From Vicinamibacterales bacterium (GTDB lineage: Bacteria; Acidobacteriota; Vicinamibacteria; Vicinamibacterales; UBA2999): a stretch of DNA of 64,000 nt. Positions 1 through 64,000 of the stretch are shown one piece after another (the stretch's first letter is position 1; each line of letters starts with the position of its first letter). The translations under genes and the position numbers were made by a program. The stretch spans positions 1-64,000 of the forward strand of contig JAUXWO010000123.1 in NCBI GenBank assembly GCA_030680175.1. The letters are read 5' to 3'. Below the pieces are notes generated by a model that was given only the letters and a program-made list of their open reading frames with translations, did no database searches and was not told the origin of the DNA.

Positions 1-770
1 GCCGGGGCGCCCGGGCCCGGCGTGTCCTCCACCGCGCCGTCCGCGCCGCGTTCGCAGAGGTCGACGACGGCACGCCGGTGATGCGCGAGGCCGCCGTAGC
101 GCGCCAGCATCGCCAGGGCCTCACGCCACGTCGTGGCATCGGGCACGCCTGGGCCCGATCCGATCACGCTGAGATCGTCGCCGACGACATCGGACACCGC
201 GAGGGTGAGGGTCTGCCCCCGGCACGCCGCGGCCAGCCGCCCGCCCTTGAGCGCTGACAGGTGCTTGCGCACCGTGTTGAGCGCGGTGATATCGGCGCCG
301 GCCTCCATCAACGTGCGCCCCGTGTGCTGCTTGTCGTCGAGCGTGATCCCGTCCAGCGGGCACGCCAGCAGCGCCGATGCGCCGCCGGAGAGCAGGATCA
401 CCAGCGTCTCGTCCGCGCCGACGGCGCGCGCGGCCTCGAGGGCCTCGCGGCCCGCGACGACGCTGCGCGCGTCCGGCGTCGGATGCCCCGTCTCGTGCCA
501 CGTCACGACCGCCGGCAGTGTCAGGTGCCGGTGTGAGCCCACCGCCAGCACGGCCCCGAACGGTGCGCGGCAGCGCGCGACGAACGCGGCCACCATGGGC
601 GCGGCCGCCTTGCCGGCCGCAATCACGTGCACACGGCGCACGCCAAGGGCCGCGTCGAGGTCGTGGTGGTCGAAGCTCTGGGTGACGAGGGGTCCGGCTG
701 CCGCCGCCGCAATGCCGGCGTCGACCACGGCCCGAAGGTCGTGCCGCAGGGTCGAGAGCGACGGGGTCAG
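1..770 (-). CDS. Glycerate 2-kinase, MOFRL/DUF4147 family (3' part beyond window)
   Basis: An uninterrupted minus-strand frame runs from about 770 to the window edge, giving roughly 256 residues of a protein usually near 430. Family hallmarks are visible in order: a glycine-rich LSGGASALL loop, the block LNTVRKHLSALKGGRLA and SDVVGDDLSVIGSGP. These match the N-terminal domain of glycerate kinases that make 2-phosphoglycerate from glycerate. The C-terminal MOFRL domain lies outside the window. The start is uncertain: a CTG at 770 would overlap the upstream stop as CTGA, and the first GTG is at 728. The gene follows the small unknown gene with an overlap, so both are probably co-transcribed. 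Family assignment is firm; the exact substrate is inferred. Confidence 0.85.
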   Translation of the reverse strand, partial: MTPSLSTLRHDLRAVVDAGIAAAAAGPLVTQSFDHHDLDAALGVRRVHVIAAGKAAAPMVAAFVARCRAPFGAVLAVGSHRHLTLPAVVTWHETGHPTPDARSVVAGREALEAARAVGADETLVILLSGGASALLACPLDGITLDDKQHTGRTLMEAGADITALNTVRKHLSALKGGRLAAACRGQTLTLAVSDVVGDDLSVIGSGPGVPDATTWREALAMLARYGGLAHHRRAVVDLCERGADGAVEDTPGPGAP

Positions 771-1072
771 TGGACCTTGTAGGAATCGGACCAGGTCGAC
801 AGCCCGGTCACGACGTCGAACTCACGCAGCAACCGCGCCATCACCTCGTCGGCATTCGCCGAGGCGGACAGCGTGTCCACCTGCGCGATGATGCGCATCA
901 GCGCACACTCCACGTCGGAGATGACCGACGCGGAGAAATACTCGCGCTGCCGTTGCAGGCACTTGTGATGCTTGATGAATTCTTCGCGGTAGAAGTCGCT
1001 CAGGGCGAACGACGAAGGGGGGATCGGACCGGCCGAGAGGAAGCGCCGCAGTCGGTTGCTAGGCCTATGCAT
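767..1072 (-). CDS. Small hypothetical protein (101 aa)
   Basis: No family recognised. The product is soluble, without signal peptide or membrane segment, and begins MHRPSNRLRRFL. It contains a basic N-terminus, a His/Lys/Cys patch (EFIKHHKCLQRQREYF) and a helical C-terminal half. ATG 1072 is chosen over upstream in-frame starts because AGGTGG precedes it and a good sigma-70-like promoter (TTGACA, 18 bp, TACACT) lies at 1085-1114, inside the longer frame. The stop codon overlaps the beginning of the glycerate kinase frame, suggesting translational coupling. Confidence 0.6.
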   Translation of the reverse strand: MHRPSNRLRRFLSAGPIPPSSFALSDFYREEFIKHHKCLQRQREYFSASVISDVECALMRIIAQVDTLSASANADEVMARLLREFDVVTGLSTWSDSYKVH

Positions 1073-1084
1073 GTTCCACCTCGC

Positions 1085-1114
1085 AGTGTAGGCAGGACCG
1101 CCGACGCCTGTCAA
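1085..1114 (-). promoter_or_regulatory. Sigma-70-like promoter
   Basis: On the minus strand TTGACA (1114-1109) is followed after 18 bp by TACACT (1090-1085). Transcription would begin close to 1078, only a few bases ahead of ATG 1072. It likely drives the small gene and the glycerate kinase. Confidence 0.6.
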
Positions 1115-1210
1115 CCCGCGACGGCCCCCGGGCGTTGAACGTTCGTTCATTCACGCGGCACGCCCGACGCGCCCCCCGTGGCCCACCGCGCGCGGCGGCA
1201 GCGTCCGCCA

Positions 1211-2092
1211 TCAGCGTGCCCCGCGCGAGGCGACCATCCCCGCGAGCGCGCCCACGACGAGGCCGGCGAGGATCAGGCTCAGGGCCTGCCAGGCCGACAG
1301 GAACGCGATCGCGCCGGTGCCCGCCAGCGCCTGCCACGTCAGGCCGAGCCCCGCGCCCGCCGCCATGTGCCCGCCCCACAGCACCACCAGCGCCAGCGTC
1401 GCCCCCAGCCCTCCCTGCAGCGTGCCCTCGACGATGAAGGGCCCGCGCAGATACGCGTACGGCGCGCCGACGAGCAGCATGATGTCGATCTCATCACGAC
1501 GGGCCTGCAGGGAGAGGCGCACGACCGCCATCACCGTCAGGGCCGCGCCGAGGACGAGCACGAGGGCCACGGCGAGCCCGGCCACGCGGACCCCGGCGAC
1601 CAGCGCGGACAGGCGCGACAGCCAGCGCCGGTCGTACCGCACGTCGGCGACCGAGGGATCGCCCTCCATCGCCGCGGCAATCGCGCCCGCATCGTCCGCC
1701 CCGCCGTCGCGGAGCCGCACCTCGAACGAGGCCGGGAACGGGTTCTCCTCGAGCGCCTCGGCGACGTCGGCGAGCTCCGGGAAGTCGCGCTGGAAGCGCC
1801 CGCGCGCCTGGGCCTTCGAGATGAACTCGACCCCGGCGACCGCCGGGTCCCCGGCGAGCCGCTCCGCCATGCGGTCGCGCGCCTCGTCATCGGTCTCGTC
1901 GTGCAGATAGATCGACAGCTCCGCCGATGACGCCCAGTCCTCGACCACGCGCTGCAGGTTCGTGAGGACGAGCAGGAAGCCGCCGAGGACGAAGAACGCG
2001 ACGCCGATCGTCGCCGTCGCCATGAGGGCGGTGCGGCCCGCGCGCCCCAGGCTGACGAGCGCTTCGTCGAGTGCGTAGCGGAGGGCCCTCAT
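1211..2092 (-). CDS. ftsX: Cell division ABC transporter permease FtsX
   Basis: FtsX is the membrane partner of FtsE; the pair sits at the divisome and activates septal peptidoglycan hydrolases through the extracytoplasmic domain. The 293-aa product has a first membrane segment around residues 22-43, an extracytoplasmic region of about 120 residues with the typical ELSIYLHDE start and FISKAQA block, then three further hydrophobic segments. Length is normal for the family. Its ATG overlaps the ftsE stop by 4 nt (ATGA), the usual ftsE-ftsX arrangement. No hydrolase gene with coiled coil lies directly downstream. Confidence 0.93.
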   Translation of the reverse strand: MRALRYALDEALVSLGRAGRTALMATATIGVAFFVLGGFLLVLTNLQRVVEDWASSAELSIYLHDETDDEARDRMAERLAGDPAVAGVEFISKAQARGRFQRDFPELADVAEALEENPFPASFEVRLRDGGADDAGAIAAAMEGDPSVADVRYDRRWLSRLSALVAGVRVAGLAVALVLVLGAALTVMAVVRLSLQARRDEIDIMLLVGAPYAYLRGPFIVEGTLQGGLGATLALVVLWGGHMAAGAGLGLTWQALAGTGAIAFLSAWQALSLILAGLVVGALAGMVASRGAR

Positions 2093-2748
2093 GCCGGGGC
2101 CCCGGCCTGGCCGTGCTCGAGGTGCACGACGCGGCGCCCCGTCAGCGTGATGAGGCTCCGGTCGTGGGTCGCCACGAGCACGGTGGTCCCCGACGCGTTG
2201 ATGTCGCGGAAGAGGGTCATGATCTCGACCGACAGATCGGGATCGAGATTGCCGGTCGGCTCGTCTGCCAGAATCAGCGAGGGCTCGTTGGCCAGGGCAC
2301 GCGCAATCGCCACGCGCTGCTGCTCCCCGCCCGAGAGTTCGGCCGGATACGCCTGCAGCCGATGCTGCAGGCCCACCTGCTTGAGCACCTGGTAGGTCCG
2401 GCGCCGCTGCACCTCGACCGGCGTGCCGAGCACGCGCATCACGAACGACACGTTCTCGAAGACGGTCTTGCGCGGAACGAGCTTGAAGTCCTGGAACACG
2501 AAGCCGACGCTGCGGCGGTAGGCCTGCACCTCCGCGGCGGTCAGCCGCGCGAGGTTCCGGCCGCCGACGGTCACCTCGCCCTCGGTGGGGCGCTCCTGGA
2601 CCAGCAGCAGGCGCAGCAGCGTCGTCTTGCCCGCACCGCTCGGCCCGGTGAGGAACACGAACTCGCCCTTGTCGATCGTGAGCGTCAGGTCGCGCAGCGC
2701 GTAGACGCCGCGCCCGTACGTCTTGCTGAGCCCCCGGGTCTCGATCAC
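2089..2748 (-). CDS. ftsE: Cell division ATP-binding protein FtsE
   Basis: A compact 219-aa ABC ATPase with Walker A GPSGAGKTT at about 35-43, Q-loop FQDFKL near 86, signature LSGGEQQR near 138, Walker B LILADEP near 158 and the switch histidine in ATHD near 195. With FtsX it couples ATP hydrolysis to control of cell-wall hydrolysis at the septum. The start is GTG 2748. There is no ribosome binding site; TACACT lies 6 bp upstream, so the mRNA may be leaderless. The gene is first in an ftsE-ftsX unit. Confidence 0.95.
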   Translation of the reverse strand: MIETRGLSKTYGRGVYALRDLTLTIDKGEFVFLTGPSGAGKTTLLRLLLVQERPTEGEVTVGGRNLARLTAAEVQAYRRSVGFVFQDFKLVPRKTVFENVSFVMRVLGTPVEVQRRRTYQVLKQVGLQHRLQAYPAELSGGEQQRVAIARALANEPSLILADEPTGNLDPDLSVEIMTLFRDINASGTTVLVATHDRSLITLTGRRVVHLEHGQAGAPA

Positions 2749-2754
2749 GATGCG

Positions 2755-2760
2755 AGTGTA
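2755..2760 (-). promoter_or_regulatory. -10 element abutting ftsE start (leaderless)
   Basis: TACACT on the minus strand lies 6 bp upstream of GTG 2748, so transcription would start at or next to the start codon. No clear -35 box is seen. Confidence 0.45.
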
Positions 2761-2823
2761 TCCAATCCGTGTGGGTTTCGTGGCCGGAAATGCGCGGCGG
2801 TGCGCCGCGCCCGGGCGCCGGCC

Positions 2824-5211
2824 TCAGCGTCCCGGCGCGTAGCCGGTCAACAGCACGAGCATGCGCCCGAAGCCGGCGTTCACTTCGATGCGGACCGGGA
2901 CACGACGGTCATCGGCCGACATCCAGAGCGTGACGTCGAGCGGTGTGCGCCGCTCGACGAGGCGCTCGAGCCGCGGCCGGAGCCGCCACGTGTCGATCTG
3001 GCCGCCCTCGTGCGCGATCGTCTCCCGTCCCTCGACGGCCAGCACGAGGGTCTGACCGCGGCCGGCCTCGTTGATCGGCACGCGCACCTCGACGCCCGGG
3101 GTGAACGTCAGCGTCCGCACGTAGAAGAACGCCGTCAGCGCGTCGCGGGCCCCGGCGGCCAGCGGCAGGCTGACGGCGCCGTCGAGGCGCGCGGCCGCCT
3201 CCGTCTCGCCCACCGTGACACGGCGGGCGGCGTGGTCGTACACGTAGGCGCGATCGAACGCCCGCCGTCCTTCCCGGATCTCGCGCGCGTGCACCGTCGG
3301 CAGCAGCGCCTCGTCGGCCTCCGTCGTGAACCGGTCCTCCGCTTCGAAGAACGGCGCCAGCCACTCGGCGGTCTCGACCGCCGCCGTGAACCGGTACGGC
3401 GCGTCCTCGACCTCGACCACCACGGTGCCCGCCGGCACGTCCATGGGTCCGCTTTCCCAGGTCACCTCGAACGTCACCATCTCCCCGGGGCTGAACGGAC
3501 GCGGACCCGGCGGCGGCGCGAGCACTTCGGCCGCCGCGGCCAGCGCCGCCTCGGCGTCGGGCGTCCAGCGCAGCTCGTAGACCACGGCCTCGTCGAAGCG
3601 CGCGCGCTCCACAAGCGGCGAGTGCAGGGTGCCGGCGCCGCCCACCGGCGCCGGCGCGACGACGAACGTGACGCCGATCTCGCGGAGCGCAGCGAGGGCG
3701 ACGGGGGCCGGGAACGCCGCCATCGACTCGACCAGCGCCGAGTAGAACGGCGGACGCTGCCCGCTGTAGCCGTTCACCAGCGCCCGTCCGTGCTCGAGCG
3801 ACTGCACCATCGCCGGCGTGTTGCCGGCATCATCGTCGAGCGGCAGGTGCAGCACCGCGCCGGGCTCCGGTGCGGACTTCAACCACTGCCCCACCGGGGT
3901 CTCCCGCGGCGGCGCCACGGCGAACGACAGGCCGCCGTTGGCGTACTCCGCCAGCACGAGCACCGCGAGCGCGACCGCGGCGACCTGCCGGGCGCGCCCG
4001 GCCCGCGCGAGCACCGTGCGCGTGCCGAACGCCGCGAGCAGGGCGAGCCCGGCGGTCGCGATTACCGCGAACCGCGCGGGCGCGCGCACGGCCTGGAAGC
4101 CGAACACGTGGTCGTGCAGCGCCGCATACAGCGTCCGCGCGCCTTCGGGGCCGAGCGAGAGCACGCCACCTGTCACGACGAGCGCGAGGGCCGACACGAC
4201 GGCGGGATGGCCCTCGCGGCGCCAGGCGCCGGCGACCCCGGCCAGCCCCAGGACCAGCAGCACGATGCCGGGGAACAGCTGATGCTCAACACCGGATCGG
4301 TCGCGGGCGCCGGCCGCGGGCGGCCGCGGGGCGAGCAGGCCCGTCCTCCCGTAGAGCAGGTTGTCCGGCGGCACCTGGATGTAGCTGACGGGGCCGGCCG
4401 CGTGGTTCGCCGCTTCGTACAGGGACCGGCCGAAGCCGCCCTCCCGCGCCGACTGCAGGTACGGCCACAGCACCGGCGCCACGAGGAGGCTCCCGACCGC
4501 CGCCGCGAGCGCCACCTGCGCCCACAGCCGCCGCGCGCGCGCCTGCCCCGTCGTCCACGCGAGCACCGGCGTGGCGACGGCCAGGACCACGGCGGTCATC
4601 ACGCCGTAGTACACCGAGGCAATCGCCTGCAGTCCGGCCACGACGCCGAGCGCCGCCGCGCGGCCCGCGCCGGGCCGGGCGACGAGGCGATGCAGGCACA
4701 GGAGCGCGAGCGGCAGGAAGTACAGCGCCTGCAACTGCAGGTGCAGAAGGTGGGCGGTGCGGTACGGCCAGACGGCCCACGCGAGCCCCGCCACAATCGC
4801 GCCGGCCGTCGATCCGGTCACGCCGCGGGCCAGCGCGTACATCGCCAGGCCGCTCGCGGCCATCGAGATCAGCAGCAGCACGTTGTAGCAGAGCACCACG
4901 TCGCCGGTCGCCGCGTAGAGCGGCGCCAGCACGAGCGCCGGGAGCAGCAGGTGATCCGAGTACGTGAGCGTGCCCGTGGCGGGATGGAAGATGTTGGCGT
5001 CGAACGCGCGGCCCGACAGCACGCCCAGCGGATCAGTCGTCCACTGCTCGAGGCCCCACCCGAGGATCCACAGGTTGAGGTACGGATCGCCCGGCCCGGC
5101 CAGCGCCCCGAGATGGGTCGTCATCTGCGTGGCGAGGGGCCAGGTGACGATCACCGCGGCCGCGGTGAAGAGCGCCACGAGCGCGACGGCGCGGGGCAAC
5201 GCCGCTGGCAT
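2824..5211 (-). CDS. Polytopic membrane protein with C-terminal DUF3108 domain
   Basis: The 795-aa product has about ten hydrophobic segments over residues 5-430, with a first-loop GDPYLNLWILGW block. This resembles the acidic first loop of GT-C type membrane glycosyltransferases or YfhO-like proteins. Residues 430-570 form a soluble region. From about residue 570 (PRPFSPGEMVTFEVTW) to the end the sequence looks like a DUF3108 domain, normally a separate exported protein: beta-rich, with FFYVRTL and a closing VPVRIEVNAGFG block. The two halves are in one open frame without a stop. It lies 7 bp after gatB and is probably co-transcribed. Substrate unknown; the glycosyltransferase link is inference. 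Confidence 0.75.
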   Translation of the reverse strand: MPAALPRAVALVALFTAAAVIVTWPLATQMTTHLGALAGPGDPYLNLWILGWGLEQWTTDPLGVLSGRAFDANIFHPATGTLTYSDHLLLPALVLAPLYAATGDVVLCYNVLLLISMAASGLAMYALARGVTGSTAGAIVAGLAWAVWPYRTAHLLHLQLQALYFLPLALLCLHRLVARPGAGRAAALGVVAGLQAIASVYYGVMTAVVLAVATPVLAWTTGQARARRLWAQVALAAAVGSLLVAPVLWPYLQSAREGGFGRSLYEAANHAAGPVSYIQVPPDNLLYGRTGLLAPRPPAAGARDRSGVEHQLFPGIVLLVLGLAGVAGAWRREGHPAVVSALALVVTGGVLSLGPEGARTLYAALHDHVFGFQAVRAPARFAVIATAGLALLAAFGTRTVLARAGRARQVAAVALAVLVLAEYANGGLSFAVAPPRETPVGQWLKSAPEPGAVLHLPLDDDAGNTPAMVQSLEHGRALVNGYSGQRPPFYSALVESMAAFPAPVALAALREIGVTFVVAPAPVGGAGTLHSPLVERARFDEAVVYELRWTPDAEAALAAAAEVLAPPPGPRPFSPGEMVTFEVTWESGPMDVPAGTVVVEVEDAPYRFTAAVETAEWLAPFFEAEDRFTTEADEALLPTVHAREIREGRRAFDRAYVYDHAARRVTVGETEAAARLDGAVSLPLAAGARDALTAFFYVRTLTFTPGVEVRVPINEAGRGQTLVLAVEGRETIAHEGGQIDTWRLRPRLERLVERRTPLDVTLWMSADDRRVPVRIEVNAGFGRMLVLLTGYAPGR

Positions 5212-5218
5212 GACGGCC

Positions 5219-6664
5219 TCAGCCGATCAGGCGCCGGACCAGGTCCGTGACCCGTGTGGGGTCCGCCTTGCCCGCGGTCGCCTTCATGACCTGCCCCACG
5301 AGGAACTGGAGTTTCTTGTCCTTGCCGGCGCGCACCTCGGCGACGACGGCGGCGTGCGCCTCGAGGACGCTCGCCACGACCGGCTCGAGGCTCGAATCGT
5401 CGGAGATCTGGCGCAGCCCGCCCGCGTCCACAATCGCGGCCGCCTCCTGCCCCGTCTCACACATCGTCTCGAAGACGCCCTTGGCGACGCTGCTGCTGAT
5501 CGCGCCCTCTTCGGCGAGGCGGATCAGCCCGCCGAGGGCCTCGGGCGTCACCGGGATGCGGCTGATGTCGACGCCGGTGTCCTTCATCCGCCGCAGGACC
5601 TCGCCCATGACCCAGTTGCTGGCCGCCTTGGCGTGGCCGGATGCGGCCGCCGCGGCCTCGAAGTAGTCGGCGATGCCGCGGGTCTGCGTCAGGAGGTCGG
5701 CGTCATAGGCCGGCAGGCCGTACGCGGCCACGAACCGCTGGCGCCGGGCCTCGGGCAGCTCCGGCAGCGTCGCCGCGATCGCGGCGCGCCGGGCCTCGTC
5801 GACGGCCACCGGCGGCAGATCCGGATCCGGGAAGTACCGATAGTCGTGCGCCTCTTCCTTGCTGCGCATCGAGAAGGTGCGCCCCTGCGCCGAGTCGAAG
5901 AGCCGCGTCTCCTGCACGACGCGGCCGCCGTGTTCGACGACGTCGATCTGCCGGGTGATCTCGTATTCGAGGGCCTTCTGCAGGTAGCGGAAGGAGTTGA
6001 CGTTCTTGACCTCGGCCTTGGTGCCGAGCGCGGCCTGTCCGACGGGGCGGATCGACACGTTGGCGTCGCAGCGGAGGCTGCCCTCCTCCATGTTGCCGTC
6101 GTTGACGCCGAGCCACAGCAGGATCTGGCGCAGCTTCTCGAAGAAGGCGGCGGCCTCGCCGGCCGAGCGCAGGTCGGGCTCGGAGACGATCTCGATGAGC
6201 GGCACGCCGGCGCGGTTGTAGTCGACGTAGGTCCGGCGGTCGGAGTCGGCAAACCCCTCGTGGAGCGACTTGCCCGCATCCTCTTCCATGTGGATGCGCG
6301 TGAGCCGCACGAACGTCGTCTGGCCGCCGGCCTCGACGTCCACGCCGCCGCCGAGGGCCAGCGGCTGCTCGTACTGCGAAATCTGGTAGCCCTTCGGCAG
6401 GTCCGGATAGAAGTAGTTCTTGCGCGCGAAGACGGAGCGCGGCTGCACGTCGCAGCCGAGCGCGAGCGCCGCGGCGACGGCGAGGTCCACCGCGCGGCGG
6501 TTGAGGACGGGCAGCGCGCCCGGCAGGCCGAGGCACACCGGGCACACGTGCGTGTTCGGCGGCGCCCCGAACGAGGTGGGGCACCCGCAGAAGATCTTCG
6601 TCTCGGTCTGCAGCTGCGCGTGGATCTCGAGGCCGATGACGGCCTCGAAGGCGGACGCGCCCAT
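5219..6664 (-). CDS. gatB: Asp/Glu-tRNA(Asn/Gln) amidotransferase subunit B
   Basis: GatB binds misacylated Glu-tRNA(Gln) or Asp-tRNA(Asn) and phosphorylates the side chain before amidation by GatA. The 481-aa frame shows the GLEIHAQL N-terminus, the cysteine set CGCP...CPVCLG used for zinc, RKNYFYPDLPKGYQISQYEQP, and the helical and YqeY-like C-terminal tail ending in the typical KADPTRVTDLVRRLIG pattern. ATG 6664 is preferred to two GTG codons at 6670 and 6667. gatA and gatC are not nearby. It lies 28 bp downstream of pckA on the same strand. Confidence 0.97.
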   Translation of the reverse strand: MGASAFEAVIGLEIHAQLQTETKIFCGCPTSFGAPPNTHVCPVCLGLPGALPVLNRRAVDLAVAAALALGCDVQPRSVFARKNYFYPDLPKGYQISQYEQPLALGGGVDVEAGGQTTFVRLTRIHMEEDAGKSLHEGFADSDRRTYVDYNRAGVPLIEIVSEPDLRSAGEAAAFFEKLRQILLWLGVNDGNMEEGSLRCDANVSIRPVGQAALGTKAEVKNVNSFRYLQKALEYEITRQIDVVEHGGRVVQETRLFDSAQGRTFSMRSKEEAHDYRYFPDPDLPPVAVDEARRAAIAATLPELPEARRQRFVAAYGLPAYDADLLTQTRGIADYFEAAAAASGHAKAASNWVMGEVLRRMKDTGVDISRIPVTPEALGGLIRLAEEGAISSSVAKGVFETMCETGQEAAAIVDAGGLRQISDDSSLEPVVASVLEAHAAVVAEVRAGKDKKLQFLVGQVMKATAGKADPTRVTDLVRRLIG

Positions 6665-6692
6665 CACCACGAACCCGTGTGCGATCCGCGCG

Positions 6693-8291
6693 TCACGCGC
6701 GCGGGCCCGCGGCCACGACCGCGCGGTCGACGTCGCCCTCGAAGGCCGCGAAGTTGTCGACGAACATCTTCGCGAGCTTCGCCGCCTGCGTGTCGTAGGC
6801 CTCCCGCTCGGCCCACGTGCCCCGCGGGTCGAGCACCTCGTCCGGCACCCCCGGACAGGTGGCCGGGACGTCCACGTTGAACACGGGGTGGCGATGGTAG
6901 GCGACGGCGTCGAGCGCGCCCGAGAGCGCGGCCCGGATCATCGCGCGCGTGTGCGCGATCTTCATGCGCGACCCGACGCCGTAGGGCCCGCCGGTCCAGC
7001 CGGTGTTCACCAGCCAGACACGCGCCTGGTGCGTCGCGATCTTCTCGCCGAGCATCCGCGCGTACACGTTCGGGTTGAGCGGCAGGAACGGGGCGCCGAA
7101 GCACGTGCTGAAGGTCGCGCTCGGCTCGGTCACGCCCTTCTCGGTGCCCGCCACCTTCGCGGTGTAGCCGGACAGGAAGTGGTACATCGCGCCCTCGGCC
7201 GTGAGCCGCGCGATGGGCGGCAGCACCCCGAACGCGTCGGCCGTCAGCATCACGATGTTGCGGGGATGGCCGCCGCGGCCCGCGGGCACGGCGTTGCTGA
7301 TGAAGTCGATCGGATAGGCGCCGCGCGTGTTCTCGGTCAGCGCGTCGCTGTCGAGGTCGAGCGCCCGCGTGTGCTCGTCCATCACCACGTTCTCGAGCAC
7401 CGTGCCGAACCGGCGCGTCGTCGCATGGATCTGCGGCTCGGCCTCCGCCGAGAGGCGGATCATCTTCGCGTAGCAGCCGCCCTCGAAGTTGAAGACGCCG
7501 GTGTCGCTCCAGCCATGCTCGTCGTCGCCGATGAGCGCGCGATCCGGATCGCTCGAGAGCGTCGTCTTGCCCGTGCCGGACAGGCCGAAGAACAGCGCCG
7601 TGTCGCCGTCGGGGCCGATGTTCGCCGAGCAGTGCATCGAGAGCACCTTGCGGAGCGGCAGCAGGTAGTTGAGGACGGTGAAGATGGACTTCTTGTTCTC
7701 GCCGCCGTAGCTCGTGCCGCCGATCAGCACCTCGCGGGTCGCCACGTTCAACGCGATGACGACCGTCGAGCGCGTGCCGTGCCGCGCGGGGTCCGCCTGG
7801 AACGACGGCGCGCAGATCACGGTGAACTCCGGCACGTGCGCCTCGCGCTCCCGGGCGGGCGGCACGATGAAGAGGTTCTGCACGAAGAGGCTCTGCCACG
7901 CCAGCTCGCTGACGAAGCGCACGGGCAGCCGGTAGGCGGGGTCCGCTCCGGCATACAGGTCCTGCACGAACAGGGTCTTGTCCCCGAGGTGCGCGACCAG
8001 GTCCTGGCGGAGGGCGGCGAAATGCTCCGGCGACATCGGCCGGTTCACCTTGCCCCAGTGCACGTGGGCCTCGCTCGAGGGCTCCTTGACCACGAACTTG
8101 TCGTTGGGCGACCGTCCGGTGTGCGCGCCCGTGCGGCACACCAGCGGGCCGCCCTCGGCCAGGCCCGCTTCCCCGCGGCGGATCGCGTGCTCATAGAGCG
8201 CCGCCGGAGTCAGATTCCAGTGAAGGTCGCCGGTCGTCGTGATGCCGTGCTCCGCCAGTCCCCTGGCGTGTGCGGCGTTCGTGGTGCTCAT
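6693..8291 (-). CDS. pckA: Phosphoenolpyruvate carboxykinase (ATP)
   Basis: ATP-dependent PEPCK interconverts oxaloacetate and PEP for gluconeogenesis. The 532-aa length is typical. Visible motifs are [14 protein letters not shown] (substrate arginine, about 53-65), [12 protein letters not shown] (metal-binding lysine region, about 191-202), P-loop GLSGTGKTT (236-244) and the kinase-2 aspartates in IGDDEHGWS (254-262). ATG 8291 is chosen because GGGGAG precedes it and the longer frame would start inside the promoter. A TTGACT-19-TACGAT promoter lies at 8337-8367. Confidence 0.97.
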
Positions 8292-8336
8292 GAATGCTCC
8301 CCGCTCCGGCCTGCCTCGGCCGCAGCAAATCACGGG

Positions 8337-8367
8337 ATCGTAGCAGACCACAGTCGGGCTAAGTCAA
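8337..8367 (-). promoter_or_regulatory. Promoter of pckA
   Basis: Minus strand: TTGACT (8367-8362), 19-bp spacer, extended -10 TGCTACGAT with TACGAT at 8342-8337. The leader to ATG 8291 would be about 40 nt and contains a GGGGAG ribosome binding site. Confidence 0.55.
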
Positions 8368-8397
8368 CATCTTGGGCCGGCGGGTCCCTCCGCCTGC

Positions 8398-8403
8398 TAC
8401 AAT
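8398..8403 (+). promoter_or_regulatory. Extended -10 for the sigma/anti-sigma/ispH unit
   Basis: TGCTACAAT with TACAAT at 8398-8403 is the best promoter-like signal ahead of the sigma gene. A -35 match is weak. Confidence 0.4.
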
Positions 8404-8440
8404 CCGGGTAAACGCCCGCCCCGCGGGCTCCGTAACCCAC

Positions 8441-9088
8441 ATGGCCACTACCCCGATCGTGGACGGCGCGTCGCCTCCGGAATCCACCCCCACGCTGTCG
8501 CAGGCGTCGGTCGTGGCGGCCGAGGTGAAGGCGCTGGTGACCGCGGGGGACCGCGCGGCGGCACACGACCGCTTCAACGCGCTGGTGCTGCTGCAGCAGC
8601 GGCGGGCCCTGCGGGTGGCGTACCAGTACCTGCGCGACACGGCCGATGCCGACGAAGCCGTGCAGGACGCGTTCGTGAAGGTGTTCGTGCACATCGAGCA
8701 GTACCGCGAGGGCCTGCCCTTCGAGGTGTGGTTCACGCGGATTCTCGTGAACTGCTGTCTCGACCGGCTCAAGAGCCGGTCCCGGCAGCAGCGCTGGCTG
8801 GCGGCGCCGTCGGTCGACGACGAAACCGGCGCCCGGCTCGTCGAGCAGGTCGCCAGCCCGATGCCCTCGAACGAGCATCGCCTGCTCGTCCGGGAGCGCT
8901 GGCGGCAACTGGCGGCCGCGGTGGCGGTGCTGCCGGACCGCCAGAAGCAGGTGTTTACGCTCTGTCACGTGGACGGCCGCACCCCGAGCGAGGTGGCCGA
9001 GGCCACGGGGATGAGTCCCGCGACCGTGCGGGTGCACCTGTTCCGCGCCATTCGCAAGCTGCGCGGGATGTTGGGAGAGGGACTATGA
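8441..9088 (+). CDS. ECF-family RNA polymerase sigma factor
   Basis: The 215-aa product has the two-domain layout of ECF sigma factors. A region 2 (about 57-110) contains YLRDTADADEAVQDAFVKVF and the DNA-melting segment PFEVWFTRILVNCCLDRLK. A region 4 (about 150-212) contains LPDRQKQVFTLCHVDGRTPSEVAEATGMSPATV as helix-turn-helix. ATG 8441 fits the domain boundary; the in-frame extension upstream covers the promoter. Its stop overlaps the next start (ATGA), coupling it to the anti-sigma gene, which is the standard arrangement for an ECF sigma and its regulator. The inducing signal is unknown; ispH in the same unit is noteworthy. Confidence 0.92.
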   Translation: MATTPIVDGASPPESTPTLSQASVVAAEVKALVTAGDRAAAHDRFNALVLLQQRRALRVAYQYLRDTADADEAVQDAFVKVFVHIEQYREGLPFEVWFTRILVNCCLDRLKSRSRQQRWLAAPSVDDETGARLVEQVASPMPSNEHRLLVRERWRQLAAAVAVLPDRQKQVFTLCHVDGRTPSEVAEATGMSPATVRVHLFRAIRKLRGMLGEGL

Positions 9089-9687
9089 CACGGCGCGAAG
9101 CCCATCTGGCCGAAGAGGAACTGGTCGCCCTGACGTTCACGGCCGCCGGGACGCCCGACGTCCGGGACGCGGACGCGCTCGCGCACCTGGCCGGCTGCCC
9201 GGCCTGCGGTGGCCGTCTCGCCGAGGTGGCTGCCTCCCTGGCCGACCTGCGCCTGGCCGCCGAAGACGAGGCCGACAGCCAGTTCCCCGAGGCGGCGCTG
9301 GAGCGCCAGCGCCGGCAGATTCTCGCCCGCCTCGAACATCTGGGCCAGCAGGCCCGGATCCTGCGCTTCCCCGTCACGACCGCCGCCGCGGCCGCACCGC
9401 TGGCCGCCCCGCGTCCGCCCGTGCGCCGCTGGCTGGCCGGGGCCGTCGCCGCGGGCCTGCTGGGGGGATTCCTGCTGGCCGAGACGCTCCACGTCCTGCC
9501 GGGCGATGCCGCCTGGACCGCGGGCCTCGGCACCGGCGCCGGCAGCACCGGCGTCGAACTGGCCGACGTCGCCACGCTCGAGGAAGACGAGTTCCTGTCG
9601 GAGCTCGACGCGGCGCTCGGCTTCAGCCGTTCATCCGAGTTGCGGGCGCTCGACGCCCTGACGCCCGTGGCGTACGAGATCCGCTAG
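9085..9687 (+). CDS. Zinc-type anti-sigma factor, single-pass membrane protein
   Basis: The 200-aa protein begins with a cytoplasmic domain holding the HLAGCPAC motif (H-x3-C-x2-C) of zinc-binding anti-sigma factors, around residues 33-40. A long helical region rich in Glu/Arg follows. One hydrophobic segment (about 112-132) precedes an extracytoplasmic tail of roughly 65 residues without a recognised domain. It overlaps the sigma gene by 4 nt and its stop is directly followed by the ispH GTG. It probably holds the upstream sigma factor inactive until an envelope signal. Confidence 0.85.
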   Translation: MTRREAHLAEEELVALTFTAAGTPDVRDADALAHLAGCPACGGRLAEVAASLADLRLAAEDEADSQFPEAALERQRRQILARLEHLGQQARILRFPVTTAAAAAPLAAPRPPVRRWLAGAVAAGLLGGFLLAETLHVLPGDAAWTAGLGTGAGSTGVELADVATLEEDEFLSELDAALGFSRSSELRALDALTPVAYEIR

Positions 9688-10854
9688 GTGCCCTCACTCA
9701 TCTTCCGCAAGGGCCTCGACCTCAAGCAGGAGGTGGCCGGGGACCTCGCCACGAGCTACCACAGCGCGCTCGTCCAGCAGATCAAGGCCGACAGCTACCG
9801 GTTCGTCTCCGGCCGCCTGACCGTGCACCTCGCACGGGAGTTCGGGTTCTGCTACGGCGTCGACCGCGCCGTGGACTACGCCTACCAGGCCACCCTGCGC
9901 TTCCCGGATCGGCAGGTGTTCCTCACCGGCGAGATCATCCACAACCCGCACGTCAACGACCAGCTGCGCGCCAAGGGCATCCGCTTCCTGAGCGATCCGC
10001 ACGAAGACGGCACCCGGCTTGGCGCCGCCGACGTCGTCATCCTGCCGGCATTCGGGGTCACGATCGCGGAGATGGTGCGCCTCAGCGACCTCGGATGCAC
10101 GCTGGTCGACACGACCTGCGGCTCGGTCCTGAACGTCTGGAAGAACGTCAAGCGCTACGCCGCCGACGGCTTCACCTCCATCATCCACGGCAAGCACTAC
10201 CACGAGGAGACGCGTGCCACGGCGTCCCAGGTCGGGGCGACCGGCCACTACATGGTCGTGCTCGACGAAGCCGAGGCCACGATCGTCTGCGACTACATTC
10301 GCGGGCAGGGGGATCGCGACGCCCTGCTGCTCCGCTTCGCCCAGGCGATCTCCCCGGGCTTCGACCCCGGCGTGCACCTGCAGCGGGTGGGCTGCGCGAA
10401 CCAGACGACGATGCTCAGCACGGAATCGCTGCGCATCGGCGAGATGTTCCGCGAGGCCTTCGCCGAACGCTACGGCGTCGCGTCGCTCCCCGAGCGCTTC
10501 CGGGCGTTCGACACGATCTGCAGCGCGACCCAGGAACGGCAGGACGCCATCCTCCAGCTCCTCGACGAGCAGCGGCTCGACCTGATGGTGATCGTCGGCG
10601 GCTACAACAGCAGCAACACCTGCAACCTCGCCCGCATCTGCGCGGACCGTGTGCCCACCTTCCACATCGCCGATCCCGATGGCCTCGTCTCGGCCACCGA
10701 GGTCCGGCATCGCTCGGTCGCCGAGCGGCGCGAGATCACGACGGCCGGCTGGCTTCCCGAGGGCCCGCTGGCGATCGGGCTGACATCGGGCGCCTCGACC
10801 CCGGACAACCTCATGGACACCGTCATCCGGCGTCTCGAGGCCTTCACGGCGTAG
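9688..10854 (+). CDS. ispH: 4-hydroxy-3-methylbut-2-enyl diphosphate reductase, long form
   Basis: IspH performs the last step of the MEP isoprenoid pathway, reducing HMBPP to IPP and DMAPP with a [4Fe-4S] cluster. The 388-aa protein is the long cyanobacterial/plastid-like form rather than the roughly 310-aa E. coli form. The three cluster cysteines fall in GFCYGVD (55), DTTCGSV (144) and FDTICSATQERQ (278); GGYNSSNT near the end is the substrate loop. GTG 9688 directly follows the anti-sigma stop, so translation is probably coupled. Such coupling of an ECF pair to isoprenoid synthesis is uncommon. Confidence 0.95.
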   Translation: MPSLIFRKGLDLKQEVAGDLATSYHSALVQQIKADSYRFVSGRLTVHLAREFGFCYGVDRAVDYAYQATLRFPDRQVFLTGEIIHNPHVNDQLRAKGIRFLSDPHEDGTRLGAADVVILPAFGVTIAEMVRLSDLGCTLVDTTCGSVLNVWKNVKRYAADGFTSIIHGKHYHEETRATASQVGATGHYMVVLDEAEATIVCDYIRGQGDRDALLLRFAQAISPGFDPGVHLQRVGCANQTTMLSTESLRIGEMFREAFAERYGVASLPERFRAFDTICSATQERQDAILQLLDEQRLDLMVIVGGYNSSNTCNLARICADRVPTFHIADPDGLVSATEVRHRSVAERREITTAGWLPEGPLAIGLTSGASTPDNLMDTVIRRLEAFTA

Positions 10855-11024
10855 CCCGCCCGGCCCTCCCGCCGTCCCTCGCGGCCTGCGCTCGTACTGA
10901 CAACTCCCCCGCTGCGATGCCGGCGTCCTGAGCGATACTTGCAAGGTTGTGCGCCCGGCGGCAGCCCCCCCTGCCCCCGGGCCCGTCCACCGTGCGGCAT
11001 CGCAGGTCGTTCCGAGGAGCTCCC

Positions 11025-13658
11025 ATGTTGAAACGCATTTCGCGCGCCCTGGCGCTGGCCGTGGTCCTCGCGGCGAGCGTCGCCGCGCCACCCGCCGCGC
11101 AGTCGCCCGTGCCGGCCCCGGCCTCCGTCATCGGATGGGAGCCGTGCGCCGACTACAAGCTCGCCACCTACGAGCAGATCAGCGGCTACTTCCGTCAGCT
11201 CGATGCCGCCAGCGACCGCATGCAGGTCTTCGACATCGGCCAGACCGCCGAGGGGCGCACGCAGATCATGGCGGTGATCTCGTCCGAGGCGAACATGAAG
11301 AACCTCGCGCGCTACAAGGCGATTGCGCGCCAGCTCGCGCTGAACCGCGACGACGAGGGCCGCCCCCTCACCGACGCGCGCGCGCGGCAGCTGGCGAGCG
11401 AGGGCAAGGCCGTGATGTGGGTCGACTTCGGCCTGCACGCCACCGAGGTCGCCCACACGCAGACCGCGCCGTGGATGGCGTGGAAGGCCGTCACCGAAGA
11501 GACCGAGGAGATGCGCGCCATCCGCGACGATGTCATCTTCCTGCTCGTGCCGAACATGAACCCCGACGGCGGCACGATGATCGCCGACTGGTACACCACG
11601 CACCTGGGCACGCCGTGGGAGATGTCGCTGCCGGGCCTCTACCAGAAGTACGTCGGCCACGACAACAACCGTGACTGGTTCATGTTCAACCAGCCCGAGT
11701 CCCGCAACATCGGGCGGCAGCTGTACGAGGAGTGGTTCCCGCAGATCGTCTACAACCAGCACCAGACGGCGCCCTTCCCGGCGCGGATCTTCATCCCGCC
11801 GTTCGAGGACCCGATGAACTTCAACATCCCGCCGCTCGTGATGCGCGGGATCAACACCGTCGGCGACGCCATGACCCGGCGGCTCTCGCAGGAGGGCAAG
11901 ACCGGCGCGGTCTCCCGCCTGACGTTCGACGCCTGGTGGAACGGCGGCATGCGCACGGCCCCGTACTTCCACAACATGGTGGGCATCCTCACCGAGACCG
12001 CCCACGCCACGGCCACCCCGGCCGACTACGACGTGAAGTCGTTCCCGTCGCGCTTCGCCAACGGCGAGTCCACGACCGAGCCGAGCATCTTCTATCCCGC
12101 CCCGTATCTCGGCGGGCGATGGACGATGAAGATGTCGTGCGAGTACATGATCACGACGTCGATGGCCGTGCTCGACATCGGGCAGAAGCGCCGCCAGGAG
12201 TGGCTCTACGACATCTACCAGATGGCGCGCGACGCGATGCGGGCGGGCGCGAACGAGACCTACATCATCCCCGCCGAGCAGTGGGATCCCGGCGCCGCGC
12301 GGCGCATGGTCAACGTCCTGCGCATGGGCGCCGTCGAGGTCCACCGTGCCACGGCGCCGTTCACCGCCGGCGGCAAGACGTATGCGGCCGGCAGCTACGT
12401 GATTCACGGCGCGCAGCCGTTTCTCGCGCACGTGCGCGACCTGCTCAACCCGCAGGTGTATCCCGACCGCCGGCTCTATCCGGATGGTCCGCCCGATCCC
12501 CCGTACGACGTGAGCGGCTGGACGCTGCAGATGCAGATGGGCGTGACCGTGGACAAGGTGATGGCGGCCGTCACCGCCCCGTCCGTGCCCGTGGATCGTG
12601 CGGCGGTGGATCCCGGCACGGTCTCGGGCACGGCGACCGGCGCCTACGCCCTCGACCCGCGCACCAACGACGCGTTCATCGCCGTGAACCGCCTGCTGAA
12701 GGCCGGCGACACGGTCTTCCGCGCCACCGCGCCCGTGACCGTGGCGGGTGCGGACTGGCCGGCCGGCACCTTCCTCGTCGCCCCCGGCGCCGCCACCCAC
12801 GCGCGCGTCACCGAGGCGGCCACCAGCCTCGGCCTGCGCGTCGTCGCGCTCGACGCGATGCCGGCGGCCCGCCGTGTGCAGGTGAAGGCCCCGCGCGTGG
12901 GCCTCTACAACGCCTGGGGCGGCAACATGGACGAGGGCTGGACGCGCTGGATCCTCGAGCAGTACGAGTTCCCGTACACGACGGTGCGCGACGCGGACAT
13001 CCGCGCCGGCAACCTCCGGGCCCGATTCGACGTGATCGTGCTCCCCGACGCCACCTACGCCAGCATGGTGAGCGGGCAGGCGCCCGGGACCATGCCGGCG
13101 GAGATGGTGGGCGGCATGACGCCGCGCGGGGTCCAGCACCTCTACACGTTCGCGGCCGAGGGCGGCACGCTGGTCGCGCTCGACTCGGCGACGGAGCTGC
13201 CGCTGACGACCTTCGGGCTGCCCGTCCGCAACCCGCTGACCGGGCTGCGCAACAACGAGTTCTTCATTCCTGGCACCCTGCTCCGGGTCCAGATCGACAA
13301 CCGCCAGCCCGTCGCCTGGGGCATGCCCGGCGAGGTGGCGGCGTTCTTCTCGAACAGCCCGGCCTTCCAGGTCGGCTACACGGGCCGCGGCGCGCGGCAG
13401 GCCACCGAGGAAATCGCGGTGGCGGGCACCTACGCCACCAAGGACCTGCTCATGAGCGGGTGGCTGCTCGGCGAGAGCCATCTGGCCGGCCGGGCCGCGG
13501 TGGTGACGGCGGAGGTGGAGCGCGGGCGTGCCGTGCTGCTCGGATTCCGGGTCCAGCACCGCGCCCAGCCCCACGCCACGTTCAAGCTGCTGTTCAACGC
13601 GCTGTACCTGGGGGCGTCGGCGCCGGTGCCGGGGTCGGGGCCGACCGCCGGACGGTAG
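11025..13658 (+). CDS. Exported M14-family zinc carboxypeptidase-like protein
   Basis: After a signal peptide (about 1-26), the 877-aa protein has an M14 catalytic domain. It includes FGLHATEVAH with the H138/E141 zinc pair, LVPNMNPDGG, NNRDWFMFNQPESR and a later histidine in YNQHQTAPFPARIF. The C-terminal 450 residues have no motif I recognise, but contain a glutamine-amidotransferase-like stretch (GLYNAWGGNMDEGWTRWILE). Large M14 proteins of this form are common in Acidobacteriota and are thought to be secreted or periplasmic peptidases. ATG 11025 is chosen for the GAGGAG ribosome binding site and the signal peptide that follows. The 170-bp gap upstream shows no other gene. Confidence 0.88.
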   Translation: MLKRISRALALAVVLAASVAAPPAAQSPVPAPASVIGWEPCADYKLATYEQISGYFRQLDAASDRMQVFDIGQTAEGRTQIMAVISSEANMKNLARYKAIARQLALNRDDEGRPLTDARARQLASEGKAVMWVDFGLHATEVAHTQTAPWMAWKAVTEETEEMRAIRDDVIFLLVPNMNPDGGTMIADWYTTHLGTPWEMSLPGLYQKYVGHDNNRDWFMFNQPESRNIGRQLYEEWFPQIVYNQHQTAPFPARIFIPPFEDPMNFNIPPLVMRGINTVGDAMTRRLSQEGKTGAVSRLTFDAWWNGGMRTAPYFHNMVGILTETAHATATPADYDVKSFPSRFANGESTTEPSIFYPAPYLGGRWTMKMSCEYMITTSMAVLDIGQKRRQEWLYDIYQMARDAMRAGANETYIIPAEQWDPGAARRMVNVLRMGAVEVHRATAPFTAGGKTYAAGSYVIHGAQPFLAHVRDLLNPQVYPDRRLYPDGPPDPPYDVSGWTLQMQMGVTVDKVMAAVTAPSVPVDRAAVDPGTVSGTATGAYALDPRTNDAFIAVNRLLKAGDTVFRATAPVTVAGADWPAGTFLVAPGAATHARVTEAATSLGLRVVALDAMPAARRVQVKAPRVGLYNAWGGNMDEGWTRWILEQYEFPYTTVRDADIRAGNLRARFDVIVLPDATYASMVSGQAPGTMPAEMVGGMTPRGVQHLYTFAAEGGTLVALDSATELPLTTFGLPVRNPLTGLRNNEFFIPGTLLRVQIDNRQPVAWGMPGEVAAFFSNSPAFQVGYTGRGARQATEEIAVAGTYATKDLLMSGWLLGESHLAGRAAVVTAEVERGRAVLLGFRVQHRAQPHATFKLLFNALYLGASAPVPGSGPTAGR

Positions 13659-13738
13659 CCACGGAAATGTCACCTTTTGTCATGGAGCGCTGGCGGTAAA
13701 CGACGCGGATCAGGGCGTCGTAAGCCTTGGTATACGCC

Positions 13739-14188
13739 ATGACCATGCAAGGTAAGTTGTTCGGAATACTGATGTTGGCTGGATTGATGGGGGCGGCGTT
13801 GCCGGCCCCCGCCTCCGGCCAGTCCTTCAAGTGGTGGCAGAGTGAGCGGTTCCAGCAGGAACTCGTCCTGTCCACCGACCAGATCGACCGCCTCGAAGAG
13901 ATCTTCCAGGCCAAGCAGCCCGTGCTCCGCCGGCAGAAGCACGCCCTCGATCGCCTCGAGGAGGCGCTCTCCGCGATGGTCGCCGATGGCCAGGCCGGCG
14001 AGGCCGAGGCCGAGGCCCTCATCGACCAGGTCGAGGCGGCGCGCAGCACGCTCGGCAAGTCGCGGACGCTGATGCTGTTCAAGATGCGCCGAATCCTGAC
14101 CTCCGATCAGCACGTCAAAATGAAGGTCCTCGGCGAGCAGTGGGAGCGCGAGCGTCGCAACCGGGGCGGCCGCCACCTGCACCAGTAG
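13739..14188 (+). CDS. Periplasmic LTXXQ (Spy/CpxP-like) protein
   Basis: The 149-aa product has a signal peptide and a mature all-helical, charged chain. It carries two LTXXQ-like motifs, LSTDQIDRLEEIF and LTSDQHVKMKVL, typical of the Spy/CpxP/ZraP group of periplasmic chaperones or metal-stress proteins. It ends in a His/Arg-rich tail. It lies 44 bp upstream of tolC and heads the efflux operon, so an envelope-stress or substrate-sensing role near the pump is plausible. ATG 13739 and ATG 13745 are both possible; TATACG just upstream would make 13745 nearly leaderless. Confidence 0.72.
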   Translation: MTMQGKLFGILMLAGLMGAALPAPASGQSFKWWQSERFQQELVLSTDQIDRLEEIFQAKQPVLRRQKHALDRLEEALSAMVADGQAGEAEAEALIDQVEAARSTLGKSRTLMLFKMRRILTSDQHVKMKVLGEQWERERRNRGGRHLHQ

Positions 14189-14232
14189 CCGTCCCGCATC
14201 ATCGTCCATCAGACAGACAAGGCAGATCGCCC

Positions 14233-15906
14233 GTGAAGTTGAACTCGCTCTCCCTCGCCCTGACCGGCGCCGCGCTCCTGCTGGGCGCGCCCCTGACGTT
14301 TGCGCAGCAGCCCCCCGCCGCGGCCGAGGCCGCGCGCCAGGACGCGCTCGTGCGCGAGGCGCTGGCCCGCTACGACAGCGGCCTCGAAGCGCTGCAGGCG
14401 CAGGGGTCCCCCGCCGCGCAGCTCGCCATCGGGGGCGTGCGGGAGCTGCGCATGGCGGAAGTCGTCGAGCTGGCGCTCGAGAAGAACCTCGACATCGCGG
14501 TCGAGCGGCTGTCGCCGCAGGCCGTCGACTACCAGATTGCGGGCATCCGCAACGCCTACCGGCCGGTGGCGTCGTCGACCGTGGGCCAGCGTGACCAGGT
14601 CAACCCCGCGACGAACCAGTTGAACGGCGGCAACAGCGTCAACAACCAGACGACGACCTACAACTTCGGCGTGACGCAGGCGGTGCCGTACTTCGGCGGC
14701 AACTTCCAGCTGACCTGGAACAACACGCGCTCGGCCACCAACAGCACCTTCTCGACCTACAACCCCGGCTTCAACTCGCAGCTGACGGCCCTCTACCAGC
14801 AGCCCCTGCTGCGGGGGCTGCTCATCGACAACAACCGGCAGCAGCTGGCGATCACGCAGATCAACCGCGCGATCGCGGACGAAACACTGCGCGCGACGAT
14901 CGCGAGCACGCTCGCCAACGTCCGGAACGCCTACTGGGATCTGGTCTTCACGCGCAGCGGCGTGGATGTCGCCCGCCGGTCGCTGGCGCTGGCGGAGAAG
15001 CTCATCGAAGACAACCAGGCGCGCGTGGAGGTCGGCACGATGGCGCCGATCGACGTCGTGCAGGCCGAGGCCGAGGCGGCGAACCGCCGCCAGGCGCTCG
15101 CCGTGGCCGAGGCGGCCCTCCAGACCGCCGAACTCTCGCTCAAACGCTTCATCGTCAGCGGCACGGACGATCCGCTGTGGCGTCAGGAACTGCGGCCGAT
15201 CGACCTCCCCTCCATCGAGCCGCCGCCGCGCGACATCGAGGGCGCCGTGCGCCGCGCCCTTGGCGACCGCACGGACCTGGCGACGGCCCGCAAGAACCTC
15301 GACAGCTCGGACATCACGCTGCGCTTCTTCAGAAGCCAGACGCTGCCGGCCCTCGATCTGAACGCCAGCTACGGCGCGACGGGCCAGGGCGGCGTCCGCA
15401 CGGAGCGGTCGGGGCTGGGCGGCACGATTTCCAACGTCATTCCCGGCGGCTACAGCGACGCCCTGCGCCTGCTCACGCAGCGCGACTTCCCCACCTGGAA
15501 CCTGTCGGTGACGCTCAGCTATCCGATCGGCGGCAGCAACGCGGATGCGCAGTACGCGCGCGCCCGCGTGCAGCGCAACCAGTCCACCGCGCGCCTGCGC
15601 GCGCTCGAACTGCAGGTGGCGACCGAGGTCACCAACACCGCGCTCACCGTGCAGAGCAACCTCCGCCGCGTCGAGGCGGCCCAGGCCGCCCGCGCGCTGG
15701 CCGAGCGCCGGCTCGAAGCCGAGCAGAGCAAGTTCGAAGTCGGGCTGCAGACCAACTTCTTCGTCGTGCAGGCCCAGCGGGACCTCGCCGATGCGCAGAA
15801 CGCGGAACTGCGCGCGCTGGCCGACTACCGGAAGTCGCTCGTCAACTTCGAGCGGGTGCAGGAAGCCCCGGGCGGCGGCGGGTTCGGTGGCGGTGGCGGG
15901 CAGTAG
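14233..15906 (+). CDS. TolC-family outer-membrane efflux protein
   Basis: A signal peptide precedes a 530-residue mature chain with two outer-membrane efflux (OEP) repeats. These show the long amphipathic helices (SLALAEKLIEDNQARVEVG and ALAERRLEAEQSKFEVG) and Asn/Tyr-rich strand segments of the beta-barrel. It forms the outer-membrane channel for the adjacent periplasmic adaptor and RND pump. The chain ends in a glycine-rich GGGGFGGGGGQ-like tail. The start is GTG 14233. The gene follows the Spy-like gene and precedes hlyD by 53 bp, in one operon. Confidence 0.93.
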   Translation: MKLNSLSLALTGAALLLGAPLTFAQQPPAAAEAARQDALVREALARYDSGLEALQAQGSPAAQLAIGGVRELRMAEVVELALEKNLDIAVERLSPQAVDYQIAGIRNAYRPVASSTVGQRDQVNPATNQLNGGNSVNNQTTTYNFGVTQAVPYFGGNFQLTWNNTRSATNSTFSTYNPGFNSQLTALYQQPLLRGLLIDNNRQQLAITQINRAIADETLRATIASTLANVRNAYWDLVFTRSGVDVARRSLALAEKLIEDNQARVEVGTMAPIDVVQAEAEAANRRQALAVAEAALQTAELSLKRFIVSGTDDPLWRQELRPIDLPSIEPPPRDIEGAVRRALGDRTDLATARKNLDSSDITLRFFRSQTLPALDLNASYGATGQGGVRTERSGLGGTISNVIPGGYSDALRLLTQRDFPTWNLSVTLSYPIGGSNADAQYARARVQRNQSTARLRALELQVATEVTNTALTVQSNLRRVEAAQAARALAERRLEAEQSKFEVGLQTNFFVVQAQRDLADAQNAELRALADYRKSLVNFERVQEAPGGGGFGGGGGQ

Positions 15907-15959
15907 CCCCAGGGTTGCGGTGCGGTTGAGAGACAGTGTTCGTTTGAGACAAGGCTGAT

Positions 15960-17231
15960 ATGCGCAAAGTGGTCATCATCGGGGTTGCTCTGGTCGCCAT
16001 CGGCGCGACGGGCGTATACATGTTCACCCGCGAGCGGACGGCTTCCGCCCAGGCCCCCGGCGCGGGGCGTCCCGGAGGCGGCATGATGGGCGGCGGTGGC
16101 GGATTCGGCTTCCGCCCCCCGATGACCGTCGAAGTGGCCCCGGTCGGGCGCGCCGACATCGCGGCGCACCTGACCGTCGTCGGCAACCTGATCGGCCAGC
16201 AAACGGTGGACGTCGTGCCCCGCACGGGCGGCCGGTTGATCTCGGTGAACGTGCGGCTCGGCGACCGCGTCTCGCGCGGCCAGCTGCTCGGCAAGATCGA
16301 GGACCGCGAGATCGTCGAGCAGGTCAAACAGGCCGAGGCCTCGCTGCAGGTCGCGATGGCGACCATCCGCCAGCGTGAGGCCGACCTCAAGTTCGCCGAG
16401 ATCAACCTCGAGCGGTCGCGCAACCTCTTCGAACGCCAGCTCCTGCCGCGGCAGTCGCTCGACGATGCCGATGCCCGGTACAGCTCGTCGTTCGCGCAGC
16501 TCGACCTGTCGCGGGCGCAGCTGCAGCAGACGCAGGCGCGGCTCGACGAGCTCAAGATCAACCTCGCCAACACCGAGATCAGGTCGCCCGTGAACGGCTT
16601 CGTCGGCCAGCGGAACTTCGATGTCGGCGCCTGGGTGTCCACCAACGCGCCGGTGGCCTCCGTCGTCGACATCTCGTCGGTGCGGCTCGTGGCCAACGTG
16701 GTCGAGCGGGACCTCCGGCTCGTCAACCCGGGCGATGGCGCGGTCGTCGAGGTGGATGCCTTCCCGGGCCAGAAGTTCACGGGCACGATTGCCCGCGTCT
16801 CGCCGGTCCTTGACCCGCAGACGCGGACGGCGGAGATGGAGATCGAGGTGCCGAACCCGGGCGCGTTGTTGAAGCCCGGGATGTACGCCCGCGTGGACCT
16901 GACCGTCGACGAGCGTCCCGGCGTGCTGGTCGCGCCGAAGACGGCGATCGTTGACTACGACGGCCGGCGCGGTGCCTTCGTGTTCACCGACGACAACAAG
17001 GCGGATTTCGTGACCGTCCAGGTGGGCATCGACGACGCGACGCGCGTGGAGATCACGGGCGGCCTCACCGAGGGGCAGCGCATCGTCGTGGTCGGCGCCT
17101 CGTCGCTCCGCCAGGGCGACAACCTCGTCGTGGCCGGCCAGGCCCCGCCCCAGGGCGGCCAGGGCCGTCCCGGGGGCGCCGGCAAGGGACGCCCGCAGGG
17201 CGGCCCCCCGGGACAGACGCCGCGTCAGTAA
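15960..17231 (+). CDS. RND efflux periplasmic adaptor (membrane fusion protein)
   Basis: The 423-aa adaptor bridges the inner-membrane RND pump and TolC. The N-terminal hydrophobic anchor (about 3-20) is followed by a Gly/Met-rich linker, a lipoyl half-motif (RLGDRVSRGQLLGKIED) and a helical hairpin (about 115-190). The second lipoyl half is NTEIRSPVNGFVGQRNFDVGAWV, followed by beta-barrel and membrane-proximal domains. The last 35 residues are a low-complexity Gly/Pro/Gln/Arg tail. The order tolC-adaptor-pump in one direction supports a complete tripartite system. Confidence 0.93.
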   Translation: MRKVVIIGVALVAIGATGVYMFTRERTASAQAPGAGRPGGGMMGGGGGFGFRPPMTVEVAPVGRADIAAHLTVVGNLIGQQTVDVVPRTGGRLISVNVRLGDRVSRGQLLGKIEDREIVEQVKQAEASLQVAMATIRQREADLKFAEINLERSRNLFERQLLPRQSLDDADARYSSSFAQLDLSRAQLQQTQARLDELKINLANTEIRSPVNGFVGQRNFDVGAWVSTNAPVASVVDISSVRLVANVVERDLRLVNPGDGAVVEVDAFPGQKFTGTIARVSPVLDPQTRTAEMEIEVPNPGALLKPGMYARVDLTVDERPGVLVAPKTAIVDYDGRRGAFVFTDDNKADFVTVQVGIDDATRVEITGGLTEGQRIVVVGASSLRQGDNLVVAGQAPPQGGQGRPGGAGKGRPQGGPPGQTPRQ

Positions 17232-17297
17232 GGCCGGCGCCCCACGCCGTGGGGCGCCTCGCATGGGTTTGGTGAGTCGGGTTCGGCCGGAGGATCG

Positions 17298-20200
17298 ATG
17301 AGCGTTCCGCGTATTGCCATCAAGCGTCCCGTGACGATGTTCATGCTCTCGTTCGTGGTGGTGCTGCTCGGCACCATCTCGCTGACGAGGCTGCCCGTCG
17401 ATCTCATGCCGGACATCAGCTTCCCCAGCCTCACGGTCCGGGTGAACTACCCCGGCGTCGGCCCCCTCGAGATGGAGGAGCTGGTCACGCGGCCGATCGA
17501 ACAGGCCGTGAGCGCCGTCGCCGGCCTCGAGCAGATCAACTCGACCTCGTCGGAAGGGTCGAGCATGGTCCGCCTGAACTTCGTGTGGGGCACGGACCTC
17601 AACGAGGCGGCCGACGAGGTCCGGACGCGCGTGGACCGGGTGCGCGGACGCCTCCCGAACGACGCCGACCCCCCCACCATCTTCAAGTTCGACTCGAATG
17701 CCATGCCGATCATGGGCATCGGCGTCGAGGGCGACTACGACATCGTGACCCTGCGGGAGATCGCCCAGAACGATCTCTCGCCCCGCCTCGAGCGGACGCC
17801 GGGCGTGGCCGCGGTCACCATCGACGGCGGGCTCCGGCGCCAGATCCGGGTGGAGCTCACGCGCGAGAAGATCACGGCGCTCAACCTGTCGGTCGACCGT
17901 GTCGTCCAGATCCTCCGCACCGAAAACCAGAACATCCCGCTCGGCGAGATTGACGAGGCCGATCGCACCTTCCTGCTCCGCAGCCCGGGGCAGTTCCTGC
18001 ACATCGACGAGATCCGCAACACCGTCGTGCTCACGCGCGACGGCGTGCCGATCTACCTGAAGGACATCGCCGACGTGCGCGACGGCACCGAGGATCTCCG
18101 CTCGGTGACCCGCATCAACGGCCGGCCGGGCATCCGCATGCGGGTGACCAAGCAGTCCGGCACCAACACCGTGGCCATCGCGCAGGGGGTCAAGGCGGAG
18201 ATCGCGCGGATCAACCGCGAAGTGCCCGGCGTCACGCTGACGGTGCTCGACGACAGCTCGCTCTTCATCGAGCGGTCGATCGCGGCCGTGCGCAACGCCG
18301 CGATGTTCGGCGCCTTCCTGGTCGTCGCCATCATCTTCGGCTTCCTCCGCGACATCCGATCGACGTTCATCATCTGCATCTCGATTCCGATCTCGATGAT
18401 CGGCACGTTCGCCCTGCTCTACTTCGGCGGGTTCACGCTGAACACGCTGACGTTCGGCGGCCTGGCGCTCGGGATCGGGATGATTGTGGATGCCTCGATC
18501 GTCGTGCTCGAGAACACGTACCGGCATCTCGAGATGGGCAAGGACCGGATGACCGCCGCCATCGACGGCAGCGAGGAGGTCTGGACCGCCATCGTCGCCT
18601 CGGTGCTGACGCAGGTGGCGGTGTTCGTCCCGATGCTCTTCCTGAGCGGCGTCTCGAGCATCATGTTCGGCCAGCTCGCCGCGGTCGTCGCCTTCTCGCT
18701 TCTGATGTCGCTGTTTGTCGCGGTCACCGTCGTCCCGGTGCTCTGCTCCCGGATCCTGAAGGTGGCCACGCCGGGGAGCGAACGCCGGGGCGTGCTCGGC
18801 GTCCTGTTCCGCGCCAGCGAGCAGTTCCTGACCTCGCTCGACACCGCCTACCAGCGGACGCTGCACGCCGCGCTCCACCACCGGCCCATCGTGTTCGCGA
18901 CCGCGCTGACGCTCTTTGTCGGCGCCGTGCTGCTCATCCCGTCGCTCGGCTTCGAGTTCCAGCCGACCACCGACGAGGGCGAGGTCCGCGTCGACGCCGA
19001 GATGGCCGTCGGCACGCGCATCGACCGCATGGAATCGGTGCTGGCCCGGCTCGAGAACGCCATCCGCGAGCAGGTGCCCGAGGCCACGATGCTCATCACC
19101 CAGGCCGGCGGCGGCGGCTTCGGCAACAACTCGAGCCACCGCGGCAACATCACGGTGCGGCTCGTGCCCCGGACCGAACGCACGCGCAGCAACGACCAGA
19201 TTGCCCAGACGCTGCGGCGCGACCTGAGCGGCCTCCCCGGCGTGGTCGTGCGCGCGCGCCCCTCGGGCGGCCAGCAGATGCGCGGCATGGGCGGCGGCAG
19301 CGACAGCCGCCTCTCGATCGAGATTCGCGGCCACAGCCTCGAGGAGTCGAGCCGCGTCGCCCGCGACGTCAAGGCGATGATGGACGTGACCCCGGGCGTG
19401 GCCGACTCGCAGTTGCAGCGTGAGGACGGACGCCCCGAACTCGCCGTCCGCGTGGACCGGGAGAAGGCGGCGCTGCTGGGCCTGACCGTGACGGGCGTGG
19501 CCAACACGATTCGCACGAACGTGGCCGGCACGCAGGCGGCGATGTTCCGCGACGCCGGCAACGAGTACCCCATTGTCGTGCGCCTGCGCGAGGCTGACCG
19601 CGCCGACATCGCCTCGATCGACAACGTGCTGCTCAGCACGCCGTCGGGGCAGGTCCTGCCGGCCAAGAACGTGGCGACGGTGGGCCGCGCCACGGGCCCC
19701 GTGCAGATTGAGCGCAAGAACCAGGAGCGCATCCAGCGCGTGAACGCCGAGGTCGAGACGACGCTCAGCCTGGCGGTGAATGCGATGCAGGAGCGGCTGC
19801 CGCTCATCAACATCCCGCAGGGCTTCTCGGTCGGCTTCGGCAGCGAGGTCGAGGAGCAGGCAAAGTCGTTCCGCGAGCTGCAGCTCACGCTGATCCTCGC
19901 GATCATCCTCGTCTACACGGTCATGGCGTCGCAGTACGAGTCGCTGCGCGACCCGTTCGTCATCATCTTCGCGGTGCCGCTGGCCGCCATCGGCGTCGTC
20001 GGCTCCCTGCTGGTAACGAACACGCCGTTCAGCATGCAAGCCTATATCGGGGTGATCATGCTCGCCGGCATCGTCGTGAACAATGCCATCCTGCTCGTGG
20101 ATTACACGAACACGCTGCGGCGCCGGGACGGCATGCCGCTGCGCCTGGCCGTCGAGACCGCCGGCCGCAACCGTCTGCGCCCCATCATGATGACGAGCGC

Positions 20201-20414
20201 CACGACGATGCTCGGCCTGCTGCCGATGGCGCTCGGGCTCGGGGAAGGGTCGGAACTGCAGGCGCCGCTGGCGCGCGTGGTGATCGGCGGCCTGGCGACC
20301 TCGATGCTCATCACGCTGCTCTTCGTGCCGTCGCTCTACACGCTGCTCGAAGAAGGCTGGCGCGGCCTGTTCCGCGGCAGCCGCCGCGACCCCGAGCCCG
20401 AAGCCGCGGCGTAG
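17298..20414 (+). CDS. RND (AcrB/MexB-type) efflux pump
   Basis: The 1038-aa inner-membrane pump is of normal length for the hydrophobe/amphiphile efflux family. The N-terminal helix with IKRPVTMFMLSFVVVLLG leads into two large periplasmic loops. Membrane helix 4 carries GGLALGIGMIVDASIVVLENTYRH, holding an acidic proton-relay residue. The second half repeats the fold with GVIMLAGIVVNNAILLVDY and the MTSATTMLGLLPMALG signature. The GGAGGA ribosome binding site sits 4-5 bp before ATG 17298. Drug or metal specificity cannot be told from sequence; the acidic relay suggests organic compounds. A bidirectional terminator follows at 20458. Confidence 0.95.
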   Translation: MSVPRIAIKRPVTMFMLSFVVVLLGTISLTRLPVDLMPDISFPSLTVRVNYPGVGPLEMEELVTRPIEQAVSAVAGLEQINSTSSEGSSMVRLNFVWGTDLNEAADEVRTRVDRVRGRLPNDADPPTIFKFDSNAMPIMGIGVEGDYDIVTLREIAQNDLSPRLERTPGVAAVTIDGGLRRQIRVELTREKITALNLSVDRVVQILRTENQNIPLGEIDEADRTFLLRSPGQFLHIDEIRNTVVLTRDGVPIYLKDIADVRDGTEDLRSVTRINGRPGIRMRVTKQSGTNTVAIAQGVKAEIARINREVPGVTLTVLDDSSLFIERSIAAVRNAAMFGAFLVVAIIFGFLRDIRSTFIICISIPISMIGTFALLYFGGFTLNTLTFGGLALGIGMIVDASIVVLENTYRHLEMGKDRMTAAIDGSEEVWTAIVASVLTQVAVFVPMLFLSGVSSIMFGQLAAVVAFSLLMSLFVAVTVVPVLCSRILKVATPGSERRGVLGVLFRASEQFLTSLDTAYQRTLHAALHHRPIVFATALTLFVGAVLLIPSLGFEFQPTTDEGEVRVDAEMAVGTRIDRMESVLARLENAIREQVPEATMLITQAGGGGFGNNSSHRGNITVRLVPRTERTRSNDQIAQTLRRDLSGLPGVVVRARPSGGQQMRGMGGGSDSRLSIEIRGHSLEESSRVARDVKAMMDVTPGVADSQLQREDGRPELAVRVDREKAALLGLTVTGVANTIRTNVAGTQAAMFRDAGNEYPIVVRLREADRADIASIDNVLLSTPSGQVLPAKNVATVGRATGPVQIERKNQERIQRVNAEVETTLSLAVNAMQERLPLINIPQGFSVGFGSEVEEQAKSFRELQLTLILAIILVYTVMASQYESLRDPFVIIFAVPLAAIGVVGSLLVTNTPFSMQAYIGVIMLAGIVVNNAILLVDYTNTLRRRDGMPLRLAVETAGRNRLRPIMMTSATTMLGLLPMALGLGEGSELQAPLARVVIGGLATSMLITLLFVPSLYTLLEEGWRGLFRGSRRDPEPEAAA

Positions 20415-20421
20415 GTCGCGG

Positions 20422-20454
20422 TTCGCTATTCGCTGTTCGCTATTCGCTGTTCGC
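20422..20454. repeat. Heptamer repeat (TTCGCTA/TTCGCTG, about 5 units)
   Basis: Five tandem 7-bp units alternate TTCGCTA and TTCGCTG directly after the acrB-like stop. The same family occurs on the opposite strand near 36538-36568. Confidence 0.85.
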
Positions 20455-20457
20455 CCG

Positions 20458-20493
20458 AAGAGGCTGGCTCCCCACCCAGGGGCCAGCCTCTTT
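20458..20493. terminator. Bidirectional hairpin terminator
   Basis: A perfect 11-bp stem, AAGAGGCTGGC pairing with GCCAGCCTCTT, encloses a short C/G-rich loop and ends in TTT. It lies downstream of the pump gene and ahead of the convergent acid phosphatase gene. Confidence 0.75.
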
Positions 20494-20501
20494 CGTCGTT
20501 C

Positions 20502-20699
20502 CGGCACCCCGGGCACCCCGAGCACCTTGGGCACCCCGAGCACCTTGGGCACCTTGGGCACCTTGGGCACCTTGGGCACCCCGGGCACCCCGAGCACCTT
20601 GGGCACCCCGGGCACCCCGGGCACCTTGGGCACCTTGGGCACCCCGAGCACCTTGGGCACCCCGGGCACCTTGGGCACCCCGAGCACCTTGATCACCCC
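20502..20699. repeat. 9-bp minisatellite, GCACCYYGR (about 22 units)
   Basis: About 22 head-to-tail 9-bp units follow GCACC(CC or TT)G(G or A). Because the period is a multiple of three, long frames run through it on both strands, but the deduced peptides are pure low-complexity Gly/Thr/Pro or Gly/Ala/Arg repeats and have no start signals. The array ends 6 bp before the stop of the convergent acid phosphatase gene. Confidence 0.9.
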
Positions 20700-20704
20700 G
20701 CGTC

Positions 20705-21436
20705 CTACTGCCAACTCCCGTACATCGGATTCGGCACCACGAAGTACCGCACGCCGAAGTCGGTGAAGCCTGGGGCGCCCTGAGCGCGCACCGACTGATC
20801 CAGCGACGGGAAATCGTGGATGTTGTCGCCGAGCCAGGCCACGATCTCGAGACGGTTCGGCGAGGCCGTCGACCGGCCCTCGGCCACCGCCGCAAACCTC
20901 GTGTTCTTCTCGGACGGCCCATCGTCGGGCCGGCAGAGCATGGCGTCGTACACCAGCGTATGGCGCTCGAACACGGCGGCGGTGTCGGCGCACTCGGACT
21001 CGAAGCGATTGGTCACGATGGCGACCTTGCCGCCGAGCGCGCGCACGCGCGCCAGGAACGCCGCGGCGCCCGGCAGCGGCGTCGCCTCGCGCCGTTTCAC
21101 CCACGCGTTCCAGCTCTCGGGTGAGAAGCCCAGCCCGAGGCGCGACCGCTCGATCTGGTAGCCCACGTTGTTGATGATGGTCTCGTCGGCGTCGAGGATC
21201 ACCGCCCAGGTGCCCGGCTCGCGCGTGCGTGTGTCGGCCTCGACACGCGCGGTGGCGAGACGGTAGACCTGGTAGAGCGCGGCATGATACTCGGCCGCAT
21301 CGCGCACCCAGCGGATGGCCTCGGGTTCGGCGGCCGCCGCCGGCGGCGACGTGCGCGGCACCGGTGCGCGGTCCACGGACGCGCAGGCGCCGGTGACGAG
21401 GAGGGTCAGGACGAGGGCGAGGGCTCGGGTGCGCAT
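20705..21436 (-). CDS. HAD-family acid phosphatase lipoprotein (class B / e(P4)-like)
   Basis: The 243-aa product starts with a lipoprotein signal ending in the lipobox LLVTGAC. The mature chain has the HAD motif I ILDADETIINN, motif II in VAIVTNR and motif III/IV in VAWLGDNIHDFPS. These are the signatures of the e(P4)/class B acid phosphatases that release phosphate from nucleotides in the periplasm or at the outer membrane. ATG 21436 has TATGAT 6 bp upstream and no ribosome binding site, suggesting a leaderless mRNA. It is divergent from the DUF5916 gene. Confidence 0.87.
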   Translation of the reverse strand: MRTRALALVLTLLVTGACASVDRAPVPRTSPPAAAAEPEAIRWVRDAAEYHAALYQVYRLATARVEADTRTREPGTWAVILDADETIINNVGYQIERSRLGLGFSPESWNAWVKRREATPLPGAAAFLARVRALGGKVAIVTNRFESECADTAAVFERHTLVYDAMLCRPDDGPSEKNTRFAAVAEGRSTASPNRLEIVAWLGDNIHDFPSLDQSVRAQGAPGFTDFGVRYFVVPNPMYGSWQ

Positions 21437-21442
21437 GCGCCG

Positions 21443-21448
21443 ATCATA
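21443..21448 (-). promoter_or_regulatory. -10 element abutting acid phosphatase start
   Basis: TATGAT on the minus strand ends 6 bp before ATG 21436, with no ribosome binding site between. Confidence 0.5.
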
Positions 21449-21466
21449 CGACGAGGTGGTCGAGCC

Positions 21467-21554
21467 TTCGGCTGTCGGCTCTCGGCTTCGGCTTTCGGCT
21501 TTCGGCTTTCGGCTTTCGGACTTCGGCACCCCGGCACCCCGGCACCCCGGCACC
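21467..21554. repeat. Heptamer (CGGCTTT-type) and octamer (GGCACCCC) repeats
   Basis: About eight 7-bp units of the type CGGCTTT fill 21467-21524. They are followed by about four GGCACCCC units up to 21554. The octamers run to within one base of the TATAAT that serves the downstream gene. Confidence 0.85.
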
Positions 21555-21560
21555 TATAAT
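21555..21560 (+). promoter_or_regulatory. -10 TATAAT abutting DUF5916 gene start
   Basis: A perfect TATAAT ends 8 bp before ATG 21569. There is no ribosome binding site, so the transcript is probably leaderless. Confidence 0.6.
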
Positions 21561-21568
21561 GCCCTCGC

Positions 21569-23821
21569 ATGTCGCTACCCGCCGTCGTCCTTGCATTCCT
21601 GCTCGTCGCCGGCGTTTCTCACGCTACGGCACAGCTTCCCTTCGAAGGACCGGCGGCGCCCGCCGCCCCCGAGGTCTTTGCCCGGGACGAGGCGGGCCGT
21701 GTCACGCTGCGCGCGACGCGCCTGCCGGCGCCGCTGTCGATTGACGGCGTGCTTGATGAGGCCGTCTACCGCGACGTCACGCCGATCACGCACTTCATCC
21801 AGCAGGAGCCGGTCGAGGGCGCCCCCGCGACCGAGCGCACCGAGGCGTGGATCTTCTACGATGACCGGCAGTTCTACGTCTCGGTGCGGGCGTACGATTC
21901 GGACCCGTCGCGCCTGGTCGCCAACGAACTCCGGCGCGACAACTTCAACATCTTCCAGAACGACAACATCACCATCAGCATCGACCCGCTCTACACGCGG
22001 CGCAGCGGCTACTTCTTCCAGACCAACGCGCTCAGCGCGCAGCGCGACCAGGAAGTGCAGGACGAGCGGAGCAACAACAACGACTGGAACGCCATCTGGT
22101 CCACGCGGTCGCGGATTCTCGAGGACGGCTGGTCGATGGAGTTCGCGATCCCGTTCACGTCCCTGCGCTTCCGGGAGGCGGGGCCGCAGGTGTGGGGATT
22201 CAACCTGCGCCGCGTGGTGCGCTGGAAGAACGAGCAGGCGTCGATCGCGCCCATTCCCGCCTCCGCCGGCTTCCGCGCGATGTACCGCTTCGACATCTTC
22301 GCCACACTCGTCGGCGTCGAGGTCCCCGCCGTCCGGCGGACGCTCGACATCAAGCCGTACGGCATCGCCGCCAGCACGACCAACCTCGCGGCCACGCCGC
22401 CCTTCCGCAACGACCCGTCGGCGGATGCGGGCGTTGACGTGAAGTACGGGCTCACCCGCAGCCTCGTCGCCGACTTCACCTACCGCACCGACTTCGCGCA
22501 GGTGGAGGAGGACTCGCAGCAGGTCAACCTCACGCGCTTCAGCCTCTTCTTCCCGGAGAAGCGTGACTTCTTCCTCGAAGGCCAGGGCCTCTTCAGCTTC
22601 GGCGCCACCACGCAGGGCATGGGCGGCGGCGCGCCGGTGGCGCCCGTGGTCTTCTACAGCCGGCGCATCGGACTCGAGGGCGGACGCGACGTGCCGATCC
22701 TCGCCGGCGGGCGGGTCACGGGCCGTGCCGGTCCCTTCGGCATCGGGCTCCTCAACATCCAGACGGAGTCGTCAGAGGGCGCGGGGGCGCCGGCCACCAA
22801 CTTCTCGGTGCTGCGCCTGCGCCGCGACATCCTGCGGCGCAGCAACATCGGCGTCATCGCCACGCACCGCGCGCCCGACGGCGGCGCCGCCAACACCGTG
22901 CTCGGCGTGGACGCGAACTTCTGGTTCTTCCAGAACGTCACGCTCGCCGGCTTCTACGCGCAGTCGGATACCGACGGACGGGACGCGCCCCTCTCGACCC
23001 GGCGCACGTACCGCGGCGAGTTCGACTACGCGGCAGACCGGTACGGCCTCCGCCTCGAGCACCTCGCGGTCGGCGAGGGGTTCGACCCGCAGGTGGGCTT
23101 CCTCAGACGGCAGGCCTTCACGCGGAACTACGCGCAGGTGCGGTTCAGCCCGCGGCCCGTCGAGAGCCGCGTGATCCGGAAGCACACCCTCGAGCTGTCC
23201 TTCGACCACATCGCGGGCCGGGACGGGCGGCTCGAGACGCGAGAGGTGCAGGGCCTCTACCGAATGGACCGGCACAACAACGATCAGTGGACGGTGGAGT
23301 ACGCCGCGCAGCACGAGTTCCTGCGCGCGCCGTTCACGATTGGTGGCGGACACCGCATCCCGGCGGGGACGTACGACTTCGGGGGCGTGCGCAGCTTCTA
23401 CCAGTTCGGCCCGCAGCGGCGCGTGTCGGGCACGGTCACGATGGGGCGCGGGTCCTTCTACGACGGCACGAACACCGAAGCGGGGTACCGCGGCTCGGTC
23501 GAGATCTCGCCGCGATTCAACGTCGAGCCGGGCCTGACGGTGAACTGGATCGACCTGCCGCGCGGGGCCTTTCAGACGCGGCTTGTGAGCGTGCGCAGCA
23601 CGTTCATGGTCTCACCGTACATGGCGCTGAGCGCGTTCGTGCAGTACAACTCGACGGCCGCGGCGCTCGGATCCAGCGTGCGCTTCCGCTGGGAGTACCG
23701 CCCCGGCAGCAACCTGTTCGTCGTCTACAGCGACGGCCGGGACACGTTCGCCCGCCAGGGCTTCCCCGACCTCCAGAACCGCACGCTGGTGGTCAAGGTG
23801 ACAAGGCTGTTTCGGTACTGA
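21569..23821 (+). CDS. DUF5916 protein with N-terminal CBM9-like domain
   Basis: A signal peptide (about 1-22) is followed by a CBM9-like beta-sandwich domain (about 45-240; LPAPLSIDGVLDEAVYRD ... WIFYDDRQFYVSVRAYDSDP). The long DUF5916 region (about 250-750) is rich in alternating aromatic strands, as expected for an outer-membrane beta-barrel, and ends in a hydrophobic LVVKVTRLFRY strand. FPEKRDFFLEGQGLFSFG is a hallmark of the family. At 750 aa it is near full length. Members are common in Acidobacteriota and Bacteroidota; function is unproven, and a role in uptake or surface binding is only inferred. Confidence 0.85.
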   Translation: MSLPAVVLAFLLVAGVSHATAQLPFEGPAAPAAPEVFARDEAGRVTLRATRLPAPLSIDGVLDEAVYRDVTPITHFIQQEPVEGAPATERTEAWIFYDDRQFYVSVRAYDSDPSRLVANELRRDNFNIFQNDNITISIDPLYTRRSGYFFQTNALSAQRDQEVQDERSNNNDWNAIWSTRSRILEDGWSMEFAIPFTSLRFREAGPQVWGFNLRRVVRWKNEQASIAPIPASAGFRAMYRFDIFATLVGVEVPAVRRTLDIKPYGIAASTTNLAATPPFRNDPSADAGVDVKYGLTRSLVADFTYRTDFAQVEEDSQQVNLTRFSLFFPEKRDFFLEGQGLFSFGATTQGMGGGAPVAPVVFYSRRIGLEGGRDVPILAGGRVTGRAGPFGIGLLNIQTESSEGAGAPATNFSVLRLRRDILRRSNIGVIATHRAPDGGAANTVLGVDANFWFFQNVTLAGFYAQSDTDGRDAPLSTRRTYRGEFDYAADRYGLRLEHLAVGEGFDPQVGFLRRQAFTRNYAQVRFSPRPVESRVIRKHTLELSFDHIAGRDGRLETREVQGLYRMDRHNNDQWTVEYAAQHEFLRAPFTIGGGHRIPAGTYDFGGVRSFYQFGPQRRVSGTVTMGRGSFYDGTNTEAGYRGSVEISPRFNVEPGLTVNWIDLPRGAFQTRLVSVRSTFMVSPYMALSAFVQYNSTAAALGSSVRFRWEYRPGSNLFVVYSDGRDTFARQGFPDLQNRTLVVKVTRLFRY

Positions 23822-24016
23822 GAGGTAGTGGGTAGTGGGTAGTGGGTAGTGGGTAGTGGTGGGTGGTGGGTGGTGGGTGGTGGGTGATCGTGGGTGATGG
23901 TGGGTAGTGCGTGGGGTCGCAGGGGGTACCAGAGCGGTCCCACGCACTACCTACTACCTACCACCCACTACCCACTACCCACTACCCACTACCTACGACC
24001 CACGACCCACGACCCA
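23822..24016. repeat. Heptamer array forming a long inverted repeat
   Basis: The spacer between two convergent genes is almost entirely GGTAGTG/GGTGGTG-type 7-bp repeats on the left half and their complement (CACTACC, then CACGACC) on the right half, separated by about 45 bp of unique sequence. The halves could pair as a large imperfect hairpin covering both gene ends. Confidence 0.9.
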
Positions 24017-24829
24017 CTAGATCATCTCAGGCTCCATCACGCGCTCGACGATCTTTCCGGCCGCGACGCTCACGTGGTAGCACTTCGCGCCCGCGCGGGC
24101 AGAGACGACGCGGCGCACCTCGTTGTCCTCGAAGTAGATGCCGGCGTTGTTGTCGCAGGCATAGCCGGGCTTCATCGCCCCCGACAGGATCAGCTTCTCG
24201 TAGTGCGGCCGGCGCTGCACCTCGGCATCGTAATGCGGCGCATGGCTGCCCTTCAGGAAGCCGAGGCACTCGACGATGGTGAGTTCCTTCGGGCGGGAGT
24301 CGGTGGTGCCTTCCTCGAACCAGCAGAGCGAGCCCGCGCTGGCGCCGCCGAGGACGATGCCGCGGTCCCACGCCTCGCGCAGCACCTGATCGATCCCCTG
24401 CGCCTTCCAGATGGCCTGCTGGTTCAGCGTGTTCCCGCCCGACACGACGATTGCATCGACCGACAGGAAGACCTCGTCCCAGCCGCGCGACTGGCGGGTG
24501 CTGGCGATGAAGCTCTCCTGCATCGACGGCTCCACGTTGAGCGGGGCGCAATTGCGGAAGAAGCTGAGCGTGCCGGTCGCCGAGTCGGCGGAGGCCGTGG
24601 GCAGGTAGCAGATCTTCGGCCGCGGCTTGCCCGTCAGCTGCGCCATGTAGCGCAGGAACGATGTGTCGAAGCCGCCGCCGGCGATCAGAATCTTACGGGT
24701 GGCGGTGCCGGGGCGGGGCTGCGCCTCCTCGACCGCCGCCGCCGCACCGGCACCGCCCGCGTCGGCGCCCGTCACCGCGGCCGCGACTGTTCCGATCACC
24801 GACGACACCAGGAACTCTCGTCTCTGCAT
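24017..24829 (-). CDS. Exported peptidase E/cyanophycinase-like (S51) protein
   Basis: The 270-aa protein starts with a twin-arginine-like leader (MQRREFL followed by a hydrophobic Ala-rich stretch). The mature domain has the class I glutamine-amidotransferase-like fold of family S51, with GGGFDTSFLRYM, CYLPTASADS and the nucleophile elbow GGASAGSLCWFEEGTTDS. A histidine follows in LKGSHAPHYD. Homologues cleave aspartyl dipeptides (peptidase E) or cyanophycin; the substrate here is not determined. GGAGGG lies upstream of ATG 24829. Confidence 0.82.
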   Translation of the reverse strand: MQRREFLVSSVIGTVAAAVTGADAGGAGAAAAVEEAQPRPGTATRKILIAGGGFDTSFLRYMAQLTGKPRPKICYLPTASADSATGTLSFFRNCAPLNVEPSMQESFIASTRQSRGWDEVFLSVDAIVVSGGNTLNQQAIWKAQGIDQVLREAWDRGIVLGGASAGSLCWFEEGTTDSRPKELTIVECLGFLKGSHAPHYDAEVQRRPHYEKLILSGAMKPGYACDNNAGIYFEDNEVRRVVSARAGAKCYHVSVAAGKIVERVMEPEMI

Positions 24830-24948
24830 TGGTTTACCCTCCGTGCCGCCACACTATCCCACATCTGGTGCGTGCCGCGGCGGGCGGGTGCGACGGCGGC
24901 ATCAGGGTTGCGTACGGGCGGGCATCGGCGTCTCCGGCGAGTTCCGCA

Positions 24949-24978
24949 TTGACAGACCTAATTGGTCGGATTTATCAT
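24949..24978 (+). promoter_or_regulatory. Promoter with embedded Rrf2/IscR-like palindrome
   Basis: TTGACA (24949-24954), an 18-bp spacer and TATCAT (24973-24978) make a strong sigma-70-type promoter. The spacer contains GACCTAATTGGTC, a palindrome continuing into GG on the right. It resembles the YYGAC...GTCRR sites of Rrf2/IscR-type iron-sulfur regulators. It lies between -35 and -10, where a bound repressor would block transcription. Confidence 0.5.
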
Positions 24979-25013
24979 CCGGATCGTAGAAAGTGAGACC
25001 GAGTCTCACAAAT

Positions 25014-25316
25014 ATGGCCCCTCCTGAACGCCCCAAAGTCTTCGTCTGCCACGGCTCATCCTGCCGTCGTCACAAGGCCTGCGCCGAACTCCGTGACTGC
25101 CTTGGACCCGTCGCTGATGTCGCCGACGTCCGCTGCCAGCGCGTCTGCGACGGCCCCGTCGTCGGCGCCCGCATCGGTGGCGAGCTCGAGTGGTTCAAGC
25201 GCATGGATTCCGACAAGGCGCAGCGCCATCTCGTGGACCTCGTCGCCGGCAGCGGCCGCCTGCGCCGCAGCCTCGAGAAGCGCCGCGTCCCCAAGCGCGC
25301 CGGCAGCCTGCGCTGA
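25014..25316 (+). CDS. Thioredoxin-like [2Fe-2S] ferredoxin domain protein
   Basis: The 100-aa product starts PKVFVCHGSSC and has six cysteines (12, 17, 23, 29, 41, 45). The terminal RCQRVCDGP pair and an early cysteine pair match the C...C...CxxxC pattern of thioredoxin-fold [2Fe-2S] ferredoxins and NuoE-like domains. The last 25 residues are strongly basic (RLRRSLEKRRVPKRAG). It stands alone with its own promoter carrying an Rrf2-like palindrome. An electron-transfer or cluster-sensing role is inferred. It faces the beta-lactamase-family gene, with a 134-bp palindromic element between them. Confidence 0.75.
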   Translation: MAPPERPKVFVCHGSSCRRHKACAELRDCLGPVADVADVRCQRVCDGPVVGARIGGELEWFKRMDSDKAQRHLVDLVAGSGRLRRSLEKRRVPKRAGSLR

Positions 25317-25330
25317 CGTGAGGGACGTGA

Positions 25331-25464
25331 GGGGTCTGGCACCGTGACATCGAAATCGGCGGAGTTTCTGCCACGCCGAAGCTCCGCCTGTGGAAAACCT
25401 GTGCATCGCTCAAAGTGAGCGTGGCAGAAGTTGCGCCGATTTCGATGTCACGGTGCCAGACCCC
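25331..25464. mobile_element. 134-bp palindromic element, copy A
   Basis: Terminal arms of about 46 bp (left 25331-25376, right 25419-25464) are inverted repeats with only a few mismatches. They start GGGGTCTGGCACCGTGACAT and enclose a 42-bp non-conserved centre. Copy B at 60770-60903 has the same arms and the same total length. No protein is encoded. Short non-autonomous palindromes of this kind resemble REPIN/MITE elements moved by REP-associated tyrosine transposases; no such transposase is in the window. It lies between convergent genes. Confidence 0.85.
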
Positions 25465-25468
25465 TCCC

Positions 25469-27055
25469 TCACGGCGGGCAGACGGCGGGGCGCGGCACAT
25501 CGGCCGCGCGGGCGAATGACTGCAGCGACACGAACTGCACCTTCGGCGGCATCGTGGGCGACAGCGTGATCGCAGCGCGCACCACACCTCGCTCGCACGC
25601 CATCGTCCACGCGCCGCGCAGCGCGTTCTCCACGTCGAAGTCTTCGCCGGCCGTGCACACGCCGTGCTTGATGCGCATCGCTTCGAAATCGGCGCGACGG
25701 CGGTCCTTCGATCGGTCGAGGTAGAGATTGCCCGCCGCGATCTCGTCGGCCACCCCGTCGTCCCACCGCTGCACGAGGCCCGAGACCTTCGCGCGCAGAT
25801 CGACGAGCGCCGGCGACGGCTGGGGTACCCGTGGCGCGAGGCCGCCCGTGCGGCCGAGCGCCTCGAACGCGGCGTCGAAGCGCGGGCCCCAGCCCGTGTA
25901 GGTCAGGTTGCCGGCCGCGAGAATCCCGACGCCGTGCTCGGGGAGCCAGAGCATCAGCGAGCCGTAGCCCGGCAGCCCACCGGCATGTCCCACAATCGCG
26001 GGCAGGGCGCACGTCTGGGTCGTGCGTAGTCCGAAGGCGTACGCGAGGTTGCTCAGCTGCACCCCGCCGTCCGCGCCGCGCGAGACCGTCGCGGGCCGTG
26101 CACGCCACGGCTGCTGCATCTCGCGGAGCGAGGCTCTGCGCACCGGGCCCGCCTCCGCGTCGTCCCTCGGCGGGAAGGCCGACATCATGAAGGCGACGTA
26201 GCGCGCGAGATCGCGCATCGACGTCAGCATCCCGCCCATCGACCCGAAGGCGCCGTCGGCCAGTGCGGGCTCGAGCTTCCACGTCTCGTCTTCCCACCGG
26301 TATCCCAGCGCGAGGCGCGATGGCGCCACCGCGTCCGCCTCGAGCGTCGTCGACGTCATGTCGAGCGGGGCCAGGAGGCGTTCGGCGACGTAGTCCCGGT
26401 ACGGCACGCCGCTCACGCGCGCCACGATGCGGCCGAGAATGGCGAAGCCGAAGTTGGAGTACTCGTACGCGATCCCCGGCGGGTTCGAGAACGGGATCCC
26501 CTGGGTCATCAGCGCGCTCATCGCCTCGTCGGTGATGGCGAGCTGCTGATCGCCCCACGGGTTGTCTTCGGGGAAGCCGCCGGCATGCGACAGCAGGTGG
26601 CGGATCGTGAGTCGCGGTGAGTCGGCCGTCGGGTACGCCAGGCCCGCGAGTTCCGGCACGTAGCGCTCGGCCGGGTCGTCGAGCGCCAGCTTCCCCTCGT
26701 CACGCAGCTTCAGGATCGCGAGCGCCGTGAAGCTCTTCGTCATCGACGCGATGCGGAACACCGTGTCCTGCGTCACGGCGGTCTTCGCCTCGAGCTCCCG
26801 GACGCCGTGCTGCCCCATGTGGGCGACCTCGCCATCGATCACCACGGCCCAGGCGGCGCCCGGGACGTGCGCGCCGTCCAGGTAGGCGCGGAAGATCCGA
26901 TCGATCTCCGGAAACGCGGCGGCCAGCTTCTGGCGCCGCTCGGGGTCGGCAAAGCGCGGCGGGTCGGCCTTCACCGCCGGGGCCCCGGACTGGGCGCTCC
27001 CCGAGAGCGGCAGCGCGAGCGCGAGCAGCGCCGCGGCCAGAGTGGTTCGAAGCAT
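25469..27055 (-). CDS. Exported serine hydrolase of the beta-lactamase/DD-peptidase family
   Basis: A signal peptide (about 1-20) precedes a class C-type beta-lactamase domain. The catalytic SxxK is in IASMTKSFTALA, the second motif YSN is in YEYSNFGFAILGR and the third HxG-like motif is in VGHAGGLPGYGS. At 528 aa it is longer than AmpC, with a C-terminal extension of about 100 residues without a known motif. Such proteins are usually esterases or D-amino-peptidases rather than resistance enzymes. ATG 27055 is preferred for the signal peptide. The stop lies just outside the palindromic element. Confidence 0.85.
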   Translation of the reverse strand: MLRTTLAAALLALALPLSGSAQSGAPAVKADPPRFADPERRQKLAAAFPEIDRIFRAYLDGAHVPGAAWAVVIDGEVAHMGQHGVRELEAKTAVTQDTVFRIASMTKSFTALAILKLRDEGKLALDDPAERYVPELAGLAYPTADSPRLTIRHLLSHAGGFPEDNPWGDQQLAITDEAMSALMTQGIPFSNPPGIAYEYSNFGFAILGRIVARVSGVPYRDYVAERLLAPLDMTSTTLEADAVAPSRLALGYRWEDETWKLEPALADGAFGSMGGMLTSMRDLARYVAFMMSAFPPRDDAEAGPVRRASLREMQQPWRARPATVSRGADGGVQLSNLAYAFGLRTTQTCALPAIVGHAGGLPGYGSLMLWLPEHGVGILAAGNLTYTGWGPRFDAAFEALGRTGGLAPRVPQPSPALVDLRAKVSGLVQRWDDGVADEIAAGNLYLDRSKDRRRADFEAMRIKHGVCTAGEDFDVENALRGAWTMACERGVVRAAITLSPTMPPKVQFVSLQSFARAADVPRPAVCPP

Positions 27056-27074
27056 GTCGCATCGGCCGGTCATA

Positions 27075-27100
27075 TGTCCCCTTTGGTGGAAATGGGGACA
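27075..27100. repeat. REP-like hairpin TGTCCCC...GGGGACA
   Basis: TGTCCCC (27075-27081) and GGGGACA (27094-27100) form a 7-bp stem with a 12-bp loop. A related GGGAC-T-GTCCC palindrome lies at the other end of the following gene (27802). Confidence 0.6.
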
Positions 27101-27168
27101 GCCCCCCTTATTCCCGGACCCCAGGTCCCGCAGGCGACATCTTACGCGTATCCCTTCGCGGGGCGCCT

Positions 27169-27816
27169 ATGCCACTCCTCCTGCTGCTCGGCCTGCTCGC
27201 GGCGCTGCCCCTGACGATGCCGTCGGAGTGGGAGGTGCTGGAGTATCGGCGGATCCCGCCGAATGCGCTGCGGTTCAACGAGGGCGGACTGACCATCTCG
27301 GTGCGGGGTTCGGCCAGCCCCATCGTCCATGCCCTCGCCGGACCCACCGCGGTCGCCGGCGTGCGCGGGCGCGGCCGAATCGCCGGCCGCCTCGACACCA
27401 CGCCCGCCCGTCAGGGCGAGCAGGGCCACGACGACTTCGCCTTGCGGATCGGCCTTGTCCAGGCCGGCACGCGCCGGCCGACCTTCCTCGAGCGGCGTCT
27501 GGCGCCCGGCTGGGTCCGCCGGCTCTTCGCGCTCGCGCCGCCCGGGACGGGAATCCAGCAGATCCGCTTCTTCAATGTGGGCCTCGACGCGAGCCAAATC
27601 GGCTGGACACGCCGCCACCCCCTGAGCGATCTGCTCCTGGAAGAGGTCGTGGCCGTCCCCGACCGGGAGGGGCGCTTCGAGATCCACCTCGACTTCGCGC
27701 CCGTGGACACGCTGGCGGTCTGGCTGGCGGCTGACGGCGACGACTCGGGCTCCACATTCGAGGTGCACCTCGAGGCGCTGACCCTGATTCCGGCCACTAG
27801 AGGGACTGTCCCCTGA
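27169..27816 (+). CDS. Hypothetical exported protein (215 aa)
   Basis: I do not recognise a characterised family with confidence; the EWEVLEYRRIPPN start faintly resembles DUF3047. An N-terminal hydrophobic stretch (about 1-17) looks like a signal peptide. The body is beta-rich with conserved-looking blocks GEQGHDDFALRIGLV, LFALAPPGTGIQQIRFF and RRHPLSDLLLEEVV. The last residues (TRGTVP) and the stop codon are read from a REP-like GGGACTGTCCC sequence, so the natural C-terminus may have been replaced. The gene is flanked by related REP-like sequences on both sides. Confidence 0.65.
   Translation: MPLLLLLGLLAALPLTMPSEWEVLEYRRIPPNALRFNEGGLTISVRGSASPIVHALAGPTAVAGVRGRGRIAGRLDTTPARQGEQGHDDFALRIGLVQAGTRRPTFLERRLAPGWVRRLFALAPPGTGIQQIRFFNVGLDASQIGWTRRHPLSDLLLEEVVAVPDREGRFEIHLDFAPVDTLAVWLAADGDDSGSTFEVHLEALTLIPATRGTVP
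27802..27813. repeat. REP-like palindrome GGGACTGTCCC at gene end
   Basis: GGGAC-T-GTCCC overlaps the last codons of the upstream gene and abuts its TGA stop. It belongs to the same GGGGACAG-type family as the hairpin at 27075. Confidence 0.55.
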
Positions 27817-27838
27817 CGTCGGCATCGCCTTTGAATGT

Positions 27839-27861
27839 CCCAGGAGGGTCAGGCCCTCCTG
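27839..27861. terminator. Hairpin with T-tract, likely terminator
   Basis: CCAGGAGGG and CCCTCCTGG form a 9-bp stem around TCAGG, followed shortly by CCTTTT. It ends the preceding gene and lies just ahead of the S41 ribosome binding site. Confidence 0.5.
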
Positions 27862-27882
27862 GAGGCCTTTTGGAGGCAGAAT

Positions 27883-29166
27883 ATGCAGATGCGGCTGGCA
27901 TCACGTGTCCTCGTCGCGGCGGTCCTGGTGGTGGGCTTCGCGCTTCCGGCGCGGGCCCAGATCACGAGCTGCACGGTGGCCAACCAGAACCTGTACGTCC
28001 GCGACGTGCTCTCGGACATCTACCTCTGGTACCCGCACCTCCCGCCCGTCAGCCCCGTGCAGTTCCCGACGCCCGAGGCGTACCTGGAGGCCGTGCGCTT
28101 CCGCCAGCTCGACGCGTCGTTCAGTTACATCACCTCGCGCGCCGCGAGTGACGCGTTCTACTCCGACAGCCAGTTCATCGGCTACGGCTTCTCGATGCAG
28201 GTCGCCGGGACCGCCGTGCGCGTGTCGCAGGTGTACGAGGACAGCCCGGCCGCGGAGGCCGGCCTCGACCGCGGGGCGTCGATCGTCGAAGTGAACGGCC
28301 GGAGCGTGGCCAGCCTGATTGCGACCGGTGCCATCGGCGGCGCCTTCGGCCCCTCCACCGAGGGCGTCGTCACGACCATCGCCTTCGACACACGCGGGGG
28401 CGGGCGCCGGCACGCCACGATGGTGAAGCGGGCGGTGACGATTCCCACGGTGTCGCTCGCGCGGGTCTTCTCGGTCGAGGGCCGCAAGGTCGGCTACGTG
28501 TTCTTCCGCAACTTCGTCGAACCGTCCTATGCCGCGCTCGACGAGGCCTTCGCGATGCTGAAGGACGAGGGCGTCACCGAGCTGGTCCTGGATCTCCGCT
28601 ACAACGGCGGCGGACTCGTCAACGTCGCGGTGCACCTCGGCAGCCTCATCGGCGGCGCGGTGACGCGCGATCAGGTCTTCGCCGAGTACCGGCACAACGA
28701 CAAGAACATACGGCGCGATCAGACGCTGCGGTTCGCGGAGGCCGCGCAGGCGCTCACGCTGTCGCGCGCGATCGTCATCGCCACGCCGTCATCGGCTTCG
28801 GCCAGCGAGCTTGTGATCAACGCGCTGCGGCCGTTCCTGCCCGTCACCGTGGTCGGCGACCGCACGTACGGCAAGCCGGTCGGCCAGTACGTCGTGCCCT
28901 TCTGCGACAAGGTGCTGGCGCCGGTCTCGTTCTCGATGGTGAACGCGGACGGCGAGGGCGGGTTCTTCGGGGGGATTCCGGCCGACTGCCATGCCCCCGA
29001 CGACATCGAACACGACCTCGGCGACGCGAACGAGGGATCGCTCGCGGAGGCCCTGCGGTTCATCCGCACGGGGACGTGTACGCCGCCCCCCACGGACGCG
29101 TCGGCCACGCAGGCGGCCGGCGCCCCGCGCGCGACCGGGTGGCAGGCGCTCATCAACGCGCAGTAG
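27883..29166 (+). CDS. Exported S41-family (C-terminal processing) protease
   Basis: ATG 27883 is preceded by GGAGG at 7 bp and starts a clear signal peptide. The 427-aa protein has an N-terminal helical region and a PDZ domain (about 120-200; YEDSPAAEAGLDRGASIVEVNG). The S41 catalytic domain shows ELVLDLRYNGGG, the serine in ATPSSASASELV and the lysine in GDRTYGKPVGQY. This Ser-Lys dyad arrangement is that of tail-specific and photosystem-type proteases. Its TAG stop is immediately adjacent to the stop of the convergent mbnH-like gene, leaving no spacer. Confidence 0.88.
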   Translation: MQMRLASRVLVAAVLVVGFALPARAQITSCTVANQNLYVRDVLSDIYLWYPHLPPVSPVQFPTPEAYLEAVRFRQLDASFSYITSRAASDAFYSDSQFIGYGFSMQVAGTAVRVSQVYEDSPAAEAGLDRGASIVEVNGRSVASLIATGAIGGAFGPSTEGVVTTIAFDTRGGGRRHATMVKRAVTIPTVSLARVFSVEGRKVGYVFFRNFVEPSYAALDEAFAMLKDEGVTELVLDLRYNGGGLVNVAVHLGSLIGGAVTRDQVFAEYRHNDKNIRRDQTLRFAEAAQALTLSRAIVIATPSSASASELVINALRPFLPVTVVGDRTYGKPVGQYVVPFCDKVLAPVSFSMVNADGEGGFFGGIPADCHAPDDIEHDLGDANEGSLAEALRFIRTGTCTPPPTDASATQAAGAPRATGWQALINAQ

Positions 29167-30693
29167 CTACGGCCTGCCGCCGGCCGTCCACGGGTTCTGG
29201 AACCGCGGGTCGCGGGTGAACGCCTCGTCGGTGAGCGTCTCCAGGAACGCGATGAGCTCGCGGCGCTGGGCCGGCGTGAGCGTGAAGCCCTTGACGAAGC
29301 TGCTCTTGTAGGGACTGTCGGCCCCGATCCCCGCATTCGGGCCGTCGGGGATCGCGCGCCCGCCCGCCTCGTAGTGCGCGATCACCTCCTCCAGCGTGGC
29401 GAGGCTCCCGTCGTGCATGTAGGGCGCCGTCAGCGCGATGTTGCGCAGGGTCGGCGCCTTGAACCGGCCCATGTCCTCGGGGTCGTCCGACACGGCATGC
29501 ACGCCGGTGTTGGGCGCCGGGTACGCGCCCGCCCCATCCACGTTGTACAGGCCGGTGTTGTGGAACTCGATCTCGGCGAAGCCCTTGCCGACGTGGTCCA
29601 CCGTCTCGGTGAAGTTGAACCCGCCGTGGCAATGGAAGCACTCGAGTGCCTCCGAGAAGAACAGGGCCTCCCCACGCACCGCCTCGGCCGGGATCGCCTG
29701 CGGGTCGAGCCCCAGCCGGTAGCGATCGTACGGCGCGCGGCCGGAGATCAGCGTCCGCTGGAATGACGCGATCGCGCGCGTGATGTTCAACAGCGTGAAC
29801 GGATCGGCCTCGTCGGGGTACGCCTCCGGGAACAGGCGCTGGTAGTCGGGCTCGGCACGCAGTTGCCTGAGGAGTTCCCCCTCCATGCCCGACAGCCCCA
29901 GTTCGACCGGCTCCTCGCCGAACATCGGGACGAGCGCCTGTGTCTCGAGACGCCGCTGTGTCGGGTTCGCCCACGTCAGCACGGGGCTGTAGGCCACATT
30001 GGCCAGGCTCATGCTGCTGCGGGGATGCACCTCCCCGGTGGCGCCGACGGCGCGCGCCTTGTCGTCCGAGAACGCAAAGCGCGGCTCATGACAGCTCCCA
30101 CAGGAGAACGTGCCGTTGACGGACATCCGGGTGTCCCAGAACAGGTGGCGCCCCAATTCCACCTTCTCGATGCTCATCGGGTTGTCGGCCGGCACCTTGG
30201 GCCGCGGAAAGCCAGGCGGCAGATCCCAGACGTACCCGCTCCCGTCCCCCTCCGAGACGGCGACCCTGATGCCCGCCAGTCCGCGCACATGCGCGACGAC
30301 CTGCCATCGCGCCTGCTCGGACAAGACCGCGTCGAATCGCGGCATCACGCCGCGCGGGCTCCCCTGGCTGACGACCCAGTAGACCTCCCCCTCGGCATGC
30401 GCGCGTTGATCGGCGGCCGCGAGGTCCGGCACGGGCAGCGCGAGCGCCGCGCCCGCCGCGGTCCCGCGGCCATCCTCGCCGTGGCAGCGCGCGCAGTGCG
30501 CGGCATACGCCGCCTTCCCGGCGTCGAGATCCGCGCGCGTCAGGTCAAGCGGGCTGACCAGCATGCGCGCCTGCGCGGGGGCGAGATGCTGATGCGCCTG
30601 CTCGTCCGCCGGCTGGGATCCCGCCACGAGGGCGGCCGCGCCCCACAGCAGGGCCAGCCCCGCGGCCAGCCCCGCAAAGCGGCGCACCCCCAT
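29167..30693 (-). CDS. MbnH-like di-heme protein fused to an N-terminal cytochrome c domain
   Basis: The protein belongs to the MauG/cytochrome c peroxidase superfamily and, with its MbnP neighbour, to the MbnH group that oxidises a tryptophan in MbnP. Two heme sites match the di-heme core: CGSCH (198-202) and CFHCH (352-356). An additional CARCH (67-71) lies in a separate N-terminal cytochrome c domain of about 90 residues, making the 508-aa chain tri-heme. A signal peptide covers about residues 1-25. Its ATG overlaps the mbnP stop (TAATG), so the pair is co-translated in the order mbnP-mbnH. Confidence 0.85.
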
Positions 30694-31580
30694 TACCGCT
30701 GCTCACCGCGCGCCATCGTCGAGGACGGGCGCACGCGGAAGACGCGCTGCGTCGAGGCCGGCGCATCGCCGAACGCGAGGCCGAGCGCGTCGAAGAGCGG
30801 CGCGCAGTCGGGATCGGCGGGGCCCGACATGCAGCCGCGCGCGGTCTTCTCGGTAAACGCGTCGACATTGGCGCCGGCCAGCAGCGCCGCCATGTCGAAC
30901 TGAATCACGTCACGCGCCACGGAGAACGACGGCAGGTCCACCGTCACGCGATTCCCGTGCTTGCACTCGGTGGGCACGGTCGTCGCCGACCCGCCGGGGG
31001 TGCAGCCCGTGCTGCCCAGGTGCACCATCCACCCCTGCGGCTGGCCGGTGCTGCGGATGTCGAGACGGAGGAACTTGTAGCCCCCGTTCCAGTTCCAGAA
31101 CATGCGCGACACGTTGAGCGGCGACGGCTGCAACGTCGGCTCCTGATGGTTCTTGTCGAACGGCAGGCCCATCTCGAATCGGACGCCGGTGTACGCCCCG
31201 GCGGGCGCGGTCCCCTCGACGACGTGACGCGTCTCCGGCGTGCCGTTCATGCAGGCGCCGGTCGCATCCTCGAAGTCGACGAGCGCCACATCCTCGTGCT
31301 GCCAGAGTCCGTCCTGCGCCAGCGTGACCGGCACCTCCGTCCCATCCGCCCGCACGAGGCGCAGGGCCGAGACATAGAAGCGGAAGTCGCTCACGCGCAC
31401 GGCCGACTTCGTCATGCCGAGTCCCGGATAGGTCGTGCCGCACGCAAACGGCTGGTCCCCGACCACGCCCTCGAACCGGATCGAGACCGGCGCCGCCGAC
31501 TCCGCGGCCGGTTGCGCCCACGCGCTGCCGGACATCGCGCCAAGCGCCACCGCCATCAAGGCCACACGCACTGAGATCAT
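30693..31580 (-). CDS. MbnP-family copper-binding periplasmic protein
   Basis: The 295-aa exported protein matches the 'metallo-mystery pair' partner MbnP. It has an N-terminal beta-sandwich start (VSIRFEGVVGDQPFACG), the FRFYVSALRLVRADG block, NHQEPTLQPSPLN and the Trp-rich MFWNWNGGYKFLRLD. HLGSTGC follows, with further paired cysteines. In characterised members a tryptophan is converted to kynurenine by MbnH and contributes to copper binding. ATG 31580 is chosen for the GAGGAGAG ribosome binding site and the signal peptide. It is divergent from regB. The specific modified residue here is not proven. Confidence 0.85.
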   Translation of the reverse strand: MISVRVALMAVALGAMSGSAWAQPAAESAAPVSIRFEGVVGDQPFACGTTYPGLGMTKSAVRVSDFRFYVSALRLVRADGTEVPVTLAQDGLWQHEDVALVDFEDATGACMNGTPETRHVVEGTAPAGAYTGVRFEMGLPFDKNHQEPTLQPSPLNVSRMFWNWNGGYKFLRLDIRSTGQPQGWMVHLGSTGCTPGGSATTVPTECKHGNRVTVDLPSFSVARDVIQFDMAALLAGANVDAFTEKTARGCMSGPADPDCAPLFDALGLAFGDAPASTQRVFRVRPSSTMARGEQR

Positions 31581-31664
31581 CACCACTCTCCTCACACGTT
31601 CGTACCGGCGGGATCGACGCGGGGCCTCCGTGGCCAGGCGGCGTGGGACACCCGGGGCCACAGT

Positions 31665-31709
31665 GTCGCATCGGCGACGCACATCAGACCTGAGGCAAAT
31701 TGTCGCGAC
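31665..31709. promoter_or_regulatory. GTCGC/GCGAC inverted repeats in the mbnP-regB spacer
   Basis: GTCGC-ATCG-GCGAC (31665-31678) and the palindrome GTCGCGAC (31702-31709) lie in the 232-bp divergent spacer. A further GCGAC is at 31773. RegA-type regulators are reported to bind GCGNC/GNCGC half-site pairs; in a high-GC genome this match is only suggestive. Confidence 0.3.
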
Positions 31710-31800
31710 CGCGAAGCGGGGCTCGGCAGACGCGTGGATTTGCCGTGCGCCCGCGATCCCCTGCCCACGACTGCGACAACATGCCGCACCCCCGCAATGA

Positions 31801-31806
31801 GACAAT
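31801..31806 (+). promoter_or_regulatory. -10 element abutting regB start
   Basis: GACAAT ends 6 bp before GTG 31813. No ribosome binding site is present. Confidence 0.45.
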
Positions 31807-31812
31807 GACGCC

Positions 31813-33081
31813 GTGGATACCGCGCCGATCGTCTCCGCGCCGTGGGTCGTGCGGTTTCGCTGGGCCGTGATCGCCGGCGCCGCCGTCACGCTGGTGGTGG
31901 GATGGACGGCGCTCGGCCTGCGCTTCGACGTGCGCGTCGTGGCCGCCACGCTGGCCGTGCAGGCGGTCAGCAACTCCTGGCTCGTGCTCCAGCTCCGCTC
32001 GGGCCACGCGGCCACGCGGCTGTCGCTCGGACCGGTGGTGCTGCTCGACCTCCTGCTGCTCACCGCCCTGATCCTCGCCACGGGCGGTCCCGCCAATCCC
32101 TTCACGATTGGCTACCTGGTCTACATCACGCTCGCGGCCGTCATCCTGAACGCCGCGTGGGCGTGGGTCGCGACGCTGGCATCGGTCGCCGCGTATGGCC
32201 TGCTGTTTGTCGGGCCGTTGCGCGCCGTGTTCGATCCCCACGCGATGCACGAGGCCATGCAGCCGGGCATGGGCCACCAGGCGGGCATGTGGGCGGCGTT
32301 CCTCATCGCGGCCCTCCTGACGGCCAGCTTCGTCACCCGGATCCGCTCGGCCGTCGAAGCGCGCGAGCGGGCGCTCGAAGACGCGCGCCGCGTTGCCGCC
32401 GAGCGCGAGCGCCTGGCCTCGCTCACGACGCTCGCCGCGGGCGCGGCGCACGAACTCGCCACGCCGCTGGCGACGATTGCCGTCACGGCACGCGAACTGG
32501 ATCACGCGGCCTCCAGGCCGGGCATTCCGCCGGAGATTGCCGAGGACGCACGGCTGATCCGGTCGCAGGTCGAGCGCTGCCGCACCATCCTCGATCAGAT
32601 GAGCGGCCGCGCGGACGACACCATCGCGCAGGCGCCGCGTGACGCTGACGTGGCGGCGATCGTCGACGCCGCGCTCGAGAGCCTCGATGACGCCTGCCGG
32701 GCGCGGGTGATCATCGACGCCGATCCGGCCCGGCGCGTGCGCGTCCCGGTGCAGGCCACCGCGCGCGCGCTGCATACGCTCATCAAGAATGCGCTCGACG
32801 CGTCGCCGGGCACCGCGCCCGTCCACGTCACCGCCGACGTCGTCTCCGGCGGACTCGCCCTCATCGTCCGCGATACGGGCACGGGCATGACCGACGATGT
32901 CCGCGCGCGCGCCGGGGAGCCGTTCTTCACGACGAAGCCGCCGGGCGCCGGCTTCGGCCTCGGCCTTTTCCTCGTCCGCACGTTCGCGGAACAATGGGGC
33001 GGACGCCTCGACCTGGCCTCCACGCCCGGCCTCGGCACGACGGTGACACTGACGCTGCCCCAGGAGCCCCATGAACGCTGA
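31813..33081 (+). CDS. regB: RegB/PrrB-type redox sensor histidine kinase
   Basis: The 422-aa kinase has six predicted membrane segments (about 15-35, 41-60, 71-90, 98-113, 115-137, 160-176). The RegB quinone box GGPANPF is at 91-97 and the H-box AAHELATPLATI has phospho-acceptor H213. A cysteine in VERCRTIL (256) matches the redox-active cysteine of Rhodobacter RegB. The ATPase follows with HTLIKNALDASPG, DTGTGM and GFGLGLFLVRTF. The predicted periplasmic loop 141-160 is rich in Met and His (HAMHEAMQ, GMGHQAGM). The gene overlaps regA by 11 bp and is divergent from mbnP. Family assignment is strong; the signal is inferred. Confidence 0.88.
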   Translation: MDTAPIVSAPWVVRFRWAVIAGAAVTLVVGWTALGLRFDVRVVAATLAVQAVSNSWLVLQLRSGHAATRLSLGPVVLLDLLLLTALILATGGPANPFTIGYLVYITLAAVILNAAWAWVATLASVAAYGLLFVGPLRAVFDPHAMHEAMQPGMGHQAGMWAAFLIAALLTASFVTRIRSAVEARERALEDARRVAAERERLASLTTLAAGAAHELATPLATIAVTARELDHAASRPGIPPEIAEDARLIRSQVERCRTILDQMSGRADDTIAQAPRDADVAAIVDAALESLDDACRARVIIDADPARRVRVPVQATARALHTLIKNALDASPGTAPVHVTADVVSGGLALIVRDTGTGMTDDVRARAGEPFFTTKPPGAGFGLGLFLVRTFAEQWGGRLDLASTPGLGTTVTLTLPQEPHER

Positions 33082-33613
33082 CGCCCGCACCCTGCTGCTC
33101 GTGGACGATGACGAGGCGCTGCTGACACGGCTGACGAAGGCGCTGACGGCGCGCAACTACGTCGTGTGGCCGGCGCGGACCATCGCGGAGGCGCTGGCGT
33201 GCGCGCGCGCCGAGAGCGCGGAGGCGGCGGTCGTCGACCTGCGGCTGCCCGACGGCCACGGCCTCGATCTGGTGCGCGAGCTGCACGCCATCGACCAGAC
33301 GACGCGCATCGTCGTGCTGACGGGGTACGGCGCGATCGCCACGGCCGTGCAGAGCCTGAAGCTCGGGGCGTCGAACTACCTGACGAAGCCGGTGGATGCG
33401 GATCAGATCGCGGCGGCGCTCGAGGACGCCGAGCCGGCGGCGACGGCCGGGGCGCCGGAGTTCACCGTGCCGTCGCTGGCGCGTGTGGAGTGGGAGCACA
33501 TCCAGCGGGTGCTCACCGAGTGCGAGGGCAACATCTCGCAGGCCGCGCGGGTCCTCGGCCTGCACCGCCGGTCGCTGCAGCGCAAGCTGTCGAAGTATCC
33601 GGTCTCGCGCTAG
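33071..33613 (+). CDS. regA: RegA/PrrA/ActR-type response regulator
   Basis: The 180-aa protein has a receiver domain with acidic pocket DDD (12-14), phospho-acceptor D56 in VVDLRLPDG, and K106 in LTKPVDADQI. A short linker leads to a C-terminal Fis-type helix-turn-helix, NISQAARVLGLHRRSLQRKLSKYP, which is nearly invariant in the RegA family of global redox regulators. It overlaps the sensor gene, so both are made from one transcript. Likely targets include the adjacent divergent mbnP-mbnH pair, but this is inference from position only. Confidence 0.9.
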   Translation: MNADARTLLLVDDDEALLTRLTKALTARNYVVWPARTIAEALACARAESAEAAVVDLRLPDGHGLDLVRELHAIDQTTRIVVLTGYGAIATAVQSLKLGASNYLTKPVDADQIAAALEDAEPAATAGAPEFTVPSLARVEWEHIQRVLTECEGNISQAARVLGLHRRSLQRKLSKYPVSR

Positions 33614-33619
33614 GCGCGC

Positions 33620-34093
33620 TCACCCGAGGCGCGCGAGCTCGTCGTCGAGCTGGTCCGCCAGCGCGTCGTCGGGGGGCGGATCGTGCGGGGTCTCCGTGTC
33701 GCCGCCGCGTCGCGTGGAGCGCCGCAGGAACGCGGCGATCGCCACGAGCCCCGCCAGCCCGAGAGCGGCCGGCACGAGCACGGCGATGCGGCCACCGGGG
33801 AGCGACGAGGGATCAGCGAGCACCCCCTGGCCGAACCGCGCGACCAGATCGGCCTCGATCGCCGAGCGCGCTTCGCCGGCCTCCAGCCGCTCGCGAATCT
33901 CGGTGCGCAGCTCGCGCGCGTTCTCGGACGGGCAGGCCGTCAGCACCAGGCCAGGGCAGAACGGACTCATGATGGCGCCGGCGATGGCCTGTGCCTCGGA
34001 CCCGGGATCGGGCGGCGGCGCCGGCTCCCGCAGGGCGAACCCCAGCAGCACGGCCAAGGCCCCGGCAACGACGAGCGCAATCACGGTTCTCAT
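33620..34093 (-). CDS. CcmH-like cytochrome c biogenesis protein, orphan
   Basis: The 157-aa protein has an N-terminal membrane anchor (about 3-21), a helical domain and a second hydrophobic segment (about 100-122) followed by a charged cytoplasmic tail, as in CcmH/CycL. The helical core ENARELRTEIRERLEAGEARSAIEADLVARFGQGVLADP fits the family. The usual redox CxxC is replaced by a wider pair, C-PGLVLTA-C (CX7C). No other ccm genes are adjacent, but heme proteins lie nearby at 29 kb. It converges on regA with only 6 bp between stops. Confidence 0.72.
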   Translation of the reverse strand: MRTVIALVVAGALAVLLGFALREPAPPPDPGSEAQAIAGAIMSPFCPGLVLTACPSENARELRTEIRERLEAGEARSAIEADLVARFGQGVLADPSSLPGGRIAVLVPAALGLAGLVAIAAFLRRSTRRGGDTETPHDPPPDDALADQLDDELARLG

Positions 34094-34317
34094 GGAGCCC
34101 TCTCCGGCTGTCAGCAGTCGGCACCTGGCGTCCGGCACTGGCTGGACCCACTCCTGACCATCGTACGGCACTTCCCGCCATCCGAAACGCGGTGCGACGA
34201 TCTGCCGCACGGCGCACAGGTGTGGGTGAGATGCGGCCCGGGGGCGATGGTGACACGGGGCGGGCTGGACCGTCGCTGTCCACGGCACGGGGCCTGACGT
34301 ACCGCGGTGCTCCGTGG

Positions 34318-34323
34318 TACAAC
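34318..34323 (+). promoter_or_regulatory. -10 element close to M28 gene start
   Basis: TACAAC ends 9 bp before ATG 34333, with no ribosome binding site. It fits the leaderless pattern seen elsewhere in this window. Confidence 0.35.
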
Positions 34324-34332
34324 TACCGGGCC

Positions 34333-36435
34333 ATGAAACAGACCGCTCTCGTCGTCCTCCTGACCGTCTCCGTCGCCGCCGCCGTGGCGGTGCCGTGGAC
34401 CGCCGCCTCGGCGGATCTCTCCACCAGCGCAGTCCAGACGCTGGCGCCGTGCGAGGCACGGCTACTGGAGGGGCCGCGGTCGGAGCAGTTCCGCGCGCAC
34501 CTCGAGCGGCTCACGCGCGAGCCGCACGTCGCCGGCTCCCCCGCGAGCTTCCGCGTCATCGAGTACCTCGAGCAGTCGATGCGTACGGCCGGCCTCACGG
34601 TCGAGCGCCATGAGTACGACGTGTACCTGCCGCACCATGTGCGGTCGGAGGCTGCGTTGGTCACGCCGCTCAGGATGCCGCTCAACAACCAGGAGAATGT
34701 CGTCGCGGAGGACCGCTTCTCGGCGGACCCGGCGCTCGGCACCGGCTGGGGCGCGTTCTCGGGCGAGGGCGACGTCACGGGGCCGGTCGTCTACGTGAAC
34801 TACGGGCGCAAGGAGGACTTCGAGACGCTCGCCAGGGCAGGCGTGGACGTGAAGGGCAAGGTCGTCGTCGCGCGGTTCGGCGGCAACTTCCGCGGCTACA
34901 AGGCGAAGTACGCCGAGGAGGCCGGCGCGATCGGGCTCATCGTCTACACCGACCCGATGGACGGCGGCTACGTGTCCGGGCCCGTCTATCCGGAGGGACG
35001 CTTCGCCAACGACAGCACCGTGCAGCGCGGGTCGTACCTGACGCTCGACTACACCGGCGACCCGCTCACGCCCTTCGAACCGGCGTACCCCTCGGACAGC
35101 GGGAAGGCCGTCACGCGGCTCGACCCGGCCGATGTGGCGTTTCATACGATCCCCGTGGTGCCGCTGCCGTACGGGTCGGCGAAGGAGATCCTCCAGCGCA
35201 TGACGGGCGCACCGGTGCCGGCCGGCTGGCAGGGCGGGCTGCCCTTCACCTACCGGCTGACGGGACCGGCCGATCTCACGGTGCGCCTGCACGTCGAGCA
35301 GCCCCGAAAGCTCACGCGTGTCGCCAACGTCGTCGGCACGATCGAGGGACGCGAGTTCCCCGACGAGTGGGTGATCTTCGGATCGCATCACGACGCCTGG
35401 GGCCACGGCGCCACGGACCCGAACAGCGGCACCGCGATGCTGCTCACGCTCGCCGACGCGCTCGGTACGCTCGACGGCGACTGCCGGCCGCGCCGCACGA
35501 TCAAGTTCGCGCACTGGGACGCCGAAGAGTTCTTCATCATGGGATCCGCGGAGTGGGTCGAGGAATTCCGCGACGAGCTGCGCGAGAAGGCCGTCGCCTA
35601 CATCAACGCGGACTCCGCGGTCACGGGCGCGAACTTCGGCGGATCCTCGTCGCCGTCGCTCAAGCGCCTGATGGTGGATGCCGGCCGCGCGGTGACGCAC
35701 CCCGACACGGGGAGTCCGGTCTACGCGCAGTGGGAGGCCCGCCTGCCACGCGGCCAGGAGCCCGACTTCGGCAACCTCGGCGGCGGCTCCGACCATGTGC
35801 CGTTCTACTCGCACATCGGGATCCCGGCGGCCGGGCCCGGCATGTCTGGCGCGACGCCCATCTACCATTCGAACTACGACACGTTCGCGTGGTTCGAGCG
35901 CTTCGGCGATCCGAAGTTCGAATACGGCCCGACGCTCGCGCGGTTGAACGGCATCGTCGCGCTGCGGCTGGCGAGCCACGACATCCTCCCGTTCGATCTC
36001 GTCCGCTACGCGACGGACCTCGAGCGCCACATCGGCGATCTCGAGGGCGTGGCGACCGAGCGCAAGCGCACGGGCCGCTTCCCCGCCCTCCGCGCGGAGT
36101 TGAAGCCCCTGCGGGCGGCGGCGGACGCCTTCGTCGCCGCGCGTGACCGTCGTGCCACCCGCACGTCCGAGCATCTGGCGCGCATCAACGCGCGGCTGAT
36201 CCAGGTCGAGCGGGCGCTGGTCCACGAGGGCGGACTGCCGTTCGGCGCGTGGAACCGCTCGGTGTACGCCTCGCCCGATCCGTGGAGCGGCTACGCCGCG
36301 TGGATGCTGCCGGGGCTGCGCTTCCAGGTGGAAGTGGGCACGGACGCCGAGGTGGCGGCGTGGGAGCAGATCTACGCCGAGCGCATGCGCGCGCTCACGG
36401 CCGCGATTCAGGCGGCGACGGCGGCGCTCCGGTAG
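34333..36435 (+). CDS. Exported M28 peptidase, glutamate carboxypeptidase II-like
   Basis: The 700-aa protein has a signal peptide, a protease-associated (PA) domain (about 130-300, with GKVVVARFGGNFRGYKAKYAEEAGAIGLI) and an M28 di-zinc catalytic domain. Visible ligand regions are FGSHHDAWGHGATDPNSG, HWDAEEFFIMGSAEW and YHSNYDTFAWFERF. A transferrin-receptor-like dimerisation domain occupies the last 120 residues. This is the PSMA/GCPII layout, cleaving C-terminal Glu or similar residues from peptides outside the cytoplasm. The start at ATG 34333 is supported by the signal peptide. Confidence 0.93.
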   Translation: MKQTALVVLLTVSVAAAVAVPWTAASADLSTSAVQTLAPCEARLLEGPRSEQFRAHLERLTREPHVAGSPASFRVIEYLEQSMRTAGLTVERHEYDVYLPHHVRSEAALVTPLRMPLNNQENVVAEDRFSADPALGTGWGAFSGEGDVTGPVVYVNYGRKEDFETLARAGVDVKGKVVVARFGGNFRGYKAKYAEEAGAIGLIVYTDPMDGGYVSGPVYPEGRFANDSTVQRGSYLTLDYTGDPLTPFEPAYPSDSGKAVTRLDPADVAFHTIPVVPLPYGSAKEILQRMTGAPVPAGWQGGLPFTYRLTGPADLTVRLHVEQPRKLTRVANVVGTIEGREFPDEWVIFGSHHDAWGHGATDPNSGTAMLLTLADALGTLDGDCRPRRTIKFAHWDAEEFFIMGSAEWVEEFRDELREKAVAYINADSAVTGANFGGSSSPSLKRLMVDAGRAVTHPDTGSPVYAQWEARLPRGQEPDFGNLGGGSDHVPFYSHIGIPAAGPGMSGATPIYHSNYDTFAWFERFGDPKFEYGPTLARLNGIVALRLASHDILPFDLVRYATDLERHIGDLEGVATERKRTGRFPALRAELKPLRAAADAFVAARDRRATRTSEHLARINARLIQVERALVHEGGLPFGAWNRSVYASPDPWSGYAAWMLPGLRFQVEVGTDAEVAAWEQIYAERMRALTAAIQAATAALR

Positions 36436-36449
36436 CACGATCGGCGATC

Positions 36450-36568
36450 AGCTGTCGGCTGTCGGCAGCTCTCGGCTCTCGGCTATCGGCTCTCGGCTAT
36501 CGGCTATCGGCTATCGGCTATCGGCTATCGGCGAACAGCGAATAGCGAATAGCGAATAGCGAATGGCG
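36450..36568. repeat. Heptamer repeats (CGGCTAT and GCGAATA families)
   Basis: Seven-base units of the CGGCTNT type, first variable (tgt, ctc) and then uniform CGGCTAT, run to about 36532. They pass directly into GCGAATA units, which are the reverse complement of the family at 20422. The array fills the spacer between two convergent genes, ending next to the methyltransferase stop. Confidence 0.88.
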
Positions 36569-36573
36569 AACGT

Positions 36574-37257
36574 TCAGCGAACGGGCTGAAAGACGAGGAA
36601 GTGCTGCTGCGGCAGGAAGTCGTGCTGCGTCTCGAGGCGGTACCCGGCCTGCTGCATCTCCGCGATGATCTGCGCCGCCTCGAAGCGGAACTCCGGAGGC
36701 GGACCGGCCGGCGCGTCCTTGCGGTAGTCCACGATCGCGATGCGCCCCGACGCGGTGAGGGACGCCTTGAGGGCCCCGAAGTACGACACGCGCGACGGCA
36801 GGTGATGGTACGTGTTCACGATCAGGATCGCGTCCACCGGCTTCGGCAGGTTCGGGCTGTCGGACGCGGCCTGGACCGTGACCACATTCATCATGTGCTC
36901 GCCGTGGGCGCGCTTCTGGATGAACTCGAGCATGGCCGCCTCGACGTCCACCGCGTACACCGTGCCCTGCGGCACGGCCTTCGCCAGCCGCATCGTGAAG
37001 TAGCCGGTGCCGGCGCCGATGTCGGCGACCGTGCCGCCGGCGCCCAGGCCCAGCGCCTCGATCACGCGCGCCGGCATCTGCCACGCGTCACGCGCCGGGT
37101 CGTCGAACGACTTCGCGAACCGCTCGGGGTCGTCGAAGCGATGCTCCATGTGCTCGGGCTTGTGGGGCGGCTGGTGATCCTGCGCCAACACGACGGGCGC
37201 CGTCAGGACGGCCGCCAGCGCACAGGCGGCGGCGCTCCGCAGGCAATGAGACTTCAT
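36574..37257 (-). CDS. Class I SAM-dependent methyltransferase with signal peptide
   Basis: The 227-aa product has a Rossmann methyltransferase core: motif I ADIGAGTGYFT (about 79-89), acidic loop AVDVEAAML, and LIVNTYHHLP. It also has a convincing N-terminal signal sequence (about 1-25) and a His/Pro/Met-rich linker (HQPPHKPEHMEHRF). Export of a SAM enzyme is surprising, because SAM is cytoplasmic, but similar acidobacterial proteins carry such leaders. Substrate unknown. The ribosome binding site GAGAGG precedes ATG 37257. It is divergent from the DUF4112 gene. Confidence 0.8.
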   Translation of the reverse strand: MKSHCLRSAAACALAAVLTAPVVLAQDHQPPHKPEHMEHRFDDPERFAKSFDDPARDAWQMPARVIEALGLGAGGTVADIGAGTGYFTMRLAKAVPQGTVYAVDVEAAMLEFIQKRAHGEHMMNVVTVQAASDSPNLPKPVDAILIVNTYHHLPSRVSYFGALKASLTASGRIAIVDYRKDAPAGPPPEFRFEAAQIIAEMQQAGYRLETQHDFLPQQHFLVFQPVR

Positions 37258-37289
37258 GGGTACCTCTCGGATGAAACCGGTTCCCGCTC

Positions 37290-37314
37290 ATCATAGCGCG
37301 ACAGCTGCTATCGT
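37290..37314. promoter_or_regulatory. Back-to-back -10 elements
   Basis: TATGAT on the minus strand (37295-37290) serves the methyltransferase gene and TATCGT on the plus strand (37309-37314) serves the DUF4112 gene. They are 13 bp apart. Confidence 0.35.
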
Positions 37315-37328
37315 CAGGGAGACCACCC

Positions 37329-37883
37329 ATGTGGGACTCCCTGCTGTTCTGGCTGCTCGCCGCCTTCGCCTTCGCCCTCGCCGCCGGCGCGCTGGTGTAC
37401 GTCGTCACGCGGTGGATGTTCATCCGCACGGCGGAGCAGGTGGCCCGGCAGGTCGATCGGCGGATCGGCCCGATGGCGGCGCGCACGGCGACGCGGATGG
37501 CCGCCTACGCCCAGGCCTCGGGCGTGCCGCTCGAGGAGGCGAACCGTAAGTACGGCGAGCACATCGAGCGGCTGGCCCGCCTGATGGACAGCGCGATCAC
37601 CGTGCCCGTCCTGGGCAAGGTCGGGCTGGATCCCGTGATCGGCCTGATCCCCGGCGTGGGCGACCTCGCCGGCGCGGCGGTGTCGCTGTCGATGATCGCG
37701 CGGGCCCTGCACTACGGGCCGCCGCCGGCCCTCGTGTCCAAGATGCTGTCGAACGTCTTCGTCGACATCCTCCTCGGCGCCATCCCCGTCGTCGGGTTCT
37801 TCGGCGACGTGTGGTTCAGGGCCAACGATCGCAATGCCGAGCTGATGCGCGAGTTCCTGAACCGGCCGCCTGCGCACTCGTGA
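37329..37883 (+). CDS. DUF4112 membrane protein
   Basis: The 184-aa protein has an N-terminal membrane segment (about 3-24), a basic linker and the DUF4112 core. The core shows LARLMDSAITVPVLGKVGLDPVIGLIPGVGDL (about 82-113), a second hydrophobic helix and LSNVFVDILLGAIPVVGFFGDVWFRANDRN. Glycine/proline-rich helices suggest a membrane-associated fold. Function is unknown. Confidence 0.85.
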   Translation: MWDSLLFWLLAAFAFALAAGALVYVVTRWMFIRTAEQVARQVDRRIGPMAARTATRMAAYAQASGVPLEEANRKYGEHIERLARLMDSAITVPVLGKVGLDPVIGLIPGVGDLAGAAVSLSMIARALHYGPPPALVSKMLSNVFVDILLGAIPVVGFFGDVWFRANDRNAELMREFLNRPPAHS

Positions 37884-37910
37884 GCCTGATCCGACGGCCG
37901 TGGCTCCGGG

Positions 37911-37916
37911 TATGAT
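37911..37916 (+). promoter_or_regulatory. -10 element close to HbpS-like gene
   Basis: TATGAT ends 9 bp before ATG 37926. No ribosome binding site is visible. Confidence 0.4.
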
Positions 37917-37925
37917 GGGCGCATC

Positions 37926-38417
37926 ATGCTGAACCTTCGCACCGTGCTGACCGCCCTCGCCCTGAACCTCGCCCTCGGATTCGTCCTCGGGCCCGCGGCC
38001 GAGGCGCAGTTCACCACGCGCCAGGCCCTGACGCTCGACGGCGCCAAGCGCATCATGGCGGCCGCCGAAGCGGAGGCGGTCAAGCACAAGTGGACCGTCG
38101 CCATCGCCATCGTCGACGAGGCCGGTGACCTGATCGCCCTCCATAAGATCGACGACACGCAGGCGGGCAGCATCGACATCGCCATCGGGAAGGCGCGCAC
38201 GTCCGCACGCATGAAGCGGCCGACCAAGGCGCTGGAGGATGCGATCGCCGGGGGACGCCACGCCCTGCTGGGCGTCGACGGCCTGATGCCGCTCGAAGGC
38301 GGCGTGCCGATCACGGTGGACGGCCGCATCATCGGCGCCGTCGGCGTGAGCGGCGTCACGTCGCAGCAGGACGCGCAGGTGGCGATGGCGGGGATCGCCG
38401 CGCTCGGCGGCCAGTAG
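37926..38417 (+). CDS. Exported GlcG/HbpS-family protein
   Basis: The 163-aa protein has a signal peptide (about 1-28) and a single GlcG/HbpS domain. Motifs are LTLDGAKRIMAAAEAEA, VAIAIVDEAGDLIALHKID, IAIGKARTSAR and the closing GGVPITVDGRIIGAVGVSG. Members bind heme or act in glycolate or diol-utilisation loci; here no such partner is adjacent, so the ligand is open. The 232-bp region after it contains no complete gene. One frame there reads FWARDDTSLFLLLSQNLSE, which looks like a coding remnant but cannot be assigned. Confidence 0.83.
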   Translation: MLNLRTVLTALALNLALGFVLGPAAEAQFTTRQALTLDGAKRIMAAAEAEAVKHKWTVAIAIVDEAGDLIALHKIDDTQAGSIDIAIGKARTSARMKRPTKALEDAIAGGRHALLGVDGLMPLEGGVPITVDGRIIGAVGVSGVTSQQDAQVAMAGIAALGGQ

Positions 38418-38649
38418 CCCAAGCGGCCGCGCGCGCAGTTCCTACGCTTCTGGGCGCGCGACGACACCAGTCTGTTCCTGCTGCTCAGCCAGAATCTCAG
38501 CGAGCGGCACGACGAGGTCCGCAAGCCCCTCGGTGCCTCGGGGCGCCGCTGCGGGAAGGCGCGTCTCATGGTTGGACGGACCTCGAGAAGTCTTTACTTT
38601 TCATTTACGGCCTAATCTGGCGGCTGGAGTAGGCTTTAGGCTGCTCACC

Positions 38650-40539
38650 ATGCAACCCGCACCGGTCTTCCAGTGGGGCGAGTGGACCTTCGAACCGTCG
38701 GAATGGCGTCTGACCAGCGCCAGCGGCCGGGTCGTGTCCCTGCCGAACAAGTCGCTCGAACTGCTCGCGCTGCTGCTGGTTCGGGCGCCAGGGCTGGTGT
38801 CCAAGGACGAGATTCTTGGCACCGTCTGGCGCGATGCAGTCGTCGAGGAAGGCAACATCGCGTTTCACATCGCGGCGCTGCGCAAGGCCCTCGATGCCCC
38901 CGGGGGCGGCGCCTCGTGCATTGGAACCGTGCGCGGGCGTGGCTATCGATTCGTCGCGGCGGTCACCCACAAGCGATCGGAGGCCGGGCCGGCGGTCGCT
39001 CCCGAACCGGGTCCGACAGCACCGGCCCTCGCGCCAGCGGGCGCAGCCGTCACGCCCGCCGGGACGCCCGCGCCCGCCGTGGCACCGCGAACGACGCCAA
39101 ACTGGCTCTTCCCGGCCGCGCTGCTCGTGGCCGCGGCCAGCCTCCTCGTCTGGCTCGCCATCCCCACAACCGAGACGCGTGTACGCGAGGTCGCGGTCCT
39201 GCCCGTTCGCGCCGCCGGCGACTCGGCGGTGGTCGAGGGGCTGGCCGAGGCCATTGCGGCGCAGTTGGCGCGGCAGACGACCCTGCCCACGCAGATGGCC
39301 ACCGGCGGCGCGCCGGGGGAGAGCGCGCTGGAGGCCGGCCGGCGGCTCCAGGCCGACACCGTGTTGACGACGACGGTCGATCGATCACGCGATCCCTGGC
39401 GTGTCACCGTGCAGCTGACACGCACCCGCGACCAGCGGCAGTTGTGGGCGTCGGTGTTCGACGTCCCGCCGGTCGAGCCCGTCGTCGGCATCGCCATCGG
39501 CGCGCGCGTGGCCGGGGGCCTGGGCCGGCGTTTCGATGTGCTCGCGACGGAGGGTCCCCCGGGGGGCGTGAACCAGGCGGCCTTCGACCTCTTCGTCCAG
39601 GGGCGCGAGTTGTGGCGGCTCAGGACGCCGCATTCCGTGCAGCAGGCCATTGTGCGCTACGAGCAGGCGATCGCGATCGAGCCGGCGTTCGCGCGCGCGT
39701 ACGCGGGGCTCGCGGATTGCTACAATCTCACGCTGTCGGGCCTGCCGGCGGAGGTCCGCCATGCCCGGGCAAAGGCCCATGCGGAGCACGCCCTCGCGCT
39801 GGATCCCGGTCTGGCCGAGGCGCACACGTCGCTCGCGTTCCTCCGTTACAAGTTCGAGTGGCGCTGGCGCGATGCCGAGGCCGCGTTCAGGCGCGCGATC
39901 GAGGCCGACCCGTCGTACGCGCTCGCGCACCACTGGTACGGCGAGATGCTGGGCCTGCTGGGACGGTACGACGAGGCGATTGCCGAGTTGCGCCGCGCAC
40001 GGGCGCTCGAGCCGAACGCCCTCGCGATTGACAGCGACCTCGTGCCGCCACTGCTGCGGGCCGGCCGCGTCGCGGAGGCGCGCGCGGTGGTCGAGGCCGC
40101 CGCCGCGGCCAACCCGAACTGGCACTGGGTGCCGCGACGGATGGCTGAAGTGCTCGCGGCGGAAGGGCGCGAGCGGGAGAGCCTCGAAGAGCACTGGCGC
40201 GCGCTGGTGCTGAGCGGGGCCACGCTCGACTGGATCGAGGCACTGCGCGAGGCGTACCGGGCCGGCGGCTTGCCGGCCGTGCTTCGCCTGGAGATTGCGC
40301 AGCTCGAGGCCGCCGAGGCCACCTCGCCAGGCGGGCCGCAGAACGCGACGTTCCTCTCGCTCAAGTACGCGCGGCTCGGTGAGCGCGGCGAGGCCCTGCG
40401 CTGGATCGCCACCGCGCTCGATCGTCGCGAAGACGCGGCCATCCATCTCCTCACCCATCCCGACTACGACTCGCTGCGCGGGGATCCGGCATTCCAGCGG
40501 CTGCTCGAGAGAGTGGGGGTCTCCCCGCCCCAATCGTGA
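38650..40539 (+). CDS. Membrane-anchored winged-helix regulator with TPR domain
   Basis: The 629-aa protein begins with an OmpR/CadC-type winged helix (about 5-105; FEPSEWRLTSASGRVVSLPNKSLELLALLLVRAPGLVSKDE and GTVRGRGYRF). A Pro/Ala-rich linker, one membrane segment (about 156-173), a TolB/FlgO-like domain (about 180-300) and at least five TPR units (about 310-560; AYAGLADCYNL, AEAHTSLAFLRY, AHHWYGEMLGLLGRYDEAIAELRRA) follow. CadC-like regulators with TPR tails are a typical acidobacterial expansion. Target genes are unknown; the downstream exoprotein is a candidate. Confidence 0.88.
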   Translation: MQPAPVFQWGEWTFEPSEWRLTSASGRVVSLPNKSLELLALLLVRAPGLVSKDEILGTVWRDAVVEEGNIAFHIAALRKALDAPGGGASCIGTVRGRGYRFVAAVTHKRSEAGPAVAPEPGPTAPALAPAGAAVTPAGTPAPAVAPRTTPNWLFPAALLVAAASLLVWLAIPTTETRVREVAVLPVRAAGDSAVVEGLAEAIAAQLARQTTLPTQMATGGAPGESALEAGRRLQADTVLTTTVDRSRDPWRVTVQLTRTRDQRQLWASVFDVPPVEPVVGIAIGARVAGGLGRRFDVLATEGPPGGVNQAAFDLFVQGRELWRLRTPHSVQQAIVRYEQAIAIEPAFARAYAGLADCYNLTLSGLPAEVRHARAKAHAEHALALDPGLAEAHTSLAFLRYKFEWRWRDAEAAFRRAIEADPSYALAHHWYGEMLGLLGRYDEAIAELRRARALEPNALAIDSDLVPPLLRAGRVAEARAVVEAAAAANPNWHWVPRRMAEVLAAEGRERESLEEHWRALVLSGATLDWIEALREAYRAGGLPAVLRLEIAQLEAAEATSPGGPQNATFLSLKYARLGERGEALRWIATALDRREDAAIHLLTHPDYDSLRGDPAFQRLLERVGVSPPQS

Positions 40540-40727
40540 GCGCGACGTCTGTACGAGAGCGGCACCGGATGACCCAGTTTCTGGCGTGCGCTCGAGGGCG
40601 TTAAAACGGTTGAGCTGGGGGAGATAAATGAAGAATAAAGAGGGCACCAACGCCCGCTAAAGGACTTCTCGTCCGCCTGTGCCTCATTGTGTCACCTCGC
40701 AGGCTTGACCTGCAGGAGAAACAACGA

Positions 40728-43244
40728 ATGATGAGGATTGGCTCCCCAGCCCATCGGCTCTCAATCACGGCGCTCGTGCTGGTCGCTCTCGGGCTTCCCG
40801 CGCGGTCACTTGCACAGGCACCCACCTTCAGCGCGCTCGTCACGTCCGGTACCGGCTCAGGCACAGCCTTTCCCGAAGCTGCGGCGGTGGGCGACTTCAA
40901 CGGTGACGGCAATCTGGACGCCCTCGTCACCGACGGAACCACCTCCTTGCGCCTGATGCTCGGCCACGGCAACGGCACGTTTACAAAACACGATGTCAGT
41001 GCGCCTGGGACGAACCCCGGGCCGATCCGGGCCGCCCACCTGAACGGCGACGCCAGGCTCGATGCCGTCCTGACCAGCAATGGCCCGGGCAACGCGACCG
41101 TGCTGATCAACACGGGGAACGACACGAACGGGGTGCCGCAATTCACCCTCACCACCTATGCCGGTGGCGGCCGCTCGGTCACCGTCGGTGATCTGAATGG
41201 CGACGGGTATCCCGACTTCATTACCGGCGACGCGTGGGGCACTCTGCGGGTGCATGTGAACGATGGCACGGGCACCTTCGCCGCCGGTCAGGTGACCAAC
41301 ATCGTGCCGAACACCGGCGGTCCCTCGGTCGGCCGCGGCGTCATCGCTGACCTGAACGGCGACGGCCGCGCCGATTTCGTCGTGACCAGCACGCAGTCCG
41401 GCAGGACCAATATCTTCTTCGGCAACGGGGATGGCACGCTGCAGACGACACCAGTCCAGATTCCAGTCCACGCGTTTGATGTGGCCGTGGCCGATCTGAA
41501 CCACGACGGCACACCGGATCTCATCCAGGCGGCCGGCGGGCCACTGCTGGTCCACCTCAACAGCGGTGATGGAACATTCAGTGCACCGCCGGCCGAGTAC
41601 ACACTGGGCGGCGGCTCGGTCACCACGGCAGATATCAACGGCGACGGTCACCTGGATGTCGTCGTGGGACACAACGTGGTGCGGCTCGGGGACGGGACCG
41701 GGGCGCTCGGCACCGAACACCTGTTCTTGACCAACGACAATGCGCGCGACGTTGCCGTGGCTGATTTCAATGGGGACGGAAAGCCCGACATCGGAACCGT
41801 CGGCCGCGACGCCCGCCGATACAGCGTGTTCTTGAACACCACGGTGTTCGCCCCGCCGGTGGTGACCGTGTTTGCCAGCGGCACGGCGGCCGTCACGACC
41901 TGGGATCCGATTTTCCCAGCCTCCGCTTTCCACCCCTGGCAATCGCAGTGCTCGGCGGTGCCTGCGGTCGGGCCGAATGCCAACTGGGTGAACCCCCACG
42001 CCGCGTTCGCCTTCCCCCTGGGATCGCATCCGTGGGAAGACGATGCGCCGTACGATTTCGCCGCGCACTGGATCAATGCGTGGTCGGACTTGAATTCCCG
42101 TGGACCGTCCGGGCAGAACTGGACGAAGTACAGCACCACCGTCACGGGCGCGGGCGACTTCGTCCTGCAGTTTCTTGCCGACAACTGTTCCTGGATCTAT
42201 CTGAACGACCAGCTCATCGGCGTTCAGGATGACAACTGGTCGATCAACGGCACCGGGCGCTACACCATCAGCCTGACTGGCGCGGGGCCGCACGAGCTCA
42301 GCTTCATCATCTGGGATGGTGGCGGCCTGGCTGGCGGCAAGTTCCGGCTCGAGACCGTTCAATCCTTCCAGGACAACAATCCCGGCGAGGACCTGCCGCC
42401 GCCGCCGCCGTCCGACACCACGCCGCCGGTGATCGGCGCCCTGACCGACCTCGTCGCCGAGGCCACCCAGCCGGGCGGAGCCTTCGTGGCCTTCACCGTG
42501 ACGGCCGAGGATGATGTCGATGGCACCGTGGACCCTGTGGCGGCGCCGGCGTCCAACAGCCTGTTCCCGATCGGGAGCACCACGGTGACGGTGACGGCGA
42601 CGGACAGCGCCGGCAACTCGAGCCAGGACACGTTCACCGTCACGGTCGAAGACACCACGCCACCGGTGATTACGAGCATCTCGGGCAATCTGATTGCCGA
42701 GGCGACGAGCGCCGCTGGTGCCATCGTCACCTACGATCCCGCGACCGCCACCGACGCGGTGGGCGTCGTGTCGATTACCTACAGCACGGAGTCCGGCGCC
42801 ACGTTCCCCATCGGCACAACGACCGTGACCGTCACCGCGTCGGATGCCGCCGGCAACGCGAGCTCCGCGTCGTTCACCGTGACCGTGCAGGACACGACCG
42901 CGCCGGCGATCGGTGACGTCACGCCGTCACAAGCGACGATCTGGCCGCCGAATCACCGGATGGTTGCGATCAACGTCAACGCGGTCGCCAGCGATGTGGT
43001 CGGCGTCACCTCGCTGAAGATCATCAGCGTGACCAGCAGCGAGCCCGACAACGGCCTGGGCGATGGCGATACGGTGGGTGACATCGTCATCACCGGCCCG
43101 CTGTCCGTCGATCTCCGTGCCGAGCGTTCCGGCAGTGGCAACGGCCGCACCTACACCATCACGGTGGAGGCACGCGATGCGGCCGGCAACGCGAGCACGA
43201 AGACCTGCACGGTCTTCGTGCCGAAGAGCCAGGGTCGCAGGTAG
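40728..43244 (+). CDS. Secreted FG-GAP/VCBS repeat protein with HYR domains
   Basis: The 838-aa protein has a signal peptide and seven FG-GAP/VCBS calcium-loop repeats of the form D-x-N-x-D-G-x-x-D (DFNGDGNLD, DLNGDGYPD, DLNGDGRAD, DINGDGHLD and others) over residues 45-370. A beta-rich domain (about 390-560) has paired cysteines, and two HYR/Ig-like repeats (VTVTATDSAGN, VTVTASDAAGN) follow, then a similar C-terminal module. It is probably cell-surface or secreted and adhesive. AGGAGA lies 9-10 bp before ATG 40728. A strong terminator at 43271 ends the transcript. Confidence 0.85.
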   Translation: MMRIGSPAHRLSITALVLVALGLPARSLAQAPTFSALVTSGTGSGTAFPEAAAVGDFNGDGNLDALVTDGTTSLRLMLGHGNGTFTKHDVSAPGTNPGPIRAAHLNGDARLDAVLTSNGPGNATVLINTGNDTNGVPQFTLTTYAGGGRSVTVGDLNGDGYPDFITGDAWGTLRVHVNDGTGTFAAGQVTNIVPNTGGPSVGRGVIADLNGDGRADFVVTSTQSGRTNIFFGNGDGTLQTTPVQIPVHAFDVAVADLNHDGTPDLIQAAGGPLLVHLNSGDGTFSAPPAEYTLGGGSVTTADINGDGHLDVVVGHNVVRLGDGTGALGTEHLFLTNDNARDVAVADFNGDGKPDIGTVGRDARRYSVFLNTTVFAPPVVTVFASGTAAVTTWDPIFPASAFHPWQSQCSAVPAVGPNANWVNPHAAFAFPLGSHPWEDDAPYDFAAHWINAWSDLNSRGPSGQNWTKYSTTVTGAGDFVLQFLADNCSWIYLNDQLIGVQDDNWSINGTGRYTISLTGAGPHELSFIIWDGGGLAGGKFRLETVQSFQDNNPGEDLPPPPPSDTTPPVIGALTDLVAEATQPGGAFVAFTVTAEDDVDGTVDPVAAPASNSLFPIGSTTVTVTATDSAGNSSQDTFTVTVEDTTPPVITSISGNLIAEATSAAGAIVTYDPATATDAVGVVSITYSTESGATFPIGTTTVTVTASDAAGNASSASFTVTVQDTTAPAIGDVTPSQATIWPPNHRMVAINVNAVASDVVGVTSLKIISVTSSEPDNGLGDGDTVGDIVITGPLSVDLRAERSGSGNGRTYTITVEARDAAGNASTKTCTVFVPKSQGRR

Positions 43245-43270
43245 CCGCGACCTCCGGTTGCCGTTCTTCG

Positions 43271-43304
43271 AGAGCCCGCCCGAAAGGGCGGGCTCTTCAC
43301 TTTT
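43271..43304 (+). terminator. Rho-independent terminator
   Basis: A perfect 11-bp stem, AGAGCCCGCCC with GGGCGGGCTCT around a GAAA tetraloop, is followed by TCAC and TTTT. Confidence 0.9.
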
Positions 43305-43343
43305 CAGGGCCAACTGACGCTTCCCTCGACGCCCGCCTGCGGC

Positions 43344-43349
43344 TATAGT
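43344..43349 (+). promoter_or_regulatory. -10 element abutting deacylase start
   Basis: TATAGT ends 6 bp before ATG 43356; no ribosome binding site lies between them. Confidence 0.5.
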
Positions 43350-43355
43350 CGCGCC

Positions 43356-44945
43356 ATGCGCCGATGGCTGCCGCTCCTCCTGCTGATTCCCGTGCTCACG
43401 TCGGGCCAGACGCCGACGTACGACCTCGTGCTCCGCGGCGGCCGTATCGTGGACGGCACCGCCAGCCCGTGGTACCAGGCCGACCTCGCGATCACGGGCG
43501 ACACCATCGTCCGGATCGCGCCGTCCATCACGGCGCCGGCCCGTCGCGTCGTGGACGTCACGGGCCTCGTCGTGGCACCGGGCTTCATCGACATCCACAC
43601 ACACGCGCGGCGCGGCATCTTCGAGGTGCCGACCGCTGACAACTACGTGCGGCAGGGGGTGACGACGCTGGTCGAAGGCCCGGACGGCAGCTCGCCGCTG
43701 CCGATTGCCGAGTTTCTGGCCAAGGTGCAGGCGACGCGCATCACGCCCAACTTCGCCACCTTCATCGGGCAGGGCACGGTGCGCAGCGAGGTGATGGGCG
43801 AGGTGGACCGCGCCGCCACCCCCGCCGAACTCGACGCCATGCGCGCGCTCGTCACCCGCGGCATGGAAGACGGCGCGTTCGGCCTGAGCTCGGGGTTGTT
43901 CTACGTGCCCGGCGCCTTCACGCCCACTGACGAGGTGGTCGCGCTCGCGCAGGTGGCCGGCCGCATGGGCGGCATTTACATCTCGCACATGCGCGACGAA
44001 GCCCGGGGCCTGATCGACAGCGTGCGCGAGACGATCGCGATCGGCGAGCGCGGCGGGCTGCCCACGCAGGTGACACACCACAAGGTCGTGGGGCGGAAGT
44101 ACTGGGGCGGCTCGGTGGAGACGCTCCGCCTGATTGACGAGGCACGGGCGCGCGGCGTGGACGCGACCATCGATCAGTATCCGTACACCGCGTCGGCGAC
44201 CAGCATCGGCGCGGCGCTGCTGCCCTCGTGGGCGCAGGAGGGCGGCCGCGAGGCGACCCTCGCCCGCCTGAAGGACCCCGCCATCCGCGCGAAGATCAAG
44301 GCCGAGAGCACGGCGATCATCCGTGACGAGCGCGGCGGCGGCGACCCGAAGAACGTGTCGGTGTCGGCGTGCGGCTTCGACCCCTCACTCGCGGGCCAGA
44401 CGCTGGCGCAGATCACCGAGGGGCGCGGCCTCGCCGTCTCGCTCGAGAACGCCGCCGAGACGGCCATGTGGATCGTCGAGCAGGGCGGCTGCGGCGGCAT
44501 CTTCCACGCCATCGGCGAGCAGGACCTCGAACGCATCCTCGCGCATCCGGCGACGATGATCGCGTCGGACGGCGAGGTGCCGGTCTTCGGCCGCAACGTC
44601 CCGCACCCCAGAAGCTACGGGACGTTCGCGCGCGTGCTCGGTGTCTACGTGCGCGACAAGGCGATCATCCCGCTCGAGACCGCGGTGCAGAAGATGTCGT
44701 CGTTCCCAGCCCAGCGCCTGGGTCTCAGCGACCGTGGCGTGCTTCGCCAGGGGTTGAAGGCCGACATCGCCGTGTTCGACGCCGCCACCATCCGCGACAC
44801 CGCGACGTTCGACGAGCCGCACAGCTACGCCGAAGGCGTGCGCCTGGTGATCGTCAACGGCGACGTCGCGTTCGAAGATGGCGCGATGACGGCCGCGCGC
44901 CCCGGCCGGGTGCTGCACGGACCGGCCACGCGGCCCCGGCCCTGA
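43356..44945 (+). CDS. Exported N-acyl-D-amino-acid deacylase (D-aminoacylase family)
   Basis: The 529-aa amidohydrolase-superfamily protein has a signal peptide (about 1-18), a beta-sandwich start DLVLRGGRIVDGTASPWYQADLAI and the metal motif GFIDIHTHARRG (about 73-84). Further motifs are VEGPDGSSPLP, GLSSGLFYVPG, ISHMRDEARGL, THHKVVGRKYWGG and IASDGEVPVFGRNVPHPRSYGTFARVLG. These match D-aminoacylases that release fatty or acetyl groups from N-acylated D-amino acids. It probably contributes to use of D-amino-acid peptides outside the cytoplasm. Confidence 0.9.
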   Translation: MRRWLPLLLLIPVLTSGQTPTYDLVLRGGRIVDGTASPWYQADLAITGDTIVRIAPSITAPARRVVDVTGLVVAPGFIDIHTHARRGIFEVPTADNYVRQGVTTLVEGPDGSSPLPIAEFLAKVQATRITPNFATFIGQGTVRSEVMGEVDRAATPAELDAMRALVTRGMEDGAFGLSSGLFYVPGAFTPTDEVVALAQVAGRMGGIYISHMRDEARGLIDSVRETIAIGERGGLPTQVTHHKVVGRKYWGGSVETLRLIDEARARGVDATIDQYPYTASATSIGAALLPSWAQEGGREATLARLKDPAIRAKIKAESTAIIRDERGGGDPKNVSVSACGFDPSLAGQTLAQITEGRGLAVSLENAAETAMWIVEQGGCGGIFHAIGEQDLERILAHPATMIASDGEVPVFGRNVPHPRSYGTFARVLGVYVRDKAIIPLETAVQKMSSFPAQRLGLSDRGVLRQGLKADIAVFDAATIRDTATFDEPHSYAEGVRLVIVNGDVAFEDGAMTAARPGRVLHGPATRPRP

Positions 44946-45020
44946 AGGGCACGGCTCCAGGCAAACCGGGATACGATGCGTCCGTCAGGTCACGAACGCG
45001 GCGGCACACAGGAGGCAGGC

Positions 45021-45410
45021 ATGACGCACTCAGATCCGTTGCTGGCGCCGATGACGAACACCGATCGCCGCGAGGTCGCGGGCGTGCAGATGGATGTCGC
45101 CCCCGCGGGCACGGGACGCATCAAGCGGGTCGTGTACCCGGCAGGCTTCCGCTGGTCCACGCACATGCAGCCCATCGTCGGCACCGAGCGCTGCATGCAC
45201 GCCCATGTCGGGTTCCTCGCGCGCGGCCAGGTGCACGTCGAGTATCCCGATGGCTGCACCGAGGAGTTCCTGGCGCCGCAGGTGATCACCATCCACCCGG
45301 GGCACGACGCCTGGGTGGTGGGCGACGAGCCGGCGGTCCTGATCGAGGTGGACTTCGAAGCCGAGACGCCGCAGCTGTTCGGCCTCAACGGGCATCGGCA
45401 CCGGACGTAG
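45021..45410 (+). CDS. Small cupin-domain protein
   Basis: The 129-aa protein is a single cupin barrel: HMQPIVGTERCMHAHVGFLARGQVHVEYPDG carries the first histidine group and ITIHPGHDAWVVGDEPAVLIEVDF the second strand set. AGGAGG lies 5-6 bp upstream of ATG 45021. The last eight codons overlap, on the opposite strand, the end of the convergent 469-aa gene. Substrate or metal unknown; it may be a regulatory or small-molecule binding cupin. Confidence 0.78.
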   Translation: MTHSDPLLAPMTNTDRREVAGVQMDVAPAGTGRIKRVVYPAGFRWSTHMQPIVGTERCMHAHVGFLARGQVHVEYPDGCTEEFLAPQVITIHPGHDAWVVGDEPAVLIEVDFEAETPQLFGLNGHRHRT

Positions 45411-46794
45411 ATCCTGTGCGGGCCGGGCGAGCGGCGCGGGTGAAGTCCCGCTTGCCGAGCGTGCGGTCCTGGCGCTCGGAGACACGCTCGGCCAGGTGGT
45501 CGAGCAGCCGGGTCGTGCATTGGAGCGCCGCCAGCACGTCGCGCTCCTCGAGCGCGCCGCCCGCCTCGGGCGACAGGCGCCGCGCCCACTCCCGGAGCGA
45601 CCGCGCCTCGTCGAGGCCGGGCCGGAGGAACATCAGGGCCTGCGTCCGCACGGCGCCCTCAGGCCACGCGTCGACCTCGCCGACGCGCGACTCGATGATG
45701 GCGATCAACGGATCGAGGCGGTCGTGCCCCGCCGCCTGTGCCGCGCCCGCGTCGGCGGCCACCGCCAGCGCCCGCACCCCGCGCTGGCCCGCACGCACCA
45801 GGTGGAACACCGCCGCCGCATGACGCGCCAGGCCCAGGCAGAGGCCGGCCTCGGTGACATCGGGCTGTGCTGACGGGAACGCCGCCTGCACGGCCGGGCT
45901 GCACGTGAGCCCGAGCATCCAGGCCCGGCTGGCGGAGACCGGCCAGATGGACCAGGTGCGCAGGTCGTGGCGGATGTGGCGGGCCAGCTCGTCGATCTCC
46001 GTGCGCAGCGTCGCCTGGTGCGCGTGCTCGAGCGCCGCGATCGCGAACGCCGCCCGTACGCCCGCCGTCTGCAGTCCAAGATCCGTGCAGAGCCGGCGCG
46101 CATCGTCCAGCCTCCGCGCGGCGTCCTGCCGCAGCGCGGGCGTCACGTCCCCGTCGATCCGCTCGCGCACGTCCCAGAGCCCCTCCAGCACCGCCAGGGC
46201 ACGGTCGAGACGGCCACCGCTCCCGAGCATCTGCGCCTCGCGTACTGTCGCGGGTGCGATCCCGCCGGCAGGCGCCAGGGCGAGCGGGGTTCCGCGTGCG
46301 GGCACCGACCGCATCGCGCCGTCGAGACGCTCGAAGACGTCGTCATCGAACCAGTGGGCGTCGGCATTCGCGGTGGGACGGCCGGCTGCCGAGACGCGCG
46401 CCGGCACGGCCGTGACGCTGGCGGAGATCGATGCGTCGATCTGATCGAACGCCGCGTCAAACCGATCGAAGCCCGGGGCGCGAGCCTCCTGGATCGCCTC
46501 GTCCAGACCGGGCGGCCGCAGGGTATCGAGCGCGTCCAGCGCCTCGTCAGTGATGAAGCCCGAGGGCGCCACCGCGGCCTCCGGCGCCGTCACGACGGCA
46601 GGCGCAGGCGCCACGCCGACGGGGTCCGCGGCGAGGGCCAGCCGCAGGGCGTCCGGCGTCTCCTCGACCGGCGCCTCCGGCGTGTCCTCCCACGACAACT
46701 CCGTCGCCAGCGCGCTGAACACGGCGTCGAAGAGCGCAAAGCAGTCGTCGTGCTGATCGAGTCCCGCGTCGGCCGGCTTCCGTCGTGCGTCCAT
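45385..46794 (-). CDS. Hypothetical protein (469 aa), mostly helical
   Basis: No family recognised. The chain has no signal peptide. It begins with a Pro/Ala/Glu-rich, low-complexity N-terminal third containing repeated FD-AF-DQ/ALD-type patches (DCFALFDAVFSAL, GFDRFDAAFDQIDASI, DDVFERLDGAM). A predicted all-helical C-terminal two thirds carries several W, H and C residues (HIRHDLRTWSIWPVSASRAWMLGLTCSP). TATACT lies 8 bp before ATG 46794, suggesting a leaderless transcript. It ends inside the cupin gene on the other strand. The gene follows an exported unknown gene in the same direction; the two may work together. Confidence 0.7.
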   Translation of the reverse strand: MDARRKPADAGLDQHDDCFALFDAVFSALATELSWEDTPEAPVEETPDALRLALAADPVGVAPAPAVVTAPEAAVAPSGFITDEALDALDTLRPPGLDEAIQEARAPGFDRFDAAFDQIDASISASVTAVPARVSAAGRPTANADAHWFDDDVFERLDGAMRSVPARGTPLALAPAGGIAPATVREAQMLGSGGRLDRALAVLEGLWDVRERIDGDVTPALRQDAARRLDDARRLCTDLGLQTAGVRAAFAIAALEHAHQATLRTEIDELARHIRHDLRTWSIWPVSASRAWMLGLTCSPAVQAAFPSAQPDVTEAGLCLGLARHAAAVFHLVRAGQRGVRALAVAADAGAAQAAGHDRLDPLIAIIESRVGEVDAWPEGAVRTQALMFLRPGLDEARSLREWARRLSPEAGGALEERDVLAALQCTTRLLDHLAERVSERQDRTLGKRDFTRAARPARTGSTSGADAR

Positions 46795-46802
46795 TGCCTC
46801 TC

Positions 46803-46808
46803 AGTATA
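46803..46808 (-). promoter_or_regulatory. -10 element abutting unknown gene start
   Basis: TATACT on the minus strand ends 8 bp before ATG 46794. Immediately beyond lies a C-run/G-run hairpin (46812-46832) that may terminate the preceding gene. Confidence 0.45.
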
Positions 46809-46839
46809 TCGGCGCCCCCCCCCGGGGGGCGATCGCATC

Positions 46840-48360
46840 TCAGGGCGTGAGCCCGGAACTGATGAGCGTCTGCCCTCCCGCGCGCCCCGGCGCGAAGGGA
46901 CTGTCCGTGGGGTCGACGGGCGTCTCTCCGCCGAGGCCGTCGATGAGCCGCGTGGCGTGGGCCAGCCACTCGGCCAGGCGGCCGTGCGTCTCGCCGATCT
47001 GCTCGAGGCGATCGTCCTCGCCGCCGAAGAGCGAGTCGATCAGGTCCCCGACATGGCCCGAGTCGAACACGTCCTCGTCGGGCCGCTCACCGCGCTTGAT
47101 CCGCTCCTGCCGTGCGTACCATTCCTCGTAGGTCTCGATGCGGTCGCGCATCTCGGAGGCCTGCTCCGCCCGGCGTCCCCAGTCGAACTGGAACGCGGTG
47201 TCCGCGGCGCCTGCACGGACAGCTGCGCCAGACGCCTCGTGCGCTGACGGCGCCATCCGCACGCGGAAGAGGCCGGCCGGCGCGACGTCGCCGCCGCGCG
47301 CCTGGCGGCGGGCCGGCGTGCCCGTGAAGATCCAGCCGTCGACGTCCCGCGCCAGCGCCCCGCCGCGGGCGGCAGGCACCTCGATGCGCACGTGCGTCAC
47401 GGCATGCGCGACGAGGCCCGGGTCGCCGGGATACGGCACGCCGGGGCTCTGGTCACGGTAGGTGATCGTGAGCGCGTAGTCGTCGATCGCAAAGCGTGTG
47501 ACGCGCCGCAGTGCATCGCGCGTGATCACGGGCGAGGCGGGCACGACGATCTGCATCGTCGATCGCGAGTAGCCGGTCGAGGTGATGCGGACCAGGTAGC
47601 CGCCGGGATGCAGATTCCAGCGCTCCCGCGGGATGAGCGTCTTCGCGTCGCGCGGCTCGGGCCGCATCGTCAGGCGCTCGAAGTCCTCGTATGAGCGGTT
47701 CGCCTCGCGGAACATCCCGCGCATGCGGTTCTCGTAGTCGAGCAGGGGGCGCAGCGTCCGGTTCGCGCGGCCGAAGAGCGTGCGCGCGACGCTGTCCGAG
47801 TAGTGATCGAGCGCGCCTTGGGCCAGCAGCTCCGCGCCGCGGTCGCCGAGCAGGGCGATCATCGCGCGCCGGGCGCCGCCGCGCATCTCGTGCGGGTTGG
47901 CGCGCGACAGGATCGCCCAGACGAGCAACTGGACGTCGCGCTGGTCCACCGCATCGCCCTGCTCGGTGTAACGCTGCATCACCTCGCGGAGGAGCGTGGC
48001 CTTCGAGCCCGTCCACGACCCGAGGACGTAGCCATCCCCGGCCGTGGGGCCATACGTGTACCCGCGCGCGCAGAAGCTCCTGAGCTGGATCTCGTACCGG
48101 CCAGGCGCGAGGTGATACCGGAAGTCGGGGCCACGCTCGGCGTTGGTGAGCGGCGTGAAGCCGTCGAGCCGCAGCCGATCGAACTCCGGCCAGCCGTGGA
48201 CGGGAATGGTGGTGATGTTGGTGACGAGCGGGGGCTCGCCGCGGACCAGATCGGCAAACGAGGGCAGCCGCGTGGGCGGCAGCCGGAGGGAGCCGGGGAC
48301 CTGGGCCTGAACGCCAACGGTGATCGCGAGGCACAGGACGACGCTGAGGGTGCGGAGCAT
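46840..48360 (-). CDS. Hypothetical exported protein (506 aa)
   Basis: I do not recognise the family. A signal peptide (about 1-19) is followed by an N-terminal module with LAPGRYEIQLRSFCARGYTYGPTAGDGYVLG, which looks like a surface or cell-envelope beta-domain. A helical region (about 130-245) contains RGGARRAMIALLGDRGAELLAQGALDHYSD. A beta-rich middle (about 250-330) and an acidic, charged C-terminal tail (KRGERPDEDVFDSGHVGDLIDSLFGGEDD) follow. GAGGA precedes ATG 48360. It precedes the other unknown gene by 46 bp on the same strand. Confidence 0.72.
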   Translation of the reverse strand: MLRTLSVVLCLAITVGVQAQVPGSLRLPPTRLPSFADLVRGEPPLVTNITTIPVHGWPEFDRLRLDGFTPLTNAERGPDFRYHLAPGRYEIQLRSFCARGYTYGPTAGDGYVLGSWTGSKATLLREVMQRYTEQGDAVDQRDVQLLVWAILSRANPHEMRGGARRAMIALLGDRGAELLAQGALDHYSDSVARTLFGRANRTLRPLLDYENRMRGMFREANRSYEDFERLTMRPEPRDAKTLIPRERWNLHPGGYLVRITSTGYSRSTMQIVVPASPVITRDALRRVTRFAIDDYALTITYRDQSPGVPYPGDPGLVAHAVTHVRIEVPAARGGALARDVDGWIFTGTPARRQARGGDVAPAGLFRVRMAPSAHEASGAAVRAGAADTAFQFDWGRRAEQASEMRDRIETYEEWYARQERIKRGERPDEDVFDSGHVGDLIDSLFGGEDDRLEQIGETHGRLAEWLAHATRLIDGLGGETPVDPTDSPFAPGRAGGQTLISSGLTP

Positions 48361-48447
48361 GGGCAGTCCTCAATCGCGGGGGCGTCGTAGATGCCAGGGG
48401 ATGGCATGCGCAGTGTAGCACCAGCGGCGCCTGACACGATGCCGGTC

Positions 48448-48472
48448 GGAGGGGCGGGGCGCCCGCCCCTCC
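48448..48472. terminator. GC-rich hairpin, possible terminator
   Basis: GGAGGGGCGGG and CCCGCCCCTCC form an 11-bp perfect stem with a 3-nt loop, 6 bp beyond the stop of the BNR-repeat gene. No T-tract follows on either strand. Confidence 0.4.
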
Positions 48473-48478
48473 TGATGG

Positions 48479-51400
48479 CTAGTGGCCGGGCGGCACCGGC
48501 GCGATCGGTGCCGGGATCACGCCGCCGCTGACGAGCGCCTGGATGAGCGGCGCGACCTTCGCCGTGGCCGCGTTCGTGTCCGTGACGAGCGCGGGCAGTT
48601 CGGACTGCGCCTCCTGCATCTGCCGCGTCAGCGTCTCCGTCGGGACGGCGGTCATGCCCATGATGCCGCCCTTGATCTGCCCGATGCGGCCGCGCAGGTT
48701 TGCGGTGTTGCCAAAGCCGCCGCCGGCCAGCCCGAGCCGCGTGCGCAGGCCCGTGAGCTCCTTCTGCAGCCCGTCGATCTGCGACTGCAGGTTGGCCGGC
48801 ACGGTGCGGCCGCGCGTCTGCTCCTGGATCGTCTGGAGTCCGCTCCAGGCATCGGTGACGGCATCGGCCAGATCGTTGGCCGTCTGCTGCAGCCGGTGCA
48901 TCGCGAGCGCGGCGTCATGCCAGGTCTTCCGATCGGCATCGGTGATCTCGATGTCCTTGTCGCCCGTCACCTGCACGGTGACGACGTTGGCCTCGCGGCC
49001 GTCGACGGTGAGCGTGGCGCGATACGTGCCCGGCAGCACGAACGGCCCGTTGGCGCCGCCGCCGCCGAAGCCGCCGCCGCCACCGCCGCCCTGCTGGCTC
49101 CGCATCGGCCTGAGCGGCGCCACGCGCAGGTCCCAGTGCACGAGATTGAAGCCAGCCTTCGCCCTGTCCTTCATGTCATCACCGGCGATCTCGCGCACGA
49201 CCGCGCCAGCCGCGTCGCGGATGGTCCACTTCGCCTCCTTGCCGTCCGCGGCGAGCCGCGCGCCGAGCGCCGCGCCGAACTCCGGGTTCGGCAGCGTGAG
49301 CACGGTGTCGCCCTGGAACTGGATGTTCTGGTCGTTGGCCTGGTTGAACGCCACCGCGGGCGGCGGATCGAACGCGAACACCGGCGACCCGGCCGCCTTC
49401 GTCCACTGCTGGATCGGTGTGAGGTCGTCGAGGATCCACGCGCCGCGTCCGTGGGTGGCGAGGATCATGTCATTGTCGCGCGGGTGCAGGGTGATCTCGT
49501 AAATCGGGACGGTCGGGAGGTTCGCCTTGAGGCGCGCCCACGACGTGCCGCGATCCAACGTGACGAAGAGGCCCGTCTCCGTGCCCAGGTACAGCACGTC
49601 CCGGTTCTTCAGGTCCTCGGTGATGGTGCGCGCCACCTGGCCCTGGGGGAGATTCGACGCGATCGAGCGCCAGCTCCGGCCGAAGTCGGTGGACGTGAAC
49701 ACATACGTCGCGAAGTCGCCGCCGCGGTGCCCGTCGAGCGTCACGTACACGGTGCCGTCGTCGAAGCGCGACGGCGCGACCTTCGACACGTACGTGAACT
49801 TCGGCACCGACGGGAGGTTCGCGGTCACATTGGCCCACGTCTGCCCCGCGTCCCTCGACACGCTGACCACGCCGTCATCGGTGCCGGTATACAGCAGGCC
49901 GGCCACGCGCTCCGACTCGGCGGCCGTGACGATGCTGCCGAAGATGCCGACGCCGTCGTGCTTCGCGATGCGGATGTCGTTGTCGGCCACGCCCATGATC
50001 GAGAGCGTCGTCCGGTCGGTGTTGGTCGTGAGGTCCGGGCTGATCGCCTCCCACGAATGCGCGCGGTCGCGCGACCGGAACAACCGGTTGGCGCCGACGT
50101 AGATCGTGGCCGGGTCGTGCGGCGACAGGAACATGGCCGTGTCCCAGTTGAAGCGCAGCGGCGGCTCGCCGGCCGCCGGCTCCGGCCGAATCGTCCGGCG
50201 CTCGTTGGTGAGCTGGTCGATGCGGTTGGGACGGCCGTCCTGCGACTCGGCGTAGGCGATGCGCGAGTTCGACGGATCGACGAGGCCGACGAAGCCGTCG
50301 CCGCCGTTGATGATCCACCAGTCCTGGTTGATGATGCCCGTGTTGGTGCGCACGGCGCTCGGCCCGCACCACGTGTAGTTGTCCTGCAGGCCGCCGCAGA
50401 TGTTGTACGGCGTCTCCATGTCGTAGCTCACATGGTAGAACTGCGCGAAGAGCAGGTTCGGCATCCACCGCCACGTCGCCGCGCGGTCGTACGACACGCT
50501 CACGCCGCCGTCGTTGCCGACCAGCAGGTGATCGGGGTTGTGCGGATTGATCCACATGGCGTGATGGTCGACATGGATGTTGCGGCCCCCGTCATTCCGG
50601 AACGTGCGCCCGCCGTCGTCCGACACATGGAGCTGGACGCCGAGCACGTAGATGCGCGAGTCGGTCGTGGGGTCGATGCGGATCTTGCTGAAGTACATCG
50701 GCCGGGGGTTGAGGTCCGACAGCTTGCGCCAGCTCGCGCCCGCATCGTCGGTGCGGTAGACGCCGCCCTCCTCGGGGTGTTCGATGCGCGCGTAGAGCAC
50801 GCGCGGGTTCGCGCGCCAGATGTCCATCTGGATGCGGCCCTTCGGTCCGGCGGGCACGCCCGTTTCCAGCTTCGTCCACGTGCGGCCGGCGTCGGTGGAC
50901 TTCCACAGCGCGCTGCCCGGCCCGCCGCCGTTCATCCCCCACTGCTGCCGGCGCCGCTGGTAGGTGGACGCATACAGGGTCTTGTTGTTCGACGGATCCA
51001 TGACGAGATCGGTCGCGCCCGTCTCGTCGTCCACGAAGAGCACACGCGTCCAGGTGAGGCCGCCGTCCGTCGTCTTGAACACGCCGCGGTCGCCGCCGGG
51101 GCCCCAGAGGTCGCCGAGCGCCGCGACGTAGACGACGTCGTAGTCGACGGGATCGACGATGACGCGGGCGATCTGCTTGCTGGTGCCGAGGCCCATGTTG
51201 CGCCAGGTGACGCCGCCGTCGGTCGACTTGTAGACGCCGTCGCCCCACGAGGAACTCTGCCGGTTGTTGTTCTCCCCGGTGCCCACCCAGACGAGGTTCG
51301 GATCGCGGGCGCCGATCGCGATGGCGCCGATGGAGCTGACCGGCTGGTCGTCGAACACCGGCGTGAACGTCGTGCCGTTGTTCACGGTCTTCCAGACGCC

Positions 51401-51598
51401 GCTCGTCGCGGTGGCCACGTAGTAGATGGAGGGATTGCTCTCGAGCACCGCGAAGTCGTCGATGCGTCCTGACGACAGCCCTGGCCCGACGGAGCGGAAC
51501 ACGAGCCGGTCGAAGGGGCCGTCGGCCGGTGCCGGCGCCTGGGCGTGCGGGAACGTGGCGGTCAGGGCGAACGCGAGGACGGTGAGCAGCAGTCTCAC
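48479..51598 (-). CDS. Exported BNR/Asp-box repeat protein (sialidase/VPS10-like)
   Basis: The 1039-aa protein has a signal peptide and a beta-propeller-like region with at least nine Asp-box (BNR) motifs, for example STDGGVTW, TTDGGLTW, STDAGRTW, SDDGGRTF, SRDAGQTW and STDFGRSW. A Gly-rich linker follows near 850, then a beta-sandwich and a helical C-terminal domain. This is the layout of large acidobacterial 'exo-alpha-sialidase/VPS10' proteins. I see no clear sialidase catalytic triad, so enzymatic activity is doubtful and a ligand-binding role is as likely. GTG 51598 is preceded by GGAGGAG. Confidence 0.85.
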   Translation of the reverse strand: MRLLLTVLAFALTATFPHAQAPAPADGPFDRLVFRSVGPGLSSGRIDDFAVLESNPSIYYVATATSGVWKTVNNGTTFTPVFDDQPVSSIGAIAIGARDPNLVWVGTGENNNRQSSSWGDGVYKSTDGGVTWRNMGLGTSKQIARVIVDPVDYDVVYVAALGDLWGPGGDRGVFKTTDGGLTWTRVLFVDDETGATDLVMDPSNNKTLYASTYQRRRQQWGMNGGGPGSALWKSTDAGRTWTKLETGVPAGPKGRIQMDIWRANPRVLYARIEHPEEGGVYRTDDAGASWRKLSDLNPRPMYFSKIRIDPTTDSRIYVLGVQLHVSDDGGRTFRNDGGRNIHVDHHAMWINPHNPDHLLVGNDGGVSVSYDRAATWRWMPNLLFAQFYHVSYDMETPYNICGGLQDNYTWCGPSAVRTNTGIINQDWWIINGGDGFVGLVDPSNSRIAYAESQDGRPNRIDQLTNERRTIRPEPAAGEPPLRFNWDTAMFLSPHDPATIYVGANRLFRSRDRAHSWEAISPDLTTNTDRTTLSIMGVADNDIRIAKHDGVGIFGSIVTAAESERVAGLLYTGTDDGVVSVSRDAGQTWANVTANLPSVPKFTYVSKVAPSRFDDGTVYVTLDGHRGGDFATYVFTSTDFGRSWRSIASNLPQGQVARTITEDLKNRDVLYLGTETGLFVTLDRGTSWARLKANLPTVPIYEITLHPRDNDMILATHGRGAWILDDLTPIQQWTKAAGSPVFAFDPPPAVAFNQANDQNIQFQGDTVLTLPNPEFGAALGARLAADGKEAKWTIRDAAGAVVREIAGDDMKDRAKAGFNLVHWDLRVAPLRPMRSQQGGGGGGGFGGGGANGPFVLPGTYRATLTVDGREANVVTVQVTGDKDIEITDADRKTWHDAALAMHRLQQTANDLADAVTDAWSGLQTIQEQTRGRTVPANLQSQIDGLQKELTGLRTRLGLAGGGFGNTANLRGRIGQIKGGIMGMTAVPTETLTRQMQEAQSELPALVTDTNAATAKVAPLIQALVSGGVIPAPIAPVPPGH

Positions 51599-51728
51599 GG
51601 GAGTACTCCTCCGGGTGGTCGTGTGGACGGATTCGACGGCGTTCCAGCCTACGCTCCCGGTCGCGCCGGGTCAACCAGTGGTGTGTCGTTGACCATTCAC
51701 GACCGGCAGTCCGCTGCCGTGGCCGGCG

Positions 51729-51941
51729 TCATCCCTTCGCGGCGGCCCTGGCGCGGTACTCCGGGGTGAGCAGCCCGGCAAAACCCCAGTTATCGGGATC
51801 CACTTCATCGATGACGATATGAATATGCTCGGGTCGCTTGCCGAGCACCGTCACCAGCGTGGCCGTGATCTCGGCCACCACCTGCGCCTTCTGCTCCCGA
51901 GTGACCCCGTCTCTGGTGATCTGTACATTCACGTAGGGCAT
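51729..51941 (-). CDS. 4-oxalocrotonate tautomerase-family enzyme
   Basis: The 70-aa product starts MPYVNVQITRDGVTREQK. After Met removal, Pro1 would be the catalytic base of this tautomerase superfamily. The remainder (VVAEITATLVTVLGKRPEHIHIVIDEVDPDNWGFAG) fits the usual small monomer that assembles as a hexamer or trimer. TGGAGC lies upstream of ATG 51941. A longer in-frame ORF exists, but its N-terminal part reads through a degraded MarR fragment and is not used. Confidence 0.85.
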   Translation of the reverse strand: MPYVNVQITRDGVTREQKAQVVAEITATLVTVLGKRPEHIHIVIDEVDPDNWGFAGLLTPEYRARAAAKG

Positions 51942-52014
51942 TTCGTGCTCCAGGGATTGATCCGGCCCGCGTTCGACCGCGCGCATTCGATGCGCGGGGC
52001 GCACCGTGCGCGCG

Positions 52015-52165
52015 TCGCGACGCCACCACCTGCCGTGCGTCTTCGACGCACGCGCGCGCCGCAGCGTCCGCCTGACGCGTGCCGGTCGCGTCAGCCTGAC
52101 GATGGTACCTCGCGGGCCGGGCGGCCGTCTCCACCACGCGTCCGGCATCGTCGGCACGCGGGCCG
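52015..52165 (-). pseudogene. Degraded MarR-family gene fragment
   Basis: On the minus strand one frame reads RGTIVRLTRPARVRR and another reads VEDARQVVA. These match the wing and following helix of the intact MarR protein just upstream (RGTIVRLTSAGVRR and EDARQVVA). DNA blocks such as CGCCACCACCTGCC, GCGTCTTCGA and GACGATGGT are shared. The match changes frame and has no N-terminal half, so it is a remnant of a tandem duplicate or of a related gene. It lies between the tautomerase gene and the intact regulator. Confidence 0.55.
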
Positions 52166-52215
52166 TCGCGGTGCTCGCGCCTGGCACCGCATGCTCCAGG
52201 GCCTCGGTGGTGGGA

Positions 52216-52713
52216 CTACCAGGGTGAGGGTTGCAGTGCGAGGGCAAGCTTCCGAAGCGCGGCGCGCAGCGCGCGGGCTTCACCCCGTTCGAGCAGCGCC
52301 ACCACCTGCCGGGCGTCTTCGAAGCGGTCGCGCACCGCGGGATCGACCCTGCGCACGCCGGCAGAAGTCAGGCGGACGATGGTGCCGCGCCGGTCGGCCG
52401 GGTCCGCCGACCGCTTCACGAGCCCGGCTTCCTCCAGACGGTCGATGCGGTGGGTCATGGCGCCCGACGAGAGGAGCAGCTCGCGCAGCAGCTGCTTCGG
52501 AGGGAGCCCCTCCGGGCCGTTTCGGCGGAGCGTCGCCAGCACGTCGAACTCCCAGACCGTGAGGTCGTGTTCCCGGAGCACGGCGGTGAGCCGCTCCTCC
52601 AGAAGCGCCCCGAGTCGCATGAGGCGGACGACGATCGCCATGGGCTCCGGGTCCAGGTCGGGGCGCGTCGCAGCCCACTGCGCCACGAGGTGGTCAGCAA
52701 AGTCGCGGCTCAT
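52216..52713 (-). CDS. MarR-family transcriptional regulator
   Basis: The 165-aa protein is a winged helix-turn-helix regulator. N-terminal dimer helices are followed by LTVWEFDVLATLRRNGPEGLPPKQLLRELLLSSGAMTHRIDRLEEAGLVKR (recognition helix) and the wing DRRGTIVRLTSAGV. It overlaps the end of the phzF gene by 4 nt (ATGA), so the regulator is made from the same transcript as the enzyme. The palindrome at 53691-53708 is a plausible operator for autoregulation of this two-gene unit. Confidence 0.9.
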   Translation of the reverse strand: MSRDFADHLVAQWAATRPDLDPEPMAIVVRLMRLGALLEERLTAVLREHDLTVWEFDVLATLRRNGPEGLPPKQLLRELLLSSGAMTHRIDRLEEAGLVKRSADPADRRGTIVRLTSAGVRRVDPAVRDRFEDARQVVALLERGEARALRAALRKLALALQPSPW

Positions 52714-53651
52714 CGCGACCCCGCAGGCAGGGGGTCGGCGCCGCTGTGGTCCTGTGCTGCGCGGACTGCGTCACCTGTGGCGGCGTCGGCGGAAGCCCAG
52801 GGCGGCGGCTCCAGCCATGCCGCGGGGCCGCTGACCGTGACCCCGCCCGCGACGGGAACCTCGACGTCGATACGACTCGGCCGGCCCATCGCGTGGCCCT
52901 GATGAATGACGAAGCGTGCCGGGGGCGTGATGAGCCCCGCGTCCCGCAGGTAGCCGCCGAGCGCCGCGGCCGCCGCGCCAGTGGCTGGATCTTCCACCAC
53001 GCCGCCCACGGGGAACGGATTGCGTGCGTGGAAGGTGCGCTCATCTTGGCGCCACACCAGTTGCAGCGTCGTGAGGCCGGCATCCAGCATGAGGCCCTTG
53101 AGGGCATCGAAGTCGTAGTCGAGCGCCTGCAGCCGGGAACGCTCGGCAACGGCCAGGACCAGGTGCCATGCGCCTGCCCACGCGAGCCTCGGTGGGATGG
53201 CGCGATCCAGGTCCTTCGCATGCCAGCCGAGTGCCGCGAGGACACCGTCAAGCAGCACGGGCGGCGGCTCGGCCTGCTGCGGTGCCACGGACTGCAGCGA
53301 GGCACGAACGCCCTCGTCGTCTCGGTCCACGCGGACGGCCACCTCGCCGATGACGGTGTCGAAGCGGTAGGTGCCCGTGCCCAGCAGTTCACCGAGCAGC
53401 ACGCCTGAAGCGATAGTGGCGTGCCCGCAGAACGAGACTTCGGCCTCCGGGCTGTAGTAACGGACCCGGTAGGCATCGTCTCCGGCGCCCGCGAGAAACG
53501 CCGTCTCCGAGTAGCCCACCTCCGCGGCGATGCGCTGCATCTCCGCCGGTCCGGGCAGGACGTGGCCGAGCCAGACACCGGCCGGGTTGCCGCCCTCGGG
53601 ATTGCGAGTGAACGCCGTCAGGCGCGCGAGGACTGGCAGGGTGATCGTCAT
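52710..53651 (-). CDS. PhzF-family isomerase
   Basis: The 313-aa protein matches the PhzF/DAP-epimerase-like fold: FTRNPEGGNPAGVWLG near the start, the catalytic glutamate in VGYSETAFL, FCGHATIASGVLLGE, then the second half with NPFPVGGVVEDPATGAAAAALGGYL and HQGHAMGRPSRIDVEV. No other phenazine genes are present, so the phenazine role is unlikely and the substrate is unknown. AAAGGAGG lies 7 bp upstream of ATG 53651. It forms an operon with the downstream MarR gene. Confidence 0.9.
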   Translation of the reverse strand: MTITLPVLARLTAFTRNPEGGNPAGVWLGHVLPGPAEMQRIAAEVGYSETAFLAGAGDDAYRVRYYSPEAEVSFCGHATIASGVLLGELLGTGTYRFDTVIGEVAVRVDRDDEGVRASLQSVAPQQAEPPPVLLDGVLAALGWHAKDLDRAIPPRLAWAGAWHLVLAVAERSRLQALDYDFDALKGLMLDAGLTTLQLVWRQDERTFHARNPFPVGGVVEDPATGAAAAALGGYLRDAGLITPPARFVIHQGHAMGRPSRIDVEVPVAGGVTVSGPAAWLEPPPWASADAATGDAVRAAQDHSGADPLPAGSR

Positions 53652-53690
53652 GTCACGGCCTCCTTTCGTCCTGTCAGCATGACGGTCATT

Positions 53691-53708
53691 TATCTCGACG
53701 TCAAGATA
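53691..53708. promoter_or_regulatory. MarR-type operator palindrome
   Basis: TATCTCGACGTCAAGATA is an 18-bp palindrome with one mismatched pair, 40 bp upstream of phzF. It has the AT-rich-ends/GAC-centre form common for MarR regulators. A partial further repeat (CTTGACATGGAGAT) follows. Confidence 0.6.
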
Positions 53709-53782
53709 CTTGACATGGAGATTGATCGCCAGGCCCGTCCATGAGGGTCAGGCCCGGCGGGCCGCGCCCGGCGGCGGGACGG

Positions 53783-53788
53783 TATGCT
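53783..53788 (+). promoter_or_regulatory. -10 element abutting sirtuin start
   Basis: TATGCT ends 6 bp before ATG 53795, in sequence that is otherwise almost entirely G and C. The intervening bases (GGAGCC) leave no properly spaced ribosome binding site. Confidence 0.45.
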
Positions 53789-53794
53789 GGAGCC

Positions 53795-54547
53795 ATGGCT
53801 TCCGTGTCGGCTGACGCGCGCCGCCTGGTCCGCGACGCGCGGCGCCTCGTCGTCCTGACGGGCGCCGGGATCTCCACCGACTCCGGCATCCCCGACTTCC
53901 GTGGACCGCAGGGCGTCTGGACGCTGAACCCGAAGGCCGAGCGGATGTCCGACATCCGCCACTACGTCAGCGACCCCGAGGTGCGCCGGCTGTCGTGGCA
54001 AAGCCGCCTCGCGCACCCGGCGTGGACAGCCGAGCCCAACGCCGGCCATCGCGCGCTCGTGTCGCTCGAACAGCGCGGCGGGCTGGTGGCGCTCGTCACC
54101 CAGAACATCGACGGCCTGCACCAGCGCGCCGGCAACAGCCCCGGCCGCGTCGTCGAGGTGCACGGCACGCTGCATCGGGCCGTCTGTCTGTCGTGCGGCA
54201 CGCGGTGCCCGATGCCGGAGGTGCTGGCGCGCGTGCGCGCGGGCGAGGAGGACCCGCCCTGCATGGACTGCGGCGGCATCCTCAAGAGCGACACGATCTC
54301 GTTCGGCCAGCCGCTCGACGTCGAGGTGATCGACCGCGCCGTGCACGCCGCGACCGGCGCGGACTGCCTCGTGGCCGTCGGTACGAGCCTCAGCGTGTAT
54401 CCCATTGCCGCGGTCGTGCCGATGGCCCGGACCGCCGGCGCACGCCTCGTCATCGTCAACGCGCAGCCCACGCCGTTCGACGCAATCGCCGATGCCGTGC
54501 TGCGCGACCCGATTGGTGACGTCCTGCCCGCGCTGTGCGACGGCTAG
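53795..54547 (+). CDS. Sir2-family NAD-dependent protein deacylase
   Basis: The 250-aa sirtuin shows the NAD-binding GAGISTDSGIPDFRG, TQNIDGLH, the catalytic histidine in VEVHGTLH, a zinc ribbon CLSCGTRC...CMDC, and VGTSLSVYPIA. It lacks the Ala-x-x-Tyr-x-x-Arg signature of CobB-type desuccinylases in the cofactor loop, so an acetyl-lysine preference is more likely. It is cytoplasmic. ATG 53795 is preceded at 6 bp by TATGCT, consistent with a leaderless message. Confidence 0.93.
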   Translation: MASVSADARRLVRDARRLVVLTGAGISTDSGIPDFRGPQGVWTLNPKAERMSDIRHYVSDPEVRRLSWQSRLAHPAWTAEPNAGHRALVSLEQRGGLVALVTQNIDGLHQRAGNSPGRVVEVHGTLHRAVCLSCGTRCPMPEVLARVRAGEEDPPCMDCGGILKSDTISFGQPLDVEVIDRAVHAATGADCLVAVGTSLSVYPIAAVVPMARTAGARLVIVNAQPTPFDAIADAVLRDPIGDVLPALCDG

Positions 54548-54606
54548 CTGCAGCCGTCAGGACCGCCAGGCGATCGGCCACCCCCGTCGGGACGAGCGGT
54601 CCGGCC

Positions 54607-54612
54607 TATACT
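54607..54612 (+). promoter_or_regulatory. -10 element abutting glutaminyl cyclase start
   Basis: TATACT ends 6 bp before ATG 54619; no ribosome binding site. Confidence 0.5.
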
Positions 54613-54618
54613 GACGGG

Positions 54619-55452
54619 ATGTTGCCGTCCCCACGGACCTCAGCCATTCGCGCAGGCCTCGTACGGCTCGGCGTGGCGTCCCTGGTCGCGACCATCGCGG
54701 CCGGCGCGGTCGTCACCGGCGCTCACGTCCGCGACGACGATGCGCAGCGTGCGGCGGCGCCCGTCTACGGCCACCGCGTCATCACGTCGTATCCGCACGA
54801 CCCGGCTGCGTTCACGCAGGGCCTGTTGTACCGCGACGGCGTGCTGTATGAAAGCACGGGCCTGTACGGAGAGTCGTCGCTCAGGCGCGTCGAACTCGAG
54901 ACCGGCAAGGTGCTGCAGCGCATCAGCGTGCCACGGCAGTACTTCGCCGAGGGGCTCGCGCTCGTCGGCGACGCGCTCGTGCAGTTGACCTGGCAGGAGC
55001 ACACGGGGCTGGTCTACGACCGGCGCACGTTCCAGCAGCGCCGCACGTTCACGTATCCGACCGAGGGCTGGGGCATCGACTACGACGAGCGGGGCGGCCT
55101 CGTGATGAGCGACGGCAGCGACCGGCTGTCCTTCCTCGACCCCCAGACGTTTGCGGTGGTGCGCACGCTGCCGGTGGTGGATGCGGGGCGGCCGGTGACG
55201 AACCTGAACGAGCTCGAGTGGATCGAGGGCGAGATCTGGGCGAATGTGTGGATGACGGACCGGCTGGTCCGGATCAACCCGTCGACCGGGGTCGTCGCGA
55301 GCTGGGTGAACCTCGACACCCTGTGGCCGCGCGCCGAGCGGCCCCCGACGGCGGATGTGCTGAACGGCATCGCGTATGACCGCGACCGCCGGCGCATCTT
55401 CGTAACCGGCAAGAACTGGCCGCGCCTGTATCACATCGCGGTTACACAGTAG
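54619..55452 (+). CDS. Exported glutaminyl-peptide cyclotransferase (papaya type)
   Basis: The 277-aa protein has an N-terminal membrane anchor or signal (about 12-35) and a five-bladed propeller of the plant/bacterial glutaminyl cyclase family. Motifs are YPHDPAAFTQGLLYRDGVLYESTGLYGESSLR, FAEGLALVGDALVQLTWQEHTGLVYDR, NLNELEWIEGEIWANVW and the closing NGIAYDRDRRRIFVTGKNWPRLYHI. It converts N-terminal glutamine of exported peptides to pyroglutamate. A perfect 20-bp inverted repeat begins on the base after its stop. Confidence 0.92.
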   Translation: MLPSPRTSAIRAGLVRLGVASLVATIAAGAVVTGAHVRDDDAQRAAAPVYGHRVITSYPHDPAAFTQGLLYRDGVLYESTGLYGESSLRRVELETGKVLQRISVPRQYFAEGLALVGDALVQLTWQEHTGLVYDRRTFQQRRTFTYPTEGWGIDYDERGGLVMSDGSDRLSFLDPQTFAVVRTLPVVDAGRPVTNLNELEWIEGEIWANVWMTDRLVRINPSTGVVASWVNLDTLWPRAERPPTADVLNGIAYDRDRRRIFVTGKNWPRLYHIAVTQ

Positions 55453-55505
55453 CCCTGGGGTCAGATCTTGATCCTTGCGCTCAGAATCAAGATCTGACCC
55501 CAGGG
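55453..55505. repeat. Perfect 20-bp inverted repeat (REP-like)
   Basis: Left arm 55453-55472 and right arm 55486-55505 are exact reverse complements around a 13-bp centre. They contain GGGGTCAGATCTTGAT. It differs in sequence from the 134-bp family but shares the GGGGTC start. It may also act as a terminator for the preceding gene. Confidence 0.85.
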
Positions 55506-55538
55506 ATATCTCAGAATCTGCCACCTAGGAGTACGTAA

Positions 55539-56324
55539 ATGACGATCCGACTGCTGACCCGACTCGCGACGATGGCCGTGTGCACAGCGGCGGTGGCCTG
55601 TGGTGGGGGGGCGCCGCAGGATCAGGCGGCCACGCCGGCGGCCCCGACGGCGGCGGCCGACACCCGGCCCGTGGCCGAGCTGGGCAACAGCACGGTGAGC
55701 GGCGTCATCACCTTCGAGGGCGCCGTGCCCGCCCCGCGGCCGGTGCGGATGTCGTCGGATCCGGGGTGCCTGCCCGCCGGGGAGGGCGCGACGTCCGAAG
55801 CGCTGATGGTCGCCGAGGGCGGCGGTCTCCAGAACGTGTTCGTCTACGTGAAGGACGGCCTCGGTGACGCGCGCTTCCCGGTGTCCACGACGCCGGTCAT
55901 CCTCGACCAGGACGGCTGCCGCTATACGCCGCATGTCCTCGGCGCGCAGGTCGGCCAGCCGGTCGAAATCCGCAACAGCGACCGGACGCTCCACAACGTC
56001 CACACCACGCCGGCCACCAACCGCGGATTCAACTTCGGCCAGCCGGCGGGTGTGCCCGCCGTGACACGGACCTTCGACGCGCCGGAAGTGATGGTGCCGT
56101 TCAAATGCGACGTCCATCCGTGGATGAGCGCGTACCTCGGCATCGTGCCGCACCCGTTCTTCGCGGTGAGCGCCGCCGATGGCCGCTTCGAGATTCCACG
56201 CCTCCCTGCCGGCACCTACACGCTCGAAGCCTGGCACGAGGAGCTGGGCGTGCAGACGATGCAGATCACCGTGGACGGCACCTCCCCGGCAGAAGCGGCA
56301 TTCACGTTCAAGCCGGCCAGTTAG
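55539..56324 (+). CDS. Cupredoxin-like lipoprotein
   Basis: The 261-aa product has a lipoprotein signal with cleavage at the cysteine of AVACGGG. The mature chain is a plastocyanin-like beta-sandwich with type-1 copper ligands visible as H in NVH (TLHNVHTT), C and H in PFKCDVHPWM, followed by a small carboxypeptidase-regulatory-like repeat (RFEIPRLPAGTYTLEAWHEELGV). TAGGAG lies upstream of ATG 55539. Its position opposite the cytochrome oxidase genes suggests electron transfer or copper delivery to the oxidase, which is inference. Confidence 0.82.
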   Translation: MTIRLLTRLATMAVCTAAVACGGGAPQDQAATPAAPTAAADTRPVAELGNSTVSGVITFEGAVPAPRPVRMSSDPGCLPAGEGATSEALMVAEGGGLQNVFVYVKDGLGDARFPVSTTPVILDQDGCRYTPHVLGAQVGQPVEIRNSDRTLHNVHTTPATNRGFNFGQPAGVPAVTRTFDAPEVMVPFKCDVHPWMSAYLGIVPHPFFAVSAADGRFEIPRLPAGTYTLEAWHEELGVQTMQITVDGTSPAEAAFTFKPAS

Positions 56325-56329
56325 AGACC

Positions 56330-56479
56330 ACGTACAAACACGAAGCACACGAAGGCCACGAAGGCCACGAAGACGCACGAAACACACGCCATTCAGGGAT
56401 CCGGTTCCGAACCGGATCGTGAAGAAGAGCGTTCTCCGTGCGTCTCTTCGTGTCCTTCGTGTCCTTCGTGTTTGTACGT
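56330..56479. repeat. Long inverted repeat of 9-bp units with central palindrome
   Basis: Left arm (56330-56379) begins ACGTACAAACACGAAG and continues in CGAAGGCCA-type 9-bp units. The right arm (56437-56479) is its imperfect reverse complement with one unit fewer. Between them is a second palindrome with 10-bp arms GATCCGGTTC and GAACCGGATC at 56398-56418. The structure fills the spacer between two convergent genes. Confidence 0.88.
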
Positions 56480-56485
56480 ACGTGA

Positions 56486-57232
56486 TCAGTACGCGGGGAG
56501 GTACTTGGCTTCCTCGGCCAGCCACGCCTGGAACTCGTCCGGCGTCTGGATGCGGTAGATGCCGCGCATGCGGAAGTGGGCCAGGCCGCAGAGCTGCGCG
56601 CAGACGATCTCCCACTGCCCCGTCTCGCTCGGCGTGAACCACACCGGCTGGAGGACGCCGGGAATCGCGTCCTGCTTCACGCGCATCTGCGGCAGCGCGA
56701 AGCTGTGAATCACGTCCTTCGTCGACAGCCAGATGATCGCGGGACGGCCCACCGGCAGGTTCAGCTCGTTGACGAGCGTCAGGTCGTCACGGCCGGCGGG
56801 ATCGCGCCGGTCCAGGCCGAGGGGGTTGTCGGCGCTGACGAGATCGCTGCTGGTGCGGCCGAACACCCCGTCAGGCCCCGGGTAGTGCACGTTCCACGCG
56901 AACTGCTCCGCCACGACCCGCACCACCGTGCTGCCCTGCTCCGCGGGCAGCGCATCCACCTGGCGGCTCCAGAACGGAATCGCGAAGAAGACCAGCAGCA
57001 CGACCTCGGAGACGAGCACGCCCGCCTCGGCCCAGGTCGACCAGCGGCTGCGCACGCCGTGATAGGACGCACGGGGATTCCGCCCACGGCGGAAGCGCAC
57101 CAGCACGTAGGTGAAGTAGGTGCTCCAGCCGACGAACATCACCAGCATCAGCCAGTGCACGAGGGCCATGAGGCGATCCACTTCGACCGCATGCGCCGAG
57201 GCGCCGACGGGCATCCCGAGCCACTCGATCAC
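56486..57232 (-). CDS. ctaC: Cytochrome c oxidase subunit II
   Basis: Subunit II takes electrons into the CuA centre of the oxidase. The 248-aa protein has two membrane helices (about 22-46 and 70-88) and a periplasmic cupredoxin domain. CuA ligands are visible: H176 (VIHSFALP), C211, C215, H219 and M222 in CAQLCGLAHFRM. The aromatic QFAWNVHY electron-entry block is at 110-117. No fused cytochrome c domain follows, so this is an aa3- rather than caa3-type subunit. Its start overlaps the stop of the 73-aa gene by 4 nt. It is the last gene of the oxidase operon. Confidence 0.95.
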   Translation of the reverse strand: MIEWLGMPVGASAHAVEVDRLMALVHWLMLVMFVGWSTYFTYVLVRFRRGRNPRASYHGVRSRWSTWAEAGVLVSEVVLLVFFAIPFWSRQVDALPAEQGSTVVRVVAEQFAWNVHYPGPDGVFGRTSSDLVSADNPLGLDRRDPAGRDDLTLVNELNLPVGRPAIIWLSTKDVIHSFALPQMRVKQDAIPGVLQPVWFTPSETGQWEIVCAQLCGLAHFRMRGIYRIQTPDEFQAWLAEEAKYLPAY

Positions 57233-57450
57233 GGGACCGGCGTCCCTTCCACCGCATCGAGCGGCGCCCGGCGCGCGGGTGCATGGTCCACCAGATGTGC
57301 CGACGCACGCGACCGGCGCGCGAGCACGACGATGAAACGCGCGAGGACGCCAAGCACGACGGCGGTCACGCCGAGCAGCACGAAGATGCCGACGTTGAGG
57401 CTCTCGCGGACGACCTCATCCTCGCCGCCGAAGCACACCGGACACGCCAT
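57229..57450 (-). CDS. Small CPVC-motif membrane protein within the oxidase operon
   Basis: The 73-aa product starts MACPVCFGGEDEVVRESLNVG, then has one membrane helix (about 20-42) and a basic/histidine-containing tail. It overlaps ctaC by 4 nt and the upstream subunit IV gene by 1 nt, so it is translated as part of the oxidase operon. The N-terminal CPVC could bind metal or form a disulfide. It may be an accessory subunit or a copper/heme assembly factor; I know of no characterised function. Confidence 0.75.
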   Translation of the reverse strand: MACPVCFGGEDEVVRESLNVGIFVLLGVTAVVLGVLARFIVVLARRSRASAHLVDHAPARRAPLDAVEGTPVP

Positions 57451-57779
57451 CAGCGGGGCCCCTCCGAGAACGCGTCGCCAAACCCGGTGCCGAACAGCCG
57501 ATCCGCATCCGCGCCGAGGAGCAGAACGAAGAGCACCACGACCAGCACCGCCGTCAGCACGAGCGTCCCGTAGACGAGCGCGTGCTCGCCCTTCAGGTGC
57601 ATGAACACCGCCGCCACGAGCGCGGCCTTGAGCGATGCCACGGCGAGCGCCAGCGCGACCGTCGGCGCCGTCGGCAGATCGAGGTACGACAGCGCGACCG
57701 TCACGACGGTCAGCGCCAGCAGGGCCCCGAGCGTCGTCAGGTAGGCGCGCGTCTCCGCCTGATAGGTCGCGTCACTCAT
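57450..57779 (-). CDS. ctaF: Cytochrome c oxidase subunit IV (prokaryotic type)
   Basis: The 109-aa protein has three hydrophobic helices (about 13-32, 39-60 and 67-90) with ASLKAALVAAVFMHLKGE, the pattern of the small subunit IV of bacterial oxidases. It stabilises the complex and lacks cofactors. Its stop overlaps the next ATG by 1 nt (TGATG). A heptamer repeat spacer separates it from the preceding subunit III gene. Confidence 0.88.
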   Translation of the reverse strand: MSDATYQAETRAYLTTLGALLALTVVTVALSYLDLPTAPTVALALAVASLKAALVAAVFMHLKGEHALVYGTLVLTAVLVVVLFVLLLGADADRLFGTGFGDAFSEGPR

Positions 57780-57790
57780 CGAGCACTTCT

Positions 57791-57857
57791 GTCGGCTCTC
57801 GGCTGTCGGCTCTCGGCGACGAACCGTTCACCGTTGACCGTTGACCGTTGACCGTTT
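57791..57857. repeat. Heptamer repeats (CGGCTNT and GTTGACC families)
   Basis: Four CGGCTNT-type units (57791-57817) and about five GTTGACC-type units (57823-57857) fill the spacer inside the oxidase operon. They reach the stop codon of the subunit III gene. Confidence 0.85.
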
Positions 57858-58446
57858 ACAGGAGGTACAACACCGGAAACAGGAAGATCCATACCACATC
57901 GACGAAGTGCCAATAGAGCCCGGCGACCTCGATGCGTCCCGTGAAGCGTGCCGGATCGGTGCGCCACATCCGCACCCCGGGCCCCCACAGGTAGAGGTTT
58001 ACGACGAGGCCGCCGACCACGTGCAACGCGTGGAGTCCCGTCAGCGTGAAGTACAGCGCAAGGAAGTTGTCGGTCGCGGGGACGAGCCCCTGCGCGAACT
58101 TGTCGCTGTACTCGAACGCCTTCACGACGAGGAACGCCGCGCCTCCCAGGATCGTGAGGCCCATGAAGCGGCGGTACGCGTCGATGCGCCCCGCCCGTAC
58201 CGCCGCGAGCGCCAGCACGATCGTGGCCGACGAGACGATCAGAATCACGGTGTTGAGCGTGGCCAGCGGCACGCTGAGCACCGCCGACTGGTCCGGCCAT
58301 GTCTCGGCGCCCATGCGCAGCAGCGCGTAGGCCGAGAACAGCGACCCGAAGAGCATCACCTCGGACGCCAGGAACAGCCAGATCCCGATCTTCGGATTGG
58401 TGAGCCCCGTGTCGGGCCGCGGCTCGCTCGTGTACGGGATCTCCAC
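57856..58446 (-). CDS. ctaE: Cytochrome c oxidase subunit III
   Basis: The 196-aa protein has five membrane helices, the short bacterial form. Typical residues include [20 protein letters not shown] (with the conserved glutamate), [16 protein letters not shown] and [27 protein letters not shown] 58446 overlaps the ctaD TAG by 1 nt (TAGTG). A much longer frame upstream in this phase only shadows ctaD. Confidence 0.94.
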
Positions 58447-60158
58447 TACGCGCCCGCCTTCGCGTCCGGGACGTGCTGCGGCAGGAAGTCCACGTCCATG
58501 CCGGGCACGCTGTACTCGTACGGTCCGCGATACACGCGTGGCAGCTCGTCGAAGTTGCCGTGCGCGCGCGGCGGTGTCGGCGCCGCCCACTCGAGCGTCG
58601 TCGCCTCCCACGGGTTCGCCGTCACCCGGCGCCCGCCCTTGAGGCTCATGAAGAGGTTGACGATGAAGAAGACCTGAACGAGGGCCAGGCCGAACGCGGC
58701 GTGCGCCATCGGCACGTTGAGGTAGAGCACGGGTTCGGCGTGCTGGTAGATCGCGCCGCCATCCCACAACCGCCGGTTCACGCCGGCCATCCCCTGCATC
58801 AGCATCGGGAAGAAGATCAGGTTCATCGTCACGAGCGATCCGGCGAAGTGGAGGCGCCCGAGCGTCTCGTTCATCATCCGCCCGGTGATCTTCGGGAACC
58901 AGTGGTAGATGCCGGCGAACAGCGCGAAGATCGTGCCCGGCGCGACCAGGTAGTGGAAGTGCCCGACGACGTAGTTGGTGTCGTGCAGGGGGATGTCGGT
59001 GGCGGCGAGGCCGAGCGGGAGGCCCGTCAGCCCGCCAATGCCGAACATCGGCAGGAACGCGAGCGCGAAGAGCATCGGCGTGTTGAAGCGAATCGATCCG
59101 CCGTGCAGCGACAGCACCAGCGCGCTCAGCACGATCACCGACGGGATCGAGATGATCATCGTCGTCGCCTGGAAGATGGCGCTGATGGTCGTGCCCATGC
59201 CCGTCAGGTACATGTGGTGCGCCCAGACGGTGAACGACAGGAACCCGAGCACGAAGATCGAGTAGACCATCAGCCGGTAGCCGAACACGGGCTTCCGGCT
59301 GTTGTTGGCGATGATCTCCGCGACGATGCCCATGGCGGGCAGCACGAGGACGTACACCTCGGGGTGCGCGAGGAACCAGAAGAGGTGCTGCCAGAGCAGC
59401 GCGCTCCCGCCGCCGGCGACGTCCACGGCCTGTCCGCCGACCATCAGCCCGCTCGGCAGAAAGAAGCTCGTGCCGGCGAGCCGGTCCATGCCCTGAAGGA
59501 TCGCGGCGGCCTGCAGCGCGGGAAACGCGAGCAGCAGGAGGAACGACGTGATGAGCTGCGTCCAGACGAAGAACGGCAGCCGGAACCACGTCATACCCGG
59601 CGCGCGCAGCTGGACGATCGTGGTGATGAAGTTGACCGCGCCGAGCAGCGACGACAAGACGAGCAGCAGCATCCCGGCGAGCCACCACGTCTGCCCCTGC
59701 GGCGCGAAGTCGGCCAGCGGCGGGTACGACGTCCAGCCGGACATTGCGGCCCCGCCGGGCACGAAGAAGCTGGCGAGCATCACGACGCCGCCGGCCGCGT
59801 AGAACCAGTAGCTCGCAAGGTTCAACCGCGGGAACGCCATGTCGGGCGCCCCGATCTGGAGCGGCACGAGGTAGTTGCCGAAGGCGCCCACGGCGAGGGG
59901 CACGACGCCCAGGAACACCATGATGGTGCCGTGCATGGCGCCGAGCTGGTTGTAGAACTCGGGCAGCATGATGCCGCCCGGCGCGTTGACCTCGCCGACG
60001 AGGAGCGTCAGGAGCGGCAGGGGTTGCCCGGCGTACGCCTGCTGCCAGCGGATGAGCACGGCCAGCGAGAAGCCGACCAGCAGGAAGAAGAGGCTGGTGA
60101 AGGCGTACTGGAGACCGATGACCTTGTGGTCTGTCGAGAACAGGTATCTACGCAGCAA
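58446..60158 (-). CDS. ctaD: Cytochrome c oxidase subunit I
   Basis: Subunit I carries heme a, heme a3 and CuB. The twelve-helix protein shows [15 protein letters not shown] (heme a ligand), [15 protein letters not shown] (CuB histidine, cross-linked Tyr and K/D-channel Glu), VWAHHMYL (CuB pair) and [11 protein letters not shown] (heme a and a3 histidines). I place the start at TTG 60158 (570 aa). A promoter TTGCAG-18-TAAGAT ends 8 bp before it, inside the longer frame that would begin at GTG 60251 and nearly abut the divergent gene. The first residues [15 protein letters not shown] then match usual N-termini. The choice of start is inference. Confidence 0.93.
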
Positions 60159-60166
60159 GTTGGGGT

Positions 60167-60196
60167 ATCTTAACCACGCGGTTCGAAGGGCTGCAA
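60167..60196 (-). promoter_or_regulatory. Promoter of the oxidase operon
   Basis: Minus strand: TTGCAG (60196-60191), 18 bp, TAAGAT (60172-60167). It lies 8 bp upstream of the proposed TTG start, giving an almost leaderless mRNA. Confidence 0.5.
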
Positions 60197-60275
60197 GCGA
60201 GCACGGTCCCGCATGGCTGAGGTGCGTGGCCCACGGACTCGGCCCGGCCACCTGTCATCCGCCAAAGGAGTTCCC

Positions 60276-60770
60276 ATGACGACCCGTCGATTCCTCGGAG
60301 GCGTGCTGCTGGCCGCCTTCACCGTGACTGCCGCCGCGTGCGGTTCCTCGGAGCCCCCGGCCGCGGACGACCATGCCGCGCACCCGGCCGACGCCGCCGC
60401 GCCGGTCACCACGGCCGGCGGGCGCCGCGTGTTCTTCGTGCAGCCGAAGCACGGCGACACGATCAGCACGATGGCGACGTTCGAGTTCGGGGTCGAGAAC
60501 GTGACGATTGGCGCCGTGCCGCCCGGCGATCTCACCGAAGCCGACGTCCGCCCGGACATCGCGCACCACCACCTCGGGGTGGACACCGAGTGCCTGGCGC
60601 CCGGCACGGTGATCCCGAAGGCCGAGCCCTGGATTCACTTCGGCGACGGCAAGAACACGATCGAGATGGTGCTGACGCCCGGCGAGCACACGTTCGCGCT
60701 GCTGGCCGGCGACGACATGCACCGCGCGATCGACGGCCTGTGCGAGGTCATCACCGTCACCGTGCAGTAG
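60276..60770 (+). CDS. DUF4399 lipoprotein
   Basis: The 164-aa protein has a lipoprotein signal with lipobox TAAAC and a DUF4399 domain. Hallmarks are VFFVQPKHGDTISTMATFEFGVENVTI, HHHLGVDTEC, WIHFGDGKNTIEMVLTPGEHTFALLAGDDMHRAI. The histidines and acidic residues may bind metal; function is not established. AAAGGAG lies 6 bp before ATG 60276. It is divergent from the oxidase operon and ends at the palindromic element, which starts on the last base of its stop codon. Confidence 0.85.
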   Translation: MTTRRFLGGVLLAAFTVTAAACGSSEPPAADDHAAHPADAAAPVTTAGGRRVFFVQPKHGDTISTMATFEFGVENVTIGAVPPGDLTEADVRPDIAHHHLGVDTECLAPGTVIPKAEPWIHFGDGKNTIEMVLTPGEHTFALLAGDDMHRAIDGLCEVITVTVQ

Positions 60771-60903
60771 GGGTCTGGCACCGTGACATCGAAAAGGGCG
60801 CAAGTTCTGCCACGCCGACGAGGGGCCGTGCACAGGTCTTCAACAGGCCCAGGTCCGGCGTGGCAGAAACTGCGCGGATTTCGATGTCACGGTGCCAGAC
60901 CCC
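60770..60903. mobile_element. 134-bp palindromic element, copy B
   Basis: Arms 60770-60817 and 60856-60903 are inverted repeats of 48 bp with a few mismatches. They carry the same outer sequence as copy A, GGGGTCTGGCACCGTGACAT, and enclose a 38-bp centre of different sequence. Total length is identical to copy A. It sits between convergent genes and provides the last codons and stop of the cytochrome c gene. Confidence 0.85.
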
Positions 60904-61264
60904 TCCCGGAGAGGGAGAGGACGTAGGCGGCGAGCTGGCGGCGATCCTCGAGGCTCAGGTGGCCGTACGCGGGCATCGGGGTCGGGTAGGCGATCAGGCC
61001 GCTGGCAATCGTGTGGGCGACGCGCTCCACGTCGCGGCCGTACTTGAACGCCGCGGCATCACGAAAATCGCGCGGGCGTGGGGTGAGGGTGGGCGCCAGC
61101 CCGCCGTCGCCCCGGCCCTCGTCGCCGTGGCACGGCACGCACCCGTTGGTCACGTAGAGGCTGCGCGCGAGCGCCGGATCGTAGGGCGCGACCGACGGAC
61201 CGCACCCCGCCGCGCACACGGCCATCACGCCAAGCACGCACGCGCCCGCGCACGACGCGCTCAC
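60887..61264 (-). CDS. Cytochrome c lipoprotein
   Basis: The 125-aa protein has a lipoprotein signal (lipobox CAAGC) and one class I cytochrome c domain with heme site CVPCHGDEGRGDGG and a methionine ligand in PTPMPAYGHLS. GTG 61264 overlaps the copD stop (GTGA). The last five codons and the stop are read from the palindromic element, so the original C-terminus may have been altered without loss of the fold. It is probably an electron donor to the neighbouring oxidase. Confidence 0.88.
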   Translation of the reverse strand: MSASCAGACVLGVMAVCAAGCGPSVAPYDPALARSLYVTNGCVPCHGDEGRGDGGLAPTLTPRPRDFRDAAAFKYGRDVERVAHTIASGLIAYPTPMPAYGHLSLEDRRQLAAYVLSLSGRGLAP

Positions 61265-62160
61265 GCGCCCTCGGCGGGCATCGGGAGCGCAGCCAGCAGG
61301 CTCGTCAGCGCCAGCACCACGACCCCCAGCGCGACCTCGATGCTCCCGACGCGCCGCAACTGCCGGGTCGCCTCGTCCTCGATCGCGAGCCCCGGGCGGA
61401 CGCGCTGCCAGTTGTACGCGCCGCACGCGCCCGCCAGCGCAAACACCCCCACCTTCAGCAGCAGCATCCGCCCATACGAGGTGGACCAGAGCGCCGTCCA
61501 CTCGCCGAGATGCAGGCCGCCGGCGACCACGCCGCTCACCGCCATCACGCCCACGGCGACGACCGCCAGAGACGAGAACCGCGCGAACGTCAGCGCCACC
61601 GCCTCACGCCGCGCGGCGCCGTCGCGCGCATCGCGGCCGATCGACCCGAGCCGCACCAGCAGGACGGCGAGCGTCCCCATCCAGAGGCCCGCCCCGGCCA
61701 CATGCAGCGCATGGAGCGGCACCATCGCCCAGATGAGCTCCGGGAACGCCATCGCGTGGCCGGTCAGCGCCGCGGCCGCCACCGCCGACATCGCGAGCAC
61801 GACCCCGAGCGGCTCCCGAACGATCCGCGCCGGCCCGGTGACGCGGCGGATGATCGCGGCCAGCAGCACCGCCGCCGCCGTCGCGGCCTGCCAGCGCCAG
61901 CCCCAGCCCCACGGCGTCTCGAAGACGATGAGCCGCGTGAACTCACGCGTCAGCCCGCCCATCTCGCCGAACGCCATCTGCCCCTGCGCCACGAGGCGCG
62001 CGGCCACTCCGGCCGCCAGTACGACCGCCGTGAGCAGCGGCACACGCGCAGGCACCGGCACCAGCCAGGCGGCGGCGGCCGCGCCGACGACGAGCACCAG
62101 GCCGGAGATGTAGAGGAAGGCGGCCGCGTGGTACCACCACGCCATGGCCTCGTCGAGCAC
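61261..62160 (-). CDS. copD: CopD-family membrane protein
   Basis: The 299-aa protein has about eight membrane helices. The CopD core includes ALTGHAMAFPELIWAMVPLHALHVAGAGLWMGTL with conserved histidines, and GLHLGEWTALWSTSYGRMLLLKVGVFALAGACGAYN. It is thought to move copper across the inner membrane with CopC. It lies 6 bp downstream of copC and overlaps the cytochrome c gene, forming copC-copD-cytochrome c. Confidence 0.9.
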   Translation of the reverse strand: MLDEAMAWWYHAAAFLYISGLVLVVGAAAAAWLVPVPARVPLLTAVVLAAGVAARLVAQGQMAFGEMGGLTREFTRLIVFETPWGWGWRWQAATAAAVLLAAIIRRVTGPARIVREPLGVVLAMSAVAAAALTGHAMAFPELIWAMVPLHALHVAGAGLWMGTLAVLLVRLGSIGRDARDGAARREAVALTFARFSSLAVVAVGVMAVSGVVAGGLHLGEWTALWSTSYGRMLLLKVGVFALAGACGAYNWQRVRPGLAIEDEATRQLRRVGSIEVALGVVVLALTSLLAALPMPAEGA

Positions 62161-62166
62161 GGCCGG

Positions 62167-62532
62167 TTACCTCGCCGCGGGGGCGTAGGTGAAGGTGCGG
62201 GTCCCGCTGATCACATGGCCGTCGTTCCCGGCCGTGCGCCAGGTCAGCGTGTGCGCGCCCGGCTGCAAGGGGTCGAGTACCTCGGCCGTCAGCGACCGCT
62301 CGGGCCCGGCCTTCACCGCGCCGAGGGCGACCGCGCCCTTCGGGCCCTCGAGCGTGAGGGCGCTGACCGCGAGCACCGGGCTCTGCGTGAACCAGACGCT
62401 GACCGCCTTCGGCGCCGCGGTGATGGTGCCCTCATGCGCCGGGTCGCTCTTGCTCACCGCCAGATGCGCGAACAACGGGACGACCGCCAGCGCGGCCACG
62501 GCGACCAAGGTCAGAACGGAACGCTTCAACAT
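62167..62532 (-). CDS. copC: CopC-family periplasmic copper-binding protein
   Basis: The 121-aa protein has a signal peptide (about 1-22). The mature N-terminus starts with histidine (HLAVSKSDPAHEG) and the C-terminal half has the copper histidine in NDGHVISGTRTF. This is the two-histidine Cu(II) site of CopC. GAGGAG precedes ATG 62532. It heads the copC-copD-cytochrome c operon. Confidence 0.9.
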   Translation of the reverse strand: MLKRSVLTLVAVAALAVVPLFAHLAVSKSDPAHEGTITAAPKAVSVWFTQSPVLAVSALTLEGPKGAVALGAVKAGPERSLTAEVLDPLQPGAHTLTWRTAGNDGHVISGTRTFTYAPAAR

Positions 62533-62553
62533 CGCAACTCCTCGGGAGGACCA

Positions 62554-62635
62554 GTCGGCTCTCGGCTCTCGGCTCTCAGCTTTCAGCTTTCGGCTTTCGG
62601 CTTTCAGCGATCTACGATCTGCGATCTGCACGATA
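62554..62635. repeat. Heptamer repeats (CGGCTNT, CAGCTTT, GATCTGC types)
   Basis: CGGCTCT units pass into CAGCTTT/CGGCTTT units and then into GATCTAC/GATCTGC units, all with 7-bp spacing, in the spacer between copC and the feoB-linked small gene. Confidence 0.8.
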
Positions 62636-62708
62636 GCGCGGGACACAGACAGCGGTCCAGCGACAGATTGCCGCACCCAGGCACGACCGCTCAACGTGCG
62701 ATGCGGCG

Positions 62709-62849
62709 TCAGTGGCAGTCGTCGCGCCGGCGCACCTTCGACAGGGGCACGAAAGTCGAGGTGCCGCGCCTCGGGCGGCCAGCGATCTTTCGAAAAAGGT
62801 ACGCCACCGCGCCGCCCACGATCAGGACAACGCCGACTTCCTGCCACAT
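62709..62849 (-). CDS. Small FeoB-associated membrane protein
   Basis: The 46-aa product has one membrane helix (about 5-20; VGVVLIVGGAVAYLF) and a basic cytoplasmic tail ending DDCH. Its ATG overlaps the feoB stop by 1 nt (TGATG). This fits the short accessory proteins often encoded just after feoB (FeoB-associated Cys-rich proteins), although it has a single cysteine. Confidence 0.7.
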   Translation of the reverse strand: MWQEVGVVLIVGGAVAYLFRKIAGRPRRGTSTFVPLSKVRRRDDCH

Positions 62850-64000
62850 CAGCCGAGCCCCCACCCCAAGGCCAGGCCCGTCTGGTACACGATCAGCGAC
62901 GCGCCATAGGCGAGCGCCGACATGTAGGCGAACATGAAGATCGGCCACCGCCACGTGCCCGACTCGCGGCGCACCACGGCGATCGTGCTCATGCACTGGC
63001 ACGCGAGGACGAAGAACACCATCAGCGACACCCCGGCGAGCGGCGTCATCAACGGCCGTCCGTCCGGCCAGGTCGCGCTTCCGAGCGCGGCGCGCAGCGG
63101 CTCGTTCGTCTCATCCGCCCCGGCGATGTCGAAGACGATGCCGAGCGTGGAGACGAACACCTCGCGCGCGGCAAACGCGCCGAGCACGCCGATGCCGATG
63201 CGCCAGTCGAAACCGAGCGGCGCAATCACCGGCTCGATGAGGCGGCCGGCGCGGCCGGCGGCGCTCTCGCGCAGCTGCTCGCCCGCCCGCGCACTCTCGA
63301 TCGCGGCCTGCGCCTCGTCGCGCTCCGCCTCCGGCAGCGCCTGCACCTCGGCCTGGCGCGCCTCGAAGCGCGCGTCCACGGCGGCGCTCGTGGGATACGT
63401 CAGGAGCGCCCACAGGACGATCGTCATCGCCAGGATGATCGTGCCCGCATCCACGAGGAACGTGCGCACACGCTGCCACACGCCCTCGAGCAGCACGCCC
63501 ACCGCCGGCAGGCGATAGGGCGGCAGCTCCATGACCAGCGGCGCCCCGGGCCCCTTCAGCAGCGTGCGCCGCAGCACCGCCGCCGCACCCAGCGTCGCGA
63601 CGACCGACAGCGTGTACATCGCAAACAGCACGACGGCGCCCGTGCTCAGGAACCCGATCGTGGATGCGGGCCCGAACACCGTCGCCGTCACCAGCACGTA
63701 CACCGGCAGGCGTGCGCTGCACGACATCAACGGCAGCACCATCATCGTCAGCAGCCGGTCGGTGCGGCTCTCGATCGTCCGCGTCGCCATGACGGCCGGC
63801 ACGGCGCACGAGAAGCCCGACAGCATCGGCACGAACGCGCGGCCATGCAGGCCCACGCCCTTCATCAGCCGGTCGACCACGAACGCGACGCGCGCCAGGT
63901 AGCCCAGGTCCTCGAGCAGCCCGATGAACAGGAACAACAGCGCAATCTGCGGAACGAAGACGACGACGTTGCCGACACCGGCGATGACGCCGTTGACGAG
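62849..64000 (-). CDS. feoB: Ferrous iron transporter FeoB, C-terminal membrane part (partial)
   Basis: The frame runs from the window edge to 62849, giving the last 383 residues of FeoB. Both Gate/nucleoside-recognition domains are visible: IGLLEDLGYLARVAFVVDRLMKGVGLHGRAFVPMLSGFSCAVPAVMATRTI and GVLGAFAAREVFVSTLGIVF, and FFVLACQCMSTIAVVRRESG with the conserved cysteines. The N-terminal GTPase domain and feoA lie outside the window. FeoB imports Fe(II). Confidence 0.95.
   Translation of the reverse strand, partial: LVNGVIAGVGNVVVFVPQIALLFLFIGLLEDLGYLARVAFVVDRLMKGVGLHGRAFVPMLSGFSCAVPAVMATRTIESRTDRLLTMMVLPLMSCSARLPVYVLVTATVFGPASTIGFLSTGAVVLFAMYTLSVVATLGAAAVLRRTLLKGPGAPLVMELPPYRLPAVGVLLEGVWQRVRTFLVDAGTIILAMTIVLWALLTYPTSAAVDARFEARQAEVQALPEAERDEAQAAIESARAGEQLRESAAGRAGRLIEPVIAPLGFDWRIGIGVLGAFAAREVFVSTLGIVFDIAGADETNEPLRAALGSATWPDGRPLMTPLAGVSLMVFFVLACQCMSTIAVVRRESGTWRWPIFMFAYMSALAYGASLIVYQTGLALGWGLG

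What the first reader, a model, noticed from the sequence alone, without database searches (positions are those of the whole stretch)
32230..32295. Met/His-rich predicted periplasmic loop in the RegB-type sensor
Between predicted helices 5 and 6 the sensor has seven Met/His residues in about 17 (HAMHEAMQ...GMGHQAGM). By topology this loop is periplasmic. Met/His clusters are typical Cu(I)/Cu(II) sites, so the kinase could sense copper directly in addition to quinone state.
Basis: inference. Interest (0 to 1): 0.55.

Follow-up and report, generated by a model that had tools for sequence, protein, structure and literature searches.

The report
His/Met-rich sensor loop, family-wide
The histidine/methionine cluster in this bacterial redox sensor is real and faces the periplasm, but the same loop is histidine-rich in most sampled relatives whether or not copper genes lie nearby, so it looks like a general feature of this kind of sensor rather than a special copper detector.

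Summary
In detail: residues 143-159 of the RegB-like kinase (window 31813-33081) hold 7 His/Met in 17, reached by none of 20,000 shuffles. AlphaFold and the positive-inside pattern place the loop in the periplasm.

In 116 non-redundant relatives the loop is usually His-rich (His 6.2-fold, Met 2.6-fold over the rest of the protein) and H155 (109 of 116) and M159 (104 of 116) are nearly invariant. Richness does not track mbnP: 17 loci with MbnP/MbnH within 5 kb average 3.47 His/Met, 66 without average 3.05, p=0.21. Four of the richest loops have no copper family among the 10 neighbouring genes scanned. So the cluster is a family feature, perhaps a general metal input; direct copper sensing is unproven.

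A copper link is supported elsewhere: regBA and mbnPH are linked repeatedly, and RegR-type boxes lie upstream of mbnP in 11 of 17 linked loci (1.9 expected) against 1 of 12 in genomes without a RegB hit. RegBA probably controls mbnPH, whatever the loop senses.

The parts
31813..33081 (+). RegB-like sensor histidine kinase, 422 aa, six predicted TM helices + HisKA + HATPase
   Evidence: ORF; Pfam HisKA/HATPase_c; best NCBIfam NF033792 ActS/PrrB/RegB 214.6 bits, below its 350 cut-off; AlphaFold
32203..32265 (+). periplasmic loop 5-6, residues 131-151
   Evidence: AlphaFold helix ends; loop charge pattern in 116 homologues
32239..32289 (+). His/Met cluster, residues 143-159, 7 His/Met in 17
   Evidence: sequence; 0 of 20,000 shuffles as rich
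32275..32289 (+). H155-x-x-G158-M159 at the top of TM6, the conserved part of the cluster
   Evidence: H in 109, G in 108, M in 104 of 116 homologues
32083..32103 (+). GGPANPF in the TM3-4 loop
   Evidence: G91, G92, N95, P96 invariant in 20 homologues and G, G, N, P in 68; that this heptad is the RegB quinone-site signature is recalled
32578..32580 (+). Cys256, invariant; candidate equivalent of redox Cys265 of R. capsulatus RegB
   Evidence: invariant in 20 and 68 sequences; equivalence inferred from position after the H-box, no R. capsulatus sequence aligned
33071..33613 (+). RegA-like response regulator, 180 aa
   Evidence: Pfam Response_reg + HTH_8; NF033791 188 bits, below 250; Cys151 is C in 95 of 111 homologues
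30693..31580 (-). MbnP-family protein
   Evidence: TIGR04052 288.5 bits, cut-off 140
29167..30693 (-). MbnH-family di-haem enzyme with an extra N-terminal cytochrome c domain
   Evidence: TIGR04039 489.3 bits, cut-off 362.85, residues 167-502; Cytochrome_CBB3 at 54-136
31692..31706 (+). RegR-type box (GAGGCAAATTGTCGC), mbnP-regB intergenic region
31773..31787 (+). RegR-type box (GCGACAACATGCCGC), mbnP-regB intergenic region, exact match to GCGRCANNNTGYCGC
62660..62674 (+). second exact box of the window, about 120 bp before copC
62167..62538 (-). CopC
   Evidence: Pfam CopC 60.8 bits
61261..62160 (-). CopD
   Evidence: Pfam CopD 78.7 bits

Best explanation
The cluster is the local form of a family-wide module: in RegB-like kinases of Acidobacteriota, Myxococcota and relatives the periplasmic segment between TM5 and TM6 is a His-rich, often Met-rich, variable tether that ends in a near-invariant H-x-x-G-M(-W) at the top of TM6. 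The mechanism I think most likely: the tether and H155/M159 give a low-specificity transition-metal site (copper the best candidate, zinc possible); occupancy shifts TM6, which is continuous with the dimerisation helix, and so biases the kinase on top of the quinone and cysteine redox signals known for RegB. RegA then acts on RegR-type boxes, including those before mbnP. Shown here: the cluster, the topology prediction, the family-wide enrichment and conservation, no dependence on mbnP, the box enrichment. Inferred: metal binding, its coupling to TM6, and RegA binding to the boxes.
For: His 10.9% against 1.8% and Met 4.7% against 1.9% in the 20 residues before H155; richest 17-residue His/Met window lies in loop 5-6 in 100 of 116 proteins; H155 109/116, M159 104/116. 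His is 10.1% of loop 5-6 and at most 2.8% of the other four loops. TM6 and the dimerisation helix are one helix in the model. Family setting is copper/respiration: MbnP/MbnH, PCuAC/SCO1 beside some, cyo oxidase genes beside 4 of 7 alphaproteobacterial plasmid copies; SenC and copper-binding RegA in R. capsulatus (PMC9147068, abstract, introduction and discussion read). A RegB-like kinase beside a methanobactin cluster (Methylosinus sp. C49 plasmid) has HAHEHM in this loop.
Against: No metal binding was measured. Loop residues shift in position and number (0 to 8 His/Met in 24 residues among 98 proteins counted as unlinked), which fits a loose ligand set but also drift. Loop richness does not correlate with copper genes: p=0.46, 0.21, 0.089 when PCuAC/SCO1/YtkA loci are added. 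H155 and M159 are kept in several alphaproteobacterial copies with a His-poor loop (e.g. L158), so they may serve the quinone site or the fold. The Palleronia copy has Y and T at these places.
Confidence: 0.42

Rival explanations
1. The loop has no sensing role. H155 and M159 belong to the quinone/redox core or to the fold of the TM bundle, and the variable His/Met residues are a tolerated, compositionally biased linker.
For: H-x-x-G-M persists where the loop is His-poor (L158, L226 keeps H); the loop is poorly ordered in the models (pLDDT 59-78); residue positions are not conserved; no link with copper genes.
Against: A neutral linker does not explain a 6-fold His excess confined to this loop and repeated in several phyla.
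Confidence: 0.33
2. One reading: the cluster is a dedicated copper sensor that goes with the adjacent mbnPH genes.
For: Met residues M145, M149 and M153 are rare at their columns (5, 8 and 3 of 116), so the window's Met-richness is unusual; mbnPH is next door and boxes lie between.
Against: 17 mbnP-linked against 66 unlinked: 3.47 v 3.05 His/Met (p=0.21), Met alone 1.06 v 0.86 (p=0.72); L031 and L036, both with mbnPH in line, have 2 each while L270/L274 without copper genes found have 8.
Confidence: 0.12
3. The histidines sense periplasmic pH by protonation.
For: Excess is mainly His (6.2-fold) and less Met (2.6-fold).
Against: Met excess is not explained; neighbours show copper and respiration genes, and acid-response genes were not looked for.
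Confidence: 0.1

Closest known systems
RegB/PrrB/ActS redox kinases (NCBIfam NF033792)
   Same: Architecture, GGxxNPF loop, conserved Cys after the H-box, partner of RegA type
   Different: Scores 214.6 bits against a cut-off of 350, and none of 396 + 195 genomes of the two phyla searched passes it; His-rich loop 5-6. Rhodobacter RegB itself was not compared.
CusS/CopS periplasmic copper sensor kinases
   Same: Periplasmic metal input proposed; title and abstract of PMC10100754 and PMC7763554 seen only in the listing
   Different: Here there is no periplasmic domain, only a ~21-residue loop of a six-TM sensor; no sequence test against CusS was made
CorA/CorB and MopE of methanotrophs, MbnP/MbnH of methanobactin operons
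   Same: mbnP and mbnH beside the kinase belong to TIGR04052/TIGR04039; CorA is copper-repressed and binds Cu(I) through two His and kynurenine (PMC3912023, passages)
   Different: These are targets or neighbours, not sensors. Genome mining of 2013 reported no data tying close MbnP homologues to copper (PMC3621798, passages)

Membership tests
ActS/PrrB/RegB (NF033792) | score over the curated cut-off of 350 bits | tested here: not met
   214.6 bits
ActS/PrrB/RegB (NF033792) | six TM helices followed by HisKA/HATPase | tested here: met
ActS/PrrB/RegB (NF033792) | GGxxNPF heptad (signature recalled) | tested here: met
   GGPANPF at 32083-32103
ActS/PrrB/RegB (NF033792) | redox-active cysteine after the H-box | tested here: inconclusive
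   Cys256 is invariant in 20 and in 68 homologues; equivalence to Cys265 and redox activity not tested
ActS/PrrB/RegB (NF033792) | cognate RegA/ActR-type regulator next door | tested here: met
   RegA-like ORF overlaps the kinase end; NF033791 188 bits, but under its 250 cut-off
ActS/PrrB/RegB (NF033792) | quinone-controlled kinase activity | not testable with these tools
   needs biochemistry
periplasmic copper-sensing kinase | periplasmic His/Met ligands | tested here: met
periplasmic copper-sensing kinase | ligand set tracks copper genes among relatives | tested here: not met
   p=0.21-0.46 for mbnP, 0.089 for any of four copper families
periplasmic copper-sensing kinase | copper binding and copper-dependent output | not testable with these tools
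   needs biochemistry

The most novel reading that the evidence does not exclude
RegBA-type systems of Acidobacteriota and Myxococcota form a conserved copper-and-redox regulator: a His/Met-rich periplasmic cap on TM6 reports periplasmic copper, the TM bundle reports quinone state, and RegA drives mbnPH (and here perhaps copCD) through GCGRCA-N3-TGYCGC boxes.
Probability: 0.22. Interest if true: 0.72.

Novelty: new variant of a known kind. Interest (0 to 1): 0.47.

Why it matters
It turns one odd loop into a testable family property: RegB is taught as a quinone and thiol sensor, yet a large set of relatives carries a His-rich periplasmic cap with a near-invariant HxxGM on the helix that leads to the kinase. 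Separately, recurrent regBA-mbnPH linkage and shared upstream boxes give the first concrete candidate that I know of for a regulator of mbnPH outside methanotrophs; searches of an open-licence library found no paper that says so, which does not cover most subscription journals.

Tried and rejected
Cluster as a marker of mbnP linkage: rejected. Phylogenetic pairing of linkage with loop richness: only 7 independent pairs on supported branches, most not differing; no power. Adding PCuAC/SCO1/YtkA as copper genes: p=0.089; in that script one SCO1 query came out as a single residue and another ORF carried both SCO1 and PCuAC, so its SCO1 and PCuAC labels cannot be told apart.

Immediate neighbours of unlinked or unknown loci by Pfam: 68 downstream and 63 upstream proteins of 85 and 89 listed, gene calls by a GC3 heuristic; no dominant family (YtkA in 4 of 68, SCO1 in 1 of 68; only the first 25 of 52 and 58 families shown).

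Fold of the sensor domain: Foldseek found nothing at E<=0.001; VIA-align put ImcA 8wcn at Z 13.3, rmsd 3.2, 166 residues and adenylyl cyclase 8 at Z 9.7, which for a helical bundle may mean only a common arrangement.

Box as a genome-wide regulon predictor: 23 of 24 sites outside the window fall inside called frames, so the pattern alone predicts little. copC box in relatives: 10 CopC loci, exact site only in the window genome, 1-mismatch sites in 2 of the other 3 RegB-bearing loci and 1 of 6 others, positions relative to copC not resolved: not established. The loose box pattern is not enriched over the whole window (56 found, 59 expected). PMC5506826 reports that such motifs did not find the RegA targets of A. 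ferrooxidans (passages), and PMC4064962 that half sites vary in spacing (passages).

Proteobacterial RegB by genome search: G426's phylum gave 2 of 247 hits at E<=1e-60 and seems not to be Pseudomonadota; Rhodobacter, Caulobacter and Bradyrhizobium proteins were never compared.

Full report
What is there. The ORF 31813-33081 (+) is a six-TM histidine kinase followed by a RegA-like regulator; divergently upstream lie mbnP and mbnH. The kinase's best NCBIfam model is ActS/PrrB/RegB at 214.6 bits, below its cut-off of 350, so I call it RegB-like and do not file it as a certified member.

Topology. AlphaFold with 68 and 65 sequences (mean pLDDT 91.2, 92.6) gives TM5 ending near residue 130 and TM6 starting near 152, continuous in the full model with the dimerisation helix. 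Over 116 homologues the Lys+Arg share is 25.0% and 15.7% in loops 2-3 and 4-5 and 3.3%, 0.1% and 4.2% in loops 1-2, 3-4 and 5-6. The loop is periplasmic by prediction. H155 and M159 belong to the first turns of TM6.

Homologue set. I gathered 188 loci, all with a RegB-like hit: the window, its family, its phylum (396 genomes searched, 33 with a hit at E<=1e-30), 80 named loci of a genome-contig scan (best 80 of 526), alphaproteobacterial plasmid copies, and Myxococcota regions (195 genomes searched, 124 with a hit at E<=1e-45) chosen by me so that mbnP-linked ones are over-represented. After removing one duplicate of the window, 187 were aligned and reduced at 85% identity to 116, keeping linked ones first. 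By record title 22 are Myxococcota, 20 Acidobacteriota, 5 Pseudomonadota, 3 Planctomycetota, 3 Thermodesulfobacteriota, 1 Binatota, 62 unnamed.

The loop is His-rich in the family. In the 20 residues before H155 His is 10.9% against 1.8% elsewhere and Met 4.7% against 1.9%; Lys, Cys and Arg are among the most depleted residues. In 100 of 116 proteins the richest 17-residue His/Met window lies here. H155 is His in 109, G158 Gly in 108, M159 Met in 104 of 116. Of the window's other residues, H146 has His in 40 of 85 non-gap rows, while M145, M149 and M153 are Met in only 5, 8 and 3: the Met part is the window's own, the His part and HxxGM are shared. 24 of 116 have at least the window's 5 His/Met in the 24 residues before H155.

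Linked means an MbnP or MbnH match over 100 bits within 5 kb. 17 linked loci average 3.47 His/Met, 66 known unlinked 3.05 (p=0.21; Met alone p=0.72); 33 loci with short flanks were dropped. Counting 98 loci without a match as unlinked gives 3.20, p=0.46. With PCuAC, SCO1 or YtkA within 6 kb added, 27 against 60: 3.52 v 3.00, p=0.089. The two richest loops, L270 and L274 (8 each), and L277 and L287 (6 each) have none of these genes found nearby, and the 10 neighbours scanned (3, 3, 3 and 1 proteins) hit no copper family. In the nearest relatives the DPHAxH...H-x-x-GM pattern occurs without mbnPH (L033-L035, L045), but three of these four and also L079 have a PCuAC gene 1.5-2.6 kb away (L045's contig is short), so at that depth copper genes are not absent. 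L032, a 62% identical relative, has neither within the 17 kb read and carries DAHAPHANFQPHASHQVGM.

Alphaproteobacteria. Seven plasmid-borne copies, read by eye: the His of HxxGM in 6 of 7, the Met in 5 of 7 (Sphingomonas N, Palleronia Y and T); Azospirillum has no His or Met in the tether, Methylosinus sp. C49, beside a methanobactin cluster, has HAHEHM, Agrobacterium HAH. One methanobactin neighbour is suggestive, no more.

RegBA and mbnPH. In the 396-genome phylum set 11 genomes have MbnP; three also have RegB and in all three the genes are adjacent (G000, G001, G029). In the window they are divergent, in L031 and L036 in line as regB-regA-mbnP-mbnH. Eight of the 80 named loci have MbnP in the stretch held. 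In 195 Myxococcota genomes 95 MbnP places lie in 80 genomes, 91 of them in 76 genomes with a listed RegB; 9 places are within 5 kb and 18 within 15 kb of it. Random placement in genomes of about 10 Mb would give roughly 0.1 within 5 kb (my estimate, no call). Linkage changes at least 14 times on a FastTree tree, in a sample enriched for linked loci.

Boxes. The B. japonicum RegR motif is GNGRCRTTNNGNCGC (PMC5506826, passages). With the loose form GNGRC-N5-GNCGC, one pattern and no tuning, 11 of 17 linked mbnP upstream regions (250 bp) have a site, 1.9 expected from dinucleotide shuffles; 12 of 12 further closely related Myxococcota loci (mbnP 7.9-15.3 kb from regB in 10, about 4.4 kb in 2), 1.6 expected; 22 of 33 mbnP loci of other searches, 3.8 expected; 1 of 12 in genomes without a RegB hit, 0.46 expected. 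Fisher 11/17 against 1/12: p=0.003. Reservations: the RegB-less set has lower GC (0.53 against 0.64); the 33 shrink to 13 distinct upstream regions, 9 with a box, four of the 13 being linked loci again; G000's second mbnP copy (L298) has no box; 41 intergenic regions of linked loci, targets included, hold 13 sites where 8.8 are expected. The sites share a tighter form, GCGRCA-N3-TGYCGC. In the window it occurs exactly twice: between mbnP and regB, and before copC-copD.

Reading. RegBA probably controls mbnPH (my odds 0.7). The loop is a family module; that it binds metal in vivo and feeds the kinase I put near 0.4, that it is a dedicated partner of mbnPH near 0.1. Known biology makes a copper link plausible: group 1 regA/regB are cotranscribed with senC, and R. 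capsulatus RegA binds copper and dimerises through Cys156 (PMC9147068, abstract, introduction and discussion); the window RegA has Cys151 in the matching place before the HTH, C in 95 of 111 homologues.

Noticed in passing
window 31692-31706 and 31773-31787; upstream of mbnP in other loci: RegR-type boxes before mbnP in 11 of 17 linked loci (1.9 expected) against 1 of 12 in genomes without a RegB hit; suggests mbnPH belongs to the RegA regulon.
   Followed up: yes
window 62660-62674, 61261-62538: The only other exact box in the window lies about 120 bp before copC-copD; not shown to be conserved in relatives.
   Followed up: partly
L031 (G029:C20:20000-36000): In one line regB-regA-mbnP-mbnH, then a CopC gene about 100 bp after mbnH (L031 about 4300-4584) and SCO1/PCuAC-like frames near 860-1280.
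   Followed up: partly
L033, L034, L035, L079: Nearest relatives of the window system have a PCu(A)C copper chaperone 1.5-2.6 kb from regBA instead of mbnPH (Pfam-confirmed in L079; tblastn in the others).
   Followed up: partly
L228 (Methylosinus sp. C49 plasmid pMSC49c): A RegBA-type pair sits 0.3 kb from the mbnABCMF-type methanobactin genes and has HAHEHM in loop 5-6.
   Followed up: partly
window 29167-30693: MbnH carries an extra N-terminal cytochrome c domain (residues 54-136) before the TIGR04039 part (167-502).
   Followed up: no
L123 5084-5259: Adjacent fragments of MbnP (31 aa) and MbnH (28 aa) beside a RegB gene look like a decayed pair.
   Followed up: no
G000:C78:5041-5634 (L298): A second MbnP gene in the window's genome runs into the contig end; no box in its 250 bp upstream.
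   Followed up: partly
AlphaFold model of residues 2-182: The six-TM domain is closest by VIA-align to the membrane domain of the cyclase ImcA (8wcn, Z 13.3, rmsd 3.2, 166 residues) and adenylyl cyclase 8 (Z 9.7); may be only a common bundle.
   Followed up: no
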